Below are positions 1 to 64,000 of a stretch of DNA of 64,000 nucleotides, piece after piece. How positions within the stretch are numbered: position 1 is the first letter of the stretch; each line of letters begins with the position of its first letter. Both the position numbers and the translations under genes were made by a program. The notes beneath the pieces are model-generated. The model was not told the DNA's origin, made no database searches, and saw only the letters and a list, made by a program, of their open reading frames with translations. Origin of the DNA: a virus; IMG/VR virus record IMGVR_UViG_3300023180_005138, positions 53,379-117,378 of that record; one strand, given 5' to 3'.

Positions 1-867
1 GATAAAATTAGAGATCGGGCAGCGGAGCTAGGCATTCGTACTGCCCGATTTTCTTATGCAGAGTCTTTAGCTTCTTTATATTCTATTGCAGATGAAATTG
101 GATACCCTTGTGTAATAAAACCAGTAATGAGTTCGAGTGGTAAGGGACAGTCGATAGCAAACTCTGTAGAAGACCTAGCTTCTTCTTGGCAATATGCTGT
201 GGATAATATGAGAGGAGACAGAGAAAAAGTAATCATAGAAGAGTTTATTAAATTTGATTATGAAATCACTCTTCTCACAATTAAACAACAAAATGGTCCT
301 ACTTTATTTTGTCCTCCTATTGGGCACCACCAAGAAAGTGGTGATTATAAACATAGCTGGCAACCTGCTACAGAAGAAACTTTTACAGGACATATTATTG
401 AATCAGATGCTAGACAAATTGCAAAAACTATAACAGACGATTTAGGAGGTTCTGGCATATTTGGAGTAGAGTTTTTTGTAATAACTTCTTCAGATAGACC
501 AGAAGTTATATTTAGTGAATTAAGTCCTCGTCCACACGATACAGGTATGATCACTATGATATCTCAAGAATTATCAGAATTTGATCTACATGTTAGGGCA
601 TTTACTGGACTTCCTATACCAGAAATTAAAGTTAGACCTAATAAAAATAAATGGGCAAGTGCTACTATTAATATTCCATCTGATACTAAATCAGGGTTAG
701 TTTATGATCTAGAAGGTATTGAAGAAGCATTGGAACTGGGATGTGATATTAGAATCTTTGGAAAACCAAGTACAAAACCTAATAGAAGAGTAGGAGTGTT
801 ACTGTCTAATAATTTAGATACAGCACTAGAGGCTCAGAAGTTAGTCAAAATCAAGACGCAAGTGTGA
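1..867 (+). CDS. purT: PurT-like formate-dependent GAR formyltransferase, 5' truncated
   Basis: The frame is open from the first base and reaches TGA at 865-867, giving the last 288 residues of an ATP-grasp enzyme. PurT makes formyl-GAR from GAR, formate and ATP in purine synthesis. Visible signatures are KPVMSSSGKGQ (ATP-grasp lid loop), FDYEITLL, QESGDYKHSWQP and the metal/ATP site FSELSPRPHDTGMITMIS, then a C-terminal LFGKP region. All match bacterial PurT (E. coli protein 392 residues), so roughly 105 N-terminal residues lie outside the window. The ATG at 127 falls inside the ATP-grasp domain and is not the start. Purine synthesis fits the dNTP-producing genes that follow. The family call is firm; activity in the phage is inferred. 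Confidence 0.93.
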   Translation, partial: DKIRDRAAELGIRTARFSYAESLASLYSIADEIGYPCVIKPVMSSSGKGQSIANSVEDLASSWQYAVDNMRGDREKVIIEEFIKFDYEITLLTIKQQNGPTLFCPPIGHHQESGDYKHSWQPATEETFTGHIIESDARQIAKTITDDLGGSGIFGVEFFVITSSDRPEVIFSELSPRPHDTGMITMISQELSEFDLHVRAFTGLPIPEIKVRPNKNKWASATINIPSDTKSGLVYDLEGIEEALELGCDIRIFGKPSTKPNRRVGVLLSNNLDTALEAQKLVKIKTQV

Positions 868-1070
868 CGTCTTAGGAAAGTAGCGCACTCCGTGCGCCCG
901 GCTGTGTCTCTCCGAGACAACGTGAATGAACATCTTAGGTCAGCGCTGTCCAACAGCTGTTCACCTGCGGTGGTATTTATTCACTAATTATGCACATAGA
1001 ATAGCATACTTTTTGCCTTTCGGCAAGTATATAAAATTAAAATTTTATCGTTGCTCTTTCTGGTGCAACG
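853..1070. other. Array of consecutive short hairpins in GC-rich intergenic region
   Basis: Inverted repeats follow one another: 853-858/868-873 (spans the purT stop), 883-888/892-897 (GCGCAC, loop TCC), 905-910/914-919 (TGTCTC, loop TCC), 945-949/953-957 (GCTGT, loop CCA), 962-965/969-972, 1007-1029 (TACTT-TT-GCC, loop TTTC), 1031-1038/1041-1048 (8 bp, A/T only) and 1049-1054/1065-1070 (CGTTGC). TCTTAGG occurs at 870-876 and 933-939. By hand count 866-973 is about 57% G+C, far above its surroundings. No reading frame is evident and the layout is not that of a tRNA. It could be a structured RNA, an origin or a processing region. The inverted repeats are seen; any role is inferred. Confidence 0.6.
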
Positions 1071-1103
1071 CTGTCATAAAACTGTAACAAAACTGTGATA
1101 TAT
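1071..1103. repeat. Three tandem imperfect 11-bp repeats (iteron-like)
   Basis: CTGTCATAAAA (1071-1081), CTGTAACAAAA (1082-1092) and CTGTGATATAT (1093-1103) lie end to end. They share the CTGT core at an 11-base period, about one helical turn, directly after the hairpin array and five bases before the dCMP deaminase ATG. Such phased repeats are typical of protein-binding sites at operators or origins. No matching binding protein is identified here. Confidence 0.45.
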
Positions 1104-1108
1104 TTATA

Positions 1109-1555
1109 ATGAAACTAAAACATATTCATGCTCATATGAAATCTGCTTTTAACTATGCAGAGTGTTCCACAGCCGTCCGTCTTCAGGTCGGCTGTGTTAT
1201 TGTAAAAGAAGATCGTATTATTAGCATCGGATACAACGGTATGCCAAGTGGTTGGAACAACTGTTGCGAAGACACTGTATTTTTTCAAGGTGGCAAGCAA
1301 TTAGTAGAGCCTATACTAAAAACAAAACCAGAAGTACTACATGCAGAATCTAATGCTATAGCTAAACTAGCACGATCACCTGAGAGTGGAGAAGGAGCTG
1401 TAGCTTTTATTACCCACGCTCCTTGTTTAGATTGTGCAAAACTTTTGTATCAAGCTGGTATCTGTGAAGTATACTACTCTCATAGCTATAGACTCACAGA
1501 TGGAATAGATTTTTTAAAACAGTGTAAGATTAAAGTTCATCAGGTAGAACTATGA
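1109..1555 (+). CDS. Deoxycytidylate (dCMP) deaminase
   Basis: A 148-residue zinc-dependent deaminase that converts dCMP to dUMP, the substrate for ThyX encoded at 12744. The zinc site is visible as HAESNAI (His/Glu) followed by the PCLDC dyad, and the N-terminal half has the usual GCVIVKEDRIISIGYNG core. Length fits phage dCMP deaminases. The ATG at 1109 has no clear Shine-Dalgarno sequence and sits directly after AT-rich 11-bp repeats, so initiation may be leaderless or start at the later ATG at 1136. The stop overlaps the next gene by four bases (ATGA), indicating translational coupling. Confidence 0.92.
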   Translation: MKLKHIHAHMKSAFNYAECSTAVRLQVGCVIVKEDRIISIGYNGMPSGWNNCCEDTVFFQGGKQLVEPILKTKPEVLHAESNAIAKLARSPESGEGAVAFITHAPCLDCAKLLYQAGICEVYYSHSYRLTDGIDFLKQCKIKVHQVEL

Positions 1556-1788
1556 AAAGAGTGATGTTTTCTGCTAAATTAAGTGATGAACTTGCAGAAG
1601 AACTCACAGATGCTATAGTAGAGATGCTACAAGAGGAACCTGAGATAGAGATTAAAGATCTATCTCGTAGATTAAAAATAGAGACGATTAATCTTCCCTG
1701 GGGAGTTGATTCTCCCTTTGCCTATATATTTAAAGAAGATCAAAAAACCTGGTGTTGTCTCAAACCTCAATATAGAAAGAGAGACTAA
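1552..1788 (+). CDS. Hypothetical small acidic protein
   Basis: A 78-residue protein coupled to the dCMP deaminase by an ATGA overlap and followed two bases later by the permease gene. It has a charged, probably helical N-terminal half (SDELAEELTDAIVEMLQEE) and a C-terminal part with two adjacent cysteines (WCCLKPQYRKRD). No family was recognised. Its position between dCMP deaminase and a membrane transporter gives no firm clue to function. Reality as a gene rests on the tight operon spacing and uninterrupted frame. Confidence 0.75.
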   Translation: MKRVMFSAKLSDELAEELTDAIVEMLQEEPEIEIKDLSRRLKIETINLPWGVDSPFAYIFKEDQKTWCCLKPQYRKRD

Positions 1789-1790
1789 AA

Positions 1791-2750
1791 ATGGATGCAG
1801 TAACTATTTGGATGGCGATCGGATTTCTCATGGCCGCATATAGTGTTATAGCAAACGATTCAGTCCAAACGCTTGGAACTTGGATTGCATCAAATAACGA
1901 ACGATTCCACTGGACAGTTTTATGGACCGCCTCTTCGGCGGTTTTGCTTTGGGCGCTATGGTTCGGTTGGTATATCAATGGAGGCGACATTTCATATGGT
2001 CGCCTAACTAAGATACCTTTCCAAGAGGTTCAATGGTATCATGCAGCTGCTCCAGCAATCCTTCTACTTCTAACTCGTGTGGGTGTCCCTGTCTCTACTT
2101 CCTTCCTCGTTCTCTCTGCATTTGCATCAACCTTTGTGTTAGAAAAGATGTTGATGAAATCTATCATGGGATATGCTGTAGCAGCTGTCACTGCCTACGC
2201 ACTTTGGCATATCATTGCTCGATTAATTAATGAAAAGAAGCCTATCGGTGATCACTGGAGTCGCCCATACTGGCGTGTAGCACAGTGGGTAACTACTGGT
2301 CTACTTTGGTGGACTTGGTTATCACATGATATGGCAAACATTGCAGTGTTTCTTCCCAGACAAGTTCCATGGGATTTAATGATTATCATTTCAATCATCT
2401 TTGTCGCAGGACTAGGATGGATGTTTATGGAACGTGGAGGTAAGATTCAAAATATTGTGTTAGAAAAATCTACAACACGATATATTAGATCAGCTACGTT
2501 AATTGATTTAGCGTATTTTGTTATTCTCTACTTCTTCAAAGAACTCAATAATATTCCAATGTCAACCACATGGGTATTCGTTGGTCTACTGACAGGACGA
2601 GAACTAGCAATTGCTTCTGTATATAATACTAAGATGAAACAAATCTTTCCTTTAGTCACTCGTGATTTTATGAAAATGATGATTGGTCTTGGTGCTTCAG
2701 TAGGCATTGTACTATTAATTCATTATGTAATTGTACCTAACGGTTACTAG
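1791..2750 (+). CDS. Polytopic membrane protein, PiT-like (inorganic phosphate permease family) candidate
   Basis: A 319-residue protein with about eight to ten hydrophobic segments. Two features recall the PiT/Pho-4 phosphate permeases: an N-terminal ANDSVQTLGTWIASN, like the family's ND-x-x-N-x-GT signature, and two copies of a P-(V/M)-S-T-(S/T) motif (GVPVSTSFLV near residue 105; IPMSTTWVFVGLLTG near 258), as expected from the family's internal repeat. It would sit in the host inner membrane and could raise phosphate uptake during infection. The membrane nature is certain; the PiT assignment comes from motif resemblance. A strong terminator follows it. Confidence 0.6.
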   Translation: MDAVTIWMAIGFLMAAYSVIANDSVQTLGTWIASNNERFHWTVLWTASSAVLLWALWFGWYINGGDISYGRLTKIPFQEVQWYHAAAPAILLLLTRVGVPVSTSFLVLSAFASTFVLEKMLMKSIMGYAVAAVTAYALWHIIARLINEKKPIGDHWSRPYWRVAQWVTTGLLWWTWLSHDMANIAVFLPRQVPWDLMIIISIIFVAGLGWMFMERGGKIQNIVLEKSTTRYIRSATLIDLAYFVILYFFKELNNIPMSTTWVFVGLLTGRELAIASVYNTKMKQIFPLVTRDFMKMMIGLGASVGIVLLIHYVIVPNGY

Positions 2751-2782
2751 AATTTAAATTTAAATAGTTCTGGACAATTATG

Positions 2783-2818
2783 GGATAGTGTAGTAAAATA
2801 CACTATCCTTAAATTTTT
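2783..2818 (+). terminator. Rho-independent terminator after the permease gene
   Basis: A perfect 10-bp stem, GGATAGTGTA (2783-2792) with TACACTATCC (2799-2808) and loop GTAAAA, is followed by TTAAATTTTT. It ends the dCMP deaminase-permease unit 33 bases after the permease stop and just before the recombination-nuclease operon. Confidence 0.88.
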
Positions 2819-2830
2819 GGAGAAGCTAGA

Positions 2831-3799
2831 TTGAAAATTTTACACAGTGCCGACTGGCATATTAACCTACATAAGAAAAAAGTTCCCGCTAGTTGGAGTG
2901 CGAATCGTTTCAGACTTTTCTTTGAAGAGATTCATAAATTAGAAGAAACACATGATGTTCACTTCTTATCTGGTGATATTTTTGATAGAAAACCTGAACC
3001 AGATGAAATTTGTTTATTTCTTAGATTCGCAAATGCAGTAAAAATTCCAACCTATATTATCCCAGGAAACCATGAAGCTACGAAGAAAGGCGAAACATTC
3101 CTTGAACATTTCCATGAACAACATGCTATTACGAATCCAAACGTGGTTCTTATTACAAAAAATCAACGTGAAACTATACGGGGTCAAAGCGTATATTTCT
3201 ATCCCTATGGAGAAATGCAAAAAGAAAATCTTCTGGATTTTGAGGGAGATGAAATTCTTGTTACTCATATTCGTGGAGAAGTACCGCCCCATATCACGGC
3301 TGAATATGATTTTGAAAAGCTTCGTCCCTGGAAACTCATACTTCTTGGTGACATACATTTTGCTCATCGTTACTTGGATTATCCTGCTTGGTATAGTGGT
3401 TCTCCGATGAATGTAAGTTTTGATAGAGATGACTCTAGAGACTATGGAGTTAACTCTATTGATTTTAGATCTATTGATGATTATGAAGTATCTTTTCTAC
3501 CACTAAAACTTCCAAAGCTAGTAAGAAAGACTCTACAAGTAGGAGAAGAAATGGTTCCTGATAATTTTAATCATGTAATATATGAAGTAACTGGTTCAGT
3601 AGATCAACTTGCTAAAGTACAAAACTCAGAACTACTTGATAAAAAGATTGCTCTAAAGCCAACTGAAAACTCAAAACTAGACTTAAAAAATATGAGTCTT
3701 ATTGAAGAACTTAGAGCATATTTAGAATACACAAAAATTTCAAATACAGAAGAAATTATAAAAGACTTTCAAGACTTAAATATAAATGTTGGAACTTAA
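2831..3799 (+). CDS. SbcD/Mre11-type nuclease subunit (T4 gp47-like)
   Basis: A 322-residue calcineurin-like metallophosphoesterase. Its metal-binding motifs are in order: HSADWH near the N terminus, SGDIFDRK, PGNHE, and VTHIRGE followed by GDIHFAHR. This is the nuclease subunit that pairs with the SbcC/gp46 ATPase to process DNA ends for recombination-dependent replication. The start is TTG at 2831, with GGAGAA seven bases upstream; this choice also gives the motif-bearing N terminus. The gene overlaps the next one by 14 bases, and its partner gp46 is two genes on. Confidence 0.9.
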   Translation: MKILHSADWHINLHKKKVPASWSANRFRLFFEEIHKLEETHDVHFLSGDIFDRKPEPDEICLFLRFANAVKIPTYIIPGNHEATKKGETFLEHFHEQHAITNPNVVLITKNQRETIRGQSVYFYPYGEMQKENLLDFEGDEILVTHIRGEVPPHITAEYDFEKLRPWKLILLGDIHFAHRYLDYPAWYSGSPMNVSFDRDDSRDYGVNSIDFRSIDDYEVSFLPLKLPKLVRKTLQVGEEMVPDNFNHVIYEVTGSVDQLAKVQNSELLDKKIALKPTENSKLDLKNMSLIEELRAYLEYTKISNTEEIIKDFQDLNINVGT

Positions 3800-4604
3800 T
3801 AGAGTATATTGGGAATATGATGATAGAAACTGGTGGCGACCAACTCCATACTCTCAAGCAAAAGTAACTTGTCCTAGATATAAAAGATATGGACCTACAA
3901 TAAGACATGATTTATTTACTCTTGTAGAAAAATTTGTAGAAAAGTATCCTAAATATAACTATTATATAGCTATGAGTGGCGGCATTGATTCTGAAATCAC
4001 TGCTGAAACTTTTTTTCAATTAGGTGTACCCTTTGAAGCTGTCAGCTTATCGCTATTCGAAGCACAAAATGCACATGACTTAATATATGTAAAACATTTT
4101 TGTCAACAAAGAAGTATAAACTATAATTTTATAGATTTAGATTTAACTGATTTTGTAAATAATGTAATACCAAAAGCAGTAGAGTTTGGACAGTTTACTA
4201 ATTCTTTGAGTCAAGTTGCCTTAACATATCTTTTTGAATTTATGGATGAAAAAGATATTCTTATTTTTTCTGGACATAACCCTGACTTTTGTTTAAAAGG
4301 TATAGGATGGTGGGAAGACTCACCAAACTTGGTAAAGTATGCAATAAATACTGATAATAATTTTTTTACTTTTACAAGTTTAGAACCTATTTTTATGCAC
4401 TATCTAATAAACTACGACCCAAGGCAGCCTGGAGATAAAGATAATACTTTTATATATAACTGTTATCCTAATCTAAAAAAGAGAACAAAAAGAACTGGAT
4501 GGGAAGTATTAGGGCATATTCAAGATAAATATAAAACACTATTAGACACTCCTGTATTACTAGGAAGTGATACATATGAACAGGTATTTTTAACATGGAA
4601 ATAA
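3786..4604 (+). CDS. PP-loop ATPase (adenine nucleotide alpha-hydrolase fold)
   Basis: A 272-residue protein with a PP-loop SGGIDSE at residues 64-70 that binds ATP in enzymes activating a substrate by adenylation (asparagine synthetase, QueC, sulfurtransferases and relatives). A second conserved-looking stretch, FSGHNPDF, follows near residue 160. No CxxC zinc motif of QueC type is visible. It overlaps both SbcD/gp47 (14 bases) and SbcC/gp46 (10 bases), so all three are probably translated together. The fold is well supported; the substrate is unknown. The tryptophan- and tyrosine-rich N terminus (YWEYDDRNWWRP) is unusual. Confidence 0.75.
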   Translation: MLELNRVYWEYDDRNWWRPTPYSQAKVTCPRYKRYGPTIRHDLFTLVEKFVEKYPKYNYYIAMSGGIDSEITAETFFQLGVPFEAVSLSLFEAQNAHDLIYVKHFCQQRSINYNFIDLDLTDFVNNVIPKAVEFGQFTNSLSQVALTYLFEFMDEKDILIFSGHNPDFCLKGIGWWEDSPNLVKYAINTDNNFFTFTSLEPIFMHYLINYDPRQPGDKDNTFIYNCYPNLKKRTKRTGWEVLGHIQDKYKTLLDTPVLLGSDTYEQVFLTWK

Positions 4605-6421
4605 CATTAGAATCATTAAAATTTAATAATATGTTTAGCTATGGAAATGATAATGAATTATCAATAAATAGCAATAAAATTACACAACTTACTGCTCCTA
4701 ATGGAAGCGGTAAATCTACTATTGCATTAATCATACAAGAACTGCTATTTTCTAAAAATATTAAGAATATTAAAAAAGGTGATATTTTAAATAGATACTC
4801 TAATGTAAAAGAATGGAACGGATCTATTGAATTTAAAGTAAATGCTAAATCTTATAAAATAGACGTTAAAAGAGTAGGAGCCTCTTCTAAGGTTGCTCTT
4901 TATGAAAATGGAACGGATATTTCAGATCACAAAGTCCCTGATACCTACAAAAAAATAGCTTCTATTTTAGGAATGGACTTTGAAGTATTTTCTCAATTAA
5001 CATATCAAAGCTCAACAGACTTACTAGACTTTATTAAGGCAACTGATACAAACCGTAAAAAATTCTTAATTAACCTCTTTGGATTAGAAAAATATATAGG
5101 AATAGGAGATGCTCTTAAAGTATCGCTATCTTCCCTAGAAAAAGATCTTGCTGGTAAAAATGGTGAAATGAAAACTGTTAAAGCTTTCTTAGAAGAGACT
5201 CAAATAGGAAGAGCAAAAAACTTAATTGAAGTACCAGAAGTAGATGATAGATTACGTCAAAGTATTGCTAGACTAAAAAACGAACTAGAAGATTACGAAG
5301 ATCAATGTAAAAAGATTGATAGAAATAATTCCTTAATTGAGGATAGAGATTCTTTAAAATTTGATGTGTCATTAAAATCTCCCAAAATAAATGAGACGCT
5401 TTCTGACGAGTTAGAAACCGCAAAAAATGATGTATCAAAGAGAAAAAATCATATCTCTAACGTAAATAAACAACTTAAGGACATAGATACAGCCGATAAA
5501 TGTTATGTGTGCGGACAGCAAATCGACAATACGCATTCAATGCTTATGAAGGCTAATCTTGAAGAAGATTTATTCTCTTCTAAAAAAGAACTAGAAATTG
5601 AAGAACAAAAGTTACAAGAATTACAAAAAACATTAGATGACTATCTTAAACTTGATAAAGAATATAGCAGAAACTTAGCTGCAATTGACAAGTTTGAGAA
5701 TCTAACTCAAATTATTGATTCATCTCTACCTGTAGAATATCCAGACTATACTCAAATAGAAACAGAAGCAAAGAAATTGTCAAAAACTCTTTTTGAACAA
5801 GAAAAAGAAAGAGACTTTGCTATGGAACATAATGAACAAGTTAAGATTCATAATACTAAATTGGAAGCCCTGCAGGAACAAAAACGACAATTTTTAGTTA
5901 GACAACAGCTGTTAAATAATGATATAATTTCTTTAACTTCAAAAATTAAAAATATAACAATTTTAAGAAAAGCATTTAGCACAACAGGTATTGTAGCGTT
6001 CAAACTTGAAAATCTAACAAAAGAACTTGAAGATACTATTAATAGATATTTATCAGAATTATCTGATGGTAAATTTCAAGTAGTTTTCAGACTAGAAGGC
6101 GAAAAACTAAATATTGTTGTAGTTAATGATGGAAAAGAGACTCCTATAGAAACCGTCTCTGGAGGAGAGTTTAGTAGAATACAAACTGCTATTCTTCTTT
6201 CTATAAGAAGCCTACTATCTAAAATAGGCGGAAATTATATCAATTTGCTGTTCTTAGATGAAATAACTGGTGTTTTAGATGATGCCGGTAAGGAAAAACT
6301 TATTGATATTTTACAAGAGGAAGAGAACTTAAATGTGTTTTTGATATCTCATGATTTTACACATCCTCTAATAGAAAAAGTTTCAATATTAAAAGAAAAT
6401 AATGTAAGTCACATAGAATAG
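4595..6421 (+). CDS. SbcC/Rad50-type ATPase (T4 gp46-like)
   Basis: A 608-residue SMC-like ATPase that forms the DNA-end-processing complex with the gene at 2831. Walker A is TAPNGSGKST (residues 33-42). Long coiled coils flank a zinc hook CYVCG (about residue 303). The ABC signature VSGGEFSR and Walker B LLFLDEITG are near the C terminus. It is shorter than bacterial SbcC and comparable to T4 gp46 (560). It overlaps the PP-loop gene by ten bases, and nrdA starts 12 bases after its stop. Confidence 0.93.
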   Translation: MEITLESLKFNNMFSYGNDNELSINSNKITQLTAPNGSGKSTIALIIQELLFSKNIKNIKKGDILNRYSNVKEWNGSIEFKVNAKSYKIDVKRVGASSKVALYENGTDISDHKVPDTYKKIASILGMDFEVFSQLTYQSSTDLLDFIKATDTNRKKFLINLFGLEKYIGIGDALKVSLSSLEKDLAGKNGEMKTVKAFLEETQIGRAKNLIEVPEVDDRLRQSIARLKNELEDYEDQCKKIDRNNSLIEDRDSLKFDVSLKSPKINETLSDELETAKNDVSKRKNHISNVNKQLKDIDTADKCYVCGQQIDNTHSMLMKANLEEDLFSSKKELEIEEQKLQELQKTLDDYLKLDKEYSRNLAAIDKFENLTQIIDSSLPVEYPDYTQIETEAKKLSKTLFEQEKERDFAMEHNEQVKIHNTKLEALQEQKRQFLVRQQLLNNDIISLTSKIKNITILRKAFSTTGIVAFKLENLTKELEDTINRYLSELSDGKFQVVFRLEGEKLNIVVVNDGKETPIETVSGGEFSRIQTAILLSIRSLLSKIGGNYINLLFLDEITGVLDDAGKEKLIDILQEEENLNVFLISHDFTHPLIEKVSILKENNVSHIE

Positions 6422-6433
6422 GAGAAAAATATA

Positions 6434-8734
6434 GTGTCAAACATAGAGGTAATAAAAAGAGATGGTAATAAAGAGTCTCTTAATCTAGAAAAGTTACATA
6501 AGATGACTTTTGAAGCCTGTGATGGATTAAGTGGAGTTTCTGCGTCACAGATTGAAATGAATTCTGGTATTCAAATTTTTGATGGTATTACAACTAAAGA
6601 TATTCAAGATATTTTAGTTAAAAGTGCTGCTGATCTAATTTCTTTAGACACACCAAACTATCAGTTTGCAGCTGCCAGACTACTTCTTTTTGCGCTTAGA
6701 AAAGAAGTAATGGGTCAGTTTGAATATATTTCTTTATCAGAAATGATTAATAGAAATATTAAGCATGGTGTCTATGATAGTACTATACTAGAGTGGTACT
6801 CTGCAAAAGAGATTGAAAAACTTGATTCTTATGTTAAACATCAACGTGACTTCGACTTTACATATGCTGGACTACGACAAGTAGTAGATAAATATTTAGT
6901 ACAAGATCGTTCTAGCGGTCAGATATATGAAACTCCACAATTTATGTATATTATGATTGCTGCAACTATGTTTGCACAATATCCGAAAGAGACTAGATTA
7001 TCCTATGTTAAAAAATACTATGATGCTATTTCTACATTTAAAATTAATATCCCAACTCCTGTTATGGCAGGCGTTCGCACTCCTATCAGGCAGTTTGCTT
7101 CTTGTGTTCTCGTTGATGCTGATGATACTCTTCAGTCCATATTTAGTTCTGATATGGCTATCGGATACTATACAGCACAAAGAGCTGGAATTGGTATCAA
7201 CTCTGGAAGAATTAGAGCGATCAATTCGAAAATTAGAGACGGAGAAGTACAACATACAGGGGTCATTCCTTTCCTTAAGAAATTTGAAAGTACAGTTCGT
7301 TGTTGTACTCAAAACGGTGTACGCGGAGGCTCTGCGACAGTACATTTTCCTATTTGGCACAGAGAAATCGAAGACATTCTGGTACTAAAAAACAATAAAG
7401 GAACTGAAGATAATCGTGTTCGTAAGTTAGACTACTCTATTCAAATTTCTAAGTTATTTTATGAACGTTTTATTGAGGATAAACAAATCTCTTTATTTTC
7501 TCCTCACGATGTTCCTGGTCTATATGAGGCTTTTGGCACTGATAAGTTTGATGAACTTTATGAAAAATATGAACGCGCTTATTCAATTCCTAAAAAGAAA
7601 GTTAAAGCTCAAGATATATTTATGGCATTATTAAAAGAAAGAGCAGAAACTGGTCGTATCTATATTATGAATCTAGATCATTGTAATTCTCACTCATCTT
7701 TTAAAGACAAAGTATATATGTCTAATCTGTGCCAAGAAATTACGTTACCTACGAAACCGATTCAACACATTGATGATAAGAATGGAGAAATTGCTCTTTG
7801 TATCTTAAGTGCTCTAAACTTAGGTAAAATTAGTAAGCTAGATGAAATGGAAGAACTTGCTGATATAGCAGTTCGTGCGTTAGACGAACTAATAGATTTT
7901 CAAGGATACCCAGTCGATGCTGCAGAAAAGTCTACAAAAGCTAGACGTTCATTAGGTGTAGGATATATCGGAGTAGCACATTACTTAGCTAAGAATAAAG
8001 TAAAATATGATTCTCCAGAAGCTTGGCAGCTTATGCATGATACTACAGAAGCATTTCAATATTACTTAATTAAGGCTTCTGTGAATCTTGCTAAAGAAAA
8101 AGGAGCTTGTGAGTATTTTAATCGTACAAAGTATTATGATGGTATTTTACCTATTGATACATATAAGAAGGAAGTTGACGCTCTTATTCGTGACCCCTCT
8201 TTAAAGTATGATTGGGAAAGATTGAGAGAAGAAATTTGTAGGCATGGAATGAGACACTCTACTCTTACAGCACAAATGCCTTCAGAATCTTCTTCTGTTG
8301 TGTCAAACGCTACTAACGGTATTGAGCCTCCACGAGGATACCTATCTGTTAAGAAATCTAAAAAAGGACCTCTGAAACAGATTGTTCCTGGATACTATCA
8401 TTATAGAAACTATTATACCCTATTATGGGATATGCCAAGTAATGATGGATATATTAACATTGTAGCCGTAATGCAAAAATTCTTTGATCAAGCTATTAGT
8501 GGAAACTGGAGTTATAATCCAGAAAATTATGAAGATAATGAGGTTCCGTTATCTGTAATGGCTAAAGATTTATTAAATACTTATAAACTAGGGTGGAAAA
8601 CTTCTTATTATCAAAATACTTATGATGCTAAGAAAGACGAAGATGAAGAGCCAAAACATAATATTGGCTGGCATGATGAAACAGATTTACCAAAATTAGA
8701 AGACCCAGAAGATTGTGAAAGCTGCACTATATGA
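6434..8734 (+). CDS. nrdA: Ribonucleoside-diphosphate reductase class I, alpha subunit
   Basis: A 766-residue catalytic subunit that reduces ribonucleoside diphosphates to deoxy forms. Visible elements are an N-terminal ATP-cone-like region, RTPIRQFASCVL (first active-site cysteine), the SNLCQE loop (NxCxE radical site), PSESSSVVSNATNGIEPPRG and the C-terminal redox pair CESC. The start is GTG at 6434 with GGAG at 6421. It overlaps the dNMP kinase by four bases; the radical-generating beta subunit and a glutaredoxin reductant follow, forming a complete RNR operon. Confidence 0.96.
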   Translation: MSNIEVIKRDGNKESLNLEKLHKMTFEACDGLSGVSASQIEMNSGIQIFDGITTKDIQDILVKSAADLISLDTPNYQFAAARLLLFALRKEVMGQFEYISLSEMINRNIKHGVYDSTILEWYSAKEIEKLDSYVKHQRDFDFTYAGLRQVVDKYLVQDRSSGQIYETPQFMYIMIAATMFAQYPKETRLSYVKKYYDAISTFKINIPTPVMAGVRTPIRQFASCVLVDADDTLQSIFSSDMAIGYYTAQRAGIGINSGRIRAINSKIRDGEVQHTGVIPFLKKFESTVRCCTQNGVRGGSATVHFPIWHREIEDILVLKNNKGTEDNRVRKLDYSIQISKLFYERFIEDKQISLFSPHDVPGLYEAFGTDKFDELYEKYERAYSIPKKKVKAQDIFMALLKERAETGRIYIMNLDHCNSHSSFKDKVYMSNLCQEITLPTKPIQHIDDKNGEIALCILSALNLGKISKLDEMEELADIAVRALDELIDFQGYPVDAAEKSTKARRSLGVGYIGVAHYLAKNKVKYDSPEAWQLMHDTTEAFQYYLIKASVNLAKEKGACEYFNRTKYYDGILPIDTYKKEVDALIRDPSLKYDWERLREEICRHGMRHSTLTAQMPSESSSVVSNATNGIEPPRGYLSVKKSKKGPLKQIVPGYYHYRNYYTLLWDMPSNDGYINIVAVMQKFFDQAISGNWSYNPENYEDNEVPLSVMAKDLLNTYKLGWKTSYYQNTYDAKKDEDEEPKHNIGWHDETDLPKLEDPEDCESCTI

Positions 8735-9303
8735 AAAAGATAATATTTTTTAACGGACCTCCTAGATGTGGTAAAGATACTGCATCTAACGGTCTCCTAT
8801 CTCATTATGAAAAATCAGAAAATATTAAGTTTTCAGAGTCTTTAAAATCTTCTTTGCCTAAGTTTTTTGGTATTTCCGATGACTATGTAAGTGCCCTAGA
8901 AAATCATAAAGAGTTTCCTCTCGAAATTTTATTAGGCAAAACTTGGAGAGAGGTGCAGATCTCTTTATCTGAGTATTGGGCTAAACCAATATTCGGTAAA
9001 GATGTATTTGGTAGAATAGCATCTAATAGAATAAAACACTCTAATAATGAAATTTTTTTTATTAGTGATAGCGGATTCTATGAAGAAGCCCATACTTTAG
9101 TAGAAGATTTTGGAGTAAAAAATTGTTTACTAATAAGAGTAAAGCGAGAAGGTTACGATTTTTCGTCAGATAGTAGAAGTTACTGGAATAATATTGATGA
9201 CATTTATGAAACAGCAGTGTATAATAATAAAGATATAAATTCTTTAATAGAAACATGTATTAAAGAAATAAATAGGTGGCTAAATAATGACAACAGTTTT
9301 TAA
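8731..9303 (+). CDS. Deoxynucleoside monophosphate kinase (T4 gp1-like)
   Basis: A 190-residue P-loop kinase beginning MKKIIFFNGPPRCGKDT, with the Walker A loop at residues 8-16. Later features include LLGKTWREVQISLSE and FISDSGFYEEA, typical of phage dNMP kinases that phosphorylate dNMPs to dNDPs. It lies between nrdA (4-base overlap) and nrdB (17-base overlap), consistent with dNTP supply. Substrate range cannot be read from sequence. Confidence 0.82.
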   Translation: MKKIIFFNGPPRCGKDTASNGLLSHYEKSENIKFSESLKSSLPKFFGISDDYVSALENHKEFPLEILLGKTWREVQISLSEYWAKPIFGKDVFGRIASNRIKHSNNEIFFISDSGFYEEAHTLVEDFGVKNCLLIRVKREGYDFSSDSRSYWNNIDDIYETAVYNNKDINSLIETCIKEINRWLNNDNSF

Positions 9304-10387
9304 TAAGAATAAAATAGATTTTACTAAACAGCCTATGTTCTTTGGAGAAGAGTTAAATTCTCAAAGATACGATGCTTTTAAGTATCCAATTTTTGATAAG
9401 CTAACGCAAAGTCAGCTTGGATATTTTTGGCGCCCAGAAGAAGTATCTCTTCAAAAAGATCGTAATGATTATAATGAACTTAGAGAAGAACAAAAATTTA
9501 TTTTTACTTCTAATCTAAAATATCAAACGCTGTTAGATTCTGTTCAAGGTAGAGGACCTGCGCTAGCTTTTATACCTTTCTGTACTCTTCCAGAACTAGA
9601 AGCTTGTATGATTACTTGGGACTTTTTTGAGACTATCCATAGTCGTTCATATACGCATATAATGAAAAATGTGTATTCTAATCCTAGTGAAGTATTTGAT
9701 ACTATTCTAGATGACCCTATGATTATTGAAAGAGCTGAAAGCGTAACTAAAACCTACGATGATTTTATTGAGTATGGAAACCGTTTTAAGCTTGGATTAG
9801 TAAATGATACTAGAGAACTTAAAAAGAGGCTCTGGTTAGCTTTAATTAATGTTAATATACTAGAAGGAATTAGATTTTATGTAAGTTTTGCTTGTACTTT
9901 TGCCTTTGGCGAACTAAAACTGATGGAAGGTAGTGCTAAAATTATTTCGCTGATTGCTAGAGATGAATCTCAGCACCTTGCTATTACTCAGCATATTATT
10001 AAAAACTATCGTGCTGCTGAAGGTGATTCAGAGATGCGAGAAGTTATTAAAGAATGCACTCCTACTGTTTATCAGATGTATAAAGATGCAGTTGCGGAAG
10101 AAAAACGTTGGGCTGAGTATCTTTTTGAACATGGTTCAATGGTAGGACTAAACGCAAAACTTTTATCAGATTATGTAGAGTGGGTTGCCAATAAACGTAT
10201 GAAAGCTATTGGATTAGAAGCAATATTTAGTCAGAAAACTAATAATAACCCACTTCCTTGGACACAACATTGGTTAAATTCAAGAGAACTTCAAAATGCT
10301 CCTCAAGAGACAGAAATTGAATCCTACATAGTAGGAGGAATTAAACAAGACATTAATAAAAATACCTTTGAAGGATTTAAACTATGA
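9287..10387 (+). CDS. nrdB: Ribonucleoside-diphosphate reductase class I, beta subunit
   Basis: A 366-residue ferritin-fold subunit that houses the diiron-tyrosyl radical. Metal ligands appear in LPELEACMITWDFFETIHSR (Glu and His), LEGIRFYVSFACTFAF (Glu) and RDESQHLAITQHI (Glu and His). The tyrosine in SRSYTHI is a candidate radical residue. It overlaps the kinase upstream (17 bases) and the glutaredoxin downstream (4 bases), and pairs with the alpha subunit at 6434. Confidence 0.96.
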   Translation: MTTVFNKNKIDFTKQPMFFGEELNSQRYDAFKYPIFDKLTQSQLGYFWRPEEVSLQKDRNDYNELREEQKFIFTSNLKYQTLLDSVQGRGPALAFIPFCTLPELEACMITWDFFETIHSRSYTHIMKNVYSNPSEVFDTILDDPMIIERAESVTKTYDDFIEYGNRFKLGLVNDTRELKKRLWLALINVNILEGIRFYVSFACTFAFGELKLMEGSAKIISLIARDESQHLAITQHIIKNYRAAEGDSEMREVIKECTPTVYQMYKDAVAEEKRWAEYLFEHGSMVGLNAKLLSDYVEWVANKRMKAIGLEAIFSQKTNNNPLPWTQHWLNSRELQNAPQETEIESYIVGGIKQDINKNTFEGFKL

Positions 10388-10629
10388 GTAAAAATATTAT
10401 ATGGTCAAAAGACGATTGCATTTTTTGTCAAAAAGCAAAGTATGAATTAGAGTCAAGAAGCATTCCTTATGAAGAAAGAAAATTAGGAGATGGTTGGACA
10501 AAAGAACAGTTACTAGAAATAGTGCCGGATGCTAAAACTGTACCTCAAATATTCATGTGGGGTAAATATGTAGGAGGGTATACAGACCTACAAAATTACA
10601 TTGAGAATCATGGAATGAACGTTGGCTAG
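10384..10629 (+). CDS. Glutaredoxin
   Basis: An 81-residue thioredoxin-fold reductant. The redox centre is CIFC at residues 12-15; the cis-proline segment KTVPQIF and the glutathione-side motif GGYTDL are both present. It most likely reduces the C-terminal cysteine pair of NrdA, the gene pair just upstream. It starts at ATG in an ATGA overlap with nrdB. Confidence 0.93.
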   Translation: MSKNIIWSKDDCIFCQKAKYELESRSIPYEERKLGDGWTKEQLLEIVPDAKTVPQIFMWGKYVGGYTDLQNYIENHGMNVG

Positions 10630-11065
10630 CCGTAGTAAAATAAAAGGCTCTGCTTATGAGGCTAAGATTAGAGATTTATTAACAAAAGAGCTTAAAATAG
10701 AATTTAAACGTATGCCTCTCAGTGGTGCTATTGAATACCTAAAAGGTGATCTATGGACTCCCCATGACACAGCTGCTTGGCCTTATTGTATAGAATGTAA
10801 ACACTATGCAGAAGTAAACTGGAACGGACTTTTAACCGCTACATCTTCTGATTTATTAAACTTTTGGAGACAAGCTGTTAGAGAGGCAGAAGTCATGAAA
10901 AAGAAACCTCTTGTTATTTACAGGTGGAATCGTTCTAAAGATTATATTTGTTGGAATGATGAGATAGAGTTAGAGAATCAAATTCACTGTCAAGTCTTTG
11001 ATTGTAACTTTAAAATGGGATTACTCCAAGACTGGTTAAAAGTTTACAAAAAGATTGCTAAATGA
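10622..11065 (+). CDS. PD-(D/E)XK nuclease, Holliday-junction-resolvase-like
   Basis: A 147-residue protein with the archaeal-Hjc/phage resolvase layout: GSAYEAKIRDLL helix, FKRMPLSGAI, KGDLW (acidic catalytic residue) and IECKH (E-x-K). It probably cuts branched DNA made during recombination by the gp46/gp47 genes. The start is TTG at 10622 inside the glutaredoxin frame (8-base overlap). The alternative is a different PD-(D/E)XK enzyme; the nuclease fold is better supported than junction specificity. Confidence 0.75.
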   Translation: MASRSKIKGSAYEAKIRDLLTKELKIEFKRMPLSGAIEYLKGDLWTPHDTAAWPYCIECKHYAEVNWNGLLTATSSDLLNFWRQAVREAEVMKKKPLVIYRWNRSKDYICWNDEIELENQIHCQVFDCNFKMGLLQDWLKVYKKIAK

Positions 11066-11073
11066 CTGAAATT

Positions 11074-11093
11074 GTTATATAATATATTATAAC
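11074..11093. promoter_or_regulatory. AT-rich inverted repeat before the exonuclease gene
   Basis: GTTATA (11074-11079) and TATAAC (11088-11093) flank TAATATAT in the 49-base gap before the exonuclease ATG. The element includes -10-like hexamers but no convincing -35, so it could be a promoter or operator half-site. In AT-rich DNA such a match may arise by chance. Confidence 0.25.
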
Positions 11094-11114
11094 TTAAAAC
11101 AGAAAGAAATAAAA

Positions 11115-11969
11115 ATGAATACAAAAACTTGGGATGACTTAGCGGAGGTTGAGAACATTAAATCTCAGCCTAAGTCTCTACTTCTTATTGACGGTAATAA
11201 TCTAGCCTACCGTTGGTTACACCGTAAAAACTACAATTCTTTTCAAGATGATTATCTCCGAACACTAGAAAGCTTATCAGGAAGTTATAATGCAGAAAAA
11301 ACTATTGTATGTTTTGATTTTGGTAAAAGTTATTATAGAATGGATTTGCTTGATTCTTACAAAGGAAATAGATCTAAACCTAAAGAGGAAGAAGAACAAA
11401 AACATTACGAAGAGTTTTTTGCCTGTCTCAATGATATCCCAGAAATGTTACCTTATCAATCTCTAAAATTTAGAGGATTAGAGGCGGATGATATTATAAC
11501 TTTCTTAGTTATGAATTTATCTGATAGATACGAACATACTTGGATCGTAACAAGTGACCGAGATATGTATCAACTACTATCTGATAAGGTAAGTATCTTC
11601 AATATATTTTCACGAAAAGAAATTGACTTAGGAAGTTTCTATGAGACTTATGAACTAGAACCTACTCAATACCTATTCTCTCGTATTTTAGAGGGTGATA
11701 AAAGCGATAATATTATAGGAGTGGAAGGTGTAGGACCTAAAAGAGCACAACAGTTAGCTAAGGAGTATGAATCTTTAACTGCTTTATTAAGTGACCTACC
11801 TCTTAAAGGAAAATCTAAATACATTCAAAATATTAATCAAAGTAAGGATAAACTACTTCAGAACGAACAACTTATTTCATTAAAAAAATATAATAAATCT
11901 GTAGTTCAGGCAGCTAAAGATGGTCAAGAAGTATGGGAGACGCTATGCGAGATGGTGAACAACTGGTAG
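11115..11969 (+). CDS. 5'-3' exonuclease / flap endonuclease (T4 RNase H family)
   Basis: A 284-residue nuclease of the PIN/FEN superfamily. The acidic metal sites are in LLIDGNNLAYR, CFDFGKSYYR, GLEADDIITF and TSDRDMYQLL, followed by a helix-three-turn-helix DNA-binding segment, GDKSDNIIGVEGVGPKRA. It would remove RNA primers or 5' flaps during replication. It starts at ATG 11115 and overlaps the following dUTPase-like gene by 37 bases. Confidence 0.92.
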   Translation: MNTKTWDDLAEVENIKSQPKSLLLIDGNNLAYRWLHRKNYNSFQDDYLRTLESLSGSYNAEKTIVCFDFGKSYYRMDLLDSYKGNRSKPKEEEEQKHYEEFFACLNDIPEMLPYQSLKFRGLEADDIITFLVMNLSDRYEHTWIVTSDRDMYQLLSDKVSIFNIFSRKEIDLGSFYETYELEPTQYLFSRILEGDKSDNIIGVEGVGPKRAQQLAKEYESLTALLSDLPLKGKSKYIQNINQSKDKLLQNEQLISLKKYNKSVVQAAKDGQEVWETLCEMVNNW

Positions 11970-12541
11970 TTTTATATGAAATATCTAGTTTAGCACAAGA
12001 AATAAGTAAAAAATATAATATAGAGTGGGGACTTATCCAAGAGTCTCCATTCGATTCTGTTTACTATTTAAGAAGTGCCAATCCCAAAGATATAGTAGTT
12101 TCTAGTAAATCCTTAGAAACTATACGCACAGGTATTTACGTACAGTTAACAGACCCTCGCGTAAGAATGGAAGTTATTACTAATTCTAATGTCTTACGGA
12201 GTAAAAATATAGGAGTGTTAAATAACGTATTTGATTATGATTTTAGAAATGAATTAACGCTAATTATTTATAATTATGGAAATATAGAGCAAACTATCTC
12301 TCAAGGAGAAATTATAGCTAATCTAAGTTTTAGAAGATTTCCTTTAGTAACATTTAAAAATGTTACTATGATAGAGCCTGGAGAAAAATATAAAGGCACT
12401 AAAGACAATAACTGGATTCAAGAAGAGAAAAAAGAAAGAAAACAAGATATAGTCGCTAAAAACTATATAAATAAGTCTGAGGAAAATATTAAAATTAATA
12501 AACATATGGTGCATAAAATAATCAAAGAAAGAACAGAATGA
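11933..12541 (+). CDS. dUTPase-fold protein with degenerate active-site motifs
   Basis: A 202-residue protein whose central part matches the trimeric dUTPase/dCTP deaminase fold. Motif 3 (VIDxDYRGE in the family) reads VFDYDFRNE, retaining both aspartates, and motif 4 reads QGEIIANLSF. Motif 2 (PRSSL) is degenerate, TNSNV, lacking the usual Arg-Ser. A lysine-rich C-terminal tail replaces the usual glycine-rich motif 5. It may therefore be an inactive or altered-substrate homologue. Translation may start at 11933 or at the ATG at 11945; both lie inside the exonuclease gene. Confidence 0.62.
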   Translation: MGDAMRDGEQLVVLYEISSLAQEISKKYNIEWGLIQESPFDSVYYLRSANPKDIVVSSKSLETIRTGIYVQLTDPRVRMEVITNSNVLRSKNIGVLNNVFDYDFRNELTLIIYNYGNIEQTISQGEIIANLSFRRFPLVTFKNVTMIEPGEKYKGTKDNNWIQEEKKERKQDIVAKNYINKSEENIKINKHMVHKIIKERTE

Positions 12542-12744
12542 AAAAATACTTATTAATACTTTCTCATATTATTCTATATGTACTTGTAGTAGTCATAGGA
12601 TATTTTGAGTATCAATATTATAATTCTATATATCATACACTACTTATAATAGCTATACTATCTATTAATATTAATATATGGTATCAATCAACTCACACTA
12701 AAATTTTGTATTTAGCACTGAAAAAATGGTTAGGATGGAAATAA
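12538..12744 (+). CDS. Small membrane protein, two predicted transmembrane helices
   Basis: A 68-residue protein, hydrophobic at residues 4-22 and 33-48 with a basic C-terminal end (KKWLGWK). It overlaps the dUTPase-like gene by four bases (ATGA) and shares one base with the thyX start (TAATG), so it belongs to the same translated unit. No family recognised. A lysis role is possible but unsupported. Confidence 0.72.
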   Translation: MKKYLLILSHIILYVLVVVIGYFEYQYYNSIYHTLLIIAILSININIWYQSTHTKILYLALKKWLGWK

Positions 12745-13406
12745 TGAAAGTAAAATTAATATCTCACTCTATTAGTGATATGGAAGGGCTAGTAGACTGT
12801 CAAGATTTAGTAGCCTATTGTGCAAGGGTTTCTAACCCTGCAAATCAAATGAATAAGGAAACTTCAGAAAAACTTATTAAATATTTAATTAAACACGGTC
12901 ACTGGTCGCCTCTTGAAATGGTTAACGCTTGTTTAGAAATTGAAACTACAAGAGATATTGCTAGACAGGTGCTACGACACCGCAGTTTTAGTTTTCAAGA
13001 ATTTTCTCAACGATACGCCGATCCTTCTGCTATGGGAGATATGTTTGTTGATAGAGAGGCAAGACTTCAAGATGAGAAAAATAGACAAAATTCTGTAGAG
13101 CTGGATAAAGACAGTAACATTCATAATGAATGGGCTTGCGAACAAATAGCGATAATGAAAGCTGCAGAAGACGCCTATAAATGGGCTATTAGTAATGGTA
13201 TTGCTAAAGAACAAGCTAGAGCAGTTTTACCGGAAGGACTAACTGTATCTAAATTATATATGAATGGTACTCTTCGTTCTTGGGTTCACTATATCGAACT
13301 CCGTAGTGGACACGGAACTCAAAAAGAACATATGGAAATAGCCCGTGCTTGCGCTGATGCGATAGAACCTATATTTCCTATGATTAGAGATTTTGTACAC
13401 GAATGA
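12744..13406 (+). CDS. thyX: Flavin-dependent thymidylate synthase
   Basis: A 220-residue FAD-dependent enzyme that makes dTMP from dUMP with methylenetetrahydrofolate and NADPH. The ThyX signature RHRxxSxxxxSxR appears as RHRSFSFQEFSQR at residues 78-90, and ELRSGHGTQKEH near the C terminus is the usual second motif. The start is placed at 12744 because AGGA lies eight bases upstream and TAATG couples it to the preceding gene; ATGs at 12726 and 12735 have no suitable ribosome site. The dUMP can come from the dCMP deaminase at 1109. Confidence 0.95.
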   Translation: MKVKLISHSISDMEGLVDCQDLVAYCARVSNPANQMNKETSEKLIKYLIKHGHWSPLEMVNACLEIETTRDIARQVLRHRSFSFQEFSQRYADPSAMGDMFVDREARLQDEKNRQNSVELDKDSNIHNEWACEQIAIMKAAEDAYKWAISNGIAKEQARAVLPEGLTVSKLYMNGTLRSWVHYIELRSGHGTQKEHMEIARACADAIEPIFPMIRDFVHE

Positions 13407-14518
13407 TAGCTTTTCATACTCAATACTATAGAGGATTGGGTCATGCTATGCGGGTTAAGTATATCTCTGATAACTTACCCGCAAATTCATTTATAATGAT
13501 AAATCAATTATTCAATCCTCCTATTGAATATAATACTGAGTATGCTTATTATTTAGAAGAAAAGCCTGATAAGTTAGAGAATGACTATAGATTCTTAATG
13601 AAAAAAGAACGAGTCAGAAGAAGACTTGTTAGGTTGTTAGATATATTTGATAAACACCCAGAAATTACTAAATTAGTATGTGAAGGGTTTCCTTTTTGTA
13701 GGCAACAATTTTCCTATGAATATTTTTCTATGTTCGAAGAATGTAAAAAGAGAGATATTCAAATTATTATTAGTGTAAGAGATTTTCCTTGGGATGAGCC
13801 TCACTATGAAGGTCTTCAAGACTGGATAGCTAATACAATAAACCAAACTATTCTACATTACGATTGTAAAATTTTAATACACGGAGATGATAAAGTTATG
13901 CCTTTGATGGCAGATGCTATAAGAAATTATCAGTGGTCAGAACTAGAAAAGCCTATTAAAGATAAAATAATTTATACAGGATATGTTTGTAACCCTCATA
14001 TAAAGCCTCATAAAAAAGAAAACAATAACGTATATATCAGCTGCGGACTAAATAAAGAAGAAGCATTTTTTATTTATAGTAAAATTCTTAGAAATTTATC
14101 AAAAAAATTTCCTAATCTTAATTTTATAGTTCCTTTAGGAGACTCAGAGTTATTTTCTAAGATAGGAAGCAGAGCTTCAGGTAATGTAAATATTGTTAAT
14201 TATATTCCAAACTTATCTAAAAAATTAGAAAGCTGTACTGCGTATATAACATACGGCGGATATAATAGCACTACAGACATACTTAAAGCTAGAATACCTT
14301 CAATTATAATACCTAGACAAGACGGGCATAAACTCGAACAGCTAATTAGGTGCTTTAAATTTGAAGAATATGACTGGTTTAAAGTATGTTCTTATCACTC
14401 GTTATTTAATATAGATAAACAACTAAATTCAATTTTAGAAGATAGTAGTTTTCCTAGAAAAACTTTTATTAATTTGGACGGAGCGGATATAAGTGCCAGA
14501 CTCATTGAAGACTTTTAA
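13403..14518 (+). CDS. GT-B glycosyltransferase, MurG/GT28-like
   Basis: A 371-residue protein with an N-terminal GLGHAMR loop (GxGH type) and a C-terminal nucleotide-sugar domain. That domain is recognisable from YISCGLNKEEAF and from YGGYNSTTDILKARIPSIII, the GG-x-x-(S/T)-x-x-(D/E) donor-binding turn of MurG/GT28 enzymes. It overlaps thyX by four bases and the SAM-binding protein gene by 26. The acceptor could be phage DNA, virion protein or host surface; sequence does not decide. The fold is likely, the reaction unknown. Confidence 0.75.
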   Translation: MIAFHTQYYRGLGHAMRVKYISDNLPANSFIMINQLFNPPIEYNTEYAYYLEEKPDKLENDYRFLMKKERVRRRLVRLLDIFDKHPEITKLVCEGFPFCRQQFSYEYFSMFEECKKRDIQIIISVRDFPWDEPHYEGLQDWIANTINQTILHYDCKILIHGDDKVMPLMADAIRNYQWSELEKPIKDKIIYTGYVCNPHIKPHKKENNNVYISCGLNKEEAFFIYSKILRNLSKKFPNLNFIVPLGDSELFSKIGSRASGNVNIVNYIPNLSKKLESCTAYITYGGYNSTTDILKARIPSIIIPRQDGHKLEQLIRCFKFEEYDWFKVCSYHSLFNIDKQLNSILEDSSFPRKTFINLDGADISARLIEDF

Positions 14519-15044
14519 AAAACTAGAAAATAATTGGAAACAAGGTCTAAAACAGACGGAATTTAAATACATAGAGTGGATTATTAAGAATAATAGATAT
14601 GATTTATTTTTAAGTAAAGAACCTAGAAAAAATTGGATAAGAGAGACTTTATTAGAAAAAAAGTGTGCTTCTAAATTTAAAACTTGTAAGACTCTTGTTA
14701 TGGTAGGTTCTGGTATGTATCCATATAGCTTAGTAGATTTACATAAAGAATATCCAAATATGAAAATGATTGGATTAGACTACGATGAAAAATGTGTAAA
14801 ACTAAGTAAGCACCTAATAGAGAAATGTAAGATAAAAAACATAGAAATAATATTTATAGATGGTAAAAAATATGATTATTCTAATTTAGATCACGAAGAC
14901 TTAGTATTTTTTAGTATTGATGTTGAAGGTATTGATGAGATTTTTCAAAGAGTTATAGAAACAAGTAGGGCGCAGCCTTATATCTGCGCCCCAGGTAAAC
15001 ATGCTTGGTTTAAGAATACGTTTGGTGATTATTTAAAAAGTTAG
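14493..15044 (+). CDS. SAM-binding Rossmann-fold protein, methyltransferase-like
   Basis: A 183-residue protein with a class I SAM-binding motif, LVMVGSGMYPYSLVDL (about residues 69-84), followed by an acidic strand end MIGLDYDEK and VFFSIDVEG. The GSGxxP form resembles nicotianamine synthase-like proteins more than DNA methyltransferases, and no DPPY or PC catalytic motif is seen. The GTG start at 14493 lies in the glycosyltransferase gene. This is the last rightward gene; its end overlaps the first leftward gene. Possible partner of the preceding glycosyltransferase. Confidence 0.65.
   Translation: MPDSLKTFKKLENNWKQGLKQTEFKYIEWIIKNNRYDLFLSKEPRKNWIRETLLEKKCASKFKTCKTLVMVGSGMYPYSLVDLHKEYPNMKMIGLDYDEKCVKLSKHLIEKCKIKNIEIIFIDGKKYDYSNLDHEDLVFFSIDVEGIDEIFQRVIETSRAQPYICAPGKHAWFKNTFGDYLKS
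14968..14991. other. GC-rich perfect hairpin inside the SAM-binding protein gene
   Basis: GGGCGCAG (14968-14975) and CTGCGCCC (14984-14991) form a perfect 8-bp stem with an 8-base loop, within an otherwise AT-rich coding end. No T run follows, so it is not a classical terminator by itself. It lies about 50 bases before the convergent gene junction. Confidence 0.5.
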
Positions 15045-15179
15045 TTTTTTTGGTTTTTTATTGATAGAAATACCTTTACCAGAAATTAAGCGTACAGCAA
15101 TAGAATCTTTTTTCTTTTTGCTGTACGCTTTTTTCTTTACTTTAGGCATTGTTTGTTGTAAAAACGCTGGAATATCCAT
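15033..15179 (-). CDS. Small basic protein (48 aa)
   Basis: The frame begins MDIPAFLQQTMPKVKKKAY and is followed by lysine-rich sequence to a TAA at 15033-15035. The ATG overlaps the stop of the upstream gene (TAATG), with AAAGGCG as ribosome site. Strongly basic character is common among small late phage proteins of unknown role, some virion-associated. It overlaps the end of the convergent SAM-binding gene by 12 bases, and the rightward terminator lies inside it. Confidence 0.6.
   Translation of the reverse strand: MDIPAFLQQTMPKVKKKAYSKKKKDSIAVRLISGKGISINKKPKKLTF
15088..15134 (+). terminator. Rightward terminator at the convergent junction
   Basis: A perfect 12-bp stem, AAGCGTACAGCA (15088-15099) with TGCTGTACGCTT (15119-15130), 19-base loop, then TTTTC. 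Placed just past the last rightward gene, it would end left-arm transcription, yet it lies entirely inside the coding region of the leftward small basic protein. Confidence 0.75.
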
Positions 15180-15418
15180 TATTCGCCTTTTTGTTTTACA
15201 ACTTTTTTACCATAGTTTAGTTGTCTTTGAGGATACGTTCCTAGATCAAGTCCGGTTCCGTTATATACCGCTTTGAGTTCTCTTGATGCAGAGTCTCCTT
15301 CACGATACTTCATAACAGTTTTTTGCTTACGAACAGGATCATATTCTTCGGGCATGCCATAACGATTGTCACCAATCATAACAACCCTACGTTCTCCTTT
15401 TCCTGCCGCTCCTGCCAT
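15179..15418 (-). CDS. Hypothetical small basic protein
   Basis: A 79-residue protein with an ideal ribosome site (AGGAGG, eight bases before ATG). Its sequence is charged with few hydrophobic stretches: GKGERRVVMIGDNRYGMPEEY, then a basic C terminus (NYGKKVVKQKGE). No family recognised. It is translationally coupled to the 48-residue protein downstream and follows the glycine-rich gene at 15434. The string of small late genes suggests minor virion or assembly roles, which is inference only. Confidence 0.72.
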   Translation of the reverse strand: MAGAAGKGERRVVMIGDNRYGMPEEYDPVRKQKTVMKYREGDSASRELKAVYNGTGLDLGTYPQRQLNYGKKVVKQKGE

Positions 15419-15433
15419 TTAACTATCCTCCTA

Positions 15434-15697
15434 TTAGAAACGACCCTTGCCGTTACCGCTCATTGAAGTTCCGGTAGCGCCAAGTGAACCATTTTGTGGC
15501 CCTTTTGAAAGGCCATGAGCATCTGTATCTGCTCCTGCATTATTACCGATAAGGCCGGGGGCGTCCTTTAAATACTTCTTACCGGTTGCATCGCCAGAAG
15601 CACCTGGACCCATATCTGTTCCTCCCTGTGGATTCATCTCATATGAGTTTCCTAGGGCTGCTGCAACGCCAGTAACTTCTTTTCTTACTGCTGCCAT
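15434..15697 (-). CDS. Hypothetical glycine-rich small protein
   Basis: An 87-residue, low-complexity protein rich in Gly, Ala, Asn and Ser (for example GGTDMGPGASGDATGKKY and SLGATGTSMSGNGKGRF). Ribosome site AGGAGA lies well placed before the ATG at 15697. It is the first gene downstream of a good promoter candidate at 15756-15784. The composition suggests an unstructured virion or scaffold-like component; no family recognised. Confidence 0.72.
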   Translation of the reverse strand: MAAVRKEVTGVAAALGNSYEMNPQGGTDMGPGASGDATGKKYLKDAPGLIGNNAGADTDAHGLSKGPQNGSLGATGTSMSGNGKGRF

Positions 15698-15755
15698 TTT
15701 AAGTTCTCCTTTTTAGTTCTTAACTAACTAGCTTGTACAAATTAGCTATATATAA

Positions 15756-15784
15756 ATTATATCTTGCTAAAGTAAATTTAGCAA
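15756..15784 (-). promoter_or_regulatory. Sigma70-type promoter candidate for the terminal small-gene cluster
   Basis: On the minus strand TTGCTA (15779-15784) and a perfect TATAAT (15756-15761) are separated by exactly 17 bases, about 60 bases before the gene starting at 15697. The -35 lies in an 8-bp inverted repeat (15764-15771/15777-15784), which could act as an operator or end upstream transcription. Confidence 0.6.
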
Positions 15785-15800
15785 TAGTTATTTTCAAAAA

Positions 15801-16022
15801 TTATTTTATTTCTAGTTGGACTACTTTTTGTTTTTTCTCTTCCAAAGAAAGTACTTTTTCGTTTTCTATCATATCAATAATAATATTAGTAATATTTATT
15901 TCTTTTTGTAAGTCATGTACTCTTATTTGGAGCTTTTGCAAAGCTTCTAAATAATAATCAAGTTCTTGTTGTTTTTTAAGTCTTGACTCTACTAACTCTA
16001 CTAGAGAAATAACTTCTCCCAT
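15801..16022 (-). CDS. Small coiled-coil protein
   Basis: A 73-residue protein from ATG 16022, predicted almost entirely helical with heptad-like spacing (VESRLKKQQELDYYLEALQKL, then IIIDMIENEKVLSLEEKKQKV). The upstream ATG at 16061 would extend it through the end of the preceding membrane-protein gene; the 16022 start begins one base after that gene's stop and is preferred. Function unknown; next to a candidate holin-like protein it might be a lysis partner, but nothing shows this directly. Confidence 0.68.
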   Translation of the reverse strand: MGEVISLVELVESRLKKQQELDYYLEALQKLQIRVHDLQKEINITNIIIDMIENEKVLSLEEKKQKVVQLEIK

Positions 16023-16023
16023 A

Positions 16024-16191
16024 TTACTCTGATTTCCAAGCTGTCCATGCACCATAGGCAATTGCTGCCCAACAAATAAGATTCATTGGAATTATTGCTG
16101 AGAAGAAGAGCCCAATAACGCCAACAGCGATAAGAGCACCGCCGTCCCAAGATGTACGTTCTTTAATTCTATCTTTAATCCAATTAATCAT
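16024..16191 (-). CDS. Small membrane protein, possible holin-like
   Basis: A 55-residue protein: an amphipathic N terminus (MINWIKDRIKERTSWDGG), then one long or two short hydrophobic segments (ALIAVGVIGLFFSAIIP and LICWAAIAYGAW), ending with a short charged tail. Similar small inner-membrane proteins occur near the structural genes of other marine phages. It overlaps the upstream basic gene by four bases (ATGA). No lysis gene is otherwise evident here, so holin function is a reasonable but untested idea. Confidence 0.68.
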   Translation of the reverse strand: MINWIKDRIKERTSWDGGALIAVGVIGLFFSAIIPMNLICWAAIAYGAWTAWKSE

Positions 16192-16328
16192 TTCTTTTTT
16201 CCTCCTTTTGGTTTTTTATAACCAGAAGCATATGCAGCAGCAGCTTGTTTTGCTGCTTGACCTTTTGTGGGGTAAACCTTACCAGAACTACCCCAACGAT
16301 AACCGCCTTTTACTTTTCTAATAGGCAT
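16188..16328 (-). CDS. Small basic protein (46 aa)
   Basis: The frame starts MPIRKVKGGYRWGSSGKVYP and continues through an alanine-rich segment to a lysine-rich end. The KGGYRWGSSGKVYPT pattern recurs in small phage proteins known only as hypothetical. It is followed in an ATGA overlap by the membrane protein at 16024 and preceded closely by the gene at 16339. Confidence 0.65.
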   Translation of the reverse strand: MPIRKVKGGYRWGSSGKVYPTKGQAAKQAAAAYASGYKKPKGGKKK

Positions 16329-16338
16329 TTTAGTCTCC

Positions 16339-17205
16339 TTACATATGTGTATGTGCTTTAGATTCTAGGATTTTTAAATCCTTTGCGGGTACTCCTTTAG
16401 CAATTCCATTAGAAAATACTACATCATAAAATTCAACAGTTCCATCTTTTTCTAATGAATGAGTTGTTGGAATGCACATTCCAAAGCCCATCTTTTCATG
16501 TTGCACAGATAACGCGCATACATGCTCAATACCTTGTGCGGTTGGTGGCAGAGGCATATCTTCTTCGTGAACTGCTTGAGGCTTTGGCTCATAACGCTCA
16601 CCAAATTTATAATATGTATAAACTGCTTCAATCATATGATCCATTTCGGCCATTTTAGCTTGTACCCAAGACTCAAGTTCATCATCAGGTTCAATCATAC
16701 TAAGCATCTCACCAGCATACATAATTAATTTTCTAAGAGAAGCACGAGCCATACGTCCTTCGCCATATTCTTTTTCTTTGTCCATTGTTGTAATTTCTCC
16801 GTACATTTTCTTTTCCTCTTCTACGGCTTTATCAGGTAAAGCGGGATTAATTTTCTTGTAGGGGTGTCTAATCTGTTCAATATGCATTGGAAGATAATCA
16901 AACATGTCAACAATTTCCATATCAAGTTCAGCAGAAACCATACCAATAGCGTAAGTTGTCATATGAGATAGCATTACAGCCTCTTCAACTTGATCCATAT
17001 CTACTTCAGTACTACCAATTTCATAAAGAGCTTTTTCAATACCAAACATAGCATCTTGATATTTCATTGCTGAAAGCACATCTTCTCTAGACTGCTTACT
17101 CATATCAGGAATCATTGCTTTTAATTTTGTAAAGGCTTGAACGGCTCCCATACAAATATCAAAGTTTTTAGTGGTGTATCCCATAAGTTCTACTTGATTT
17201 TCCAT
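16339..17205 (-). CDS. Hypothetical phage protein (288 aa)
   Basis: A soluble, acidic, mostly helical protein of 288 residues, unusually rich in methionine (for example MSHMTTYAIGM and KMAEMDHMI). The C-terminal third looks beta-rich (MGFGMCIPTTHSL, VEFYDVVFSNGIAKGVP). Ribosome site AGGAGA precedes the ATG at 17205. It lies between the tail-operon radical SAM gene and the small-gene cluster. No family recognised; structural or assembly role is possible from position. Confidence 0.75.
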   Translation of the reverse strand: MENQVELMGYTTKNFDICMGAVQAFTKLKAMIPDMSKQSREDVLSAMKYQDAMFGIEKALYEIGSTEVDMDQVEEAVMLSHMTTYAIGMVSAELDMEIVDMFDYLPMHIEQIRHPYKKINPALPDKAVEEEKKMYGEITTMDKEKEYGEGRMARASLRKLIMYAGEMLSMIEPDDELESWVQAKMAEMDHMIEAVYTYYKFGERYEPKPQAVHEEDMPLPPTAQGIEHVCALSVQHEKMGFGMCIPTTHSLEKDGTVEFYDVVFSNGIAKGVPAKDLKILESKAHTHM

Positions 17206-17275
17206 TAGACATCTCCTAAAATTTTCTTTTATTATAACTTTTATACTATTTTACTTCCAGTTAAAAATTCTTAAA

Positions 17276-18256
17276 TTAAGTTCCAAGCCCAGCTTCAAAT
17301 ACCGTCTTTTCTCCAGTAGTTAAATTCTCTTCAATCTTTTCTCTACTACTCAATAATTTTCCACACTGAGACTTACAAAGTTTAAAACTTCTATCATATC
17401 CTTGTAAATATGCTTTTAGCTTATTCCAGTATTCATATGATATAATAGTTTCTAAAGGAATCTTCGTAGCATTAAACTTTTCTTCCATATCATCTAGATA
17501 ATAAAATCTATCATTACTTTTATCAAAGTAGTGTGATCCTGTCCAACAACATCTAAATACTAGACCATTTGGAGCAACATACCACTTCCCCCATTCTTCC
17601 CACGAACATATAATTTGTTTTGGGATAGAAGATAAGTCTGTTTTCTTTTTAGCATGAACATAATCTCCAGATTTTGGTGCTGCAAAATCACGACCAGTTT
17701 TAACAGTAGAAAAAGAGTGAAAACCTTCTGAGATAGCTAGTTCTTTAGCTTTTTCTACTTGATGCTTATTATGTTCAAAAACTATATATTTCCAGTGTAC
17801 TTGTGGTCTATTAGTTGCTATAACAGAACGAGCATTGTTAAATACATTTTCAAACTTTGTATTAATTCTATAAATAGAATGAGTATCTTCTAGTCCGTCT
17901 AAATCAAAATTTATAATATCTTCTGTGGTTAAAATATTTCCTACGTCAGTCCAATAGTCTGACCCATGTATACCACCGTTAGTATGAATATTTAAACGTG
18001 TTCCATATTTCTTAACATATGTAATAATTTCACGAAACTCTTTGTTCATTATAGAGTCTCCGAAATTACCATTTAAAACAATCCAGTCAAGTTGTTCTAA
18101 AAACTCTGGATAAAAGACTTGCTTAAATCTATCTAACGTATAGGTATACTGCTCATCGTTTAAGTCTATTCTTAGAGGTTTTAAACGATGACATGCAGGA
18201 CACTTTGCATTACATCTAAAAGTTAGTTCAGTAGTTATTTGTTTATATTTTCGCAT
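17276..18256 (-). CDS. Radical SAM protein with C-terminal cysteine (SPASM-like) region, enzyme 2
   Basis: A 326-residue radical SAM enzyme. The 4Fe-4S/SAM motif CNAKCPAC (Cx3Cx2C) lies near residue 15 after ITTELTFR; a GNFGDS segment occupies the place of the usual GGEP. Later cysteines in ICSWEEWGKW, VFRCCWTG and CKSQCGKLL suggest an auxiliary Fe-S cluster like those of SPASM/twitch enzymes, which modify peptides. It follows the fibre gene by ten bases and would be expressed with the tail proteins. A substrate among them is a reasonable inference; none is proven. Confidence 0.85.
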   Translation of the reverse strand: MRKYKQITTELTFRCNAKCPACHRLKPLRIDLNDEQYTYTLDRFKQVFYPEFLEQLDWIVLNGNFGDSIMNKEFREIITYVKKYGTRLNIHTNGGIHGSDYWTDVGNILTTEDIINFDLDGLEDTHSIYRINTKFENVFNNARSVIATNRPQVHWKYIVFEHNKHQVEKAKELAISEGFHSFSTVKTGRDFAAPKSGDYVHAKKKTDLSSIPKQIICSWEEWGKWYVAPNGLVFRCCWTGSHYFDKSNDRFYYLDDMEEKFNATKIPLETIISYEYWNKLKAYLQGYDRSFKLCKSQCGKLLSSREKIEENLTTGEKTVFEAGLGT

Positions 18257-18266
18257 ATATCCCTCA

Positions 18267-21206
18267 TTATGGTGTATCCCATGCGGAAATAACAGAAACT
18301 AAGCCAGAGGGAAGGCTCGCTACAGTATATTGAATTGAGTTATTTCCTCCATTAAATATCCAATCAGCAGTTGGAGCTTGAACTACTCCATTTAAGGCTA
18401 CAGATATTTTATCAATATCTGCTGGAGAATTAGTTAGTGCAATTACATTTGAAGTACCTGTAGAAGTATTAGTTACATAAGTAGGAACAATTGAAGCACC
18501 AAGAAGACCGTCTACATATGCTTTAGTAGCTGCATCTTGTAGGGCAGTAGGATTTCCTACACCAGTAATTTTATTGGTTCCCATAGCAAGAGCGCCTGTC
18601 ATAGAGTCTCCTGCTTTATCTACTTTAGCATCAGCGTTTGAAGATACTGCATTAAGGTTTGCATTTAATTGGGTATAAGTAATATAGTCATTTGCACGAA
18701 GTTCTACACCATTAGATTCTACTGTATCTGCTGCAACAGAGGTAGCAGTAAATACTCCTACATTGGAAGTTCCTCTAGCATCAAAATTAAATCCTGAACT
18801 TGTGGTTCCTACCAAAAGATTACCTAGGTTAGTAATTCTAAGTCTTTCTGCAAGTGTCCCAGAATTACTAGTTCCGATAGCTAAGTAAGTACTTCCTCCA
18901 TTACTATCCACATTAATAGTACCTGCACCAGAAGTGCCATTGTAATCTAAATCTAATGAGTTTGTGGAACTACCATTTGAATCGTGAACTACAAGACCTC
19001 CACTAGAAATTGTTAGGGTTCCTGCAATATCACCATTACCGTCTACATCAAGGGAATCAGATTGCAGCTCACCAGTAATATCTACCCCGTCTGTTTTAGT
19101 TGTAAGTTTAGCACTCCCACCAAAATATAATAAAGCCGCAGTTGTAGAACCATCTGCTAAGAAGTAGTTTGCTAACCCTCCAGAACCGTCATCAGATGCT
19201 ATAGCAACATCTTTATCGGTAGCAGTATTTCTAATATGTAAATCTCCAGTAAAGTTATAAACTGTAGAGTCTGTTCCGTCGTGATATATTTTAAGGTCAG
19301 TAGAAGCACCTAGTTGAATCTCATCACTATCTCCCATGATAAGATGAGAACCAAGAGTTAAAGTCCCAGAAATATCACCATTACCATCTACATCAAGAGA
19401 GTCTGACTGAAGTTCACCAGTAATGTCTACACCATCTGCTTTAGTTGTAAGTTTGACTGCATTATCATAATAAAGGGTTACTGCACCATCAGGTGTAAAA
19501 ATAGCCATATTTTCTGAAGTACCTTTGGTAAGTCTGATGCTGTCGCCATTTGTTTGAAGTAATAATCTTCCAGTACCTTCGTCAGAAATGCGACTAGCCG
19601 AACCATCATGGTAAATCAATAAGTCTTGGCCATCACCAACTCTAATATATTGGCCATCAGCAACATCAACATTACTCACAAAAGATGCATCTTGGTTATC
19701 TGCAATAGTTAGTGCAGCAATTCCACCTGTTGAGAAACCAAGTCCGTCTGCTCCTGTTCTATACATACCAGTATCTGCATCACCACTAAAATTAAATGCA
19801 GGAGCGGCGGCAGTGCCGTTTGCGTAGGTTAGTCTAATACCTCCAGTTTGAGGACTTGCAAAAGAAGCAGTAGATATATTAAACCTATTAGTTCCTGATG
19901 TTGTAAAACTAATAGTTTCTGCCCCAGCTCTCCAAATACCTGTATTAGGATCAGAGTCAAAAGTAATAGAAGGAGCGCTGGCTGTTCCATCATCAAAATA
20001 ACCAGTGTTTAATCTAAGGTTAGCGGCTGTAGACCCAGAAATAGCTGTATTAGTAGCAGGGTCAAAGTTGTGTAGTAGGGCAACTTCCCCTTGAGATTCA
20101 TCATACCCAATAAATACATTACCATCATTTCCACGATTTAGTAGAAGACCAACATCAAGAGAAGGCGAACCTGTAAAGTTATTAGCTAAAAATAAGAGTC
20201 TATCATCAGTATAAGAGTCTTGAACTGCAAGATTTGCAAAAGAACCTGCAACAGTAAGGTTACCTTGAACTGTTAAGTCGTCATTCATAGTGACGGCTCC
20301 AGTAAAGGCTGTTGATCCATCTGTTATAGCAGCAATAGCTGAATTAGACCCCGTTAATCCTGTTACAAGATTAGTAATATCTGTATCATTAGAAGAAATA
20401 TTAGTATTTGCACCTTGAAGGCCTGTTACAAGGTTAGTGATATTTGTATTAGCACCTGAGTGGGCGCCTAAGAAAATAAGAGTATTAGCTTGAAGTTTAG
20501 CATTTGTACCTGTTAAACCAGTTTGTAAGTTAGTGATAGCAGTATTAGATCCTGTTAATCCTCCACGAGCAACAAGATAGGTAGCATAGTCATTTGCACG
20601 AAGTTCGACTCCCGCAGAAGATACAGATGTAGCTGTAAAAGTACCTGTATTAGCGGTCCCACGTACATCTAGCCTAAAAGGAGTAGTTGTAAAACCGCTA
20701 GAGCCAATAATAACATTACCTCCTACAGTTGGACTAAAATCAATAATAACGTTAGCAGGACTACCAAAAGCAACCTGCCCTACTCCTAAAGAAGTAGCTA
20801 CATTACTAAAACCAAAGGATCTTCGATCTTTATCTATCGTAAATATATTAGTACCAATAAGCAAATCAGTAGTTTCATTTATTATAGCAGTGACATTAGA
20901 TTGCACTAAATTTATATTTGCATTAGCTCTCCTAGCATATGCATGTAAATTAGATAGAATAGAACCAGCGTTAGAAGATACGGTATTAACATTAACTTGA
21001 GTAGCTACAACATTAGACTGTACTAAATCTATATTTGCATTAAGAGCTACCGCTATAGGACTAGCGGTAGCGGTATTAGCAGCAAATTTATCTGCTGTGA
21101 TAGAAGCAGTACTATAATGTCTAGTTTCCAGTGCGTGACTAGAGATAGCACCTGTTGTAATAACATTTGAGGAAATTACTTGAGAAGTAATCTGGGTTAT
21201 AGCCAT
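18267..21206 (-). CDS. Tail fibre protein with intramolecular repeats
   Basis: A 979-residue fibre. The N terminus has repeated segments (NANIDLVQSNV, then DITNLVTGLTGSN units). The middle resembles marine-phage fibres with LKIYHDGT, GIWRAGAE/GMYRTGAD and GDISGTLT/GDIAGTLT blades. The C terminus has SMTGALAMGTNKITGVGNP, a common trimeric fibre motif. No collar domain closes it, unlike the other fibres here. It is flanked by an acidic small protein upstream and a radical SAM gene downstream. Likely role: receptor contact. Confidence 0.88.
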   Translation of the reverse strand: MAITQITSQVISSNVITTGAISSHALETRHYSTASITADKFAANTATASPIAVALNANIDLVQSNVVATQVNVNTVSSNAGSILSNLHAYARRANANINLVQSNVTAIINETTDLLIGTNIFTIDKDRRSFGFSNVATSLGVGQVAFGSPANVIIDFSPTVGGNVIIGSSGFTTTPFRLDVRGTANTGTFTATSVSSAGVELRANDYATYLVARGGLTGSNTAITNLQTGLTGTNAKLQANTLIFLGAHSGANTNITNLVTGLQGANTNISSNDTDITNLVTGLTGSNSAIAAITDGSTAFTGAVTMNDDLTVQGNLTVAGSFANLAVQDSYTDDRLLFLANNFTGSPSLDVGLLLNRGNDGNVFIGYDESQGEVALLHNFDPATNTAISGSTAANLRLNTGYFDDGTASAPSITFDSDPNTGIWRAGAETISFTTSGTNRFNISTASFASPQTGGIRLTYANGTAAAPAFNFSGDADTGMYRTGADGLGFSTGGIAALTIADNQDASFVSNVDVADGQYIRVGDGQDLLIYHDGSASRISDEGTGRLLLQTNGDSIRLTKGTSENMAIFTPDGAVTLYYDNAVKLTTKADGVDITGELQSDSLDVDGNGDISGTLTLGSHLIMGDSDEIQLGASTDLKIYHDGTDSTVYNFTGDLHIRNTATDKDVAIASDDGSGGLANYFLADGSTTAALLYFGGSAKLTTKTDGVDITGELQSDSLDVDGNGDIAGTLTISSGGLVVHDSNGSSTNSLDLDYNGTSGAGTINVDSNGGSTYLAIGTSNSGTLAERLRITNLGNLLVGTTSSGFNFDARGTSNVGVFTATSVAADTVESNGVELRANDYITYTQLNANLNAVSSNADAKVDKAGDSMTGALAMGTNKITGVGNPTALQDAATKAYVDGLLGASIVPTYVTNTSTGTSNVIALTNSPADIDKISVALNGVVQAPTADWIFNGGNNSIQYTVASLPSGLVSVISAWDTP

Positions 21207-21222
21207 TTAAATTATCTCCGTA

Positions 21223-21669
21223 TTATGTATCTGTTTTATCAGACTCTAGTTCGTCGAAAAATTCTTTTAAGAAATCTTTTTGTTCTGCAGGATTATCTTC
21301 TTCATCAAAAAATTCTTTAATAAAATCATCAATCTGGTCATCCACAGAAGGAGGAGCAAGTAAATCTTCAAACTCTAAGTCTTTACATGCTCTAATAACT
21401 AAGTTTTTACAGTATTCAATTTCATCTTCTTCCATAGACCCCAAAGAGCCATCTAAAGATTTTTTCTCTGTATAGTCATTTTCAATGTATAAAGAATATA
21501 CATCCCCTTCAAGTAGTTTTGCTAAAGTAGGTTCTTTTTCCATAAAAGCATCAAAAGGGAAAGACCTTTCGACCGGCATTGCTCTAGGACCTTCAGTTTC
21601 GACGTCTCTAAAATAACAATACACTGTTTTTGTTTGAATGTCAATAGCATTAAATTTAATTGTAAGCAT
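21223..21669 (-). CDS. Acidic protein with a duplicated C-terminal motif
   Basis: A 148-residue, strongly acidic protein between two fibre genes, with ribosome site AGGAGG. Near the C terminus it has two related segments, DDFIKEFFDEEDN and KDFLKEFFDELES. The N-terminal part is beta-rich (LTIKFNAIDIQTKTVYCYF). Small proteins in this position are often fibre-assembly chaperones, but no known chaperone family was recognised, so this is inference from position. Confidence 0.7.
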   Translation of the reverse strand: MLTIKFNAIDIQTKTVYCYFRDVETEGPRAMPVERSFPFDAFMEKEPTLAKLLEGDVYSLYIENDYTEKKSLDGSLGSMEEDEIEYCKNLVIRACKDLEFEDLLAPPSVDDQIDDFIKEFFDEEDNPAEQKDFLKEFFDELESDKTDT

Positions 21670-21679
21670 TTGGTGCCTC

Positions 21680-22972
21680 CTAAGTTTTTATAATATATTT
21701 CATACTGATTCCTGGATGGGTTACAGTATGTGTATGAGCTGAATGGGCAGATACTGAACTAACTACGTTGATAGTAGTCGATACGTCTTTATTAGTACTA
21801 GCGCTAACAGCAGCCGTGCCTACAGTATGAGAAGTTGGACCTCCTGAAGCAGTACTATTTTGAAAACTACTACCTATCGCTGTTGAAGTAGCTCCTAAAC
21901 TAACAGAAGTAGACGTACCATATATAGCTCTTCCTCTAATATCTGGTAAATTAAATGTAGTAGATCCGTTTCCTGATCCAAAAGCAGTTCCACAGACAGC
22001 ATAGAGCGCTGCATATGTTGTTCTACTTATTGCACTGCCTGAACATTCTAGCCAACCACTAGGAGCTGCACCACCTGCCCAGGCTACAACTACACCAGCT
22101 GGTATAAGAGGAGCAGCAGTTTCTGAAGTACTTCCCATAATAGTAGACTGAACAACTAAGTTAGCTCTGATAGGAGCAAGAGCACCTGCAGTAGTATATA
22201 CCCCAAGACCTCTATTTGTATCTCCTGTATTGCCTGGAATCATCTTTATTGCAGCATTTTTTGTTCCGTTATTAAATCCTAAAGCTATATCATTAGAACC
22301 AGAAGAAGATTTTAGCTCAATAGCGGCACTTGTAGCTGTTGTCTGATTATTGGCAAAACTAGAAACTACTATTCTTGGAGTAATCGTAACTGCAGAAGTA
22401 TGTTCCATTACAGTTGTAGGAATTGCTTTCATAGAAGCGTTTAATTTAGGACCTGTTACTGCTCCATTTGTTAATTCAGTAGTACCAACTCTACCAGGAA
22501 AAGGCAATCCAACGTCAACAAAGTCACTATTAAAAGTTCCTGTTGTTGCTACTCTTAAATACATTCTATTATTGGAAGAGCCTCCGCTATCTTTAACTAC
22601 AACAAAAGCTTCTCCAACATCAAAAGTAGCAATATTAGCTGCAGCAGCGGCTAAGGAACCTTGTTGCCTCCAAGCAACTCCATATCTAGTAAAATTACCT
22701 CCCACAGGTCGATTAGTTCTGCCAGAAGCAACAGTAATAGCGCTATCAGAAACATAAAACATTCCAGTATCCGAGTCTCTATACCACATACCATCATAAG
22801 CGGTTGCGCCCATAGCAGACCCTTCTGCTACCAAGTTATCTGTATCTGGTGTAGCTCCACTATAAAAATTTTGTAATAGTGCTCTTAAACTACTATTAAA
22901 TTGCGATCTTGAAACCGCAATAGATGCCCCTTGAGAGGGCAATACGTAGGTATTTGCATCTGTTAATGCCAT
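21680..22972 (-). CDS. Tail collar-domain fibre protein (430 aa)
   Basis: A 430-residue fibre directly after the gpJ homologue, four bases downstream. The C-terminal tail-collar domain is clear: PAGVVVAWAGGAAPSGWLEC, then SAISRTTYAALYAVCGTAFG and STTFNLPDIRGRAIYG, and a terminal ISMKYIIKT. The same domain ends the fibres at 53326 and 57522. The N-terminal half (YVLPSQGASIAVSRSQFNSS) probably attaches it to the tip. Likely a receptor-binding or side fibre. Confidence 0.9.
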   Translation of the reverse strand: MALTDANTYVLPSQGASIAVSRSQFNSSLRALLQNFYSGATPDTDNLVAEGSAMGATAYDGMWYRDSDTGMFYVSDSAITVASGRTNRPVGGNFTRYGVAWRQQGSLAAAAANIATFDVGEAFVVVKDSGGSSNNRMYLRVATTGTFNSDFVDVGLPFPGRVGTTELTNGAVTGPKLNASMKAIPTTVMEHTSAVTITPRIVVSSFANNQTTATSAAIELKSSSGSNDIALGFNNGTKNAAIKMIPGNTGDTNRGLGVYTTAGALAPIRANLVVQSTIMGSTSETAAPLIPAGVVVAWAGGAAPSGWLECSGSAISRTTYAALYAVCGTAFGSGNGSTTFNLPDIRGRAIYGTSTSVSLGATSTAIGSSFQNSTASGGPTSHTVGTAAVSASTNKDVSTTINVVSSVSAHSAHTHTVTHPGISMKYIIKT

Positions 22973-22976
22973 ATTA

Positions 22977-25900
22977 TTAAACTCCTGTTACCGCGAAATC
23001 TACTTGTGGTAATATACCACTTGGTCCGCCAATATTATGTGCAGAGACTCCATTAGAGAAATATACGGAAATATTCGCTCCTCCTAACCCTCTATCTAAA
23101 ATAATTACTTGTGGTTGTGCTAACTGATTAGAACTTGCACTCACAATAGACCCAGTTACTTTTGGAATTTGTGTAAATGCCATCTGTGAATAATCAACAT
23201 ATTTTGATAAGGTATCTACTGTTACTATTTCTGTATATAATCTTTCGTCTAAAGTTATTTTATAGTTAAACTTATCCAAAATTAATTCAGCTTGAGTCGG
23301 GTCACTATTATTAACTTTATATCTAAACTGGAAATATCTAAAGGTTCTAGCACCTGTTACAAAGTTTTCAAAACCGTCTGAACCAGCTACAGAAGTAAAC
23401 GCTGATGAATCTACGTTACCATTAGCAAAATAAGGACTTGTTGTAGCGTATCTAACTTCAGTATTAGTTGTTACAATACCCGAAGTTCCATAAAAAGTCG
23501 CTCCCTCACTTAAATCTAACCACTGTTTTAAGTTTACCAATTTATAGGAGCTTCCGGCAACTTCTAAATTCGCAAATCCATTACTTCCTGTAGACATTCC
23601 GTTAGCATACCAAGAGTCTCCCAAAATAATTTCATTATCATTAGAAACTCCAGCAATTAAAGAAAATACGTTAGCGTTAGAATCATCTCCGTCATAGTTT
23701 CCAATAGCTACAATACCATATACATTGGCAGGGAAAGATCCTTGTAATCCGCTAACTAAAGTTTTATTTTCTGAATGATAAGTTACCGTAGCTGCTCCTG
23801 TGTTAGAGCTTCCTAAAATTTCTCCAATACCTAATGTTCCAGAAAAATCTACATCCTTTAATTTTCCAGAGCCAGAGGCAGCTTCTGTGACTTGATCTCC
23901 TCCTATCTGCTCGCTATAATCTAACCAAGTAGATTTAAGAGCTTGAGAGCCTACTAATTCTAATTGTATAGAAGCAGTCAAAGTATTACCTAAATCTCTA
24001 ATTTGTGTTACATATTCAGCATTTTCTAGTGCTCTTAAGTCTGTAGGAGATCCTCCAATTACACTCCAACCAGAGGAGGAACCATTAGCGTTATCTACTA
24101 CACTGGAATCAAACAAACTATCCGCTTTTGCGTAAGATAATCCTCCTGTATTAGAAGAATAGAATGATGCATAGGCGGACTCTGTGTTATTAGAGTTGTG
24201 AACCCCTACTACTAAAGGTACTCCAGGGGTATCTTCAGAAAAGATTTGGTATGTTTTACTAAAAGAAACAGGTTGAGAAGTAAAGGAAGCTGCAACTATA
24301 TCAGTACTGAATATACCAGAAGTATCTTTAGTTCTTACTAGATACGAATATTGACCATATTGATCAATATCAATTACTACTCGGTTAGTACGAGCGTCAA
24401 CGATAGCAACCTCTTGTGCTCTAGGCCATAAGTCTAAAAGAGTTGCTTGATCTGTTGCAATAGAGCCTTCAACCTTTTTAATTTGAACTTCTAATAGGTC
24501 AAGGTCATAGTTATCACCTGTTATAGGATCAATAACGTATCTCCAAATCATAACTAAAGTGTCACTTGCCTGTCCTACAGCAAAGTTTACCACATTTTTA
24601 GGAGGAGCTAATTTACCGGTGATTGAAGCCTGTTTAATTGCTACTGAGCCTCTAATATTTTTATTTAAAGGTATAACGCGTACAACAATAGCATTGGGGT
24701 TTGAACTTAAACCTCTTTCAATATTATCTATTTTTATTCTTATCTTTCCATCTTCATCTACCCCTGCTGCAGACACTTTTACAGTATTAAAAGAGGTTAA
24801 GTCTCCTGCAATATCTCCAGATATTTTATAAGAAATTTCATAATCGGTTACTTCTTGACCTGTGATATGGTCAAAAGAAACCATAATTCTAGTAGAGACT
24901 CCTAGTGTTGAGTCTTTATATAACTCTTCCGCAATAGCTAAATTAGAAACAGCCTTAATCGGAATAGGTCTTACACTAACACTTTTAGTTGTAAAAGGGC
25001 TACGTCTTCCATACTTAGTTACGTTTCTAGCCCTTACAGAATGAATACCTACTTCAGCTCTATTAATTACTCTTTTACTACCAGACTCTAAGTTTAAAGG
25101 TATAAAAGTATTAACGGGGGTATTAGTAGTATATACCCCATTATTAGCTAAATTTAAAAGACCTCTATAACGAAGATGGTTATAGTCAAAGGTAAACGTT
25201 TTTGATCCTAAATCTAAATTACCAACAGTTCCAATAGGATCTTCAGTAATATTTATAGCAAACGCTGTTGCCACATTAGATTTAATATTATCACTCAAAG
25301 TAACTCTATATATACCGTTAGCAGTAAGAGCAGCGTCATAAGACGGAGCCGCAATATCAAAGGTAGAGTCAGAAATACCATATACGTTACCCGCATTCCA
25401 GGTAATATTATCACCTCTTTCTAATATAGGAACAGTATAAACATTAGCTGTTACTCTAATATCTAAATTAGATATTGAGGTAGGTAAAGTGCTTAGATTA
25501 ATAGATACTTGAGAATTAGATAAATTATCTAATCCTTTTTCTAGTGTAAAATCAGAGTGTGTTCCTCCATTAATAAATACTTCTACAAAGCCTGTATGTC
25601 TTAGAGAAACTCCTAAAGGTTGTTTAAAAACATGATTATCAATTAAATTAGAGATAGTAGCTGTATTACTTCTAACTAAATCTAAATGTGTACCAGTTAC
25701 ATACAGAGAATTATTAGCAAAATATCTGTGATCTATAACTTGAGGAACCTTAATATAAAAAGGAGGATCAGGCAATAATCCATGAATAGTAGTAGAACCA
25801 GAATGATCATTCAATATTTTAATAGTATTAGTAGAGGCATTATAAGAAGTAACATTAGCACTGTATTGAGTCACCCTAGTATCAGACCCAATAAATCCTA

Positions 25901-28900
25901 ATAATCCCGCTGCGTCTCCTGTACCTCCCTCATCTTTAGAGTTAATTGGTAAAGTAATCTTATCATTACCTTTTAATCCTCCAAAGTCAAAAGTATCATT
26001 AACAGCAAGAACATGAGTACCAAAGTTTATGTCTTGAAGATTGTTTAATCCTGTCAAAGAAAGCTCAATATACCCATTAGCTTCTTCGTCAGCTCCAATA
26101 TCAACGATATCATAACCAGTAACAAGAATTTTTGATCTTCCGATTTCTGTAGTGAAACCGTTTTTACCCATTAGAGTAACAGACTCTCCTTCTAAGATAT
26201 CTGTAAAATCATCCATATGTACTTTTATAATATCCCTCGATGCTTGAGGGGTAGTGTTTGATACTAGCGATCTTGTATTAAAAGGAGGAGCATGGAAAAA
26301 GTCAGTTCTAGTCTCGTTAGAATAACCGGTAAAATCATTTGTAAAACTAATATCAATATCAGTATAAACAGAGCCGTCTAAATCTCTTTTTGGTACTGCT
26401 CTTAGTTCAAACATAGGAGCAGGAGGAGCTTGTAGAGGAGAGAATAAATCCGTAAAAGCTAAAGGCTTATAATTAATTAATGTATCAGAATCTACATAAA
26501 CATTAGAAATATATTCTCTAGCTTCAATGAATACTGTTTCGTCTGGCTCTCTTTTCATATTAATGATTCTAAAGAGTTTGTCAGATTGCGCAGTAAAAAT
26601 ATCAGTAGGATTAGCAATAGTTCCTATACTCCAAGTATCATACCTACTTGGTGTATGAAAAGTTCCCCACCCACCACTAAAAGCATTAAAAGTTTTAGAT
26701 GGGTGATCCCATTTACTTAAAGCCTCAACTCTGATAACTTCGGCACCACCAGTAACATTTGCAGTATTAGATAGATTAAAACTAGTGTTACTAATTATAT
26801 AAGCATCAACTAAACCAGAAGTGTGACTAGACACCCTAAGAATTAAAGGATCAGTATTAGCTGTAAAAAACGACGAAGTTATAGAAGGATTTCCTATATG
26901 TTCTAGGTATATAGCCGTATTTGATGCAGTAGAAGAGTTAGATACTATACCTCCATAACCCCACCCTACAGAAGTAGCTCTTTGAGATACCGCAATAATA
27001 GATCCTGGAGTAAGTTCAGAAGCTTCTATACCAGTTTTAAAGCCAACTTTTCTTCTAGAATATTTGGAATCAGCAATAACATATTGAGCAGCTCTAATTG
27101 CTTGACTTTTTCTAGCTACTCCATCTAAATCAATTTTTGCAATATTCTCAATACTATTACGTTCTCTAAGAGCTTTTGGATCATCAATTCTTAAAACTTC
27201 TCTTCTAAAGTGTAATGTAGGGTCTATATAAGTAACATCTACACCAGTAATTAGAGACTCCTCTGATATACCAGAAATATTCATGGTCCCTGCTATAATA
27301 TTTGTCTCATTAAATACTGCTGATGGCATATTATCAGGCTTATCCTGATACATCATAATTTTACCACCAGAATAGAATAGTATAGATCTAGAACTAAGAC
27401 TAACAATATTTATAGCATCCATGACTTGTTTTTGGTCAGATATAACACCGTCGTATATAAAACGTCTCTCTAACACTCCAAGACCTGCGTCTATCCCCAC
27501 TAAAACCTCTGTAACCTTTGTTTTAACTCCTCTAGGCTTATATCTATTAGTACCATCAGCCTCTGCTGCAACTCCTACAAATTCACCTGTAGTAACATCA
27601 CAAGCATCATTATATACTGCAGCATCATAAAAAGAGAATTTATCAACATTTTCTTCTGGAATACCTAATCCATAAGATTTATTAGTTAGCATGTCATATA
27701 TAATCCATGCAGGATTCTGAGTCCATGAGAATACAAACTGCCCGTCCCAAAGACCGTTATAAATAACAGGAGTGCCTGTTAGTAAGGTAGTTCCAGTTTT
27801 TTGTTGACTATAACCATAATTTGTTCTATCAGTGGCACTAACCTCTACCTCTCTCCAATCAATATCTCCATTCTCTAAAATAGGCTGATTATAATTAGAG
27901 GGTACTTTTACAATAAGACCTTTAACTATCTGAGTAATAGCAGGCATTCCGCCTTTATGTTCTGCGAAAGCTTTTAGTGCATATCCAACAGTAGCTGTTC
28001 TAGTATATGCAATAGGTTCTTCTATAATTTCGGTCCACCCTTGGAAAGTTACAGAGGCTTGTACTTTAGAAGACGCAGTATCAGCATTTGTTTTTTCAAC
28101 TGTGAATTTATAACCAGCGTCATCTATTTTATTAGTAGGAACTGCTAAGTATATGTCAAAAGAAAATGCAACGTTCGTCTTACCATTAATAGTTCTTGTT
28201 TGTGTAGCTAGTTCTTCTGTTCCATCTCTATTATATAATGTAACTTTTACCTCTATAGTTTCTGGAAGAACATCTCCTTTATCATTTTGTTTTTGTAAGC
28301 CTCCAATGATAAAATAAAACTTACAGGCTGTTAATGCTGTAGGAGATGTATCTTGTTTATCAACAGCAGATCGAGGAACGCCATCAGCATTACCTTTTTT
28401 AAGTTCTACTGTTCCTTGTAGTCTCTGAGGGATAAAAGTATAGTCTCCAAATAAAGGAATGCGTTGTTGAGATATTGTTCCTGTATTAGTATAATAAAAG
28501 AACTTTTCATCATCTACTACTCCCTCTACTAATAAATCTTCAATATTACCTTCATTAAATTCTATATCTTGTGGTCCATTTGGGTTGATTCTATATACAG
28601 GACCTTCTCCTAAACCAAGGGTTAGTAATAAAATATCTGTAGAGAACAGGTTATTGGGAGTTTCGGTTCCGCTACCGCCGCCTTTTCCTCCACCGCCACC
28701 ATTATGAACATAAACTCCATTAGCGATATAAGAGTGAACATGAGAAACTTTAAAGTTATAAACTTCTCCATCTCGTAGATATTCAATAGAATTAATTTTA
28801 GATAGTTGATTATCGTTTGTTAAAAGATTGTCACCAACCTTAAAATCTTTTAGCTCTTGATATGTACCATCTTCTTTTAACACCCAGTGATTAGGAGTAA

Positions 28901-29153
28901 TATCAAGAGTACCCGCTTCGTGTTCGACGCGATATATTTTATCTATAGGGTGATAAAAAGTCTCAGTAACTGTGGATAAAACAGAATGTCCTAATTCGTT
29001 AAAAGCCCATACGGAATCTCCTACTTCAATATCTGAAATAGGTTTAAATCCTGATTCTATAGAGATAAGAGTATCAGGAGCAAAACAACCTCCTCCTCCG
29101 CCTCCACCTTCTATTAAAGGAACCGCAGTATCATCAATATAAAGCACTGTCAT
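22977..29153 (-). CDS. Tail tip attachment protein, lambda gpJ-like, with N-terminal Hint domain
   Basis: A 2,058-residue central tail-tip protein, nearly twice the length of lambda gpJ (1,132). Gp J-like regions are visible around FSTDILLLTLGLGEGPVYR, WDGQFVFSWTQNPAWIIYDM, MDAINIVSLSSRSILFYSGG and IAKIDLDGVARKSQAIRAAQ, followed by fibronectin-like domains. Residues 23-151 form a Hint/intein-like domain set in glycine runs. Order after gpI and before a collar fibre matches lambda. Role: it forms the tail tip and likely guides receptor recognition and DNA entry. Confidence 0.95.
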   Translation of the reverse strand: MTVLYIDDTAVPLIEGGGGGGGCFAPDTLISIESGFKPISDIEVGDSVWAFNELGHSVLSTVTETFYHPIDKIYRVEHEAGTLDITPNHWVLKEDGTYQELKDFKVGDNLLTNDNQLSKINSIEYLRDGEVYNFKVSHVHSYIANGVYVHNGGGGGKGGGSGTETPNNLFSTDILLLTLGLGEGPVYRINPNGPQDIEFNEGNIEDLLVEGVVDDEKFFYYTNTGTISQQRIPLFGDYTFIPQRLQGTVELKKGNADGVPRSAVDKQDTSPTALTACKFYFIIGGLQKQNDKGDVLPETIEVKVTLYNRDGTEELATQTRTINGKTNVAFSFDIYLAVPTNKIDDAGYKFTVEKTNADTASSKVQASVTFQGWTEIIEEPIAYTRTATVGYALKAFAEHKGGMPAITQIVKGLIVKVPSNYNQPILENGDIDWREVEVSATDRTNYGYSQQKTGTTLLTGTPVIYNGLWDGQFVFSWTQNPAWIIYDMLTNKSYGLGIPEENVDKFSFYDAAVYNDACDVTTGEFVGVAAEADGTNRYKPRGVKTKVTEVLVGIDAGLGVLERRFIYDGVISDQKQVMDAINIVSLSSRSILFYSGGKIMMYQDKPDNMPSAVFNETNIIAGTMNISGISEESLITGVDVTYIDPTLHFRREVLRIDDPKALRERNSIENIAKIDLDGVARKSQAIRAAQYVIADSKYSRRKVGFKTGIEASELTPGSIIAVSQRATSVGWGYGGIVSNSSTASNTAIYLEHIGNPSITSSFFTANTDPLILRVSSHTSGLVDAYIISNTSFNLSNTANVTGGAEVIRVEALSKWDHPSKTFNAFSGGWGTFHTPSRYDTWSIGTIANPTDIFTAQSDKLFRIINMKREPDETVFIEAREYISNVYVDSDTLINYKPLAFTDLFSPLQAPPAPMFELRAVPKRDLDGSVYTDIDISFTNDFTGYSNETRTDFFHAPPFNTRSLVSNTTPQASRDIIKVHMDDFTDILEGESVTLMGKNGFTTEIGRSKILVTGYDIVDIGADEEANGYIELSLTGLNNLQDINFGTHVLAVNDTFDFGGLKGNDKITLPINSKDEGGTGDAAGLLGFIGSDTRVTQYSANVTSYNASTNTIKILNDHSGSTTIHGLLPDPPFYIKVPQVIDHRYFANNSLYVTGTHLDLVRSNTATISNLIDNHVFKQPLGVSLRHTGFVEVFINGGTHSDFTLEKGLDNLSNSQVSINLSTLPTSISNLDIRVTANVYTVPILERGDNITWNAGNVYGISDSTFDIAAPSYDAALTANGIYRVTLSDNIKSNVATAFAINITEDPIGTVGNLDLGSKTFTFDYNHLRYRGLLNLANNGVYTTNTPVNTFIPLNLESGSKRVINRAEVGIHSVRARNVTKYGRRSPFTTKSVSVRPIPIKAVSNLAIAEELYKDSTLGVSTRIMVSFDHITGQEVTDYEISYKISGDIAGDLTSFNTVKVSAAGVDEDGKIRIKIDNIERGLSSNPNAIVVRVIPLNKNIRGSVAIKQASITGKLAPPKNVVNFAVGQASDTLVMIWRYVIDPITGDNYDLDLLEVQIKKVEGSIATDQATLLDLWPRAQEVAIVDARTNRVVIDIDQYGQYSYLVRTKDTSGIFSTDIVAASFTSQPVSFSKTYQIFSEDTPGVPLVVGVHNSNNTESAYASFYSSNTGGLSYAKADSLFDSSVVDNANGSSSGWSVIGGSPTDLRALENAEYVTQIRDLGNTLTASIQLELVGSQALKSTWLDYSEQIGGDQVTEAASGSGKLKDVDFSGTLGIGEILGSSNTGAATVTYHSENKTLVSGLQGSFPANVYGIVAIGNYDGDDSNANVFSLIAGVSNDNEIILGDSWYANGMSTGSNGFANLEVAGSSYKLVNLKQWLDLSEGATFYGTSGIVTTNTEVRYATTSPYFANGNVDSSAFTSVAGSDGFENFVTGARTFRYFQFRYKVNNSDPTQAELILDKFNYKITLDERLYTEIVTVDTLSKYVDYSQMAFTQIPKVTGSIVSASSNQLAQPQVIILDRGLGGANISVYFSNGVSAHNIGGPSGILPQVDFAVTGV
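28701..29087 (-). other. Hint (intein-like) domain inside the gpJ homologue
   Basis: Residues 23-151 of the tip protein. The N-terminal splice-type block starts with C23 (CFAPDTLISI), block B is TPNH at residues 86-89, and the C-terminal block runs from about VYNFKV (131) to VHN ending at N151. At about 129 residues it matches minimal inteins with no homing endonuclease. It is flanked by seven glycines before C23 and five after N151. The +1 residue is Gly rather than Cys, Ser or Thr, as in some bacterial intein-like (BIL) domains, so cleavage rather than efficient splicing is expected. Confidence 0.9.
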
Positions 29154-29170
29154 TCTGTATAATCTACCTT

Positions 29171-29887
29171 TTAATTTGTCCTAGTAATTTCATCTGACCT
29201 AGTATAAAATATGTCACTCACAGCGATTGTATCGTTTTCTCCGTGTTTTATAGTTTCTACGTGCCCACTTAACATTTGTCCTGCAACTCTAGGAGCACCA
29301 TAAATCAGAGGAACATTAGCATTAGTATCTGTAGTATTCTCTAAAGCATCAAACATATCATTATTTCTTCTTTGTTGGTTATTATTACTATTATTAACAG
29401 GCTCTGGAGGTTTCATCATCATTTGCATTAGTCCAGCCAAAACCAGACCAATACCCATTTTAAGCAGCCCTCCTGCTGTCAGACCAGCGATACCGACCTT
29501 AGCACTAGCATCAAATGCTGCAAGCCCACCAGCGGCGAAGGCACCTCCAGTAAAAAGGGCGAGACCTATTAAAACTACTCCCAAAAGTACCATTAAAAGA
29601 CCACTTTTTCCTCCTGACCCTTCTAAAATAGGGACTAAGGTAAGTTCTTCATGTTTTAATCTATTAAATTCATAGTCTTTTTTCTTTAATAGTTCTCCTT
29701 CTGGAGTTATTAAACTAATATTTTCTTTTAAACATCCTGTAGAGATAGTTTTTATATACCTTCTCATTTTAGGAAATAAAGCCACTAATGCATGACGTAT
29801 ATCAGAAATACTGTTTACGTCTACTTGGTGAGACTTAACTCCTGTCATTTCTTGAAATGCGGGATGAAAGTTTAAAGTAACTAGCAT
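29171..29887 (-). CDS. Tail assembly protein, lambda gpI-like
   Basis: A 238-residue protein with the lambda tail-assembly I layout: an N-terminal ubiquitin-like region (VTLNFHPAFQEMTG through EELTLVPILEGSGGKSG), a hydrophobic glycine/alanine segment (LLMVLLGVVLIGLALFTGG), and an Asn-rich linker before a C-terminal GAPRVAGQMLSGHVETIKHG. It precedes gpJ and overlaps the JAMM gene by seven bases, as in lambda K-I-J order. Confidence 0.88.
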   Translation of the reverse strand: MLVTLNFHPAFQEMTGVKSHQVDVNSISDIRHALVALFPKMRRYIKTISTGCLKENISLITPEGELLKKKDYEFNRLKHEELTLVPILEGSGGKSGLLMVLLGVVLIGLALFTGGAFAAGGLAAFDASAKVGIAGLTAGGLLKMGIGLVLAGLMQMMMKPPEPVNNSNNNQQRRNNDMFDALENTTDTNANVPLIYGAPRVAGQMLSGHVETIKHGENDTIAVSDIFYTRSDEITRTN

Positions 29888-30252
29888 TGTAAATCTGATT
29901 CCTCTAATGGTTTAAATCTTAGATAATTTAAGTCATCTAACCAGTATAAATAATATTCCTCTTTTGGACTACCAACTATAAATTTATATTGTTTAAATAT
30001 AGCAGAGTTCTTATCATGATCACTAGGTAGTACGTCATGATAAGCAGTATGGCTATGAAAAATACCCCAGCAATCCTCTCCATACTTGAATAAGGCTCTG
30101 GGGTCTAAGACAAAACTTTCTGATGGCACAGGACTAAGATTATCACAAGGAATATATTCAAAGTTTTTTGTAATAATTCCACAACATTCTACTTCAGTAT
30201 TTTCATTAATATGTTTTTTAAATCCTGCTACTAAGTCTTTGTACCTATCCAT
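29881..30252 (-). CDS. JAMM (Mov34/MPN) metalloprotease-like protein, lambda gpK N-terminal-domain-like
   Basis: A 123-residue protein with a complete JAMM site: Glu22 in EVECCG, His66 and His68 in FHSHTA, and Ser77/Asp80 in PSDHD. In lambda gpK this domain is fused to an NlpC/P60 domain; here it is a separate gene following two NlpC/P60 genes. It likely acts in tail-tip assembly or peptidoglycan/peptide processing. It overlaps gpI by seven bases. Confidence 0.88.
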   Translation of the reverse strand: MDRYKDLVAGFKKHINENTEVECCGIITKNFEYIPCDNLSPVPSESFVLDPRALFKYGEDCWGIFHSHTAYHDVLPSDHDKNSAIFKQYKFIVGSPKEEYYLYWLDDLNYLRFKPLEESDLQC

Positions 30253-30662
30253 TTATATATCCCCATCGTATATTGTTTATAATAGTTACCATATGTAGCT
30301 ATATGTGATTTGTGATTTTGTAATATATGCAGTATCTTATTATTCCCTATATATAAACCACAATGATTAGTAATTGTAGAAGCACCAATAGTCATAGTTA
30401 TAACATCAAATTCTTTAGGACTATTAACTAACTGCCATCCATAATCTTTAGAAGATGCTTTTTTAATATTATCTTCATGAATTTGCTGATACCAGTAATC
30501 GTCTACTATATTACACCAGTCTCTAGTAGTATAGGGTATTTCTATTTCAAGTTCTTGTTTATAAATATACTTAACTAAATTAAAACAATCTATTCCAGTA
30601 TTAGGGTCTAATCCTAAATGTTTAAAAGGAAGCCCTACGTATTTATCCCATTCCACCGCCAT
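30231..30662 (-). CDS. NlpC/P60 cysteine peptidase-like tail protein, copy B
   Basis: About 143 residues from ATG 30662 (a TTG start at 30686 is also possible; neither has a clear ribosome site). The NlpC/P60 active site appears intact: Cys in GIDCFNLVKYIY, His in NHCGLYIG and a third His in ILHILQ. It corresponds to the C-terminal domain of lambda gpK, which cuts peptidoglycan stem peptides. It overlaps both neighbours and is paralogous in layout to the gene at 30635. Confidence 0.82.
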   Translation of the reverse strand: MAVEWDKYVGLPFKHLGLDPNTGIDCFNLVKYIYKQELEIEIPYTTRDWCNIVDDYWYQQIHEDNIKKASSKDYGWQLVNSPKEFDVITMTIGASTITNHCGLYIGNNKILHILQNHKSHIATYGNYYKQYTMGIYKWIGTKT

Positions 30663-31066
30663 ATACTTGCTATTTGATCTCTCCAATCTTGATTTAATAC
30701 CTCAATTAAAGAACTTTTTCCTTCCGGTAAGTGAATAAATCTATTAGCCTCTATATATAAACCAAAATGAGTTGGTATTAAACGACCTGATTTAAATATT
30801 ATTACATCATATTCTTGCAACTCTGTCAAGTAAACTTTTTTAGCAACAGTAGTTGCCCAATCTTCAAGTGTCTGAACGGATAAGCGCTTCATCCAACCTC
30901 TTCCATCTTTTGGCTTACCCCCTGGAAGACCTAAAGGTTCCCACAAACTTTCAAAAACATTAGAATTAAGCTCATTTTTATAGATGGAATCTATAAGAGT
31001 AATACAATTATTTTCTAAGTAATTATGTTGAATTCCTAAGTATTTAAGATATTTTGATTCCATCAT
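30635..31066 (-). CDS. NlpC/P60-like tail protein, copy A
   Basis: A 143-residue protein with the same layout as the adjacent copy B: Cys in ENNCITLIDSIY, His in PTHFGLYIEAN and His in RFIHLPEG, so the triad may be intact. Its N-terminal part MMESKYLKYLGIQHNY differs from copy B. It overlaps the radical SAM gene upstream by 23 bases. Two separate NlpC/P60 genes plus a JAMM gene replace the single lambda gpK. Confidence 0.75.
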   Translation of the reverse strand: MMESKYLKYLGIQHNYLENNCITLIDSIYKNELNSNVFESLWEPLGLPGGKPKDGRGWMKRLSVQTLEDWATTVAKKVYLTELQEYDVIIFKSGRLIPTHFGLYIEANRFIHLPEGKSSLIEVLNQDWRDQIASIWRWNGINT

Positions 31067-32219
31067 ACCAATCTGCTAACTGAGGGACTATAGCTGTAAA
31101 ATTTTCGTTTCTATTTCTGTCTAAAATTCCAGTATTTTTCTTAAAGATACACTCTAATTTTTCTCTGTCTTTTATCTCACCATTCATATATCTTAACCAG
31201 TCTGACATATGTTTAATATCAGATATATGTAAATCTTTTTTGTGAGTCTCTATAAAATTTTTATAATACCTCATTATTTTTTGCTTTTCTTCAGTAGGTA
31301 AAACTTGCAAAGAAATAGAAGGGGGAGTAACTAGCGTTGTACCAAAGATAGGTATATTTTTCTTTTTACCCCATAAAAGTAAATCAGGCATAGAATAAAT
31401 AGTTAATATAGATACGACTGAACTAATAGAGGTAACATAGGGTTTAACCATATCTATATTAGACTCAAAGTCTTCCCAAACTAACTCTTTTCTAACATAT
31501 TCTGTAACTTCTTTATAACCATCACAACTCGTCCAGAGGTTGACTTTCTTAAACTGTTTCCATAAAGATACTAGATCATATTCTTTAAATTTTAAAATAG
31601 ATAGGTTAGTGTTATACTGAACATTTATATCAGTTTTACCCTTAGAAATTAAGTACTCCAGTATTTTATAATGTTGCTCTAATACTAAAGGCTCTCCTCC
31701 TGCAAAATATAAAACTTCTAAATTAGGATATATTAACTCTAATCCTTCCCAAAACAAATCATTATCCCACTGCTCTTCTTTTTTACCTTGAATTGAAAAT
31801 AAGTTTTTACCTTCTTTTATCCAAGCAGTACTAGAAGCAGGACCGCAAGTTCTGCACCTAAAATTACAAGTATTTCCTAGTCTAAAATCTATATAAGGAG
31901 GGGGAGGAGGGGTAAGGGTTTTTTGTAGGTACTCTTTGTGACTCCAAAAATTATTAGCGTTATTCTTTGGATTTTCAATAACACCTAATTCATCTTTTTT
32001 AAAACAAGGATTATAACACTGTTCTGGTATTTTCCCTTCTAAAAAAGATTTTCTTAATTCTATGTACGGAGTTCCGTGCCACACATCCATAATAGGTTGT
32101 GTATTATCTCCTAAAGAATCTTTATTTGAAAAAGAATCTGAAAAGCAACAGGCTTTATACTCCCCTCTCATATTACCATGCATATGAATCCACGGTAATA
32201 TACATCCTTTTATTGCCAT
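31044..32219 (-). CDS. Radical SAM protein with N-terminal SPASM/twitch-like cysteines, enzyme 1
   Basis: A 391-residue protein. It starts with a cysteine region (IKGCILPWIHMHGN, YKACCFSD) of SPASM/twitch type, then EQCYNPCFKKDE, then the radical SAM core CNFRCRTC (Cx3Cx2C) in FRLGNTCNFRCRTCGPASS and GGEP in LYFAGGEPLVLEQHY. Proteins with this architecture occur in other marine phages without known function. It is inserted between gpL and NlpC/P60 with overlapping ends, so it is co-expressed with tail-tip genes and may modify one of them. Confidence 0.88.
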   Translation of the reverse strand: MAIKGCILPWIHMHGNMRGEYKACCFSDSFSNKDSLGDNTQPIMDVWHGTPYIELRKSFLEGKIPEQCYNPCFKKDELGVIENPKNNANNFWSHKEYLQKTLTPPPPPYIDFRLGNTCNFRCRTCGPASSTAWIKEGKNLFSIQGKKEEQWDNDLFWEGLELIYPNLEVLYFAGGEPLVLEQHYKILEYLISKGKTDINVQYNTNLSILKFKEYDLVSLWKQFKKVNLWTSCDGYKEVTEYVRKELVWEDFESNIDMVKPYVTSISSVVSILTIYSMPDLLLWGKKKNIPIFGTTLVTPPSISLQVLPTEEKQKIMRYYKNFIETHKKDLHISDIKHMSDWLRYMNGEIKDREKLECIFKKNTGILDRNRNENFTAIVPQLADWYDGIKIS

Positions 32220-33961
32220 TACTGTTTTGGTACCTGTCTTCCTGTTCCTGGAAACCCTCCAAAATGAATTGTATTATTTCTAACTCTACAGGCTTCATAT
32301 GATTTACCACATTCATCATCTTTTATTGATGCTGCGATAGTATTATTAGCAAATATAGGATTTGTATTAGCATAACGAGTCGGAAAAGTACCTGGTATAG
32401 CACTAGCGGCAGCAGGAGGGGTAGGAGGTCCAGGATATTGACACTCAGTTCCTTTATACTCCCATTGACACGTATTTTTATAAAATTTTCTTTTTGGAAG
32501 ACGTAGTTTAAAATACTGTAACCAACTAGTTAAAGTAAATTCTGCAATTTGCTCATTTAGAGTAGGCATTTCTAAAATTTTAAATACATCTTTTACATAG
32601 GCTTCTGGATCATAATCATCGTTTACGATATAAAGGTTTTGTGTTTCTGCTGCATTAGCTAGAGGGGCACTCAAAAATAAAATTCTTTCTTCTTGAATAT
32701 CTTGAATAGTTCTAGTAGCAGTTCCAAATTGATTTTTAACATTATCGCCTACTCTATAAGGAGCTGCGTTTACTACAGATATGACATTTCCACTAATATA
32801 ATCTATACTAGAGTGTTCTGGCCAGTATTCAAGATGTGTTGCAAAAGTAGACTTAATTTCTACAACTCCTCCAAGAAAATCTCTCGTATCGTATTTAAGT
32901 TGTTCCCAGTCTTCCCCTAATGTCTGTGCTCTTGAATATCCCCAAGCTGAGTTTGTAGTTCCATAATAAGAATCTACGACATCTTGATTAAAATGAACAT
33001 TACCTACAACTGTCGCCGGGTCAAGACCCCACACCATTTCACCATTTACCATAGCATGACAAGAGTTAGACGTAACATTTCCTACTAAGTATGGATTTTC
33101 TACAAGAGTAGTAACAACATTATCATAGTTAGATACCGAAATACTAACTCTATCAATACTTCCATCCGAAGAAGTAGAAATACCAGAAGATTCTACTGGA
33201 TAAGGAAGATAACTCTCTCCTGCAAAAGAAACATTGTAGGTTAAATCAGAAAAATTATCACCAATTACTTCTGCTATTCTCCACGGCATGTCTACAGGCC
33301 AAGCGTATCCGGCACCCTCTCCAGAAGGATTACCGTTTTCATTAGGAGGATACCACTCTCCGGGGTAATAAAAAGTATATAGTCTTACTACAGGAGGTTG
33401 AGTAAATGCATGTCGTGCTCTAATAAAAGGGCTAACATTTATTGCTGAAATTGTAGCACTAGAAGATTGTACTGCGTTTGCAGCTATTAAAGTGCCTGTT
33501 GAAGAAGCAAAACTAAAAGCATTAGTATTACCCGTTTGTCTAAATACTTTAATAGTTGATTGACCTGGAAGAGTGCTATCAAAAAATTGAATCTTATTAT
33601 TTCCTTCATGATAGGTCCAATCATTAGGATAAGCTATTTGTTCATTAACATAGACACTAAGTTCTGTAGCATAGGTAGGAATTGTCAAACCAGTTAGCGT
33701 AACATACTCTGTGCTTGAAGTTGCAGCAAATGATTGTATTGAAACAACATTAGAAAGTAAATAATGATTACTGTATACAGATTCTCCTACAGTAAATTCT
33801 TGAAAAGCATTAGCAACTTTAACTTTAATATTACTTGTAGAAGGATCTACATTAGCAACATACCCAAAAGTTTCAGAACTGGCACCAATAATATTGTTTC
33901 CATTCTTAAATGGGGTTGTATCATTAACTGTTAAAATATAATCATAAAGTCTAGTAGACAT
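32219..33961 (-). CDS. Minor tail protein, lambda gpL-like, Fe-S
   Basis: A 580-residue protein whose last 100 residues match the lambda gpL Fe-S domain: four cysteines in NTCQWEYKGTECQYPG and DDECGKSYEACRVRNN, followed by HFGGFPG. The N-terminal two thirds is a long beta-rich extension not in lambda gpL (232 residues), with repeated nucleation motifs such as YILTVNDTTPFKNGN. It follows gpM directly (stop/start overlap at 33961). Role: tail-tip assembly between gpM and gpK/gpJ. Confidence 0.9.
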   Translation of the reverse strand: MSTRLYDYILTVNDTTPFKNGNNIIGASSETFGYVANVDPSTSNIKVKVANAFQEFTVGESVYSNHYLLSNVVSIQSFAATSSTEYVTLTGLTIPTYATELSVYVNEQIAYPNDWTYHEGNNKIQFFDSTLPGQSTIKVFRQTGNTNAFSFASSTGTLIAANAVQSSSATISAINVSPFIRARHAFTQPPVVRLYTFYYPGEWYPPNENGNPSGEGAGYAWPVDMPWRIAEVIGDNFSDLTYNVSFAGESYLPYPVESSGISTSSDGSIDRVSISVSNYDNVVTTLVENPYLVGNVTSNSCHAMVNGEMVWGLDPATVVGNVHFNQDVVDSYYGTTNSAWGYSRAQTLGEDWEQLKYDTRDFLGGVVEIKSTFATHLEYWPEHSSIDYISGNVISVVNAAPYRVGDNVKNQFGTATRTIQDIQEERILFLSAPLANAAETQNLYIVNDDYDPEAYVKDVFKILEMPTLNEQIAEFTLTSWLQYFKLRLPKRKFYKNTCQWEYKGTECQYPGPPTPPAAASAIPGTFPTRYANTNPIFANNTIAASIKDDECGKSYEACRVRNNTIHFGGFPGTGRQVPKQ

Positions 33962-34938
33962 TAATCAAAATCTTCCATTAAATTTATAGTAACTGAGTAA
34001 AAATTTTGGGTAAGAGCGGTACCACCAGAAATAACTTGTTGAATTTGTAGAGGTCCATTAAATCTTGTTCTTACTGTACCAGTACTATTAATATGTGTCA
34101 AGTCAAAAGTGAAAGTTTCATACTCTCCGTTCATAGATACATAAAAATCTTCAATTGCTTGTTTTTCAACACCAGAAATATTATTGTATGCTAACTGATA
34201 CTGTCTTTTTCCTCTGCGAGACATTAATCGTCTCTTTTCATAACCGCTTTGAGTCGCATATTTATTTACATTAAATTGACGACCGAGTTGGAACCCATTA
34301 GAAGGTTTACGATCTCTCATATCATTAAATCGACCAATTGAGTCTACTTGAGGAGCAAACGTTCTAATTTCTAGAGTAACATTAGCGTAATCTACTTCTT
34401 CTTCGTCTACAGCAGGGGCTACTGGAAGGTCTATACCATTTACTCCTAAAGTAGCACTTGGATAAGTAAAACTATCTGGATTCTGTAACACGCCTGAAAG
34501 CGTAACAAATATAGCGTTGGCTTCATTTTCTCCTATACTACCTAAAACAGGAGTTGGAAGAGAAAAAGTTGTAGCAACACCGTTTAATAGATACGTGTTA
34601 GAATCTATAATAGTAGCAGAAGTATTTGAATAATGAGCGTAAAAAACAGCGGGATACTTTCGAGTTACTCTAAACCTATTAGGCAAATCAATAGTTCTAA
34701 GGATAAGTTCATCAGCACTTGGGGCTGCTACAAAAGTAATAGAACCGTTATTATTAGATAAATAATAACTTGAAACATCTTGAACAATACCATCAATAGT
34801 AGCTATTACCTCTCCTGAAAATGATACTGTAGAAGGAAGGGGGAATTCAATTTCGATTCCTGTAGTAGTATATGTTTTTGTTCCCACAGTCGAAAAAGCG
34901 TCTAGTGCTACTGTAGCGTCGTTTGGATATGTAGCCAT
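33961..34938 (-). CDS. Minor tail protein, lambda gpM-like with N-terminal extension
   Basis: A 325-residue protein. The last third resembles lambda gpM/DUF-type minor tail proteins: RRGKRQYQLAYNNIS, then EYETFTFDLTHIN and the ending FYSVTINLMEDFD. The N-terminal two thirds has two related beta domains (FPLPSTVSFSGEVIATIDGI; FSLPTPVLGSI...NAIFVTLSGVLQ). It lies between the tape measure and gpL, as in lambda. Confidence 0.82.
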   Translation of the reverse strand: MATYPNDATVALDAFSTVGTKTYTTTGIEIEFPLPSTVSFSGEVIATIDGIVQDVSSYYLSNNNGSITFVAAPSADELILRTIDLPNRFRVTRKYPAVFYAHYSNTSATIIDSNTYLLNGVATTFSLPTPVLGSIGENEANAIFVTLSGVLQNPDSFTYPSATLGVNGIDLPVAPAVDEEEVDYANVTLEIRTFAPQVDSIGRFNDMRDRKPSNGFQLGRQFNVNKYATQSGYEKRRLMSRRGKRQYQLAYNNISGVEKQAIEDFYVSMNGEYETFTFDLTHINSTGTVRTRFNGPLQIQQVISGGTALTQNFYSVTINLMEDFD

Positions 34939-34940
34939 TT

Positions 34941-37900
34941 TTATGTATTACTCCTAATTGATCTTCTGATAGGGCCGTTTGTATCTAGGTCCTTAAGAAT
35001 CAGTTTAACAATTGCTGTTTCGCCGTCCATCTGTGTTTCTCCTTGTTCAGCTTCTTTATCTGATCCTTTATTTTCTATTTGAACTTTTACCTTTGGTGCT
35101 GAATTAAGAGCGGTTTTACCTGTAGCATTCATGCGCTCCATATTTGAAGCACCGATAGCATCTACAGCACTCTTCTTCATTACAAACTCGCCTGGCTCTA
35201 AGAGAGCAGGCACGCTATCACGGGTTCTAACATTACCGCCTGCTGCATAACGAGCAATACCTTGTCTACCTACTAAACCACCTGATGCAGCAGCCACTAG
35301 GGCAGTAAAGAATCCACCGCCACCACCAGCAGAACCAGATGCACCTACAGTTTGTAGGGCTGTAGCAGCACTATAGGCTGCTGTAGTTAGTGTAGTATCC
35401 GCCGTTGTTTGACTTACAGCAGCTACCTTAGACCCCACCTGTGCTGCTTCTAGTGCTTGTGTGGCAGCACCTGCGCTTCCTAAACTACCACCAAGAACGC
35501 TTGCATCATTACCTACGTTGAGTAGGCTGCCTCCAGCAGTCTGTGTATCAGTACCAAAGCTACTTAAAAGTCCACTACTATCCGTAACTTTGGTACCAAA
35601 ATCGCCAAGATTTGTTACGCCATCCTTAAGGCCTGTTGTAAAGTTATCAAGCTCTGCAGTTACTCCCTCAAGGCCAAGGCCACCGTCGCCGATGCCGGCT
35701 TCTGATACACGATTAGTAAACTTATCCGTAGAGAAAGGTGTGGCCGCTGGGAATCCTCCCATAGGAGCTTGTCCAAAACTGGTTCCGAAGGGACTCCCTA
35801 GAGGAGTGAAAGAGCCTCCAATATTACCTAAACCTCCAGGGGCGCCAAAACCCATAGCACCAAAACCACCGGGGCCTGACGGGTTAAGAGTATTTTGACC
35901 AAACATATCAAAAGGACCATATGTTGTCGAAGAATAACCTGTTCCCATTGGATTAAAACCGCCGCCTAAATTATAGTCAGATTGTACCTGATCTCCCAAT
36001 AGAGTACCTATTGGTACGTTTTTACTCTTAAGCACCTCAACAGGGACTCCATTAGACGTTATTCCGCCGCTGCCGCCACCAAACCAATCGCTTACCATAT
36101 CTCCTAGATTTTTAAAAGCACCCGAAACAGAATCTACTATTCCAGATACGCCAGATTTTATACTATCCCATAAATCACTAAATGCACCTTTTGTTTCTTC
36201 TAACATCTCACCAGGAACAGGGGACTTTCCACTACCACCAGTATCAGTAATCTTTGGACCACCAGTACCAGGAATCTTTAGACCACCAGCTGCTTCACCT
36301 ACTCCACCACCAGAGCAAGCACAGAACTCTGATACGTTAGTAACATAAACTGATTGGATGCCAACGTCTTTAAGGGCTTTAACACTTCCTTCAATATTTC
36401 CGAGACTTGATTTAATAGCTGAAGAAGCCGCATCAGGTAGAGTCTGTGTTAATGCTGTTGTAGCAGTTTTAGTAAGCCCTCCTAACAATCCTTGGAATTG
36501 TTGTTTAAGAAAATCAGTTACAGGCTGTACAATAAACTGCTTAAAAGCTTGTTTAGCTAGGTCCACTAAAATACCCTTAAGCATATTCATTAGACCTTCT
36601 TTAAAGTTCTTCATTGTTAGAGTACCGTTTTTAATAGCCTCAAATAAATCATCGACACCTTTATTAAGAGCACCTTCGATAATTCCTGCTGCTGCTTGTA
36701 AATATTTTAATAACCCAGCTTCTTCTAACTGGTACTTTCTTTCTGCTAAAGCAATAATTTCCTTTTGCTTATCTCTTTCAATGTTTAAAGCTGTTAGCTT
36801 TTCTTGTGCGTTAGAAGAAGCGGCAGCTTTTTGTGCCTCAATACTTTTTAACTGAGCTTCGGTATTAGCACTCTGTGCTTCTATTTCTTTAATTTTCTGA
36901 TTATAATTTTCAAGTATTTTTGCTGATTCAGCGGCATATCTTCTGTCTACGTCAGCTTGAATTTTTTTAATCTTCTGCTCTTCTGCGTTTAAAAGCGATG
37001 TTTTAAGATCTGCAAGACGTTGATTCTTCTTAATCTCCTCGTTTAATATATCAGCACTTGCAGTTTTTTGTGCCTCAATATTAGTTCGTAAATTCTCAAC
37101 ATTAGTTTGAAGGGTCTTAATAGTAGAATTAGCCAACTCCCTTGCAGTCTTCTTAACTTCCTCAAGTTGTGGATCTTTCTTACCAGTTTGCAACTCTACT
37201 AGTCTAGCCTGTTGCTCTAAAATTTTAGCCATTGCTGTAATGTATCTATCATCTACCTGAGCCTGCATTTCAAGAAGCTTAACCTTCTTTTCAATTAGTC
37301 CTAGTTGATATTCTCTATCCTTAGCAGCATTTGCTGCTTGTAAGTCAGCAACTTTTTGTTGAGATAAAACAAGTTCTTTTTCTTTAACAATTTGCTCCGC
37401 TCTGTCAGAACGAGCCTTATCATCCAGCGCCTTTTTCTCATCTAGTGCTTTGAACTGGTCAAGTGCTTCAAGTGCTGCATTAGTTTTCTTTACCTCGTTT
37501 AATTCTATTTGTTCTCTTAGTATAGCAGCTTGTTTATCTAAAGCAGCTAAGTCAGCAGCTAGTTTAGTGCGAATTAAGTTTTCTTCTCTATCAAGACGCG
37601 CCATTTCTGCATTAAACTTTTCCCGAGCAACATTAATCTCTGCATCTCTAATTTGTTTTTCTGTAGCTAAATTACCTAATAAACCTAATTGATTTTGTTG
37701 TCTTTCTGCAGCATTAACTTTTTGTAAATCTGCTCGTCGAGCAGCAGCATTAGTTGCTCGTTGCGCAGCTTCTGCTCTAGCAGCTTCTGCCTGTGCTAAT
37801 TGTTTGGAGGCTTCTAAAGCTTTTATTCTTAAGTCAACTTCTTGTTCAAGTCCTTTTCTAACAGTAGCAGCCGCAGCTCTTTCAGCCGCGTTAGCTTCGT

Positions 37901-40748
37901 TTTTAGCTTGTTGAATTTCTCTAGCATTAGCCTGTCTAGCTTTTAGTAGATCTAGCTCTTTTTGTAAAATATCTACAGAAGCTTGCGCTTTTAATACTGC
38001 TAGTTGCTGTTGAAGAACAGTTAAACTTCTTTGTTGAGTTCTTAAAAGTTTTGTAGAATCTTTTGCAGCCTCTATTATAAGACCAGCTTTTGCTTTTTCT
38101 GCTGTAGTAGCATTGGTTGCTCGTTGAATTTCTATAGAAGTTATACCTAGTGATTTAATCTTGCCTTGTAAAATCGATGCCTCGTTATTTTTACCCTCTT
38201 TTTGCGCTTGAACTAACATCTCTTGTAATCTAACAGCTTCTCTTTGCTTATCAGAGATATTTCCTGCCGCTGCTATTGTATCATCTAGGAACTTCATTTG
38301 ATTTGCTTTTACTTCTTCAGGAGTAGCAGCTATCTCAGCTATCTTTCCAACTTTGCTTATAGACCCACTAGCTAATAAAGAGTCAACCGCTTTTAAGGCT
38401 CCTCCGAAAGTAGATTGAAGATCTTTGTTAATTTTTTCTAATCCTTGAACATTAGCTAAAGTATTAGAAAGACTTTGAATTCTTTTCTCTAATTTGTATA
38501 AAGCTTCCTCTTGCTGATTACTTAGATCATCAAAATCTAGAGTATCTGAGAATTTTTCTAACTCTCTATTTGCTCTAACCAAAGCTTGAGAAAGTTTTTC
38601 TGAATTAACACCTAACTTTAATTGCTCATTAAAGTTCTGTATGGCCCCCGTTGTTGCTACAAGAGCGGCTCCTTGTGCTTCTGCTCCCGCTATAAATTCA
38701 TTTTGACCGCCTACATTTTGTATAATAACGTCAAGTAAGTTTTTATACTCTTTTACCGCCGCTCCATTTTCATCAGTTAATTGTTTTACAGCTTTTGCTG
38801 CGGAGTCATAAGACACACCAGTGGCAACAATACCCCTTAATAAACCAACATTTTCTTTTCCTACAGTTTTAATAGCTTGTTTTGTTTCTTGAAGAACTAA
38901 TAGTCTAAACTTTTCTTCTTTTGTTAACTCTCCTGTCTTGTCAGTTAAAGCTTTAATTCGCGCATCAAGGGTTTTTACTCCTGCGTCGTTATCATTGAGG
39001 AGTTTTGTAGTTCTTTCAAGAGATTTACCAGTTAAATCCTGTGAAGCCGCATACTGAATTTGTGATTTACCAAAAAGGAGGAAATACTTTGTGAGCCTAT
39101 CTGTTTTTTCAGAGGCAATTTGTGCATTAACACTACCAGCTTGTACTCCTTGTATTAAATCTGCCTGTTCTTTTCTAACATCTGCTATCTGATCTTCTGT
39201 AAGCCCAAGAGCCTTGGCATATTGAACCGCAGTTCCTGATGAATTTAATATCGCAGTAGATAATCCTTCTATTTCTTTTCTATTTTGTCTAGCCTGAGCG
39301 TTTAATCTTTCAAAGTATCCTATTACCTCTCCAATTAAATCAATACCAAATAAAGAAAGAACTCCTTGAGCAATTCCTACATATATTAAAATTTTTGACA
39401 TTGCCGCCCCTACAGCAACTACTGCTCCTTGTAGAACACGAAAAGTTCCTGCTAATCCTGATACACCCTTTGCAGTTCCTCGTGCAATCTTACCTGTACC
39501 TTCTAGCCTGTCATTAAAAGCTGTTTCTGCAGTTTCGAGTCCTTTAATCTGTGCTGCATAGACCCCCGTGCCGTTATCAAGAGCCTTTAAATCAGCAATT
39601 CTACGTGCAGTTAACTCTTTGCCTCTTTCAGCTTGCCTAATAGATAGATCTTGCGTTGCAAGAAGTTTACGAATTTCTGCCCCTTCAGTACGAGCTAATT
39701 TAGCATTAGTGCCTTGAATAGCTCCTGTACCTGTTAACCCTCCTTCTCCTTTAGAGAGAGCCTGTTTAGCAGCCGCCTGGAACTTAGTAAGAGCTTCTGG
39801 ACCGGCTCTTGAAAATTTCTCAGTAAGATTATCTAATTTTCTAGTAACAAAATCAAATCCAGACCCTAGTCCTGCAACTATAGAGTCTTTTAGTTTTGAA
39901 AAAACAATAGCACCTACAGCCCCAAAAGCTATAATTAAATTACCTGTTTTAGATAAGAAATCAGCAATAGGGCTTAAAACATTTGCTACGAATCCTAACA
40001 CAGATTGTGTTAAGTCTTGGAACTTAGCAGCTAATTGTTCGATTGATTGTTGGGAAGTTTTAGAACTTGTATCAATAATACCAAACTTTGCATTACCTTC
40101 ATCAATAACAGCATTAACAAATGCTTGGCGTCTTTCAAAAGTAGTCAAACTAGAAGCACTTCTATTTAAAGATGCAGCATACTTATTAACAGCAGGCTCA
40201 ATACGAGTAAAAATACCAAGTTCGTCGATAAGTTCTGGTTCTAACTTAGCAGAGCCTCTAACTAGTCGGTTAAAAGAATCTGTTAAATCTCTACCTAAAG
40301 CACGAGATGCTTTTAAAGAAACAGTTGTAAGACCTTCAATCTGTTTAGCACTAAAACCTGCAGAAAGTGCGGTGTTAACTTGAGTAGCAGCTTCAACAAT
40401 AGATAACTGATTTTTTGTTATCTCTTTTGTTTTAGCAATAATTTGATCCCCTGATTCCCCAATAGTTCTAGCTAAAGTTTGAGTACCCCTAATAACTTCT
40501 TCGTTTCTAGCAGCTCTAGACAGTGCTTGGAAAGCAGAAGTAATAGCAAAGATATTAGCGGCAGCGCCTGCATAAACAGAAACCAGACCTCCCAAACCAG
40601 ATGCTTGAGCAGAAAACTGTCTTCCTGCTGATGCGCTGGTTTGACCAAGTCTGGTTTGTTGTTTAGTTACTGTTTCAGTAGCCGCAGCTGCTGCAGCCGC
40701 TCCTTTGGTACTAAAAGTAGTTTCAATAATATTTTTAATTGATGCCAC
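34941..40748 (-). CDS. Tape measure protein
   Basis: A 1,935-residue protein that sets tail length. It has an N-terminal Ala-rich helical region, hydrophobic segments near residues 270-290 and 450-480, and about 700 residues of Ala/Glu/Lys-rich coiled coil (for example KALEASKQLAQAEAARAEAA). A glycine-rich C-terminal part holds GGLVGRQGIARYAAGGNV and the common ending VPALLEPGEFVMKKSAV. Its only two cysteines are Cys1476 and Cys1478, in FCACSGGG (36315-36323). By comparison with lambda gpH (853 aa) the tail should be long. Confidence 0.95.
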   Translation of the reverse strand: MASIKNIIETTFSTKGAAAAAAATETVTKQQTRLGQTSASAGRQFSAQASGLGGLVSVYAGAAANIFAITSAFQALSRAARNEEVIRGTQTLARTIGESGDQIIAKTKEITKNQLSIVEAATQVNTALSAGFSAKQIEGLTTVSLKASRALGRDLTDSFNRLVRGSAKLEPELIDELGIFTRIEPAVNKYAASLNRSASSLTTFERRQAFVNAVIDEGNAKFGIIDTSSKTSQQSIEQLAAKFQDLTQSVLGFVANVLSPIADFLSKTGNLIIAFGAVGAIVFSKLKDSIVAGLGSGFDFVTRKLDNLTEKFSRAGPEALTKFQAAAKQALSKGEGGLTGTGAIQGTNAKLARTEGAEIRKLLATQDLSIRQAERGKELTARRIADLKALDNGTGVYAAQIKGLETAETAFNDRLEGTGKIARGTAKGVSGLAGTFRVLQGAVVAVGAAMSKILIYVGIAQGVLSLFGIDLIGEVIGYFERLNAQARQNRKEIEGLSTAILNSSGTAVQYAKALGLTEDQIADVRKEQADLIQGVQAGSVNAQIASEKTDRLTKYFLLFGKSQIQYAASQDLTGKSLERTTKLLNDNDAGVKTLDARIKALTDKTGELTKEEKFRLLVLQETKQAIKTVGKENVGLLRGIVATGVSYDSAAKAVKQLTDENGAAVKEYKNLLDVIIQNVGGQNEFIAGAEAQGAALVATTGAIQNFNEQLKLGVNSEKLSQALVRANRELEKFSDTLDFDDLSNQQEEALYKLEKRIQSLSNTLANVQGLEKINKDLQSTFGGALKAVDSLLASGSISKVGKIAEIAATPEEVKANQMKFLDDTIAAAGNISDKQREAVRLQEMLVQAQKEGKNNEASILQGKIKSLGITSIEIQRATNATTAEKAKAGLIIEAAKDSTKLLRTQQRSLTVLQQQLAVLKAQASVDILQKELDLLKARQANAREIQQAKNEANAAERAAAATVRKGLEQEVDLRIKALEASKQLAQAEAARAEAAQRATNAAARRADLQKVNAAERQQNQLGLLGNLATEKQIRDAEINVAREKFNAEMARLDREENLIRTKLAADLAALDKQAAILREQIELNEVKKTNAALEALDQFKALDEKKALDDKARSDRAEQIVKEKELVLSQQKVADLQAANAAKDREYQLGLIEKKVKLLEMQAQVDDRYITAMAKILEQQARLVELQTGKKDPQLEEVKKTARELANSTIKTLQTNVENLRTNIEAQKTASADILNEEIKKNQRLADLKTSLLNAEEQKIKKIQADVDRRYAAESAKILENYNQKIKEIEAQSANTEAQLKSIEAQKAAASSNAQEKLTALNIERDKQKEIIALAERKYQLEEAGLLKYLQAAAGIIEGALNKGVDDLFEAIKNGTLTMKNFKEGLMNMLKGILVDLAKQAFKQFIVQPVTDFLKQQFQGLLGGLTKTATTALTQTLPDAASSAIKSSLGNIEGSVKALKDVGIQSVYVTNVSEFCACSGGGVGEAAGGLKIPGTGGPKITDTGGSGKSPVPGEMLEETKGAFSDLWDSIKSGVSGIVDSVSGAFKNLGDMVSDWFGGGSGGITSNGVPVEVLKSKNVPIGTLLGDQVQSDYNLGGGFNPMGTGYSSTTYGPFDMFGQNTLNPSGPGGFGAMGFGAPGGLGNIGGSFTPLGSPFGTSFGQAPMGGFPAATPFSTDKFTNRVSEAGIGDGGLGLEGVTAELDNFTTGLKDGVTNLGDFGTKVTDSSGLLSSFGTDTQTAGGSLLNVGNDASVLGGSLGSAGAATQALEAAQVGSKVAAVSQTTADTTLTTAAYSAATALQTVGASGSAGGGGGFFTALVAAASGGLVGRQGIARYAAGGNVRTRDSVPALLEPGEFVMKKSAVDAIGASNMERMNATGKTALNSAPKVKVQIENKGSDKEAEQGETQMDGETAIVKLILKDLDTNGPIRRSIRSNT

Positions 40749-41071
40749 TAGCGTCTCACCCTTGATGCGGCTTCTCTAGTTCTACGTTGTTGGTCATAGT
40801 GTGTAGAAGCCTCAGAAATACATACTTGAAGAAGTTCAAACACCTCTTCACTATCTTCAATTTTATAGATGCGCATAATATCTCCTAAACCTGCATAGTC
40901 TTTACCTAACCAGACTCCATTCATTCCCTCTATCTTATCTGGCAAAGCATTAAAAAGCCTTAGAGCTTGTTGCGCTTCGTAACTTAATTCATGTACCTCT
41001 GGCGGCATTTCGTCAGGGTCAGGGTCCCATCCCATCTGTTCACACATTAACAGATATTGGTCTTGGGTCAT
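40748..41071 (-). CDS. Tail assembly chaperone, downstream frame (lambda gpT-like)
   Basis: A 107-residue open frame placed, like lambda T, between a chaperone gene and the tape measure. It begins at an ATGA overlap after the upstream gene with no proper ribosome site, which favours production by -1 frameshifting as a C-terminal extension of the 41068-41538 product. It contains DPDPDEMPPEVHELSYEAQQ and a basic C terminus (DQQRRTREAASRVRR). It overlaps the tape-measure start by one base. Confidence 0.8.
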   Translation of the reverse strand: MTQDQYLLMCEQMGWDPDPDEMPPEVHELSYEAQQALRLFNALPDKIEGMNGVWLGKDYAGLGDIMRIYKIEDSEEVFELLQVCISEASTHYDQQRRTREAASRVRR

Positions 41072-41080
41072 TCCCCCTGC
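41068..41080 (-). other. Candidate -1 ribosomal frameshift site of the tail chaperones
   Basis: In the zero frame the codons read CAG GGG GAA TGA. Slipping one base back at the G run (41073-41077) gives GGG GGA ATG, which joins the downstream frame without a stop. The product would be about 263 residues. A five-G run is rare in this AT-rich genome and matches where lambda-like phages place their G-T slip site. The A-site codon pairs imperfectly after slippage, so P-site slippage is the likelier mechanism. Confidence 0.6.
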
Positions 41081-41538
41081 TTGGAAGCTGTGCCGGAGGT
41101 ACTTTTCGAGTTTTTTGAGTCTTCAGCCTTCTTATTAATAGAAAACTGCTCATAATCATTTAGTGCGTCAGTTACAAACTGATCAAAAACTGTGGAATTC
41201 TTTAGAAGATCTAGTGCGTCTTCTTCAGAATAATTTACGTCCTCATTTGGCTCCATAGAACTAATATCTACTGGAAGAAGCTTGGGCAACGATCTAACTT
41301 TAAGACCTGACCACCCCTTAATTGCTCTACGTGAATACTCTTCAATAAACTTATCATTATCAATTTCCTCTTCACGTTGACGAGTACGCTTATTAAACTT
41401 ATATGTAAGACTTGAGTTACGAATCTTCATTAGATCATCACGACCTAAATATACTAGATTAACTACAAAACCTTCGATATCAGGAAACTCTACGTCAATT
41501 ACGGTTTCCTTTGCCATTAAACTTGAAATTTTACTCAT
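41068..41538 (-). CDS. Tail assembly chaperone, upstream frame (lambda gpG-like)
   Basis: A 156-residue protein just upstream of the tape measure and its small companion gene. It starts MSKISSLMAKETVIDVEFPD, with GAGGGGAAAACC upstream. Its LVYLGRDDLMKIRNSS and acidic C-terminal half are typical of tail chaperones that coat the tape measure during assembly. The reading frame ends at TGA overlapping the next ATG, immediately after a run of five G (41073-41077). Confidence 0.8.
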   Translation of the reverse strand: MSKISSLMAKETVIDVEFPDIEGFVVNLVYLGRDDLMKIRNSSLTYKFNKRTRQREEEIDNDKFIEEYSRRAIKGWSGLKVRSLPKLLPVDISSMEPNEDVNYSEEDALDLLKNSTVFDQFVTDALNDYEQFSINKKAEDSKNSKSTSGTASKQGE

Positions 41539-41564
41539 TTTTTGGTTTTCCCCTCTGTGTTAAT

Positions 41565-41668
41565 AAAAAGGGTGCTCACCGTCGTTATCAACGCCTGTCA
41601 AACTGAGGGGGCAAGTTTGACGTTTGTTAACAGTGAGCACCCACATGAAATTAAATTTTGCCCCCTCA
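41565..41668 (-). terminator. Structured terminator / pseudoknot between major tail protein and chaperone genes
   Basis: In the leftward transcript an outer perfect 10-bp stem (41633-41642 with 41570-41579; GGGTGCTCAC/GTGAGCACCC) encloses an 8-bp stem (41614-41621 with 41597-41604) and is followed by TTTTT (41569-41565). The 11 bases at 41658-41668, upstream in the transcript, are exactly complementary to the apical loop region 41604-41614 (TGAGGGGGCAA), so a pseudoknot can form. Location directly after the major tail gene suggests partial termination or mRNA-end protection. Confidence 0.8.
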
Positions 41669-41681
41669 AAGCTCATTTAAC

Positions 41682-42938
41682 TTACTTTTCTACAATAAGT
41701 GTCAACTCATCTCCGGTACCTTTGCTAGTTTCCTGAGCAAGGAAGTTAACTGTAATACCGATAACATCTTCAACAGCGTGAGTTGGAATCTCGAACTGAA
41801 TCTTTGGCATATTGATTGCAAAGAATGGTGCTGTTGCTCCGCCAATTTTAAGGTTAGCGTTAGATGTAGCAGAAGAAGATGTACGAGTGTCTTCAACGAT
41901 CTGCTTCAAGAACTGAGCAGAATCACTTGAACCACCACGTAAGTAAGCACTTAGTGAACCAGAAATAGCACGAGCACCGGCAAACTGACCGATAGGTGAG
42001 TTAAGAGATGCAAGCTCTTCTGGTGTTAAGTATGTGATGTTATTATTGTAGTCAAAACTGAGTGCAGTTACTGGGAATGTGAAATCAACCCCTGTAGCAG
42101 TTGAACTTTCAGCGTGCTTAATATCAATTGTTGAAAGTCTATTCTTAATGAAGCTAGCAGAAGAAATTGTGCCAGAAACATTATAAGAGTTCCAAGGATG
42201 ATAAGAAGCCTCAGCTGTCAGTGCATACTGATTTGAGTTAGCTGTGATTTCATTTCCTCCAGCATTTAGTATTCCACCGAATACTGAAATAGCATTATTA
42301 CGTTTATCATCACGAAGTTCGATTAGGTTTGTACCGAATCCTGTCCAAGTGGTTGTAGCAATGCCGTCAATAGCAGCATCAATAGACCCTTGGTTAACAG
42401 TTGCGTTAGAAACCTGATAAACAACGTTATCCATTTTGAAATATAGATGGTATTCAGAAGCAGTAGCAAAGTTTGCAGAATGCTGGAACACGTTTGCAGC
42501 AGCAGCACGCTCTCCTAGTGCAAATTTACCATCAGCCTGCCAAGTACTCTGAAGTGAATCGCCAGAAGCAAATGCAGTGTTACTCATTAAGGCTTGCCAC
42601 ATAAACCAGTCGGCGCAAGGCATTGAATTACCTTCAGCAGACTTATCTGAAGCACCTGCGGTCTTTTCAAGACCTGTTGGTTTTAGATACGCCTGGAAGT
42701 TCCAGTCAACTGGGTTAAGGGCGGTATTGAATCTCTGTTGTGAACGATCAGGAGTCAAACCACTTTCTAGTGATGTGATATCCTGAGTTGCAGCAGCCTG
42801 AGACACTGCAAATCCAGCAAGAATTTCTACTTGCCAAGTGTTTGCAGGTTTCATAGCTGTTACTTCGGCACCGCTGGCAATATCAACGGTGGACATAAAC
42901 ACTTTTGTGTTTCTCTGTAGGTTAAGTTGGGCAGCCAT
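41682..42938 (-). CDS. Major tail tube protein
   Basis: A 418-residue protein with an excellent ribosome site (AAGGAG). It starts MAAQLNLQRNTKVFMSTVD and continues with TWQVEILAGFAVSQAAATQDI; the position just upstream of the tail chaperones and tape measure and downstream of a tail-terminator candidate is that of the major tail protein in siphoviruses. The C-terminal part (KIQFEIPTHAVEDVIGITVNF) has the beta-sandwich character of tube proteins. It is longer than lambda gpV (246), so extra domains likely decorate the tube. Confidence 0.87.
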   Translation of the reverse strand: MAAQLNLQRNTKVFMSTVDIASGAEVTAMKPANTWQVEILAGFAVSQAAATQDITSLESGLTPDRSQQRFNTALNPVDWNFQAYLKPTGLEKTAGASDKSAEGNSMPCADWFMWQALMSNTAFASGDSLQSTWQADGKFALGERAAAANVFQHSANFATASEYHLYFKMDNVVYQVSNATVNQGSIDAAIDGIATTTWTGFGTNLIELRDDKRNNAISVFGGILNAGGNEITANSNQYALTAEASYHPWNSYNVSGTISSASFIKNRLSTIDIKHAESSTATGVDFTFPVTALSFDYNNNITYLTPEELASLNSPIGQFAGARAISGSLSAYLRGGSSDSAQFLKQIVEDTRTSSSATSNANLKIGGATAPFFAINMPKIQFEIPTHAVEDVIGITVNFLAQETSKGTGDELTLIVEK

Positions 42939-42952
42939 TTAATTAAACTCCT

Positions 42953-43405
42953 TTATATATTTAATTGGTATCTTGTTGTCACGTCTATTTCCAAAATCCC
43001 AAAGGGAGCTACTAAACCTTCATCTGTGGAAACACCTTCTATTATCATATCTAGTATTCCAATGTTTGATCTATCACCTAAGTTATATACAATATGCTCT
43101 ATATCATCTGCTAGACTTTCTGCGGTTGTTATAGGGTTTTCTGCTCTAACATAAGCACGGATCGCAATGTTTAGCTCTCCAGTAGTTAATCCTGCGGTAT
43201 CGTAAATTCTAGATTCTGTTCCTGCATTTACGCATATTGTAGGAAAATCATTAATTTCGTCTAAAAATTTCACGCGACGAAAACAGTTATTTGAAATATC
43301 TAAGTTATAAGTGTAGCTTGCGTCAAAAGTAGAAACATCGCCGTTTATTTTTTTCAACTCAGATACCAATAAGTCGGTAATTTCTTTTCTTCGACTTAAC
43401 GCCAT
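42953..43405 (-). CDS. Tail terminator-like protein (lambda gpU position)
   Basis: A 150-residue protein just before the major tail gene. The pattern LSRRKEITDLLVSELKKINGD, DFPTICVNAGTESRIYD and GELNIAIRAYVRAEN, ending in a beta strand (ILEIDVTTRYQLNI), is what tail-terminator/completion proteins show. It would cap the tail tube end and attach it to the head. Call rests on layout and fold resemblance. Promoter candidate at 43425-43453 lies just upstream. Confidence 0.72.
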   Translation of the reverse strand: MALSRRKEITDLLVSELKKINGDVSTFDASYTYNLDISNNCFRRVKFLDEINDFPTICVNAGTESRIYDTAGLTTGELNIAIRAYVRAENPITTAESLADDIEHIVYNLGDRSNIGILDMIIEGVSTDEGLVAPFGILEIDVTTRYQLNI

Positions 43406-43424
43406 TTATTTTCTACCTTTTCAT

Positions 43425-43453
43425 AGTATATCAAATTGATTTTTATAAAGCAA
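43425..43453 (-). promoter_or_regulatory. Sigma70-type promoter candidate for the tail operon
   Basis: On the minus strand TTGCTT (43448-43453) and TATACT (43425-43430) are 17 bases apart in the 81-base gap before the tail-terminator gene; ribosome site AAGG follows. It resembles the candidate at 15756-15784 (TTGCTA, 17 bases, TATAAT). Confidence 0.5.
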
Positions 43454-43486
43454 ATCCTAAATTCTCAAAACAGATTCGTGCCCAGT

Positions 43487-44788
43487 TTAAAAACCTCTTA
43501 TAATTCTAAAACGAGTTCCATACACTTGTTTAACAGTATCTCTAATAGAACCTTGTAATAAAAATCTAGGTGCTCTTGCTCCTCTTTTTTCGTGAACACG
43601 ATAGTTAGGAGCATAATAATATGTAATTAATTGTTGTCTAATATTTTGCATAACTCTAACAGATTCTGCAAATTGACCAGTTCTATATGTTAGTACAGTA
43701 GGACTTAAAGGCTCTCCTCTAATAGGTCCTTTAGGCATACGACGCTCTACTTCTTTTTGTACTAAAGCACTTAATTGAACGTCTGAAATATAGTTTACTT
43801 TAGTTTCTGCCTTTTTCTTTTTCGTTTTAGCTGTTATAGATCCTTTTCCTAAAAGGGCAGACCCTTTTTCATATTCAATTAAAAATTTGCCCTTAAATTG
43901 TGAGTTCAAGAATTTAATTACAGAAGGAGAGAATTGTGAAAACTCTGCTGCTAAATCTTGAGCAATTGCCAGACTAAGCTTTTTTAATTCTACATCTAAA
44001 GATTTATTTGCTTTGTTTAAAGCGTTTCTAACTTCAGCTTCTGTAAAGTAAATTTGAAAGTAGACTTGTCCTTCTGCGCCTTCTGTCACTTTTATTTTAG
44101 CTTTAGGATTTTTGGATATTTGTTGCCAGTTCCAGCCAATAGATTTAATTATTCTTTTTCCACCAACTTGTATAGGAACTTTAATATCTGCTGCTTTTAA
44201 AGCAAAGTTTTTTCTTAATGCGATAGCAGCAGGAGATCTACTCTTATTTAAAAAAGATTTTAAACCTTCACTATCATTTTTTAATTTAACTAGCTCTTGT
44301 AAAAAAGAATCACCAAATCTAACGCGTTCTTCGATAGGAGTTGCAGAGCCTTCTGAAGTATCAAACCCAGTTATAAGTTTTGTGGTAGAGCGTAAATTAA
44401 TTCCTTGTCCGCCGGCTATCCCAATCTGTCCTGCTCTAGTTACTTGTCCTGAAGAGTCTGTTGTTGTAGAAATAGCTTTATTTTCTGAAACAACAGCCTG
44501 TCCTGACTCCGCATCATAAACAATATTATCGGGTATAACACCAGACCCTGATTTTCCTTGAATAAGGGTACCACCTAAATTGTCTACCATAACCCTATCA
44601 ACAATATTTGATAATCTTGAGTAGATACCAAATAAAGCTCTGGATAATGGTTCATTTGTAGCTTTTAAATAAAAACGAGCAGGTCCTATTGCATTTCTAG
44701 ATTTAAATAGTAAGTCTAATGCATTAGGTCCTGTAAAAGTTTTACCGTCTGGTCCTGTGACTTTAAATCTAGTAACAGACTCTATCAT
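43487..44788 (-). CDS. Neck or head-tail joining protein (433 aa)
   Basis: A 433-residue protein between the connector and the tail-terminator candidate. The N-terminal half has PDGKTFTGPNALDLLFKSRN and the C-terminal part RTGQFAESVRVMQNIRQQL, followed by HEKRGARAPRFLLQGSIRDT. The latter resembles tail-completion (gp10/Z-like) proteins, but with an N-terminal region of about 300 residues not seen in small versions. Position supports a neck role; exact homology uncertain. Confidence 0.6.
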   Translation of the reverse strand: MIESVTRFKVTGPDGKTFTGPNALDLLFKSRNAIGPARFYLKATNEPLSRALFGIYSRLSNIVDRVMVDNLGGTLIQGKSGSGVIPDNIVYDAESGQAVVSENKAISTTTDSSGQVTRAGQIGIAGGQGINLRSTTKLITGFDTSEGSATPIEERVRFGDSFLQELVKLKNDSEGLKSFLNKSRSPAAIALRKNFALKAADIKVPIQVGGKRIIKSIGWNWQQISKNPKAKIKVTEGAEGQVYFQIYFTEAEVRNALNKANKSLDVELKKLSLAIAQDLAAEFSQFSPSVIKFLNSQFKGKFLIEYEKGSALLGKGSITAKTKKKKAETKVNYISDVQLSALVQKEVERRMPKGPIRGEPLSPTVLTYRTGQFAESVRVMQNIRQQLITYYYAPNYRVHEKRGARAPRFLLQGSIRDTVKQVYGTRFRIIRGF

Positions 44789-44789
44789 A

Positions 44790-46088
44790 CTAATAAATCA
44801 CTCTATATAAATCTAGAATACGACGAATGTGTGGAGGAAAATTAGCACTCAATGCTCTATCTTGAACATTCTCACCTTGGAAAGTAAAGCCTTGGGATTC
44901 TTGCCGATCTTTGTGTAACATTTTAGCATAATCCATAGTAGCCATCAATAAATCTTGAGGAATAGAGCCAGAATCATATCCAGACTTATAAGTTACTCTA
45001 ACACCACGAGGATAATTCTTAAATGTAGCAGCTCCTACAAGAGTTAATCCAAAATCTCCTGTACCATCACCAATATTTTTAGTAATTTCGCCTGTATCAG
45101 GGTAGAATAAAAAGTCTTCTACAGAAGCGTGATCGTCAGCAAAGCCAGAGGTATCATTGTCTCCATCAAAATGTGCTAATAAAACAGTATTATCATCTGT
45201 CGCATGTTGGTAAGAAGGAGCAGTAAAAGCAGTAGTATGTCTAGCAACATGAGAGATACGAGTTTCATCCATAAATCCATTAAAATATTGATAATTTGAA
45301 GTAACATTTTGTCTTGCAATTTCAAGTTGCGCAGAAATATCAGGCATCACATTTGAAGTAGTTTGTGTGCCTATAGAAGTTCCATCACGGTAAAGTGTCC
45401 AAGAAGAACCAGAACGAACAATTTCTACATGATGAAAAGTATTAGCAGAATAACCAGTTGAGGCCGCATGTGTAACATTAACAACTTCAGTACCTCCAGA
45501 TACTGCTCTAAAAGTAAAACCATTAGTAGTATCATATCCAAGGGACCAAAGATTATTAACATCCGCAGATTGTGAGATGAATACTGCATTAGCAGAATAA
45601 GAGTTAGATCTTATTTGTGTATCAATAGTAAAATCAGAGTCTCCAAAATACCAGTCATTAGAATCAGCTAAATAAATATAGTCATCAGATCCGTCAAAAA
45701 ACACAGAGGAGTCCCCGAACTTTTTATATCTAGTTTTTAGAACGGGTCCTCCACTGCGAGTTAAAGTATGGTTTGAATCTATTCTTGTTACTGAAGAACC
45801 ATCTGATTGTGGATTAGTTAGTTTTCTATATGCAGTACCGTCATACTCAGAAATAGAATGAACATTTTGTAAGGGTAGCCTAGATACAAAAACCGAAGAT
45901 TTTCCTCCGTCAAATACTTCTGAATACGAGTTACTTAAAACTTCGTGTCCAATATAGTTTTCTACAGCACCACAAGCGAAAGAAATAAGATTGCTGAGTC
46001 TAGCATCTTCGTTAGAGCTTGTAATGTTTAGATAATTTTTTATTTGTGCTAAAGTTACATATGGATATTTACCATAATTGCTAGACAT
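44790..46088 (-). CDS. Head-tail connector with LamG-like inserted domain
   Basis: A 432-residue protein. The ends match small gp6/gp15-type connectors: residues 1-90 (VTLAQIKNYLNITSSNEDAR, SNLISFACGAVENYIGHEV) and 352-432 (PQDLLMATMDYAKMLHKDRQE). Residues 120-312 form a concanavalin/LamG-like sandwich (SVFFDGSDDYIYLADS, DFTIDTQIR, HHVEIVRSGSSWTLYRDGT, DETRISHVARHTT), placed between them. Connectors usually run 100-120 residues. The insertion may decorate the neck. Confidence 0.82.
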   Translation of the reverse strand: MSSNYGKYPYVTLAQIKNYLNITSSNEDARLSNLISFACGAVENYIGHEVLSNSYSEVFDGGKSSVFVSRLPLQNVHSISEYDGTAYRKLTNPQSDGSSVTRIDSNHTLTRSGGPVLKTRYKKFGDSSVFFDGSDDYIYLADSNDWYFGDSDFTIDTQIRSNSYSANAVFISQSADVNNLWSLGYDTTNGFTFRAVSGGTEVVNVTHAASTGYSANTFHHVEIVRSGSSWTLYRDGTSIGTQTTSNVMPDISAQLEIARQNVTSNYQYFNGFMDETRISHVARHTTAFTAPSYQHATDDNTVLLAHFDGDNDTSGFADDHASVEDFLFYPDTGEITKNIGDGTGDFGLTLVGAATFKNYPRGVRVTYKSGYDSGSIPQDLLMATMDYAKMLHKDRQESQGFTFQGENVQDRALSANFPPHIRRILDLYRVIY

Positions 46089-46102
46089 TGTTTATCCCCT
46101 TC

Positions 46103-46324
46103 TTATTTAGTAACGATTGTAGTTTTTGGCTTAACAGGAGCCACAGCCTCTACGGAAGTAGCGCTGACTACTTTTTGCTTAACAGGAGCAGGAGCTGGTT
46201 TTGGAGCTTTAGCTGCTTTCCATTCTGCGATATAAGCGTCTACCTGAGTAAGACCATTTCCTAACTTCATTAGAATTCTACGAGCTTCGTCTTCATCATC
46301 AATTTGCATGATTTCATTAATCAT
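46103..46324 (-). CDS. Hypothetical small protein after the capsid gene
   Basis: A 73-residue protein with a ribosome site AAGGAG. The N-terminal helix (INEIMQIDDEDEARRILMKLG) is followed by a basic Pro/Ala/Lys linker-like tail (AKAPKPAPAPVKQK). It lies between the capsid and connector genes, where decoration or head-stabilising proteins may occur. No family recognised. Confidence 0.65.
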   Translation of the reverse strand: MINEIMQIDDEDEARRILMKLGNGLTQVDAYIAEWKAAKAPKPAPAPVKQKVVSATSVEAVAPVKPKTTIVTK

Positions 46325-46349
46325 TATAATTTTCTCCTTGTCTTATAGT

Positions 46350-46379
46350 AAGAAAGGGAGGCAGGTTAACCTACCTCCC
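46350..46379 (-). terminator. Terminator after the capsid gene
   Basis: In the leftward transcript GGGAGGTAGG and CCTGCCTCCC form a 10-bp stem (one G-U pair) with TTAA loop (46370-46379 with 46356-46365), followed by TTTCTT. It lies 39 bases past the capsid stop. A weak promoter-like TTAACC and TATAAG follow. Confidence 0.75.
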
Positions 46380-46417
46380 TCTTCCTTAAGGTAAATCAGA
46401 ATCTATTATACCTAAGA

Positions 46418-47812
46418 TTAGGCAAGTGTTCTGATTGTAGCAGCATAGCCGTAGGTGGTTGAAACGTTTGCACCTGCACCTGAGCCTGTGGTTGAGAGAG
46501 CCTTGAAGTCAAAGCGTGTGCTCATGTACATCGCTGTGACCTGCTGGCGAGGCTCGTACTCGCTCTCGATCTCCATACCACGGCGTTCTGCGATCATCCA
46601 GCCTGGCTTGTAGACTAGAGCACCAATGTCGGCTGAGTTAGAACCAACGTTATCTAGGAACTCAGTAATAACAACTGGGATACCATAGATTGCGCCAACA
46701 GAACCTGTGAGGTATGTTGCGTTTGGTCCGAACTTATCGACTGTGCGGAAGTCGGAGGTTGTGACTAGCTCGTTGTAACCTTCGATTGTGGTTAGATATA
46801 CGAGGTGGTCACCAAGCTGTAGACCGTACTTACCCATTAGGGCGCGGGCTGAAGCAATATTAGCTGCTGTAGCCTTTGTGTCGCCATCGGCGGTACGAAC
46901 GGATAGACCGTCTGTAGCAACCTGGTTAACCATTGTGGTGATACCCTTAACAACAGAGGCATAAGTTGATGTGCCAGCTGGGTTAGCTGTGAAGCCTGAT
47001 AGGGCGCCAGTACCACGAAGGATTGCCTTGTCGATTGAACGAGAAAGGCGACGTGTTGCTGCGCGACGGAGGAAGTCGATTAGAGGAAGAATTGTATCCT
47101 CTTCTTCATCCTTGGCAAGATGTGTTGTAACCATGAACTTGTGTGGTGTAAAGTCAACTGACTTAATTGCGTTCTGGTTTGAGGTTGGGACGTTTGATGT
47201 ATCACCAACGCCTGTGGCATATGTGCCAGAAGCGAACTGTGCTACGTAATCGTCTGTATCCTCATCGGCGACTGGGACACGGAATGTCTTTGCATCGACC
47301 TGGATTCTATCGAACATAGGAGCAATAACGAGCTGCTGCTCCATTTCTTCATAGATATTTGTTGAGAAGTTGCTTAGGAACTGATCAACTGAAGTGACGG
47401 CCTTAATCTGATTACCAAGCTTGGTATCAAATGGGTCACGACGATTGAGAGCCTTAGCAAGAAGGAAGGCATTAGCCATTTCCTTTTCGCTATACTTGCT
47501 GGAAGCCTTCTGCTGCTGATAAACATGCTTGCTTTCAGAAATAGCTTTAATCTCGTCCTTATATTTTGCAATCTGTGCCTTTAGCTCAGAAAGCTCTTCA
47601 CGGGTCTGGCGAGTTGCCTCACCATTACGCTCAGCCTCATCGGACTCACGTATAACAGCTTCACCAGCCTTCTCGACTAGCTTCTCTGTGTTGTTTTCTC
47701 CAACTTTAACGGAGACTTCCTCGACAGCCTTCTCCACAACTGTTTCAGTTGCAGGAGCTGCTTTCTTTTCAGTCTCTAGTACAATTGGATCACCTGCATT
47801 TTCGGTTGCCAT
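46418..47812 (-). CDS. Major capsid protein, internal in-frame start
   Basis: The ATG at 47812 (MATENAGDPIV) lies in frame within the fusion and has AAAGGAGA eight bases upstream (47821-47828), an excellent ribosome site. The product of 464 residues would hold a charged helical delta-like region (REELSELKAQIAKYKDEIKA) plus the HK97 fold, the normal size and architecture for a capsid protein. This would let the phage make capsid protein in excess over protease. Seen: start and ribosome site; inferred: use. Confidence 0.65.
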   Translation of the reverse strand: MATENAGDPIVLETEKKAAPATETVVEKAVEEVSVKVGENNTEKLVEKAGEAVIRESDEAERNGEATRQTREELSELKAQIAKYKDEIKAISESKHVYQQQKASSKYSEKEMANAFLLAKALNRRDPFDTKLGNQIKAVTSVDQFLSNFSTNIYEEMEQQLVIAPMFDRIQVDAKTFRVPVADEDTDDYVAQFASGTYATGVGDTSNVPTSNQNAIKSVDFTPHKFMVTTHLAKDEEEDTILPLIDFLRRAATRRLSRSIDKAILRGTGALSGFTANPAGTSTYASVVKGITTMVNQVATDGLSVRTADGDTKATAANIASARALMGKYGLQLGDHLVYLTTIEGYNELVTTSDFRTVDKFGPNATYLTGSVGAIYGIPVVITEFLDNVGSNSADIGALVYKPGWMIAERRGMEIESEYEPRQQVTAMYMSTRFDFKALSTTGSGAGANVSTTYGYAATIRTLA

Positions 47813-49441
47813 TGTTTCATTCTCCTTTATAGTCTTAGTAGTCTTATGACCGTTTACTAATAAGGCTAGATCCTTTGAAGTCTCTTCGCCATCGTTGCAG
47901 TCAATACTCTTAAGCTTTTCGATGTTATTTAGCATCATTTTAGCAATATGATAGTTAGTGTCATTCCATTCTGATGATGGGGTAGTGGTTAAGTTTAGTG
48001 TTTTATTCAGCTTTTCCTGTAAAAGTTCACTGTTTTTAACAGCTTCGTTATCTTTCACTGCATAAAGCTCTTGTTCAGAAAGTGTAACCAGTGAGTCAAA
48101 CTTTTCTTTAATATTGGAACGTTCTCCATCACTTAAGCTTTTGAACTCTGTAACAGAGACATCTAGATCATACTGTGATCCAAGGTCCCAAAAATTCGCT
48201 ACTGATAAATTTTCAGCAGGGATTGTAACTGTATTATCCAATGATTTTCCGTTTAAGTCAACTTCTAAAAATTGAAAAATAGGGTTTTGGGCAGTAGCAA
48301 TTTTCACTGTCTGATACCTTTTACCCTCATGTTTTACAAAAGCACCATTTTTAATTTGTGCGGTTTCTGCACTAAGAAGATTAACAAAAGGAATTGGTTC
48401 ATAAGGATCAGATGATAAGGTCTTATCCTCATCGTCTTCATCTTCCTCGGATAGATTCTCAATTTCTACGTCTTCAGCAAGATTGACTTCCTTAATAATT
48501 TCCTTCTCTTCTTCTTCAGCGGCAGCAACAATGACTTCTTCTGTCTCGTTTGTTTCAACGTCTTTAGTCATAGTATTCTCCTCTTCAGAATATAGAGTAA
48601 CAGATGAGTAGTTAGGGTTTTTAGACCCACCGTTTGCCTCAGTCTCACTAGGAGACATGGGACGGGCTTCTCCATCTGTCTTATCAGGTGAATCAACATT
48701 GTTAGAAGGTTGAACTAAGAACACAATTTCATGACCGTGCCCTTCTGCTTCTTCAATGGTATAATTCACAATTTTGTGATAATGCTTTTGGCCATGAGAG
48801 GAATAGGTAGTAACACCATTGCCACTATCATCCATTTCAATGGTATGATAATGACCGGCTTTGTTACCAGTTATTCCGACATAAATGCCTTCCATCATTT
48901 TCACTTCGTCTTTTAAGCTAGCCTCTTTGAGACTCTTCTTAAAGTCTTCATATTCATCGTTAGATTCAAAACTTTTTCTAACACTGAATAAGCTTTCTTG
49001 GTTGCAAGGAACGGATACAACACTAATTTCGTGAAGTTCTACATCAGTAATTTGTGTTGTGTCTGTATTCCGATCATAGCGACCATCCTTAACGCGGAAC
49101 CCTACAGAAAAGCTCTTTAAAGCTCCGTCATTAATAAGTGTTTGTACACCGTGAAGTTTTTCTGCTGCGTCACTTACATAAGCTTCAACAAAAATACCTT
49201 TACGGTCTACAGAAATCTTTTCTACACGTCCAATAGGTTTGCTGTGATCGTGCTGATAAAGAAGAACAGGGTTCTTACGATAGTAATCAACACCCTTAGC
49301 CCAAGCATTAGCTGTAATGATATCACCTGCTCGATCTTTATCGGTGGTGTTAGCATAGCCAGCAATTCTTAAGCCTTTCTTCTTCTTAGGAGCACGTTTC
49401 TCAACAGTTAGTGGACTGTATACATGAAACATTTTATCCAT
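46418..49441 (-). CDS. Prohead protease-scaffold-major capsid fusion
   Basis: A single frame of about 1,007 residues from ATG 49441 (nine bases after AAGGGG; ATG 49447 and an earlier 49504 are possible). The N-terminal part is an HK97-type S78 prohead protease (YQHDHSKPIGRVEKI, LKSFSVGFRV, ELHEISVVSVPCN). Then comes a His-rich segment (HYHTIEM, KHYHKIV, GHGHEI), an acidic linker, a helical scaffold-like part, and an HK97 capsid protein (MFDRIQVDAKTFRVPV, ATRRLSRSIDKAIL, IYGIPVVITEFL). Internal ribosome sites precede Met at 48571 and 47812, suggesting nested products. Confidence 0.9.
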   Translation of the reverse strand: MDKMFHVYSPLTVEKRAPKKKKGLRIAGYANTTDKDRAGDIITANAWAKGVDYYRKNPVLLYQHDHSKPIGRVEKISVDRKGIFVEAYVSDAAEKLHGVQTLINDGALKSFSVGFRVKDGRYDRNTDTTQITDVELHEISVVSVPCNQESLFSVRKSFESNDEYEDFKKSLKEASLKDEVKMMEGIYVGITGNKAGHYHTIEMDDSGNGVTTYSSHGQKHYHKIVNYTIEEAEGHGHEIVFLVQPSNNVDSPDKTDGEARPMSPSETEANGGSKNPNYSSVTLYSEEENTMTKDVETNETEEVIVAAAEEEEKEIIKEVNLAEDVEIENLSEEDEDDEDKTLSSDPYEPIPFVNLLSAETAQIKNGAFVKHEGKRYQTVKIATAQNPIFQFLEVDLNGKSLDNTVTIPAENLSVANFWDLGSQYDLDVSVTEFKSLSDGERSNIKEKFDSLVTLSEQELYAVKDNEAVKNSELLQEKLNKTLNLTTTPSSEWNDTNYHIAKMMLNNIEKLKSIDCNDGEETSKDLALLVNGHKTTKTIKENETMATENAGDPIVLETEKKAAPATETVVEKAVEEVSVKVGENNTEKLVEKAGEAVIRESDEAERNGEATRQTREELSELKAQIAKYKDEIKAISESKHVYQQQKASSKYSEKEMANAFLLAKALNRRDPFDTKLGNQIKAVTSVDQFLSNFSTNIYEEMEQQLVIAPMFDRIQVDAKTFRVPVADEDTDDYVAQFASGTYATGVGDTSNVPTSNQNAIKSVDFTPHKFMVTTHLAKDEEEDTILPLIDFLRRAATRRLSRSIDKAILRGTGALSGFTANPAGTSTYASVVKGITTMVNQVATDGLSVRTADGDTKATAANIASARALMGKYGLQLGDHLVYLTTIEGYNELVTTSDFRTVDKFGPNATYLTGSVGAIYGIPVVITEFLDNVGSNSADIGALVYKPGWMIAERRGMEIESEYEPRQQVTAMYMSTRFDFKALSTTGSGAGANVSTTYGYAATIRTLA

Positions 49442-50705
49442 TCTCATTATCCCCTTGTGTAGGATCAGGAGGTGTATCTGTATTATCTTCTGTAGGTCTT
49501 CCACCTTGTGAGGGGTCTACAGCACTTCCTGTAATATTTTGTGGTATTCTAATCTCATCGCAATCTTCACGATGTTGGAATCTTAATCCTATTCTAGCTT
49601 CATTAGGTGTAATAATACCAGTATTTACTAATGTAGAATAGTACATAGCTTGTGTTTTTTCGTCCGCTCTAAGAGCTGAAACAGCTGCTCTATCTGGACG
49701 AATAATAATATCTGAGTTAAAGAAGTGAGAAAATGCGCTACAGAACTGTTCTAAAATTGGCATAATAGTATGGTTATAAAATAATACTTGGTTTGCAGCT
49801 ATGTTAGCATTATTTCCTGATTTTAACAGAACATATGGTACACCAAGTGCTTTTGCAATATCTTGTTGGACTCGTTCTACAGAAGCTTCAAAATCTAACT
49901 CGGAAAATTTAATTTGTCCAAAAGGACTTAGCTGTAGTCCGCCATCTAAAATAGCAGGATTTCTAGCACCACCATAAATAGTAGAATAACTCTGTCTCCA
50001 CTGTTCTAATAATCTTTCTTTTACTTTTGGACTTAGAACAGAAGCAGTTTGTAAGACAATACCTGGAATACCATTATTCTTAAAGAATTGACGCTGGAAA
50101 TTAATTAAGTAATAGTATAACTCAATTAATCTTTTAACAGATTTTAACTTTGGTGCGCCACGGTAAATACTATCTTCGTTATCTGACTTAATATGAATAA
50201 TTTCATCAGTATCAAATTTTAGAGCAGATTCTTGTCTTGTGGTTTGTTTACCATAACTATAAGCACTTGAAGACTGAACATTTCGCACTAAAAAGTTAAA
50301 ATGCGAAATAAAGGTTTTTTCGTCTGGAATAACTTCCATATCATTAGCTGGTAATACGTAAAGATTTGTACGATCATAATAAAAGAAGGCATTACCATCT
50401 AGTAAATAGTCTAAGAAAGCTCTACGAAATAACTTAACTCTGTCTTCAAAAGGATTTGGTGAACGATTTAAAAGTTTATCTACTTTCTTAACAGCACCTC
50501 CGCCTTCAACAATAATCGGGACTTCAATCAAAGCATTAATAATTAACTCAATAGAGCGATTAACTACTTCAACGTCACGATATGCTTGTTCAAAATCAAG
50601 AATAGTTTCTGGACTCGCATAAGGCTCTGCGGCAGCTAACGAAGGCTGTGCAGGGTTAAGCTTTTCTGATATCCATCTTCTCCAACCTGGAACTTCGTTA
50701 GCCAT
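49434..50705 (-). CDS. Portal protein (HK97 family)
   Basis: A 423-residue protein of the HK97 portal type: FEQAYRDVEVVNRSIELIIN, YLLDGNAFFYYDRTN, EIIHIKSDNEDSIYRGAPKL, then QQDIAKALGVPYVLLKSGNN and a C-terminal DKTQ-like stretch (ADEKTQAMYYSTLVNTGIIT). It forms the ring through which DNA enters and leaves the head. Its stop lies just inside the start region of the protease-capsid gene. Confidence 0.95.
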   Translation of the reverse strand: MANEVPGWRRWISEKLNPAQPSLAAAEPYASPETILDFEQAYRDVEVVNRSIELIINALIEVPIIVEGGGAVKKVDKLLNRSPNPFEDRVKLFRRAFLDYLLDGNAFFYYDRTNLYVLPANDMEVIPDEKTFISHFNFLVRNVQSSSAYSYGKQTTRQESALKFDTDEIIHIKSDNEDSIYRGAPKLKSVKRLIELYYYLINFQRQFFKNNGIPGIVLQTASVLSPKVKERLLEQWRQSYSTIYGGARNPAILDGGLQLSPFGQIKFSELDFEASVERVQQDIAKALGVPYVLLKSGNNANIAANQVLFYNHTIMPILEQFCSAFSHFFNSDIIIRPDRAAVSALRADEKTQAMYYSTLVNTGIITPNEARIGLRFQHREDCDEIRIPQNITGSAVDPSQGGRPTEDNTDTPPDPTQGDNENG

Positions 50706-51072
50706 GTTTCTCCCTTTGAATTTCTAACCAATTTATAATTTTATTTGATAGATGATTACTATAACGTTGTCCGTATATATTATGTAATCTTTCGTGATGT
50801 TGTTTACAAAGGGTATAAAGGTTGTTATTGCTTAACCGATCAAACTCATCATCATAAAATTTTACTCTTATATCTTTTATTTCCTCAACAGTATCAAATT
50901 TAGACACTTTATTTTTTATGCACCAGTCTTCAAAAAGTTGAGATATAGAAAAAATATGATGAAGTTCTAAGTTTTCTTTCTCTTTGCATATATAACATTC
51001 ATCGCGTAATTTGTAATCTTTTTTAATATAATCCCTTATATACTTAATAGGAATTCTTTTTAAATCTGCCAT
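50698..51072 (-). CDS. HNH endonuclease
   Basis: A 124-residue HNH protein: CYIC (residues 26-29), LELHHI (His38-His39) and LCKQHHERLHN near residue 90, giving the zinc-stabilised beta-beta-alpha metal fold. HNH genes next to the terminase or portal are known to help cos cleavage in some phages, and they may also be free-standing homing enzymes. It overlaps the portal by eight bases. No choice between the roles can be made here. Confidence 0.82.
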   Translation of the reverse strand: MADLKRIPIKYIRDYIKKDYKLRDECYICKEKENLELHHIFSISQLFEDWCIKNKVSKFDTVEEIKDIRVKFYDDEFDRLSNNNLYTLCKQHHERLHNIYGQRYSNHLSNKIINWLEIQREKHG

Positions 51073-51112
51073 TAGAATAACTTTACCAAATACTAAACTT
51101 TGTGTCCAATCT

Positions 51113-51781
51113 TTAATTTTTAGAAGCCAAGAAAGGGGAACGAAAATCTTGAATTACTTGCCATCTCTTACTAAAATGCTCAGGATGTTTGTTTAATCCT
51201 ACAGCTCCCTCTTCTAATAAGGAAACTTCTGTTTTAATTATTTTAGGTTTTGTCTTATAGTAGTCACTCATAGAAAGAGATACCTGTATATCATCCCCTC
51301 TATCTTTTGTTCCCCAAGGTTCTATATAGTCTTTCCATATAGTTTTTAAATGAGGAATCGAAACAGATAAACAAGCTCCAACAGCTATATCTGATTCTGC
51401 ATCTATACACCATTCACTAGATAAATCTTCATAACAAGAAACTTTATTTACTCCAGATCTACCATATATAGATATAAGCCTATCAGGAGTCTTTCTTATT
51501 TCTACTATTAGTCTCATTATACAGTGAAAACTTGGGTCAATATCATCGTCTAGTATAATTGCATATTTATAATTTAAATCTTTTGCAAATTTCCAACGCT
51601 CAATACACCATCCATTTTCTTTTTTATTTATAACGGCTGCACCTTTAAACTGATGTACTTTATAAGAAGGATTATTATTAATTATAAATATAGGTAATTT
51701 ACCTTTAAATTTTTCAACAAGATAATAAATATTACTAAGTCTTTTGTAGTTTAAAATTATTAGTGCAGTATCTTTAAGCAT
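51113..51781 (-). CDS. Glycosyltransferase, GT-A fold
   Basis: A 222-residue protein with GT-A nucleotide-sugar features: ALIILNYKRL at the N terminus, FIINNNPSYK, KENGWCIERW and the metal-binding triple Asp in YAIILDDDID (residues 78-80). A later stretch WCIDAESDIAVGACLSV could be acceptor-binding. It overlaps the terminase by eight bases and lies before the HNH gene, so it is expressed with virion genes. Target unknown; a virion glycoprotein or DNA modification is possible. Confidence 0.78.
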   Translation of the reverse strand: MLKDTALIILNYKRLSNIYYLVEKFKGKLPIFIINNNPSYKVHQFKGAAVINKKENGWCIERWKFAKDLNYKYAIILDDDIDPSFHCIMRLIVEIRKTPDRLISIYGRSGVNKVSCYEDLSSEWCIDAESDIAVGACLSVSIPHLKTIWKDYIEPWGTKDRGDDIQVSLSMSDYYKTKPKIIKTEVSLLEEGAVGLNKHPEHFSKRWQVIQDFRSPFLASKN

Positions 51782-53036
51782 AAATTGAAGCCGATGTTTT
51801 TACATAGGTATAAATACCATATCTTACAGCGTCTGAAGCATGAGAATTATCGTCATGAATTGTTTTTGGATTTTCTGTTTTTGGATTCCACTTATAGTTT
51901 GCCATAGCAGTAAAAGTTTGAAAACCAGTCTCTGCATCAAAAATAAGTTTATCATGATCTACAAGAGCTGCAATATAATTTATACCGTCTTTAACAGATT
52001 TTACAGCATTCTCACAAAAAATATCATAGTCATAAGCAAAATCAGCTTTAAGTTGCTGGGCAGCAGAATCAATATAAATCATTTCTACTTCCCACTTTTC
52101 TTCCATTTCTTTAATATTTTCAGCAAGTTCTGAGGTTGTTACCTCTCCAGAAATATATTCATCTATTACATAAAAGCGTTCACCATCAGTAGCTATTACA
52201 ATAAAAGCATTTAAGTCTCGATAACCAACGTCAAGTCCTGCAATAATCTCAAAACGATTAAGATTTTGCTTTACCCAAGTTAAGTCTTGAAGATGACGAT
52301 TCTCATCAAGACTATAGACCTGCATTTCCGTAGTAGTCCAATCACACTCATACTCTTGAGCAAACATCTTATTAGAAATAGAACGACGAGCCTCTTCAAT
52401 ATCTTTTGTACTTAGAAGAGGATTGGCTCTCCAGGTAAATAGACCAGAACCCCAATCCTCAAATTCTGAATCTTGTCCACGAAGATAGTATGTATAAAGA
52501 TAATTTGTTTTACCACGGGGAGTGGATATAAAAAGTGCCCGAGAATCGGGGTAGGTAGAAAGAGCAGGGCGCAAATCACGAGTAAAATACTCATCATCAG
52601 GGATGATTGCCGCCTCGTCTACAATTATAAGATGAGCAGCCCGCCCCACAAGTGAGTCTCTGTTGTTAGCCGATAAGAGGCGGAAGGTAGAACCGTTGAT
52701 AAGTTTAACAACCTTATCTTTTTGATTGAATCTATCCACTTCCAGTTGTAAATTTCTAATAATATCTGTGACATAATCCCAAATAATTGATGATAGAGTA
52801 AAGTTAGGAGCTACTACCATCACCTGTTTTCCTGGCTCTAAGAGTTTAGCAAAAGCCAAAATACCAGCAGCTAGAGATTTACCAGTTCTTCGAGCAGAAA
52901 TGTGAGTCCAAAAACGATGGTCTTCTAATCCTTGAACCATTCCCCACTGAGACTCATTAAATTGTATTCCGTTATGTTCCCCTACTACAATCTTATCAAG
53001 TAGTCTTTCTACAGGTACTTTAAAATAGTTATCCAT
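51774..53036 (-). CDS. Terminase large subunit
   Basis: A 420-residue packaging motor. Walker A is ARRTGKS (residues 48-54), Walker B is LIIVDEAA (about 140-150), the coupling motif is STPRGKT and the C-terminal nuclease starts with AGLDVGYRD followed by YIDSAA. The protein would cut concatemers and pump DNA. No small-terminase gene was recognised among its neighbours. Confidence 0.95.
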   Translation of the reverse strand: MDNYFKVPVERLLDKIVVGEHNGIQFNESQWGMVQGLEDHRFWTHISARRTGKSLAAGILAFAKLLEPGKQVMVVAPNFTLSSIIWDYVTDIIRNLQLEVDRFNQKDKVVKLINGSTFRLLSANNRDSLVGRAAHLIIVDEAAIIPDDEYFTRDLRPALSTYPDSRALFISTPRGKTNYLYTYYLRGQDSEFEDWGSGLFTWRANPLLSTKDIEEARRSISNKMFAQEYECDWTTTEMQVYSLDENRHLQDLTWVKQNLNRFEIIAGLDVGYRDLNAFIVIATDGERFYVIDEYISGEVTTSELAENIKEMEEKWEVEMIYIDSAAQQLKADFAYDYDIFCENAVKSVKDGINYIAALVDHDKLIFDAETGFQTFTAMANYKWNPKTENPKTIHDDNSHASDAVRYGIYTYVKTSASIYA

Positions 53037-53042
53037 CTATAC

Positions 53043-53321
53043 TCATTTCAAATAATTAGCAAGAGCAATTCCAAGACCTGCTACTGCACTAGCTACAGAA
53101 CCTACCCAGATTAAAGTCTTTAAACTTACACGACCAGTTGTAGCAATTGTTCTAAGTTGATTTATTTCTTTGTGCATTTCACTAATAGAATTAGACATAG
53201 CCTGCATGTTCTTTAATAGTTGTTCATATCGCTCTTGACATACGGCCTCATGTCTAGAAAACTCTAGCTTAGACTGTTGTGTGCGTTCATGAAGTTTATC
53301 AATACTATTTTCAATATCCAT
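53043..53321 (-). CDS. Coiled-coil protein with C-terminal transmembrane helix
   Basis: A 92-residue protein: about 65 residues of helix with heptad spacing (RYEQLLKNMQAMSNSISEMH), then one C-terminal hydrophobic segment (IWVGSVASAVAGLGIALANYL). The layout resembles small hemolysin/holin-accessory (XhlA-like) proteins of phages. Just upstream of the terminase. Lysis role is a reasonable guess; other small membrane proteins are at 16024 and 12538. Confidence 0.7.
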   Translation of the reverse strand: MDIENSIDKLHERTQQSKLEFSRHEAVCQERYEQLLKNMQAMSNSISEMHKEINQLRTIATTGRVSLKTLIWVGSVASAVAGLGIALANYLK

Positions 53322-53325
53322 TAGT

Positions 53326-56019
53326 CTACGTCTTTATAATAAATTTAACAGCAACACCTGGATGGGTAACTGTTAGTGCAGGAACGGAGTGAGTATGAGC
53401 AGCATGATTACTTACTGCCGTAACAACTGTAATTGAGTTTGTAACGTCTTTATCTGTTGTAGAGTTAGTTGTGCTAGTCGTAACACTATGAGTTGTAGGA
53501 CCTCCTGACCCTGTAGTTCCAGTTCCAGTTGAGTTCTGACCGCTTGCATTAACTTCTCCACCTGTCTTAGAACCAAGAGTAAAGGTAGACGCACCATATG
53601 GGGCTCTATCTCTAAAGTCGGGAACGTTGAAGGTCGTAGACCCGTCGCCTGCACCATAAGTAGTGCCAATTGCAGAAAAAAGTGCTGCATATGTTGTTCT
53701 TGAAATAGCTCCACCTTGACAGAGATACCATCCTCCAGGTGCAGTGGCTGCACCATACATGATGATAGATCCTGCAGGAATTAAGTCATTCCCGCCTTCT
53801 TGTAGTTTACCATCAGCCGCATTAAAATCGCCAGCAGTAGTAAAAGTAAACTGAACAGAGCTTGTTACGACTTGAAGATTACCACCAGAATTTGTTGTTA
53901 GGTTATTAGGAGACTCATATACTTTCCAACCATTACCTCCAACCCATTCAAGACCTTCATTAGGACCAGGATCGTTGAATGTAAGATGGTTTACTGCAGT
54001 AATATTATAGTTGTTCATGTCTAACGCGCTGTTAGCATCTCTTCTCATAAATGTGTTTTCAGATAGTCCATCTAATAAGTCAGCATCAAGTCCAGACCCA
54101 GCACCATCGTTACCAGAGTGCCAAATGGTGTTACCAAATAATGTTGCGGTAGTTTCATATAGCGCTAGTGTCTGTGTAAGAGTAACAGCAGAGCCACTAC
54201 TTACACCGGATTTTACTTGAAAAATCATAGCAGCGTTAGTACTTGCATCTGTATTCACGTGAATACGTGCAGAGTTACCATTTTGCTCTGGTATACCAGC
54301 CTTATGGTTCCATGTTATGTTAGCATTTCCGTATCCGTCATTAATCGTTAGTGATACGCCGCCACTACCACGCCCTGCCGTTATGTAAGTATCGGTGGAA
54401 TACTCGCCTGTGCCTGATGTTTTACCAGTTAGGTTGTTGAATGCATGGGTGTGGCTATCGTTAGCGATAACAATAGCATTATATGTGCCACTGACATCTC
54501 CACCAAATGATGTAGATGTGTTTAAGTAATAAGACCCTTGCTGCCCATCAAGTAAGTCAGCATCTAGACCAGAACTAGCGCCATCTACAGTTTTAATTGC
54601 CGTAAGAATTTCAGAGGCAGTTTGATCCGCAGTTGCCCCAGACTCAATTCCATCTAATTTAGTACCGTCTGTTGCTATATCGCGACCATCTACCGTACCA
54701 GAAAGAGTAATATTGCCGTTGAAATTAACTGTATCACTATTATATGCATAATGGAATACTTCTGAACGAACACCAGAACTCATACGATAGAATGTTACAT
54801 GGTCGGCGCTTTCACCTGAAGCAAATGCTGGGGAACCATCGCCATTATATGAGATACCACCACCGGCAGATCCGTCTTGAGTTACCTCAATAGCACCTGT
54901 ACTTTGTGAACCATTGGTACTTTGGCCAACCTGTAAAATTGCCAGCCCCGCATTTTGCGCTTTAATCCGAAGAGTTGTATTAGCGCCACCACTATCAATA
55001 GTTTGGTCTGCTTGATCGTTTCGTAAGAAACTTCCTGACGAAATACCATCTAATAAATCAGCATCTAGTCCAGAACCAGCACCATCAACTGTCTTAATCG
55101 CCGTAAGAATTTCACTAGCAGTTTGATCTGCTGTCGCACCCGACTCGATACCGTCTAACTTAGCACCGTCTGTTGCTATATCGCGACCATCAACAGTGCC
55201 TGAAACAGCAATGTTACCGCTGCTGTCGATACGCATACGTTCAGTGCCACCAGTTTTAAATGTTAATGTGTCAGCAGCAGCCCAATCCATTCCTGTATTA
55301 GTATCATGCGTGAATGTATAATAAGGATCATGCGAACCATAAGCAGTTGATCCATTACCAACATACATAACACCAGTGGAAGATATTTGGTTAATGGTCG
55401 TACCATCAGCAGTAATTTTAAACGGGATAAAGGATTGACCTAATGCCGCAGCATATTTAAATCCTGCTCCAACAGCATTACCACCAAGACTAGCATTACT
55501 AGAATCGACTAAAAAATAAACACCGTCTGTGGTATTAGATCCTTCTGTAGAAACTGTTAAACCAGAACTGAATGAAGTTGTACCAATACCGACTCTGCCG
55601 CTGCTGTCGATACGCATATCTTCACCAGAACCATTAGTTCTGAAAGACATGTAATTTGTTCCATTATCATATTCAATTGCACCAGCGTTTTCATCTAGAT
55701 AATCACCAAAGTAAACTCGTGATTGACCTGATGATCCAGAAATTATAGCAATATGAGCATCATTTCCTGCAACAGAATTATTTTGAAATAAAGCTACAGT
55801 TTCACCAGATTGTGTTTCTGGGGGAGTTGTTCCTGTACCTTCACTTACTTCCAATCGTGCATAGCTTGGACTTTTTCCAATACCGACACTGCCGCCAACA
55901 TTTACGTTACCAGTAGAAGTTCCATCACCAATAGTAACAGTGGCGTTAGCTTGAACTTCAAACTTACCAGTGGCATCTATACCAAGACCACCTAAAAATG
56001 GATCAACACGAGTTACCAT
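53326..56019 (-). CDS. Tail fibre with collar domain (897 aa)
   Basis: An 897-residue fibre. The middle holds repeated LDGIESGATADQTASEILT and GSGLDADLLDG units found in marine phage fibres, each followed by short beta segments. The C terminus is a tail-collar domain (IMYGAATAPGGWYLCQGG, STTFNVPDFRDRAPYG) ending VKFIIKT. These last 150 residues closely match the 57522 fibre. Likely receptor-binding side fibre. Its place upstream of the terminase, far from other tail genes, is unusual. Confidence 0.88.
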   Translation of the reverse strand: MVTRVDPFLGGLGIDATGKFEVQANATVTIGDGTSTGNVNVGGSVGIGKSPSYARLEVSEGTGTTPPETQSGETVALFQNNSVAGNDAHIAIISGSSGQSRVYFGDYLDENAGAIEYDNGTNYMSFRTNGSGEDMRIDSSGRVGIGTTSFSSGLTVSTEGSNTTDGVYFLVDSSNASLGGNAVGAGFKYAAALGQSFIPFKITADGTTINQISSTGVMYVGNGSTAYGSHDPYYTFTHDTNTGMDWAAADTLTFKTGGTERMRIDSSGNIAVSGTVDGRDIATDGAKLDGIESGATADQTASEILTAIKTVDGAGSGLDADLLDGISSGSFLRNDQADQTIDSGGANTTLRIKAQNAGLAILQVGQSTNGSQSTGAIEVTQDGSAGGGISYNGDGSPAFASGESADHVTFYRMSSGVRSEVFHYAYNSDTVNFNGNITLSGTVDGRDIATDGTKLDGIESGATADQTASEILTAIKTVDGASSGLDADLLDGQQGSYYLNTSTSFGGDVSGTYNAIVIANDSHTHAFNNLTGKTSGTGEYSTDTYITAGRGSGGVSLTINDGYGNANITWNHKAGIPEQNGNSARIHVNTDASTNAAMIFQVKSGVSSGSAVTLTQTLALYETTATLFGNTIWHSGNDGAGSGLDADLLDGLSENTFMRRDANSALDMNNYNITAVNHLTFNDPGPNEGLEWVGGNGWKVYESPNNLTTNSGGNLQVVTSSVQFTFTTAGDFNAADGKLQEGGNDLIPAGSIIMYGAATAPGGWYLCQGGAISRTTYAALFSAIGTTYGAGDGSTTFNVPDFRDRAPYGASTFTLGSKTGGEVNASGQNSTGTGTTGSGGPTTHSVTTSTTNSTTDKDVTNSITVVTAVSNHAAHTHSVPALTVTHPGVAVKFIIKT

Positions 56020-56336
56020 TATTTCTTAACCTTCCTTCTTGGCGAAGCACCAGTAGCTACATTTACAGGAGTGCCAGTCCCCTGTCCTTTTTTACCTGCT
56101 CCTGCTTTTCTTTGGGCTGCTCGTTTACGACGAACAAAAGAGGCTCTGCCTTCTTTTCCTAATTTTCTAGCTTTTTCTCTAGATAGACAGGCGGCATAAG
56201 GTTCATCAACTTCGCCTTCCCCACATTTACCAATACGATTACCCTGGGCATCATAACGATCCCAACCGCCACCCCCAATGCCGCCAGTCTTACCTGTTCC
56301 AAACCAAGCTTTAAGACCTCCACGAGGTTTTGCCAT
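56019..56336 (-). CDS. Small basic protein, DUF5872-like
   Basis: A 105-residue basic protein resembling DUF5872: LKAWFGTGKTGG, GWDRYDAQGNRIGKCGEGE, DEPYAACLSREKARKLGKEG and SFVRRKRAAQRKAG. The two cysteines in GKCGEGE and YAACLS are spaced as in the family. Function unknown; small basic late proteins of this type recur in marine phages. It overlaps the fibre start by one base. Confidence 0.8.
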   Translation of the reverse strand: MAKPRGGLKAWFGTGKTGGIGGGGWDRYDAQGNRIGKCGEGEVDEPYAACLSREKARKLGKEGRASFVRRKRAAQRKAGAGKKGQGTGTPVNVATGASPRRKVKK

Positions 56337-56537
56337 TTAGCTCTCCAGTGATGATTTTAATTTAGAAACAAATACTGACTTAGCTGCATCAAGTTGGTCA
56401 AAGCGCATCCTTAAGTTATCTTGCTGAATGCTAATATCTCTAAGCTGTGCAACGCACTTTAATTGGTCTTGATTAAAAGTGCTTAAATCATACTCTTTAT
56501 CATCAATTGTAATTTTATTTGTATTTTCTTCTGTCAT
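56337..56537 (-). CDS. Small protein, DUF6447-like
   Basis: A 66-residue protein with a short N-terminal beta hairpin (KITIDDKEYDLSTFN) and a helical coiled C-terminal part (AQLRDISIQQDNLRMRFDQL). The pattern resembles small DUF6447-type phage proteins. A ribosome site GAGGGG precedes the ATG. Function unknown. It could conceivably be the missing small terminase, but it has no helix-turn-helix. Confidence 0.68.
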   Translation of the reverse strand: MTEENTNKITIDDKEYDLSTFNQDQLKCVAQLRDISIQQDNLRMRFDQLDAAKSVFVSKLKSSLES

Positions 56538-56555
56538 AGTTCCCCTCTATCTTTC

Positions 56556-56909
56556 TTACGCCCAAGGCGCTATTTTATTTACTCTGGCTGGATTTTTTTG
56601 AGCATCAATTTGAGCATCAATAGAAGCTTTTAAACGAGCCTCTGCTTCCGAAGTAGTCTCTTCTCCTTCAACAAGGTTAGAGAGAGTCCAGCCTTTAACT
56701 ATTTCTTCAGTAAGACTAGCAAATGCTGTAAATGATCCAGCTTCTGCATCTCCTGTTGCAATAGAACCATAAACGGTTCCCGATACTGGAGATTCATCGT
56801 CAGTTTCTCCCGATAGTCTCCAATGAATTAATTTTACTACGTCAGTTAGATCACCTTCTGTAGGTGCTGTTTCAAGAGGTCCAAAAGACCATGTGTATGT
56901 TGTAGCCAT
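56556..56909 (-). CDS. Hypothetical phage protein (117 aa)
   Basis: A 117-residue acidic protein that starts MATTYTWSFGPLETAPTEG, has a beta-rich middle (VKLIHWRLSGETDDESP, TVYGSIATG) and an alanine-rich helix at the C terminus. Its layout is that of small structural proteins common near fibre genes of marine phages. It shares the start/stop junction with the gene at 56909 (one-base overlap). Function unknown. Confidence 0.7.
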   Translation of the reverse strand: MATTYTWSFGPLETAPTEGDLTDVVKLIHWRLSGETDDESPVSGTVYGSIATGDAEAGSFTAFASLTEEIVKGWTLSNLVEGEETTSEAEARLKASIDAQIDAQKNPARVNKIAPWA

Positions 56910-57154
56910 TAGTCATATTTCCTTTTTGGGTTTGAAATTATTTGATTTTTAAATGGTGTTTTTAAAGCGCACCACTCATCATATCCCATATAACCTGGTT
57001 TCTTACCAGCTGGTTTGGTGACCATTCTACCGAGGGGGGTGTAGAATTCGCACCAATCTTGTTTTTCTTTGTAACGCTGGTCAGACGAAGCCTGTTCCCA
57101 AGTACCTCCTGAACGAGATTTTTTATCACGATAGCGATAACGAAGTGTTGCCAT
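56909..57154 (-). CDS. Hypothetical small basic protein (81 aa)
   Basis: An 81-residue basic protein rich in aromatic residues (LRYRYRDKKSRSGG, DWCEFYTPLGRMVTKP, GYMGYDEWCALKTP). The ATG overlaps the preceding stop (TAATG). No family recognised. The pairing of aromatic and basic residues recalls small decoration or DNA-binding proteins, but this is not more than a composition remark. Confidence 0.68.
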   Translation of the reverse strand: MATLRYRYRDKKSRSGGTWEQASSDQRYKEKQDWCEFYTPLGRMVTKPAGKKPGYMGYDEWCALKTPFKNQIISNPKRKYD

Positions 57155-57294
57155 TACTTTTTCTTCTTTTTAGCTAAAATCGATTTCTGAAGTGCAGGAG
57201 GCAACTTCTTTTGAGCAGCAGTTAAACCACCGTTACCATTTGCTTTCTTCTTACCATTTTTCATAGGCTTCTTTTTACCATAATGTCCGGGCAT
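57154..57294 (-). CDS. Small basic protein (46 aa)
   Basis: The frame reads MPGHYGKKKPMKNGKKKANG, then an LTAAQKKLPPALQKSIL helix and a lysine tail to TAA at 57154-57156. It lies three bases after the 57297 gene and is coupled to the next by TAATG. The AAQKKLPPALQ stretch recurs in hypothetical small phage proteins. Function unknown. Confidence 0.68.
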   Translation of the reverse strand: MPGHYGKKKPMKNGKKKANGNGGLTAAQKKLPPALQKSILAKKKKK

Positions 57295-57296
57295 AG

Positions 57297-57467
57297 TTAT
57301 TTCTTCCTTTTTGTAGTAGAAGTACGGTATTTACCACCACGTTTTTTATATTCACGCACTAACCAACCATTAGCGTATGCAGAAGGATAAACCTTAAACT
57401 TGGATTTAGCCTCTGCCTTAACTCGATTGTATAGAGCTTTGTTGGTTGGAATTGCTTTTTGTGCCAT
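57297..57467 (-). CDS. Small basic protein (56 aa)
   Basis: The frame starts MAQKAIPTNKALYNRVKAEA and includes KFKVYPSAYANGWLVREYKK, ending at TAA 57297-57299. The KVYPSAYANxWLVxEYKKRGG pattern is common to small phage proteins of unknown function. Ribosome site TATAAGG precedes it, and a promoter candidate lies 10-40 bases upstream. Confidence 0.72.
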   Translation of the reverse strand: MAQKAIPTNKALYNRVKAEAKSKFKVYPSAYANGWLVREYKKRGGKYRTSTTKRKK

Positions 57468-57476
57468 AATCTTTAT

Positions 57477-57505
57477 ACTTTACCTTATATTTTTGTAGGA
57501 GTCAA
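57477..57505 (-). promoter_or_regulatory. Promoter candidate before the small basic gene cluster
   Basis: On the minus strand TTGACT (57500-57505) and TAAAGT (57477-57482) lie 17 bases apart, in the only gap between the giant fibre and the small genes. The -35 is 5/6, the -10 only 4/6; an overlapping TATAAG (57485-57490) has poor spacing. Confidence 0.35.
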
Positions 57506-57521
57506 ATCAAAATTTAAAATA

Positions 57522-60500
57522 TTATGTTTTAATAATAAACTTCACAGCTACAGCAGGATACGTAACTGTATGGGAATGTGACCCATGATTATTCACGCCT
57601 GTTACAACTGTAATGGAGTTTGTAACGTCTTTGTCTGTTGTAGAGTTAGTTGTACTAGTTGTAACACTATGACTCGTGGATCCCCCAGAAGATGTCGCTG
57701 CTTGGGCGCTTCCATTAATTTCATTAGTGGTCTTAGACCCAAGAGTATAGGTTGATGCGCCATAAGGAGCACGGTCCCTAAAGTCGGGCACATTGAATGT
57801 GGTAGAGCCGTCTCCTGTACCATAGGTAGTGCCGATTGCTGCGAATAAAGCGGAATATGTTGTTCTTGAAATAGCGCCCCCTTGGCATAAATACCAGCCC
57901 GAAGGGGCTGTAGCCGCTCCCCACATACCAATAAAGCCTGCAGGAATTACGTTAGCATTAATATCAGAGCCTAACCCTAAAGATTGTCTAAAGCCTGTTG
58001 CATTAGTTTTTCTAATATAGTTATCAGTTGATGAATAGAAGATAGTATCAGATGTTCTAGTTCCAGTAGCGTGAGACATATTAAAGTATGTGCTGAATCC
58101 ATATCTCATGTAAATATCACCAGAGCCATTTCTAGCTGCAATAGTAGAAGCTGTAGCTGAGGTTGAAGATTGCAAACCATCAAGTAAGTCAGCATCTAAA
58201 CCTGAACCGCTGCCATCGTTCCCCGCGTGCCAAACCCGATAATAGGTGGCGCCCATAGACCAACCGCCAACAGCAAAGTCATTAATGTCGCCCTTTAGTC
58301 CAAAGTATGCCGCGTAATCACCGCCTATATGGAATTGCATAAATGCGTCTGCACCTGCTGTGTCTTGATATACCTCTAATGTTGCTTGATCGCCGCTTGA
58401 AGTTTCAAGAACGTCATTAGAATAAAAACTAATTTCAACTCCGGTATTTGTAATCGCATCATCAGCATCACTTCTTAGAAAACTTGCTGATGAGATACCA
58501 TCAAGTAAATCAGCATCAAGACCTGACCCAGAACCATCTACTGTTTTAATAGCAGTTAGTATTTCAGCGGCAGTTTGATCAGCAGTAGCTCCCGACTCTA
58601 TTCCGTCGAGTTTAGTACCATCGGAAGCGACATCACGACCATCGACAGTGCCTGAAACAACAATGTTACCTGTTATAGTAACACCGCCACTATCGGTATT
58701 GAGTTTTTCAGCTCCATTATGATATAGTCTAGTTTCGCTATTTTCAATAAATTGAAGATGCCATTTATTATTTTGGTCATCGTAGATGCCACCAGTTGCT
58801 CCATCAGTCATAAAAGACCAAAGACCTTCATTGGAACTATTACTAATCTGTATGCCACCCCAAGTGCCTGTAGTGCTTTTTATCAGAAGTAAATCTGCAC
58901 GGTCAGTTGATTCGGTAAGCACTACTTCACTGCCAATATCGAGTGAGTTGCTTATATCAACATTAGTAGCTGTTACTGTACCATTGACAGTTAAACCACT
59001 GGTGGATAACTCCATATAATCACTTGCGCCGCCATCAGCAAGTGTACCAATATACCAACGATGAAGTGCACCAGATCTATTATATAATGTGCTAGCTTCA
59101 ACACCAATAGCATAACCAGTAGCACCAGACCCGGCATAAAGTTGAATGTGCCCATCGGTTGTTGTGCGATTTGAAAATACTAAATCGTCGTTGAGTGTTA
59201 TTACACCTGTCGCTGTATCGGCTGTGTCACTTCTCAAGAAACTTGCGCCTTGAATACCATCAACAGTATCAGCATCAATACCGTTACCAGAACCTTCGTC
59301 AGCAGTTGTAAGAATACGATTTCCATTAAGATTGATACTACCACCCGATTCCTGAAGTCTAGCATCATAATCTTCTCCGGTAGTATTCTTGAAGTCAATA
59401 TAAGCGCCACCAGCAGCACGAGTAATTTCAATAGCACCGTCTGAGGCGTTAAGAAGAACCTGTAAATTTGTCCCGTTGTTTACAGTAATATTGCCCGCAT
59501 CAAGAGTCAAACTTCCAGAGGTTATACTATCTGATGTATCACTTCTTAGATAACTAGCGCCTTGAACACCATCAAGAGTATCAGCATCAAGTCCAGATCC
59601 TGCACCGTCATTAGAAGTATCAAAGAATCCTAGTGCTCTAATTTCAGCAGCAGTCATTGTACCACCTGCAGAAGCAATACCTGCCGCAAGTTGAGCGGCG
59701 TTTGAAGAACGAGTAGCTTCTACTGCATAATACGCACTTGACTGACCGTCTAGTAAGTCAGCGTCTAGACCAGATCCTGCTCCGTCAACTGTTTTAATCT
59801 TAGTTAAAACGTCAGCAGCTGTATAACTTGATGAGGCAAGTTTAGCATCTAATGCTGTTTGTAATCCATCAATATTTGAGATGATATGATTATGGCTGTC
59901 ATCTGCGACTGTAACAACAATGCTTGTAGTACCTGAACCAGATGCGTCGCCGGATAGAGTAATAGTTTGGTTACCAGTTAAGTAAGAACCAGACGCTTGT
60001 TTACCATCTAACTGTGTTTGAATTGCCGAAGTAACTCCGTCAAGATATCCTAACTCTGTAGAAGTTACTGCAGATACGGCTACTTTACCAGAGCCGTCAG
60101 ATACAAGAGCCCTTGAAGCAGTTAAATTTCCTGTAGTAATTGAGGACACAGCACCAGCAATATTAGCAGTGCGACGTGCCTCAACAGCTGTAATATTTGT
60201 ATTAGCGCCATCAATACCACCTTTAGCGACTAGATAAGTTGCATAGACGTTAGCTACAGTATCCTTGGAGTCTAAAGTAGTTTGTAAGTTATCAATATTT
60301 GAGATAACGTGATTATGTGAGTCATCTGCTACGGTAACGGTAATAGCTGTAGTACCAGAGCCACTTACATCACCACTAAGAGTAATAGTTTCATTACCAG
60401 TTAAGTAAGAACCAGACGCTTGTTTTCCGTCTAATTGTGTTTGGATAGCGGAAGTTACGCCATCTAAGTATCCTAACTCTGTAGAGGTTACTGCAGATAC

Positions 60501-63500
60501 CGCTACCTTACCAGAACCGTCAGATACAAGGGCTCTAGAAGCAGTTAAGTCACCAGTAGTAATTGAGGATACCGCACCCGCAATATTCGCTACTCGACGA
60601 GACTCTACTGCTGTGATGTCAGTAGCATTAGTAACAGTATTAGAAGAAATAGTTCCAATCTGTGTAGAAACTGTAGTGCTAAAGTTAGCATCGTCTCCAA
60701 GAGCTGCAGCAAGTTCATTAAGAGTATTCAGAGCTTCTGGGGCACTATCTACAATGTTTGCTACCGCAGTCCCAACGAAGGCTGTTGTAGCAATTTGAGT
60801 AGTACTAGTCCCTGCAGCAGCTGTAGGAGCCGCTGGAACACCTGTGAAGGTTGGAGAAGCAGTAGTTGCTCTTAATCCAATAGCTGTGTTAGCGCCTGCA
60901 ATGCCTCCTTGTAGTGCAATCACGTTTGCTTCTTCAGCTGCGATTCTTGCGTTAGCACCAGAATGTGCTCCTAGTAGAATAGCAGTATTAGCAGCTCGTC
61001 TTGCTTCTAAGGCAGTAATATTAGTATTAGAGCCTCCTAGACCAGTTACAAGGTTAGTAATATCAGTATCGTTAGAAGAGATAGCAGAGTTGGCTCCATC
61101 AATACCGCCCTTAGCAACTAGATAAGTTGCATAAACATTTGCTACAGTATCTTTAGCATCAAGAGAGGTTTGAAGATTATCAATATTAGAAATAACATGA
61201 TTATGAGAATCATCAGCCACAGTAACTGTAATAGAAGTAGTTCCTGATCCACTAACATCTCCATTAAGAGTGATAGTTTGATTCCCTTCAAGTTTAGCGT
61301 CTAACTGGGTCTGAATAGCAGATGTGACTCCGTCTAAGTACCCTAGTTCTGTGGCTGTTACTGCAGATACAGCTACTTTACCAGACTCGTCAGAAGTTAA
61401 AGCTCTAGAAGCAGTTAGATCAGAAGTAGTGATTGATGATACTGCTCCAGCAATATTAGCAGTTCTACGAGCTTCTACAGCGGTAATATTTGTATTTGAT
61501 CCTCCAAGACCAGTGACTAGATTAGTAATGTCAGTATCGTTAGAACTAATATTAGTATTAGAACCTTCTAAACCAGTTACAAGATTAGTAATGTCAGTAT
61601 CGTTACTTGAAATAGCAGCGTTAGCACCGTCAATACCGCCTTTAGCGACTAGATACGTTGCATAAACGTTAGCTACGCTATCTTTAGTAGCTATAGTAGT
61701 ATTAGAACCTTCCAAACCAGTTACAAGGTTAGTAATGTCAGTATCGTTACTTGAAATAGCAGCGTTAGCACCGTCAATACCGCCTTGTAAAGCAATTACA
61801 TTTGCTTCTTCAGCAGCAATTCTAGCGTTAGCTCCAGAATGGGCTCCTAATAGAATAGCAGTATTAGCGTTTCTACGAGCTTCAAGAGCTGTAATAGAAG
61901 TATTAGACCCATCTAACCCAGTTATAAGGTTAGTAATTGAAGTATTAGATCCAGCGATACCACCTTGTAAAGCTACTGTATTAGCAGAGATAGTCCCAAT
62001 TTGAGTAGAAATTGTTGTAGCAAAATTTGCGTCATCTCCAAGAGCAGCAGCAAGCTCGTTTAAAGTATTAAGAGCTTCTGGAGCACTATCAACTATACCT
62101 GCAACAGCTGAGTCTACATAAGAAGTAGAAGCTTTTGTGCTTAAAGTAGTATTAGAACCTTCTAAACCAGTTACAAGATTAGTAATGTCAGTATCGTTAC
62201 TTGAAATAGCAGCGTTAGCACCGTCAATACCGCCTTTAGCGACTAGATACGTTGCATAAACGTTAGCTACGCTATCTTTAGTAGCTATAGTAGTATTAGA
62301 ACCTTCCAAACCAGTTACAAGGTTAGTAATGTCAGTATCGTTAGAAGCGATGTTGGTGTTAGCCCCTGTAATACCCCCTTGTAGGGCTATAACATTTGCC
62401 TCTTCTGCTGCTATTCTAGTATTAGCGCCTGAGTGAGCACCAAGTAGGATTGCTGTATTAGCTGCACGACGAGCTTCTAAAGCTGCAATATCTGTGTCAT
62501 TAGAAGCAATAGCTGTATTAGCCCCGTCAATACCGCCTTGTAAAGCAATTACATTTGCTTCTTCAGCCGCAATACGTGTATTAGCCCCTGAGTGCGCTCC
62601 GAGGAAGATTGATGTATTAGAGTCACGACGCGCTTCAAGAGCTGTAACATCTGTATTAGATCCTTCAAGACCCGTTACAAGATTCGTAATATCTGTATTA
62701 GTAGAGGCAATCTCATTAGAGAGAGCAGTATTAGCGCCTGCAATTCCGCCTTGTAGAGATATTACGTTGGCTTCTTCAGCAGCGATTCTAGCGTTAGAAC
62801 CAGTAAATGCTCCTAGGAAGATAGAAGTGTTGGCAGCACGCCTTGCCTCTAGTGCAGTAACATTTGTATTAGCACCATCTAACCCAGTTACAAGATTTGT
62901 GATATCTGTGTTAGTCTCTGCAATCTCATTAGCGAGGGCGGTATTAGCTCCAGCAATACCACCTTGTAGCGCAATTACGTTGGCTTCTTCAGCAGCGATT
63001 CTAGCATTAGATCCTGTAAAGGCGCCAAGGAAAATAGAGGTATTGGCTGCCCGACGAGTTTCATTTGCAGTAATATTGGTATTTGAACCCGCAATGCCAG
63101 TTTGAAGATTAACAGTGTTAGAAGAAATTGTACCAATCTGAGTTGCAGTAGTTGTAGCAAAGTTAGCGTCATCACCTAAAGCAGCTGCAAGTTCGTTAAG
63201 AGTATCTAAAGTCTCTGGAGCACTATCTACAATTGCTGCAATTTGAGCATCTACATAAGTAGTAGCGGCTTTTGTAGCAATAACAGTATTAGCTCCGTCT
63301 AGTCCAGTTATTAGATTTGTAATATCAGTATCGTTGCCAGAAATAGCGCTGTTAGCTCCAGTGATGCCACCCTGTAAAGCAATTACATTAGCCTCTTCTG
63401 CTGCAAGACGTGTGTTAGAACCTGAGAAAGCGCCTTCAAAGATTGAGGTATTAGCCGCCCGTCTAGCTTCAAGAGCTGTGATGTTAGTATTTGATCCGCC

Positions 63501-64000
63501 TAGTCCAGTGACTAGGTTTGTGATATCAGTATCATTTGATGAGATGTTTGTGTTGGCCCCAATCAATCCTCCTTGTAGGGAGATGACGTTTGCCTCCTCT
63601 GCAGCGATACGAGAATTTGAACCAGAAATGCCACTTTGTAACGCAATGACATTGGCTTCTTCAGCGGCGATACGAGAGTTTGACCCTCCGATGCCGGTAA
63701 CTAAATTTGTGACATCCACATTGGTAGCTGAGATTTCGTTAGCGAGAGCTGTATTAGCGCCTACGAGTCCTGTCTGAAGATTAATTACATTAGCCTCTTC
63801 TGAAGCTATACGAGTGTTTTGTCCCGCAGCTGACCCAAGAAGAATTGTCACATTTGATTCGAGTAGAGCAATATTGGCTGAAACGTTAGCAGCGCCACCA
63901 GCTTCTGGAGTGACAAGTGTAGCAGTTTGTCCAGAGGCGCCTGTGATCTTAATTCCTTCTTCGCCTTCTTCAGAGATTGAGACATTGCCAAGAAAGATAG
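57522..64000 (-). CDS. Giant repetitive tail fibre with C-terminal collar domain, 5' truncated
   Basis: About 2,158 residues are in the window and the frame stays open past the right edge. A GTG at 63851 lies inside the repeats and is not the start; the in-frame upstream sequence includes GNVSISEEGEEGIKI. The N-terminal 1,300 residues are built from units of about 60-65 residues (RIAAEEANVIALQGGI, NDTDITNLVTGLEGSN, EARRAANTAILLGAHSGAN), with repeated TLNELAAALGDDANF and TELGYLDGVTSAIQTQLD blocks. Then GSGLDADLLDG units and a collar domain (MWGAATAPSGWYLCQGG) end in VKFIIKT. It must be a very long fibre. Confidence 0.92.
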   Translation of the reverse strand, partial: IFLGNVSISEEGEEGIKITGASGQTATLVTPEAGGAANVSANIALLESNVTILLGSAAGQNTRIASEEANVINLQTGLVGANTALANEISATNVDVTNLVTGIGGSNSRIAAEEANVIALQSGISGSNSRIAAEEANVISLQGGLIGANTNISSNDTDITNLVTGLGGSNTNITALEARRAANTSIFEGAFSGSNTRLAAEEANVIALQGGITGANSAISGNDTDITNLITGLDGANTVIATKAATTYVDAQIAAIVDSAPETLDTLNELAAALGDDANFATTTATQIGTISSNTVNLQTGIAGSNTNITANETRRAANTSIFLGAFTGSNARIAAEEANVIALQGGIAGANTALANEIAETNTDITNLVTGLDGANTNVTALEARRAANTSIFLGAFTGSNARIAAEEANVISLQGGIAGANTALSNEIASTNTDITNLVTGLEGSNTDVTALEARRDSNTSIFLGAHSGANTRIAAEEANVIALQGGIDGANTAIASNDTDIAALEARRAANTAILLGAHSGANTRIAAEEANVIALQGGITGANTNIASNDTDITNLVTGLEGSNTTIATKDSVANVYATYLVAKGGIDGANAAISSNDTDITNLVTGLEGSNTTLSTKASTSYVDSAVAGIVDSAPEALNTLNELAAALGDDANFATTISTQIGTISANTVALQGGIAGSNTSITNLITGLDGSNTSITALEARRNANTAILLGAHSGANARIAAEEANVIALQGGIDGANAAISSNDTDITNLVTGLEGSNTTIATKDSVANVYATYLVAKGGIDGANAAISSNDTDITNLVTGLEGSNTNISSNDTDITNLVTGLGGSNTNITAVEARRTANIAGAVSSITTSDLTASRALTSDESGKVAVSAVTATELGYLDGVTSAIQTQLDAKLEGNQTITLNGDVSGSGTTSITVTVADDSHNHVISNIDNLQTSLDAKDTVANVYATYLVAKGGIDGANSAISSNDTDITNLVTGLGGSNTNITALEARRAANTAILLGAHSGANARIAAEEANVIALQGGIAGANTAIGLRATTASPTFTGVPAAPTAAAGTSTTQIATTAFVGTAVANIVDSAPEALNTLNELAAALGDDANFSTTVSTQIGTISSNTVTNATDITAVESRRVANIAGAVSSITTGDLTASRALVSDGSGKVAVSAVTSTELGYLDGVTSAIQTQLDGKQASGSYLTGNETITLSGDVSGSGTTAITVTVADDSHNHVISNIDNLQTTLDSKDTVANVYATYLVAKGGIDGANTNITAVEARRTANIAGAVSSITTGNLTASRALVSDGSGKVAVSAVTSTELGYLDGVTSAIQTQLDGKQASGSYLTGNQTITLSGDASGSGTTSIVVTVADDSHNHIISNIDGLQTALDAKLASSSYTAADVLTKIKTVDGAGSGLDADLLDGQSSAYYAVEATRSSNAAQLAAGIASAGGTMTAAEIRALGFFDTSNDGAGSGLDADTLDGVQGASYLRSDTSDSITSGSLTLDAGNITVNNGTNLQVLLNASDGAIEITRAAGGAYIDFKNTTGEDYDARLQESGGSINLNGNRILTTADEGSGNGIDADTVDGIQGASFLRSDTADTATGVITLNDDLVFSNRTTTDGHIQLYAGSGATGYAIGVEASTLYNRSGALHRWYIGTLADGGASDYMELSTSGLTVNGTVTATNVDISNSLDIGSEVVLTESTDRADLLLIKSTTGTWGGIQISNSSNEGLWSFMTDGATGGIYDDQNNKWHLQFIENSETRLYHNGAEKLNTDSGGVTITGNIVVSGTVDGRDVASDGTKLDGIESGATADQTAAEILTAIKTVDGSGSGLDADLLDGISSASFLRSDADDAITNTGVEISFYSNDVLETSSGDQATLEVYQDTAGADAFMQFHIGGDYAAYFGLKGDINDFAVGGWSMGATYYRVWHAGNDGSGSGLDADLLDGLQSSTSATASTIAARNGSGDIYMRYGFSTYFNMSHATGTRTSDTIFYSSTDNYIRKTNATGFRQSLGLGSDINANVIPAGFIGMWGAATAPSGWYLCQGGAISRTTYSALFAAIGTTYGTGDGSTTFNVPDFRDRAPYGASTYTLGSKTTNEINGSAQAATSSGGSTSHSVTTSTTNSTTDKDVTNSITVVTGVNNHGSHSHTVTYPAVAVKFIIKT

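Follow-up and report, generated by a model that had tools for sequence, protein, structure and literature searches.

An endonuclease-free, BIL type A-like Hint domain in the glycine linker of phage tail-tip protein gpJ that probably excises itself

Results

Tail-tip genes of the window

The window, which is the whole 64,000-nucleotide stretch analysed here, comprises the final 64 kb of a virus record 117,378 bases long (IMG/VR IMGVR_UViG_3300023180_005138), and all features described below lie on its minus strand. A gpJ homologue (tail tip or central fibre) of 2058 aa is encoded at 22977-29153, with a Shine-Dalgarno-like sequence, AAAGGTAG, located 5' of the ATG. The protein was matched by phrog_31 (E 4e-91) and by the lambda_TipJ profile (E 4e-31) and carries FNIII-A_GpJ and Phage-tail_3 matches, in agreement with the original prediction that the host protein is a tail-tip gpJ homologue. 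Both marks of lambda gpJ, the profile match and the L-K-I-J gene order, were found in the window, with gpK being split.

The gpI homologue (TAPI) lies at 29171-29887 (phrog_32, E 6.5e-28) and has a predicted N-terminal ubiquitin/MoaD-like fold, the model of which matched MoaD and SAMP1. By motif comparison, the end of this ubiquitin-like (Ubl) domain, VPILEGSGGKSG at 29600-29635, is similar to the gpJ leader. The split gpK (29881-31066) consists of a JAB peptidase ORF (29881-30252; Prok-JAB, E 7.7e-8), a gpK-like NlpC/P60 ORF (30231-30686; E 5.9e-13) and a second NlpC/P60 ORF (30635-31066; E 2.6e-5), and the identical order was found in the related loci L024, L027 and L216. Within the tail-tip operon, a radical SAM/SPASM gene (31044-32219) separates gpL from the parts of gpK; similar ORFs occupy the same place in the Hint-bearing L024 and the Hint-free L216, while L027 has none. 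Two gpI-like genes were found in tandem upstream of gpJ in L027 (4658-5431 and 5412-5987). Further along the window, one 1028-aa ORF (46418-49504) combines a prohead protease (Peptidase_S78) with the major capsid protein, and a head-completion/connector protein (44790-46088) contains a concanavalin A-like (Laminin_G_3) domain at residues 132-283.

A complete Hint domain at the gpJ N terminus

The window gpJ begins with the leader MTVLYIDDTAVPLIEGGGGGGG (N-extein, residues 1-22, 29088-29153), followed by CFAPDTL...TPNHW...HSYIANGVYVHN and then by GGGGGKGGG. The leader carries a conserved P-x-h-x-G-rich motif common to relatives with and without the Hint domain. The Hint domain occupies residues 23-151 (28701-29087) and has no endonuclease insert. 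The C-extein starts with the glycine-rich stretch GGGGGKGGGSG (residues 152-162, 28668-28700; assigned from the sequence and the lambda TipJ alignment), so that the +1 residue is Gly. Seven Gly before the domain and five after it, as originally described, were read in the ORF translation.

Residues 23-151 are a complete Hint domain and not a chance match. The Pfam families PT-HINT (E 8.9e-8) and Hint (E 5.1e-7) were both detected above the Pfam cut-offs, and both matched 52 of 52 aligned relatives. The AlphaFold model had a pLDDT of about 86-97 across the domain, and with this model Foldseek retrieved Tetrahymena thermophila BIL2, which belongs to a BUBL locus and was the top fold match, together with the SspDnaB, NpuDnaB and gp41-1 inteins and the Clostridium thermocellum BIL (E 1e-11 to 1e-9). 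When the family profile was compared with the PDB, the nearest solved sequences were the C. thermocellum BIL (4e-21), Tetrahymena BUBL BIL2 (3e-16) and the gp41-1 intein (5e-14). The window protein falls below the curated NCBIfam cut-offs for intein splicing regions; its relative L082 passes those for the N- and C-terminal regions and L025 that for the C-terminal region. No second Hint domain was found in the genome of the window phage.

All the residues named in the original prediction were present at exactly the predicted coordinates, and Pfam, the model and Foldseek agree on the domain. Cys23, the thioester-forming Hint position 1, is encoded at 29085-29087. Block B, Thr86-Pro-Asn88-His89, lies at 28887-28898, and the C-terminal splice junction His150-Asn151 at 28701-28706. 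Among 60 aligned domains, C23, F24, His68, T86, N88, H89 and N151 (window numbering) were invariant, while position 150 was His in 54 and Ser in 6, and His140 of block F (28734-28736) was His in 55 and Gln in 5. In the alignment, His68 (28950-28952) falls opposite His48 of T. thermophila BIL2, a residue described as a Zn ligand (PMC8616854). A BIL2-type Zn site in the window Hint was rejected, since only this one of the two ligands aligns, the other, His125, not being conserved.

Marine relatives carrying the domain

Scanning IMG/VR contigs four times recovered 270 loci in which the gpJ N terminus could be read, some contigs contributing several. Relatives are described here as two gpJ groups, for which "marine" and "freshwater" are used as working labels and not as sample sources. 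The original prediction suggested a survey of marine phage J proteins for the domain; the scans yielded 64 distinct marine carriers after duplicate removal, and the second group added 62 Hints. All 64 marine domains start at a Gly/Cys-Phe junction and end in HN-K (39), HN-G (18) or SN-K (7). They are 129-135 aa long and lack a homing endonuclease. The +1 residue is Lys in 46 and Gly in 18, and in none of the 64 is it Cys, Ser or Thr. The site is a glycine linker of variable length, yet at a fixed position in a conserved protein.

Pooled pN/pS was about 0.30 in the Hint, compared with 0.34 in the gpJ core, which indicates that the marine Hint is kept under purifying selection and is as constrained as the core. 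Distances between Hints parallel those between gpJ cores (Mantel r 0.77; 0 of 2000 permutations as high), so that the marine-family Hint is, by this measure, mostly inherited together with gpJ. The 4.6-kb metagenome contig L008 has flanks about 97% identical to L007, while its Hint is about 95% identical to L011 and about 70% to L007, with breakpoints less than 10 bases from the domain ends. We read this pattern as the exchange of the L008 Hint for a distant allele, with junctions lying almost precisely where the domain starts and stops. A chimeric assembly is an unlikely cause, because the Hint is only about 95% identical to that of L011. No further swap as clear as that of L008 was found.

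Domain-free relatives and the history of gain and loss

There were 44 distinct domain-free gpJ proteins of the same family, in which the leader motif runs unbroken into the body, VPxIxGxKGG leading directly into KGGGG...EDPNSLFSTD. For example, a domain-free protein reads VPLIGGSKGG/KGGGGG, where a Hint-bearing one reads RIPYIVGAKGG[C..HN]KGGGKGG. When the Hint was removed in silico from carriers with Lys at +1 and the flanks were joined, the result was nearly the domain-free text; in the window clade, Gly stands for Lys. Judged by sequence, the continuous flank motif of the 44 domain-free proteins (VPxIxGxKGG/KGGG) is exactly the product that ligation would be expected to give.

Rooting the tree on three cultured phages placed 30 domain-free rows in a single clade inside the Hint carriers, a topology suggestive of a single gain and a single clean loss within the marine clade. 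The rooted tree thus requires two changes, where the core tree without a root required three, and long branches weaken the root. Element-free alleles with continuous flanks, a criterion of class 1 inteins, were present in both the marine and the freshwater group.

A second, freshwater group

Searching with a profile of the Hint alone recovered a second set of gpJ proteins, about 1150 aa long, whose Hint occupies the same position. All 62 freshwater Hints begin with CF and end with HN, followed by Ala. Identical 300-aa gpJ cores occur with and without the Hint, and well-supported branches force at least six changes between presence and absence. L402 has the Hint and L381 lacks it, while their sequences on either side agree at 99% over 214 bases and at 97% over 1500 bases. 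Because the domain can be present or absent in a structural protein that is otherwise identical, and because its catalytic residues are never lost, the freshwater Hint very probably removes itself. The freshwater C-extein repeats the leader motif (AGLGLGIAGAGGGG; MTRIVGSG7[Hint]AGLGLGIAGAG8K), and therefore cleavage alone would also give a normal gpJ N terminus. The outcome in this group may be either ligation or cleavage alone, as both fit.

Glycine tails of gpI and gpJ

The role of the Ubl domain and the JAB peptidase in tail assembly was raised in 2006, when the peptidase was proposed to cut gpI at the glycine ending its ubiquitin-like domain (PMC1779556). The motif P-x-h-x-G-(G/A/S) is common to the gpI Ubl tail (80 of 85) and the gpJ N terminus (105 of 108), and it did not occur in 60,848 residues of downstream gpJ sequence. 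In three loci a Hint domain directly follows the glycine tail of the gpI Ubl domain (L301:2626-3942, L307:2623-3957 and L317:2638-3957). At the 3' end of L307, a downstream tail protein begins another Hint (CFPAGTKVYTPSGLKNIEEL), within which the locus ends. We also considered the Hint as a simple swap for JAB processing and rejected it, as JAB is present in the Hint-bearing window, L024 and L027, in the Hint-free L216 and in the gpI-Hint phages (detected by profile in the window and by eye and motif in the others).

Discussion

Proposed self-excision

We consider it on balance probable that the domain is an active, endonuclease-free, type A-like BIL Hint which excises itself from the glycine linker of gpJ, with the marine clade probably ligating the leader to gpJ. 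In type A BIL chemistry, Cys1 forms a thioester, Asn cyclises and the freed amino group attacks (PMC4031507). This route fits, and it is suited by Gly at -1, by a +1 residue that is Gly or Lys, and by the flexibility of the glycine flanks. Removal would occur during or after translation, and very probably ahead of tail assembly. Cys23 would take the acyl group of Gly22 to form a thioester, aided by the T-x-N-H block, and cyclisation of Asn151 would free the amino group of the +1 residue (Gly in the window, Lys in most relatives). The freed amine could then attack the unhindered glycyl thioester, joining the leader VPLI-E-G7 to GGGGGKGGG, and the mature N terminus would be similar to that of domain-free relatives. 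With glycine on both sides, ligation would be easy even though +1 is no nucleophile, and the site could tolerate insertion and loss of the domain as well as exchange of its alleles. We infer these steps from conservation and known Hint chemistry, and likewise the activity, the ligation and a benefit to the phage. Stable inheritance in the marine clade could reflect a function of the Hint beyond self-removal.

The complete and invariant catalytic residues, with a +1 residue that is not a nucleophile, support the BIL-type autoprocessing that was originally predicted. The view that true splicing is unlikely finds no support in the form in which it was put, as type A BIL domains can splice without a +1 nucleophile, although they mostly cleave (PMC4031507). 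The proposed release of the first 22 residues by cleavage fares no better as stated, because the leader is conserved and is continuous with gpJ in the domain-free relatives.

Alternative explanations

Self-removal might also end in cleavage at one or both ends, with the leader and Hint discarded and mature gpJ starting at +1 (GGGGGKGGG or KGGGKGG) like lambda gpJ. Such cleavage is the predominant outcome for known type A BILs (PMC4031507), the lambda TipJ profile aligns just past the Hint (its position 5 at window residue 156; alignment start at residue 158 in L082), and the motif repeated in the freshwater C-extein would make the leader dispensable in the product. However, the P, I and Gly positions of the leader are conserved, marine domain-free relatives keep the leader joined to gpJ, and a discarded peptide is not expected to stay like domain-free leaders. 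We therefore favour ligation for the marine clade, where the leader is conserved and joined to gpJ in domain-free relatives, and regard an outcome limited to cleavage as rather unlikely. We think it very doubtful that an inactivated domain persists in the virion, serving as a spacer or decoration. The lack of a +1 nucleophile and the Ser in place of the penultimate His in 6 of 60 aligned domains would fit an inert element, but Cys1 and the final Asn are kept in all 64 marine and 62 freshwater Hints, and near-identical phages manage without the domain.

A BUBL-like conjugation, in keeping with the originally suggested attachment to another amine, would hand a glycyl thioester to an amine on another tail-tip protein, the group transferred being either the leader or, in certain phages, the Ubl domain of gpI. 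It draws on the top structural match, since BIL2 of a BUBL locus is reported to form isopeptide bonds to lysine (PMC8616854). The gpI Ubl domain shares the tail motif of the gpJ leader, and in L301, L307 and L317 the Hint directly follows that tail. The BIL2 Zn ligand His125 is Asn here, however, and the gpJ leader is too short for a Ubl domain, which leaves conjugation very improbable indeed. The gpI and gpJ Hints of aquatic siphophages might even serve as an ATP-free form of ubiquitin-like activation, in which the glycine tail of a Ubl domain, or of a short leader that mimics one, is kept as a thioester and passed to a tail-tip amine, joining the hub covalently or priming it while the tail assembles; we see this as a long shot.

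Significance

Few examples of nucleophile-free BIL splicing are known, and splicing is usually minor beside cleavage. The present family is an extensive natural series: its clean domain-free members reveal what product to expect, and near-identical phages with and without the Hint can be compared directly. The finding further puts self-processing domains where gpI and gpJ have their glycine tails, beside a Ubl domain and a JAB peptidase. If ligation were efficient, the domain would provide a scarless splicing tool with a junction needing only Gly or Lys.

Comparison with known systems

At the thresholds used, no Hint was found in the gpJ of cultured phages, the matches being only inteins in enzymes and unannotated proteins. 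A scan of host-genome contigs found no relative, and thus identified neither a host nor a prophage. In a literature search with most subscription journals outside its scope, no description of a Hint in gpJ was found. The deposited A0A218MKA3 ("Putative gp62" [uncultured virus], BFVD), which has no annotated function and is known here from the structural match alone, is 49% identical over the modelled leader-plus-Hint region and probably represents the same gpJ type.

By its sequence features, the window element is BIL type A-like. It shares with the C. thermocellum BIL (PDB 2lwy), its best PDB sequence match, the Hint fold, Cys1, the TxxH of block B and the C-terminal His-Asn (SN in 7 of 64 marine relatives, HN in the window), a +1 residue other than Cys, Ser or Thr, and the absence of an endonuclease. 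BILs have been described from variable regions of bacterial proteins (PMC5874633), a location that is usual for them but no part of their definition; the gpJ Hint lies in a linker that varies in length, though always at one point of a phage tail-hub protein for which exact domain-free relatives exist. The ciliate BUBL loci (Ubl-BIL polyproteins; BIL2, PDB 6y75 and 6tmm) provide the top fold match, the T-x-N-H block and the aligned His48, and their Ubl-Gly tail directly before a Hint recurs in gpI of L301, L307 and L317. BIL2 of BUBL genes was reported to transfer Ubl to lysine (PMC8616854). The window Hint differs in following a 22-residue leader instead of a Ubl domain, and in having a virus as host.

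The class 1 mini-inteins gp41-1, NpuDnaB and SspDnaB share the fold, blocks A, B, F and G, in-frame insertion and domain-free alleles, but the marine gpJ relatives never have the Cys, Ser or Thr that class 1 requires at +1. The missing homing endonuclease is not decisive, as mini-inteins lack it as well. Inteins of phage terminases, helicases and ribonucleotide reductases (phiCbK TerL, PMC3556154; Vibrio and Corynebacterium phage matches) are also Hint domains in phage proteins, but those are nucleic-acid enzymes, while gpJ is a tail-tip structural protein. In PT-HINT polymorphic toxins a toxin domain follows the Hint, whereas here it is the gpJ body. The novelty lies in the setting, namely a fixed tail-hub site for which nature supplies domain-free controls, a local turnover that involves no endonuclease, and the occurrences in gpI.

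Follow-up and report, generated by a model that had tools for sequence, protein, structure and literature searches.

Plasmids ColIb-P9 (IncI-alpha) and IncB control repZ/repA by means of a pseudoknot, coupled to translation of an upstream frame, and the mechanism in ColIb-P9 is reportedly connected with work by Asano and Mizobuchi from 1998. In RNA phages, coat and replicase are coupled through the Min Jou interaction, in which the start of the low-level gene is masked by pairing with upstream mRNA. Pseudoknot control of a rep gene, with pairing of separated RNA sites coupled to translation of an upstream frame, is also described for IncL/M plasmids (PMC8125031). In E. coli, a long-range pseudoknot in the polycistronic rpmI-rplT mRNA serves L20-dependent control of translation of the downstream gene (PMC10931766).

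Here we describe an intergenic RNA from an uncultured marine, distantly T5-like phage. Tailed phages need hundreds of tail-tube subunits but few tail assembly chaperones, which are encoded by adjacent genes of one operon. For the chaperone genes themselves a frameshift is known to set the ratio; other ways in which DNA phages set such ratios have, to our knowledge, been little studied. The RNA between the tail and chaperone genes is a previously uncatalogued, folded and conserved element, the structure of which is near certain. Its possible action as a cis-acting translational switch or ratio-setter, linking termination on the tail gene to initiation on the chaperone gene, is given a probability of about 0.5.

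Layout of the tail-chaperone junction

The window, i.e. the whole 64,000-nucleotide stretch of the IMG/VR virus record that was analysed, carries all genes around the element on the minus strand. Its tail protein shares about 29% identity with cultured Demerecviridae homologues, and a search of the phage collection gave no nucleotide match to the source phage, while many close relatives are present in IMG/VR. The following features are referred to below:

46355-46380, minus strand: intrinsic terminator after the capsid gene, a simple hairpin with U-run (GGGAGGUAGGUUAACCUGCCUCCC followed by UUUCUU)
41682-42938, minus strand: major tail (tail tube) protein gene, the upstream cistron (PHROG 3575 major tail protein, E 6.9e-54; PF18906 Phage_tube_2)
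41684-41682, minus strand: stop codon of the major tail gene
41655-41676, minus strand: HP1, a small hairpin after the tail stop with R1 in its apical loop (consensus arms 41669-41676/41655-41662)
41668-41658, minus strand: R1, UGAGGGGGCAA, just past the tail stop and complementary to the HP2 loop
41570-41642, minus strand: HP2, a long compound hairpin, from fold and conservation
41630-41642/41570-41582, minus strand: arms of the HP2 outer stem
41626-41629/41589-41592, minus strand: HP2 middle stem
41615-41622/41596-41603, minus strand: HP2 inner stem
41614-41604, minus strand: L, UUGCCCCCUCA, the HP2 apical loop, with CCCUC invariant in 59/59 sequences
41561-41569, minus strand: UUUUUAUUA, U-run after HP2, a possible partial terminator in the clade of the window, not conserved in the family
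41550-41555, minus strand: R2, GAGGGG, the chaperone Shine-Dalgarno (SD) sequence, complementary to L (GAGGGG in 41/59 relatives)
41068-41538, minus strand: tail assembly chaperone gene, the cistron downstream of the element (PHROG 313 tail assembly chaperone, E 3.3e-15)
40748-41071, minus strand: second chaperone gene
34941-40748, minus strand: tape measure protein gene

On the mRNA the tail stop is thus followed by UGAGGGGGCAA, the long hairpin 41642-41570, UUUUUAUU, the chaperone SD AGAGGGG and the AUG. A preliminary description had been drawn up from this one sequence, and its central observation is exact: plus-strand positions 41604-41614 (TGAGGGGGCAA) are the reverse complement of 41658-41668 (TTGCCCCCTCA), a match of 11 nt that came up once when the bases of the 48-nt upstream stretch were shuffled 20,000 times. 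Equally real is the outer 10-bp stem (GGGTGCTCAC/GTGAGCACCC). Some wording needs adjustment. The complementary 11-mer had been equated with the loop, yet it extends into the pairs that close the 8-bp inner stem, and the strictly unpaired loop comprises 9 nt; and what had been called a strong terminator hairpin is a hairpin of compound rather than plain form, consisting of outer stem, 3' bulge, middle stem, internal loop and inner stem. Unpaired A residues in the bulge and the internal loops are near-invariant. In the window, the predicted fold of HP1 also pairs its AU-rich flanks. Just beyond the interval covered by the preliminary description, at 41550-41555, sits the chaperone SD, a second site with complementarity to the loop.

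Readthrough of the tail stop, or a C-terminal extension of the tail protein, was rejected as an explanation because in the window only a few codons follow the stop before the frame closes again. Several neighbouring features deserve mention in their own right. The two chaperone genes share an AUGA overlap adjoining GCAGGGGGAAUGA (window 41066-41080, minus strand), possibly a site of frameshifting or coupled reinitiation as in other phage chaperone pairs. The 1009-aa open reading frame at 46418-49447 (minus strand) matches a head maturation protease (phrog_80) and, overlapping with it, a major head protein (phrog_617), and may be a protease-capsid fusion. A head completion/connector protein (PF24163, PF05135) with an inserted LamG/ConA-like lectin domain (PF13385) is encoded at 44790-46088 (minus strand).

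Conservation and distribution of the fold

For comparison, 59 non-redundant sequences (under about 96.5% alike), with tail proteins down to about 54% identity, were aligned by MAFFT with no structural guidance. When HP2 and R1-L are considered together, 95.6% of cells are in standard pairs and 23 of the 31 pairs exhibit two-sided changes; the 248 cells with such changes compare with a shuffled mean of 75, and none of 500 shuffles reaches the observed value. With the partner displaced by 1-3 columns, the paired fraction falls to 43-51%, a control that somewhat favours the structure since the structure strings were chosen after inspecting the same alignment. The independent check for both hairpins is RNAalifold, which recovers HP1 and HP2 unaided. 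Within HP2, the outer stem is paired in 96% of cells with double changes in 12/13 pairs and the middle stem in 98% with double changes in 3/4 pairs, and parsimony on a tree of the flanking proteins counts 67 pair-keeping double changes against 26 breaks. HP1 has 83% of cells paired and two-sided changes in 8/8 pairs; five of its pairs were tested for coincident changes along tree branches, with p<0.001 for three, p=0.003 for one and a non-significant result for 13-35. Variant pairs are often G-U on the mRNA strand while A-C, the equivalent of pairing on the opposite strand, is almost absent. The fold therefore belongs to the mRNA strand as RNA, and a DNA-level inverted repeat is unlikely.

R1-L on its own is paired in 94.9% of cells, which none of 500 shuffles reached and which compares with 54-64% in slid controls. 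The proposal that the loop pairs with the upstream mRNA in a pseudoknot or kissing interaction is thus strongly supported by conservation, and the outcome named as refuting it, relatives that keep the hairpin and lose the pairing, did not materialize, as all of them retain R1-L. As in a pseudoknot, the HP2 loop pairs conservedly with sequence outside the hairpin, with compensatory changes at alignment columns 29-96 and once at 28-97; as in a kissing complex, R1 lies in the HP1 loop and L in the HP2 loop. The R1 side of the core GAGGG/CCCUC is invariant in 58/59 sequences. Compensatory change in relatives, proposed earlier as a check, is therefore massive in the hairpins and almost absent from the R1-L core, simply because the core hardly varies. 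The predicted core pairing is strongly supported, mainly by conserved complementarity and not by covariation. At pair 29-96, A in column 29 arises six times, always opposite U in column 96 and mostly via G-U intermediates; as the changes pass through these intermediates, the same-branch change test is not significant for this pair, and joint reconstruction is a fairer test than branch coincidence. Within the core a substitution occurs in L198 alone, where both partners differ (G-C replaced by A-U at 28-97). Further out, pairs 30-95 and 31-93 are frequently disrupted, so the conserved R1-L interaction amounts to about 7-8 bp, extending to 11 or more in the clade of the window. Chance complementarity is ruled out by the shuffle tests and by the conserved pairing of R1-L, HP1 and HP2.

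The same element is found in every recovered tail-chaperone junction of the phage group in which the region is complete. It is also present, next to a tail gene whose protein is 54% identical, on a contig binned into a SAR86 bacterium metagenome-assembled genome (L263, LUQU01000016.1), a weak hint at the host. An exact scan of all IMG/VR viral contigs for GAGGGG..CCCCTC..GAGGGG-N5-ATG with the right spacings, made with no protein information, returned 62 stretches, six of which are unrelated chance matches and all others the tail-chaperone junction. The element is thus specific to this junction. The genome of the window holds one copy, the next match to the covariance model having an E value of 9.6, and the weak model matches that four relatives (L051, L062, L064 and L066) show near position 1500, upstream of their tail gene, are not extra copies; they are equivalents of the ordinary capsid terminator. 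The model finds no element in five Demerecviridae loci, where a minor tail gene adjoins the tail gene with little or no gap. A known RNA family was dismissed as well: the window element, searched against Rfam release 15, had no hit at E values up to 5, and in five relatives the element was likewise unmatched, the three hits elsewhere in these loci being unrelated sub-threshold chance matches. A search of largely open literature retrieved no description of the element.

The chaperone Shine-Dalgarno sequence as a third site

Across the 59 sequences the chaperone SD reads GAGGGG in 41, GAGGG in 52 and GAGG in 58. This motif is not a general habit of the operon, since GAGGGG occurs in 0/156 SD regions of neighbouring genes (tail 56, second chaperone 56, tape measure 44) and 56/56 tail SDs are of the AGGAG type. 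On average, the chaperone SD has a longest Watson-Crick match with L of 6.2 nt, against 3.2-3.7 nt for the other genes. At the level of base complementarity, the match between L and the SD is gene-specific and conserved, although its GAGG part comes free as the SD still has to work as an SD. One further GAGGGG SD was seen in the window, preceding the start of an open reading frame at 56533-56547 (minus strand; GAGGGGAACT).

Since L-R2 would employ the loop bases that R1-L uses, the two pairings are mutually exclusive, and potential sequestration of the SD is written into the sequences with the exception of L198 and L199. In these divergent members the predicted kiss is GAGGGA/UCCCUC and the chaperone SD is a non-complementary AAAGG. 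L198, a single case, is the only aligned sequence lacking a GAGG SD and also the one with the core change. As the match is furthermore limited to 4-5 bp in L057, L144, L147, L159, L165 and L171, R1-L is universal and L-R2 pairing is not. If L must match the SD and the SD must match 16S rRNA, R1 has to stay GAGGG, which would explain a core that remains fixed while the other helices drift.

Mean predicted duplex energies are -17.7 kcal/mol for R1:L and -12.6 kcal/mol for L:R2, with R1:L predicted to be the stronger duplex in 55/59 sequences, and HP1 contributes -6.7 kcal/mol. HP1 plus L:R2 is accordingly close in energy to R1:L, for duplex energies that ignore loop constraints; such near-equality in the model is a desirable property in a switch. 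Counted from the first base of the tail stop codon, R1 begins 11-27 nt (median 16) downstream. Because HP1 begins beside the stop, a terminating ribosome would be expected to disturb it. The linker from HP2 to the SD measures 7-19 nt, so that L and R2 could pair easily in some members but under strain in others; with a linker of only 7 nt, HP2 would need to be bent or partly open.

Possible function and relation to known systems

The preliminary description had suggested that the element could set the ratio of tail protein to chaperones, an idea that becomes more concrete with the same loop being complementary to the chaperone SD. The loop could pair with R1 in a kissing or pseudoknot interaction, leaving the SD free, or with R2, covering it. 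R1-L would be the default, with the chaperone SD open, as R1 is made first and is predicted to pair more strongly. A ribosome that terminates on the tail gene would have R1 and HP1 inside its footprint or directly next to it. It should then melt HP1 or mask R1, so that L would be driven to the SD or kept off it. Chaperone initiation would in this way be tied to tail translation, helping to set a large ratio of tail protein to chaperone. We infer competition of the pairings in vivo, flipping by the ribosome and the direction of the effect. Our preferred sign is that heavy traffic at the tail stop would mask R1, so that L covers the SD and the chaperone is repressed. The opposite sign, in which the ribosome melts HP1, full R1-L pairing follows and the SD opens, is possible and resembles the repZ plasmid systems. 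More tentatively, and with the odds somewhat against it, the element may represent a new class of structured phage mRNA, in which the terminating ribosome acts as ligand of a bistable loop, a decoy SD-like site competes with the real SD, and the ratio of tail tube to chaperone is controlled with no protein involved across a large group of uncultured marine phages.

Alternatively, the element might serve as a stabilizer or processing site, the pseudoknotted hairpin blocking 3'-to-5' exonucleases or being cut by RNase III, which would give the tail mRNA a longer life than the downstream part and make the SD match secondary. HP2 is indeed very stable, strongly conserved and placed directly behind the gene for the presumably most abundant tail product, its conserved unpaired A residues hint at a compact fold, and the plain hairpin after the major capsid gene suggests one such structure behind each abundant structural gene. 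Still, we consider stabilization unlikely, for it requires neither an invariant GAGGG/CCCUC core nor a chaperone SD matching the same loop, and the capsid gene manages with a simple terminator. A protein-binding translational operator, at which the tail tube or chaperone protein recognizes the kissing complex, with repression or activation of the chaperone gene as a form of autoregulation, would fit the invariant core and the unpaired A residues and has an analogue in L20 acting on the long-range pseudoknot of the rpmI-rplT mRNA (PMC10931766); by itself it leaves unexplained why L matches the SD and R1 equally, and we regard it as distinctly unlikely.

The reading favoured by the preliminary description was a transcription attenuator, in which HP2 and its U-run form an intrinsic terminator and R1-L tunes read-through. 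In the window a stable hairpin is directly followed by the U-run UUUUUAUU, the clade of the window has UUUUU after the stem, and a run of at least four U starting within 4 nt of the HP2 stem occurs in 37/59 sequences. It is absent from the other 22, which include several clades and keep the folded core. A plain terminator is hence rejected as the conserved function: a terminator role is possible in the window and part of the family, and is weak as the main role. R1-L is, moreover, topologically compatible with the hairpin and does not constitute an antiterminator fold, rendering attenuation improbable. The capsid terminator of the same genome is instructive here, as there, too, a stable GC hairpin separates an abundant gene from a less abundant one. 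This terminator is a simple hairpin with a U-run, whereas loss of the U-run costs the tail element neither its compound fold nor the kiss. That GAGGGG is just an ordinary SD favoured by the phage, matched by L fortuitously, is largely refuted and highly improbable: GAGG can pair with any C-rich loop and at least one other gene of the window (start near 56533) has a GAGGGG SD, but the absence of this motif from the SD regions of the neighbouring genes, the uniform tail SDs and the conservation of R1-L in all sequences speak against it.

If the translational switch is real, the ratio would be controlled by RNA only, through three defined sites, in dozens of contigs from uncultured and for the most part marine phages, and by an element that Rfam does not list. 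The element also supplies a covariance model for annotating this phage group. In its proposed logic it comes closest to the control of plasmid repZ/repA (IncI-alpha, IncB, IncL/M) and to rpmI-rplT. The upstream frame of the plasmids is a leader peptide and that of the phage element an abundant structural gene; the phage loop is complementary to the SD itself, and no antisense RNA is known. Neither homology nor a plasmid rep context was found, the element residing in a phage tail operon and the triple-site scan pointing almost only to this junction. The rpmI-rplT mRNA needs L20 and differs in architecture, and the Rfam search with the window element did not retrieve it. Coupling of the Min Jou type shares with the phage element the placement of an abundant structural gene beside a low-level gene; the element described here belongs to a dsDNA phage, is intergenic and would use a kissing loop with two alternative partners. 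As no sequence relationship to the plasmid rep or rpmI-rplT systems is seen, we regard it as a new RNA family of a general kind that is already known.
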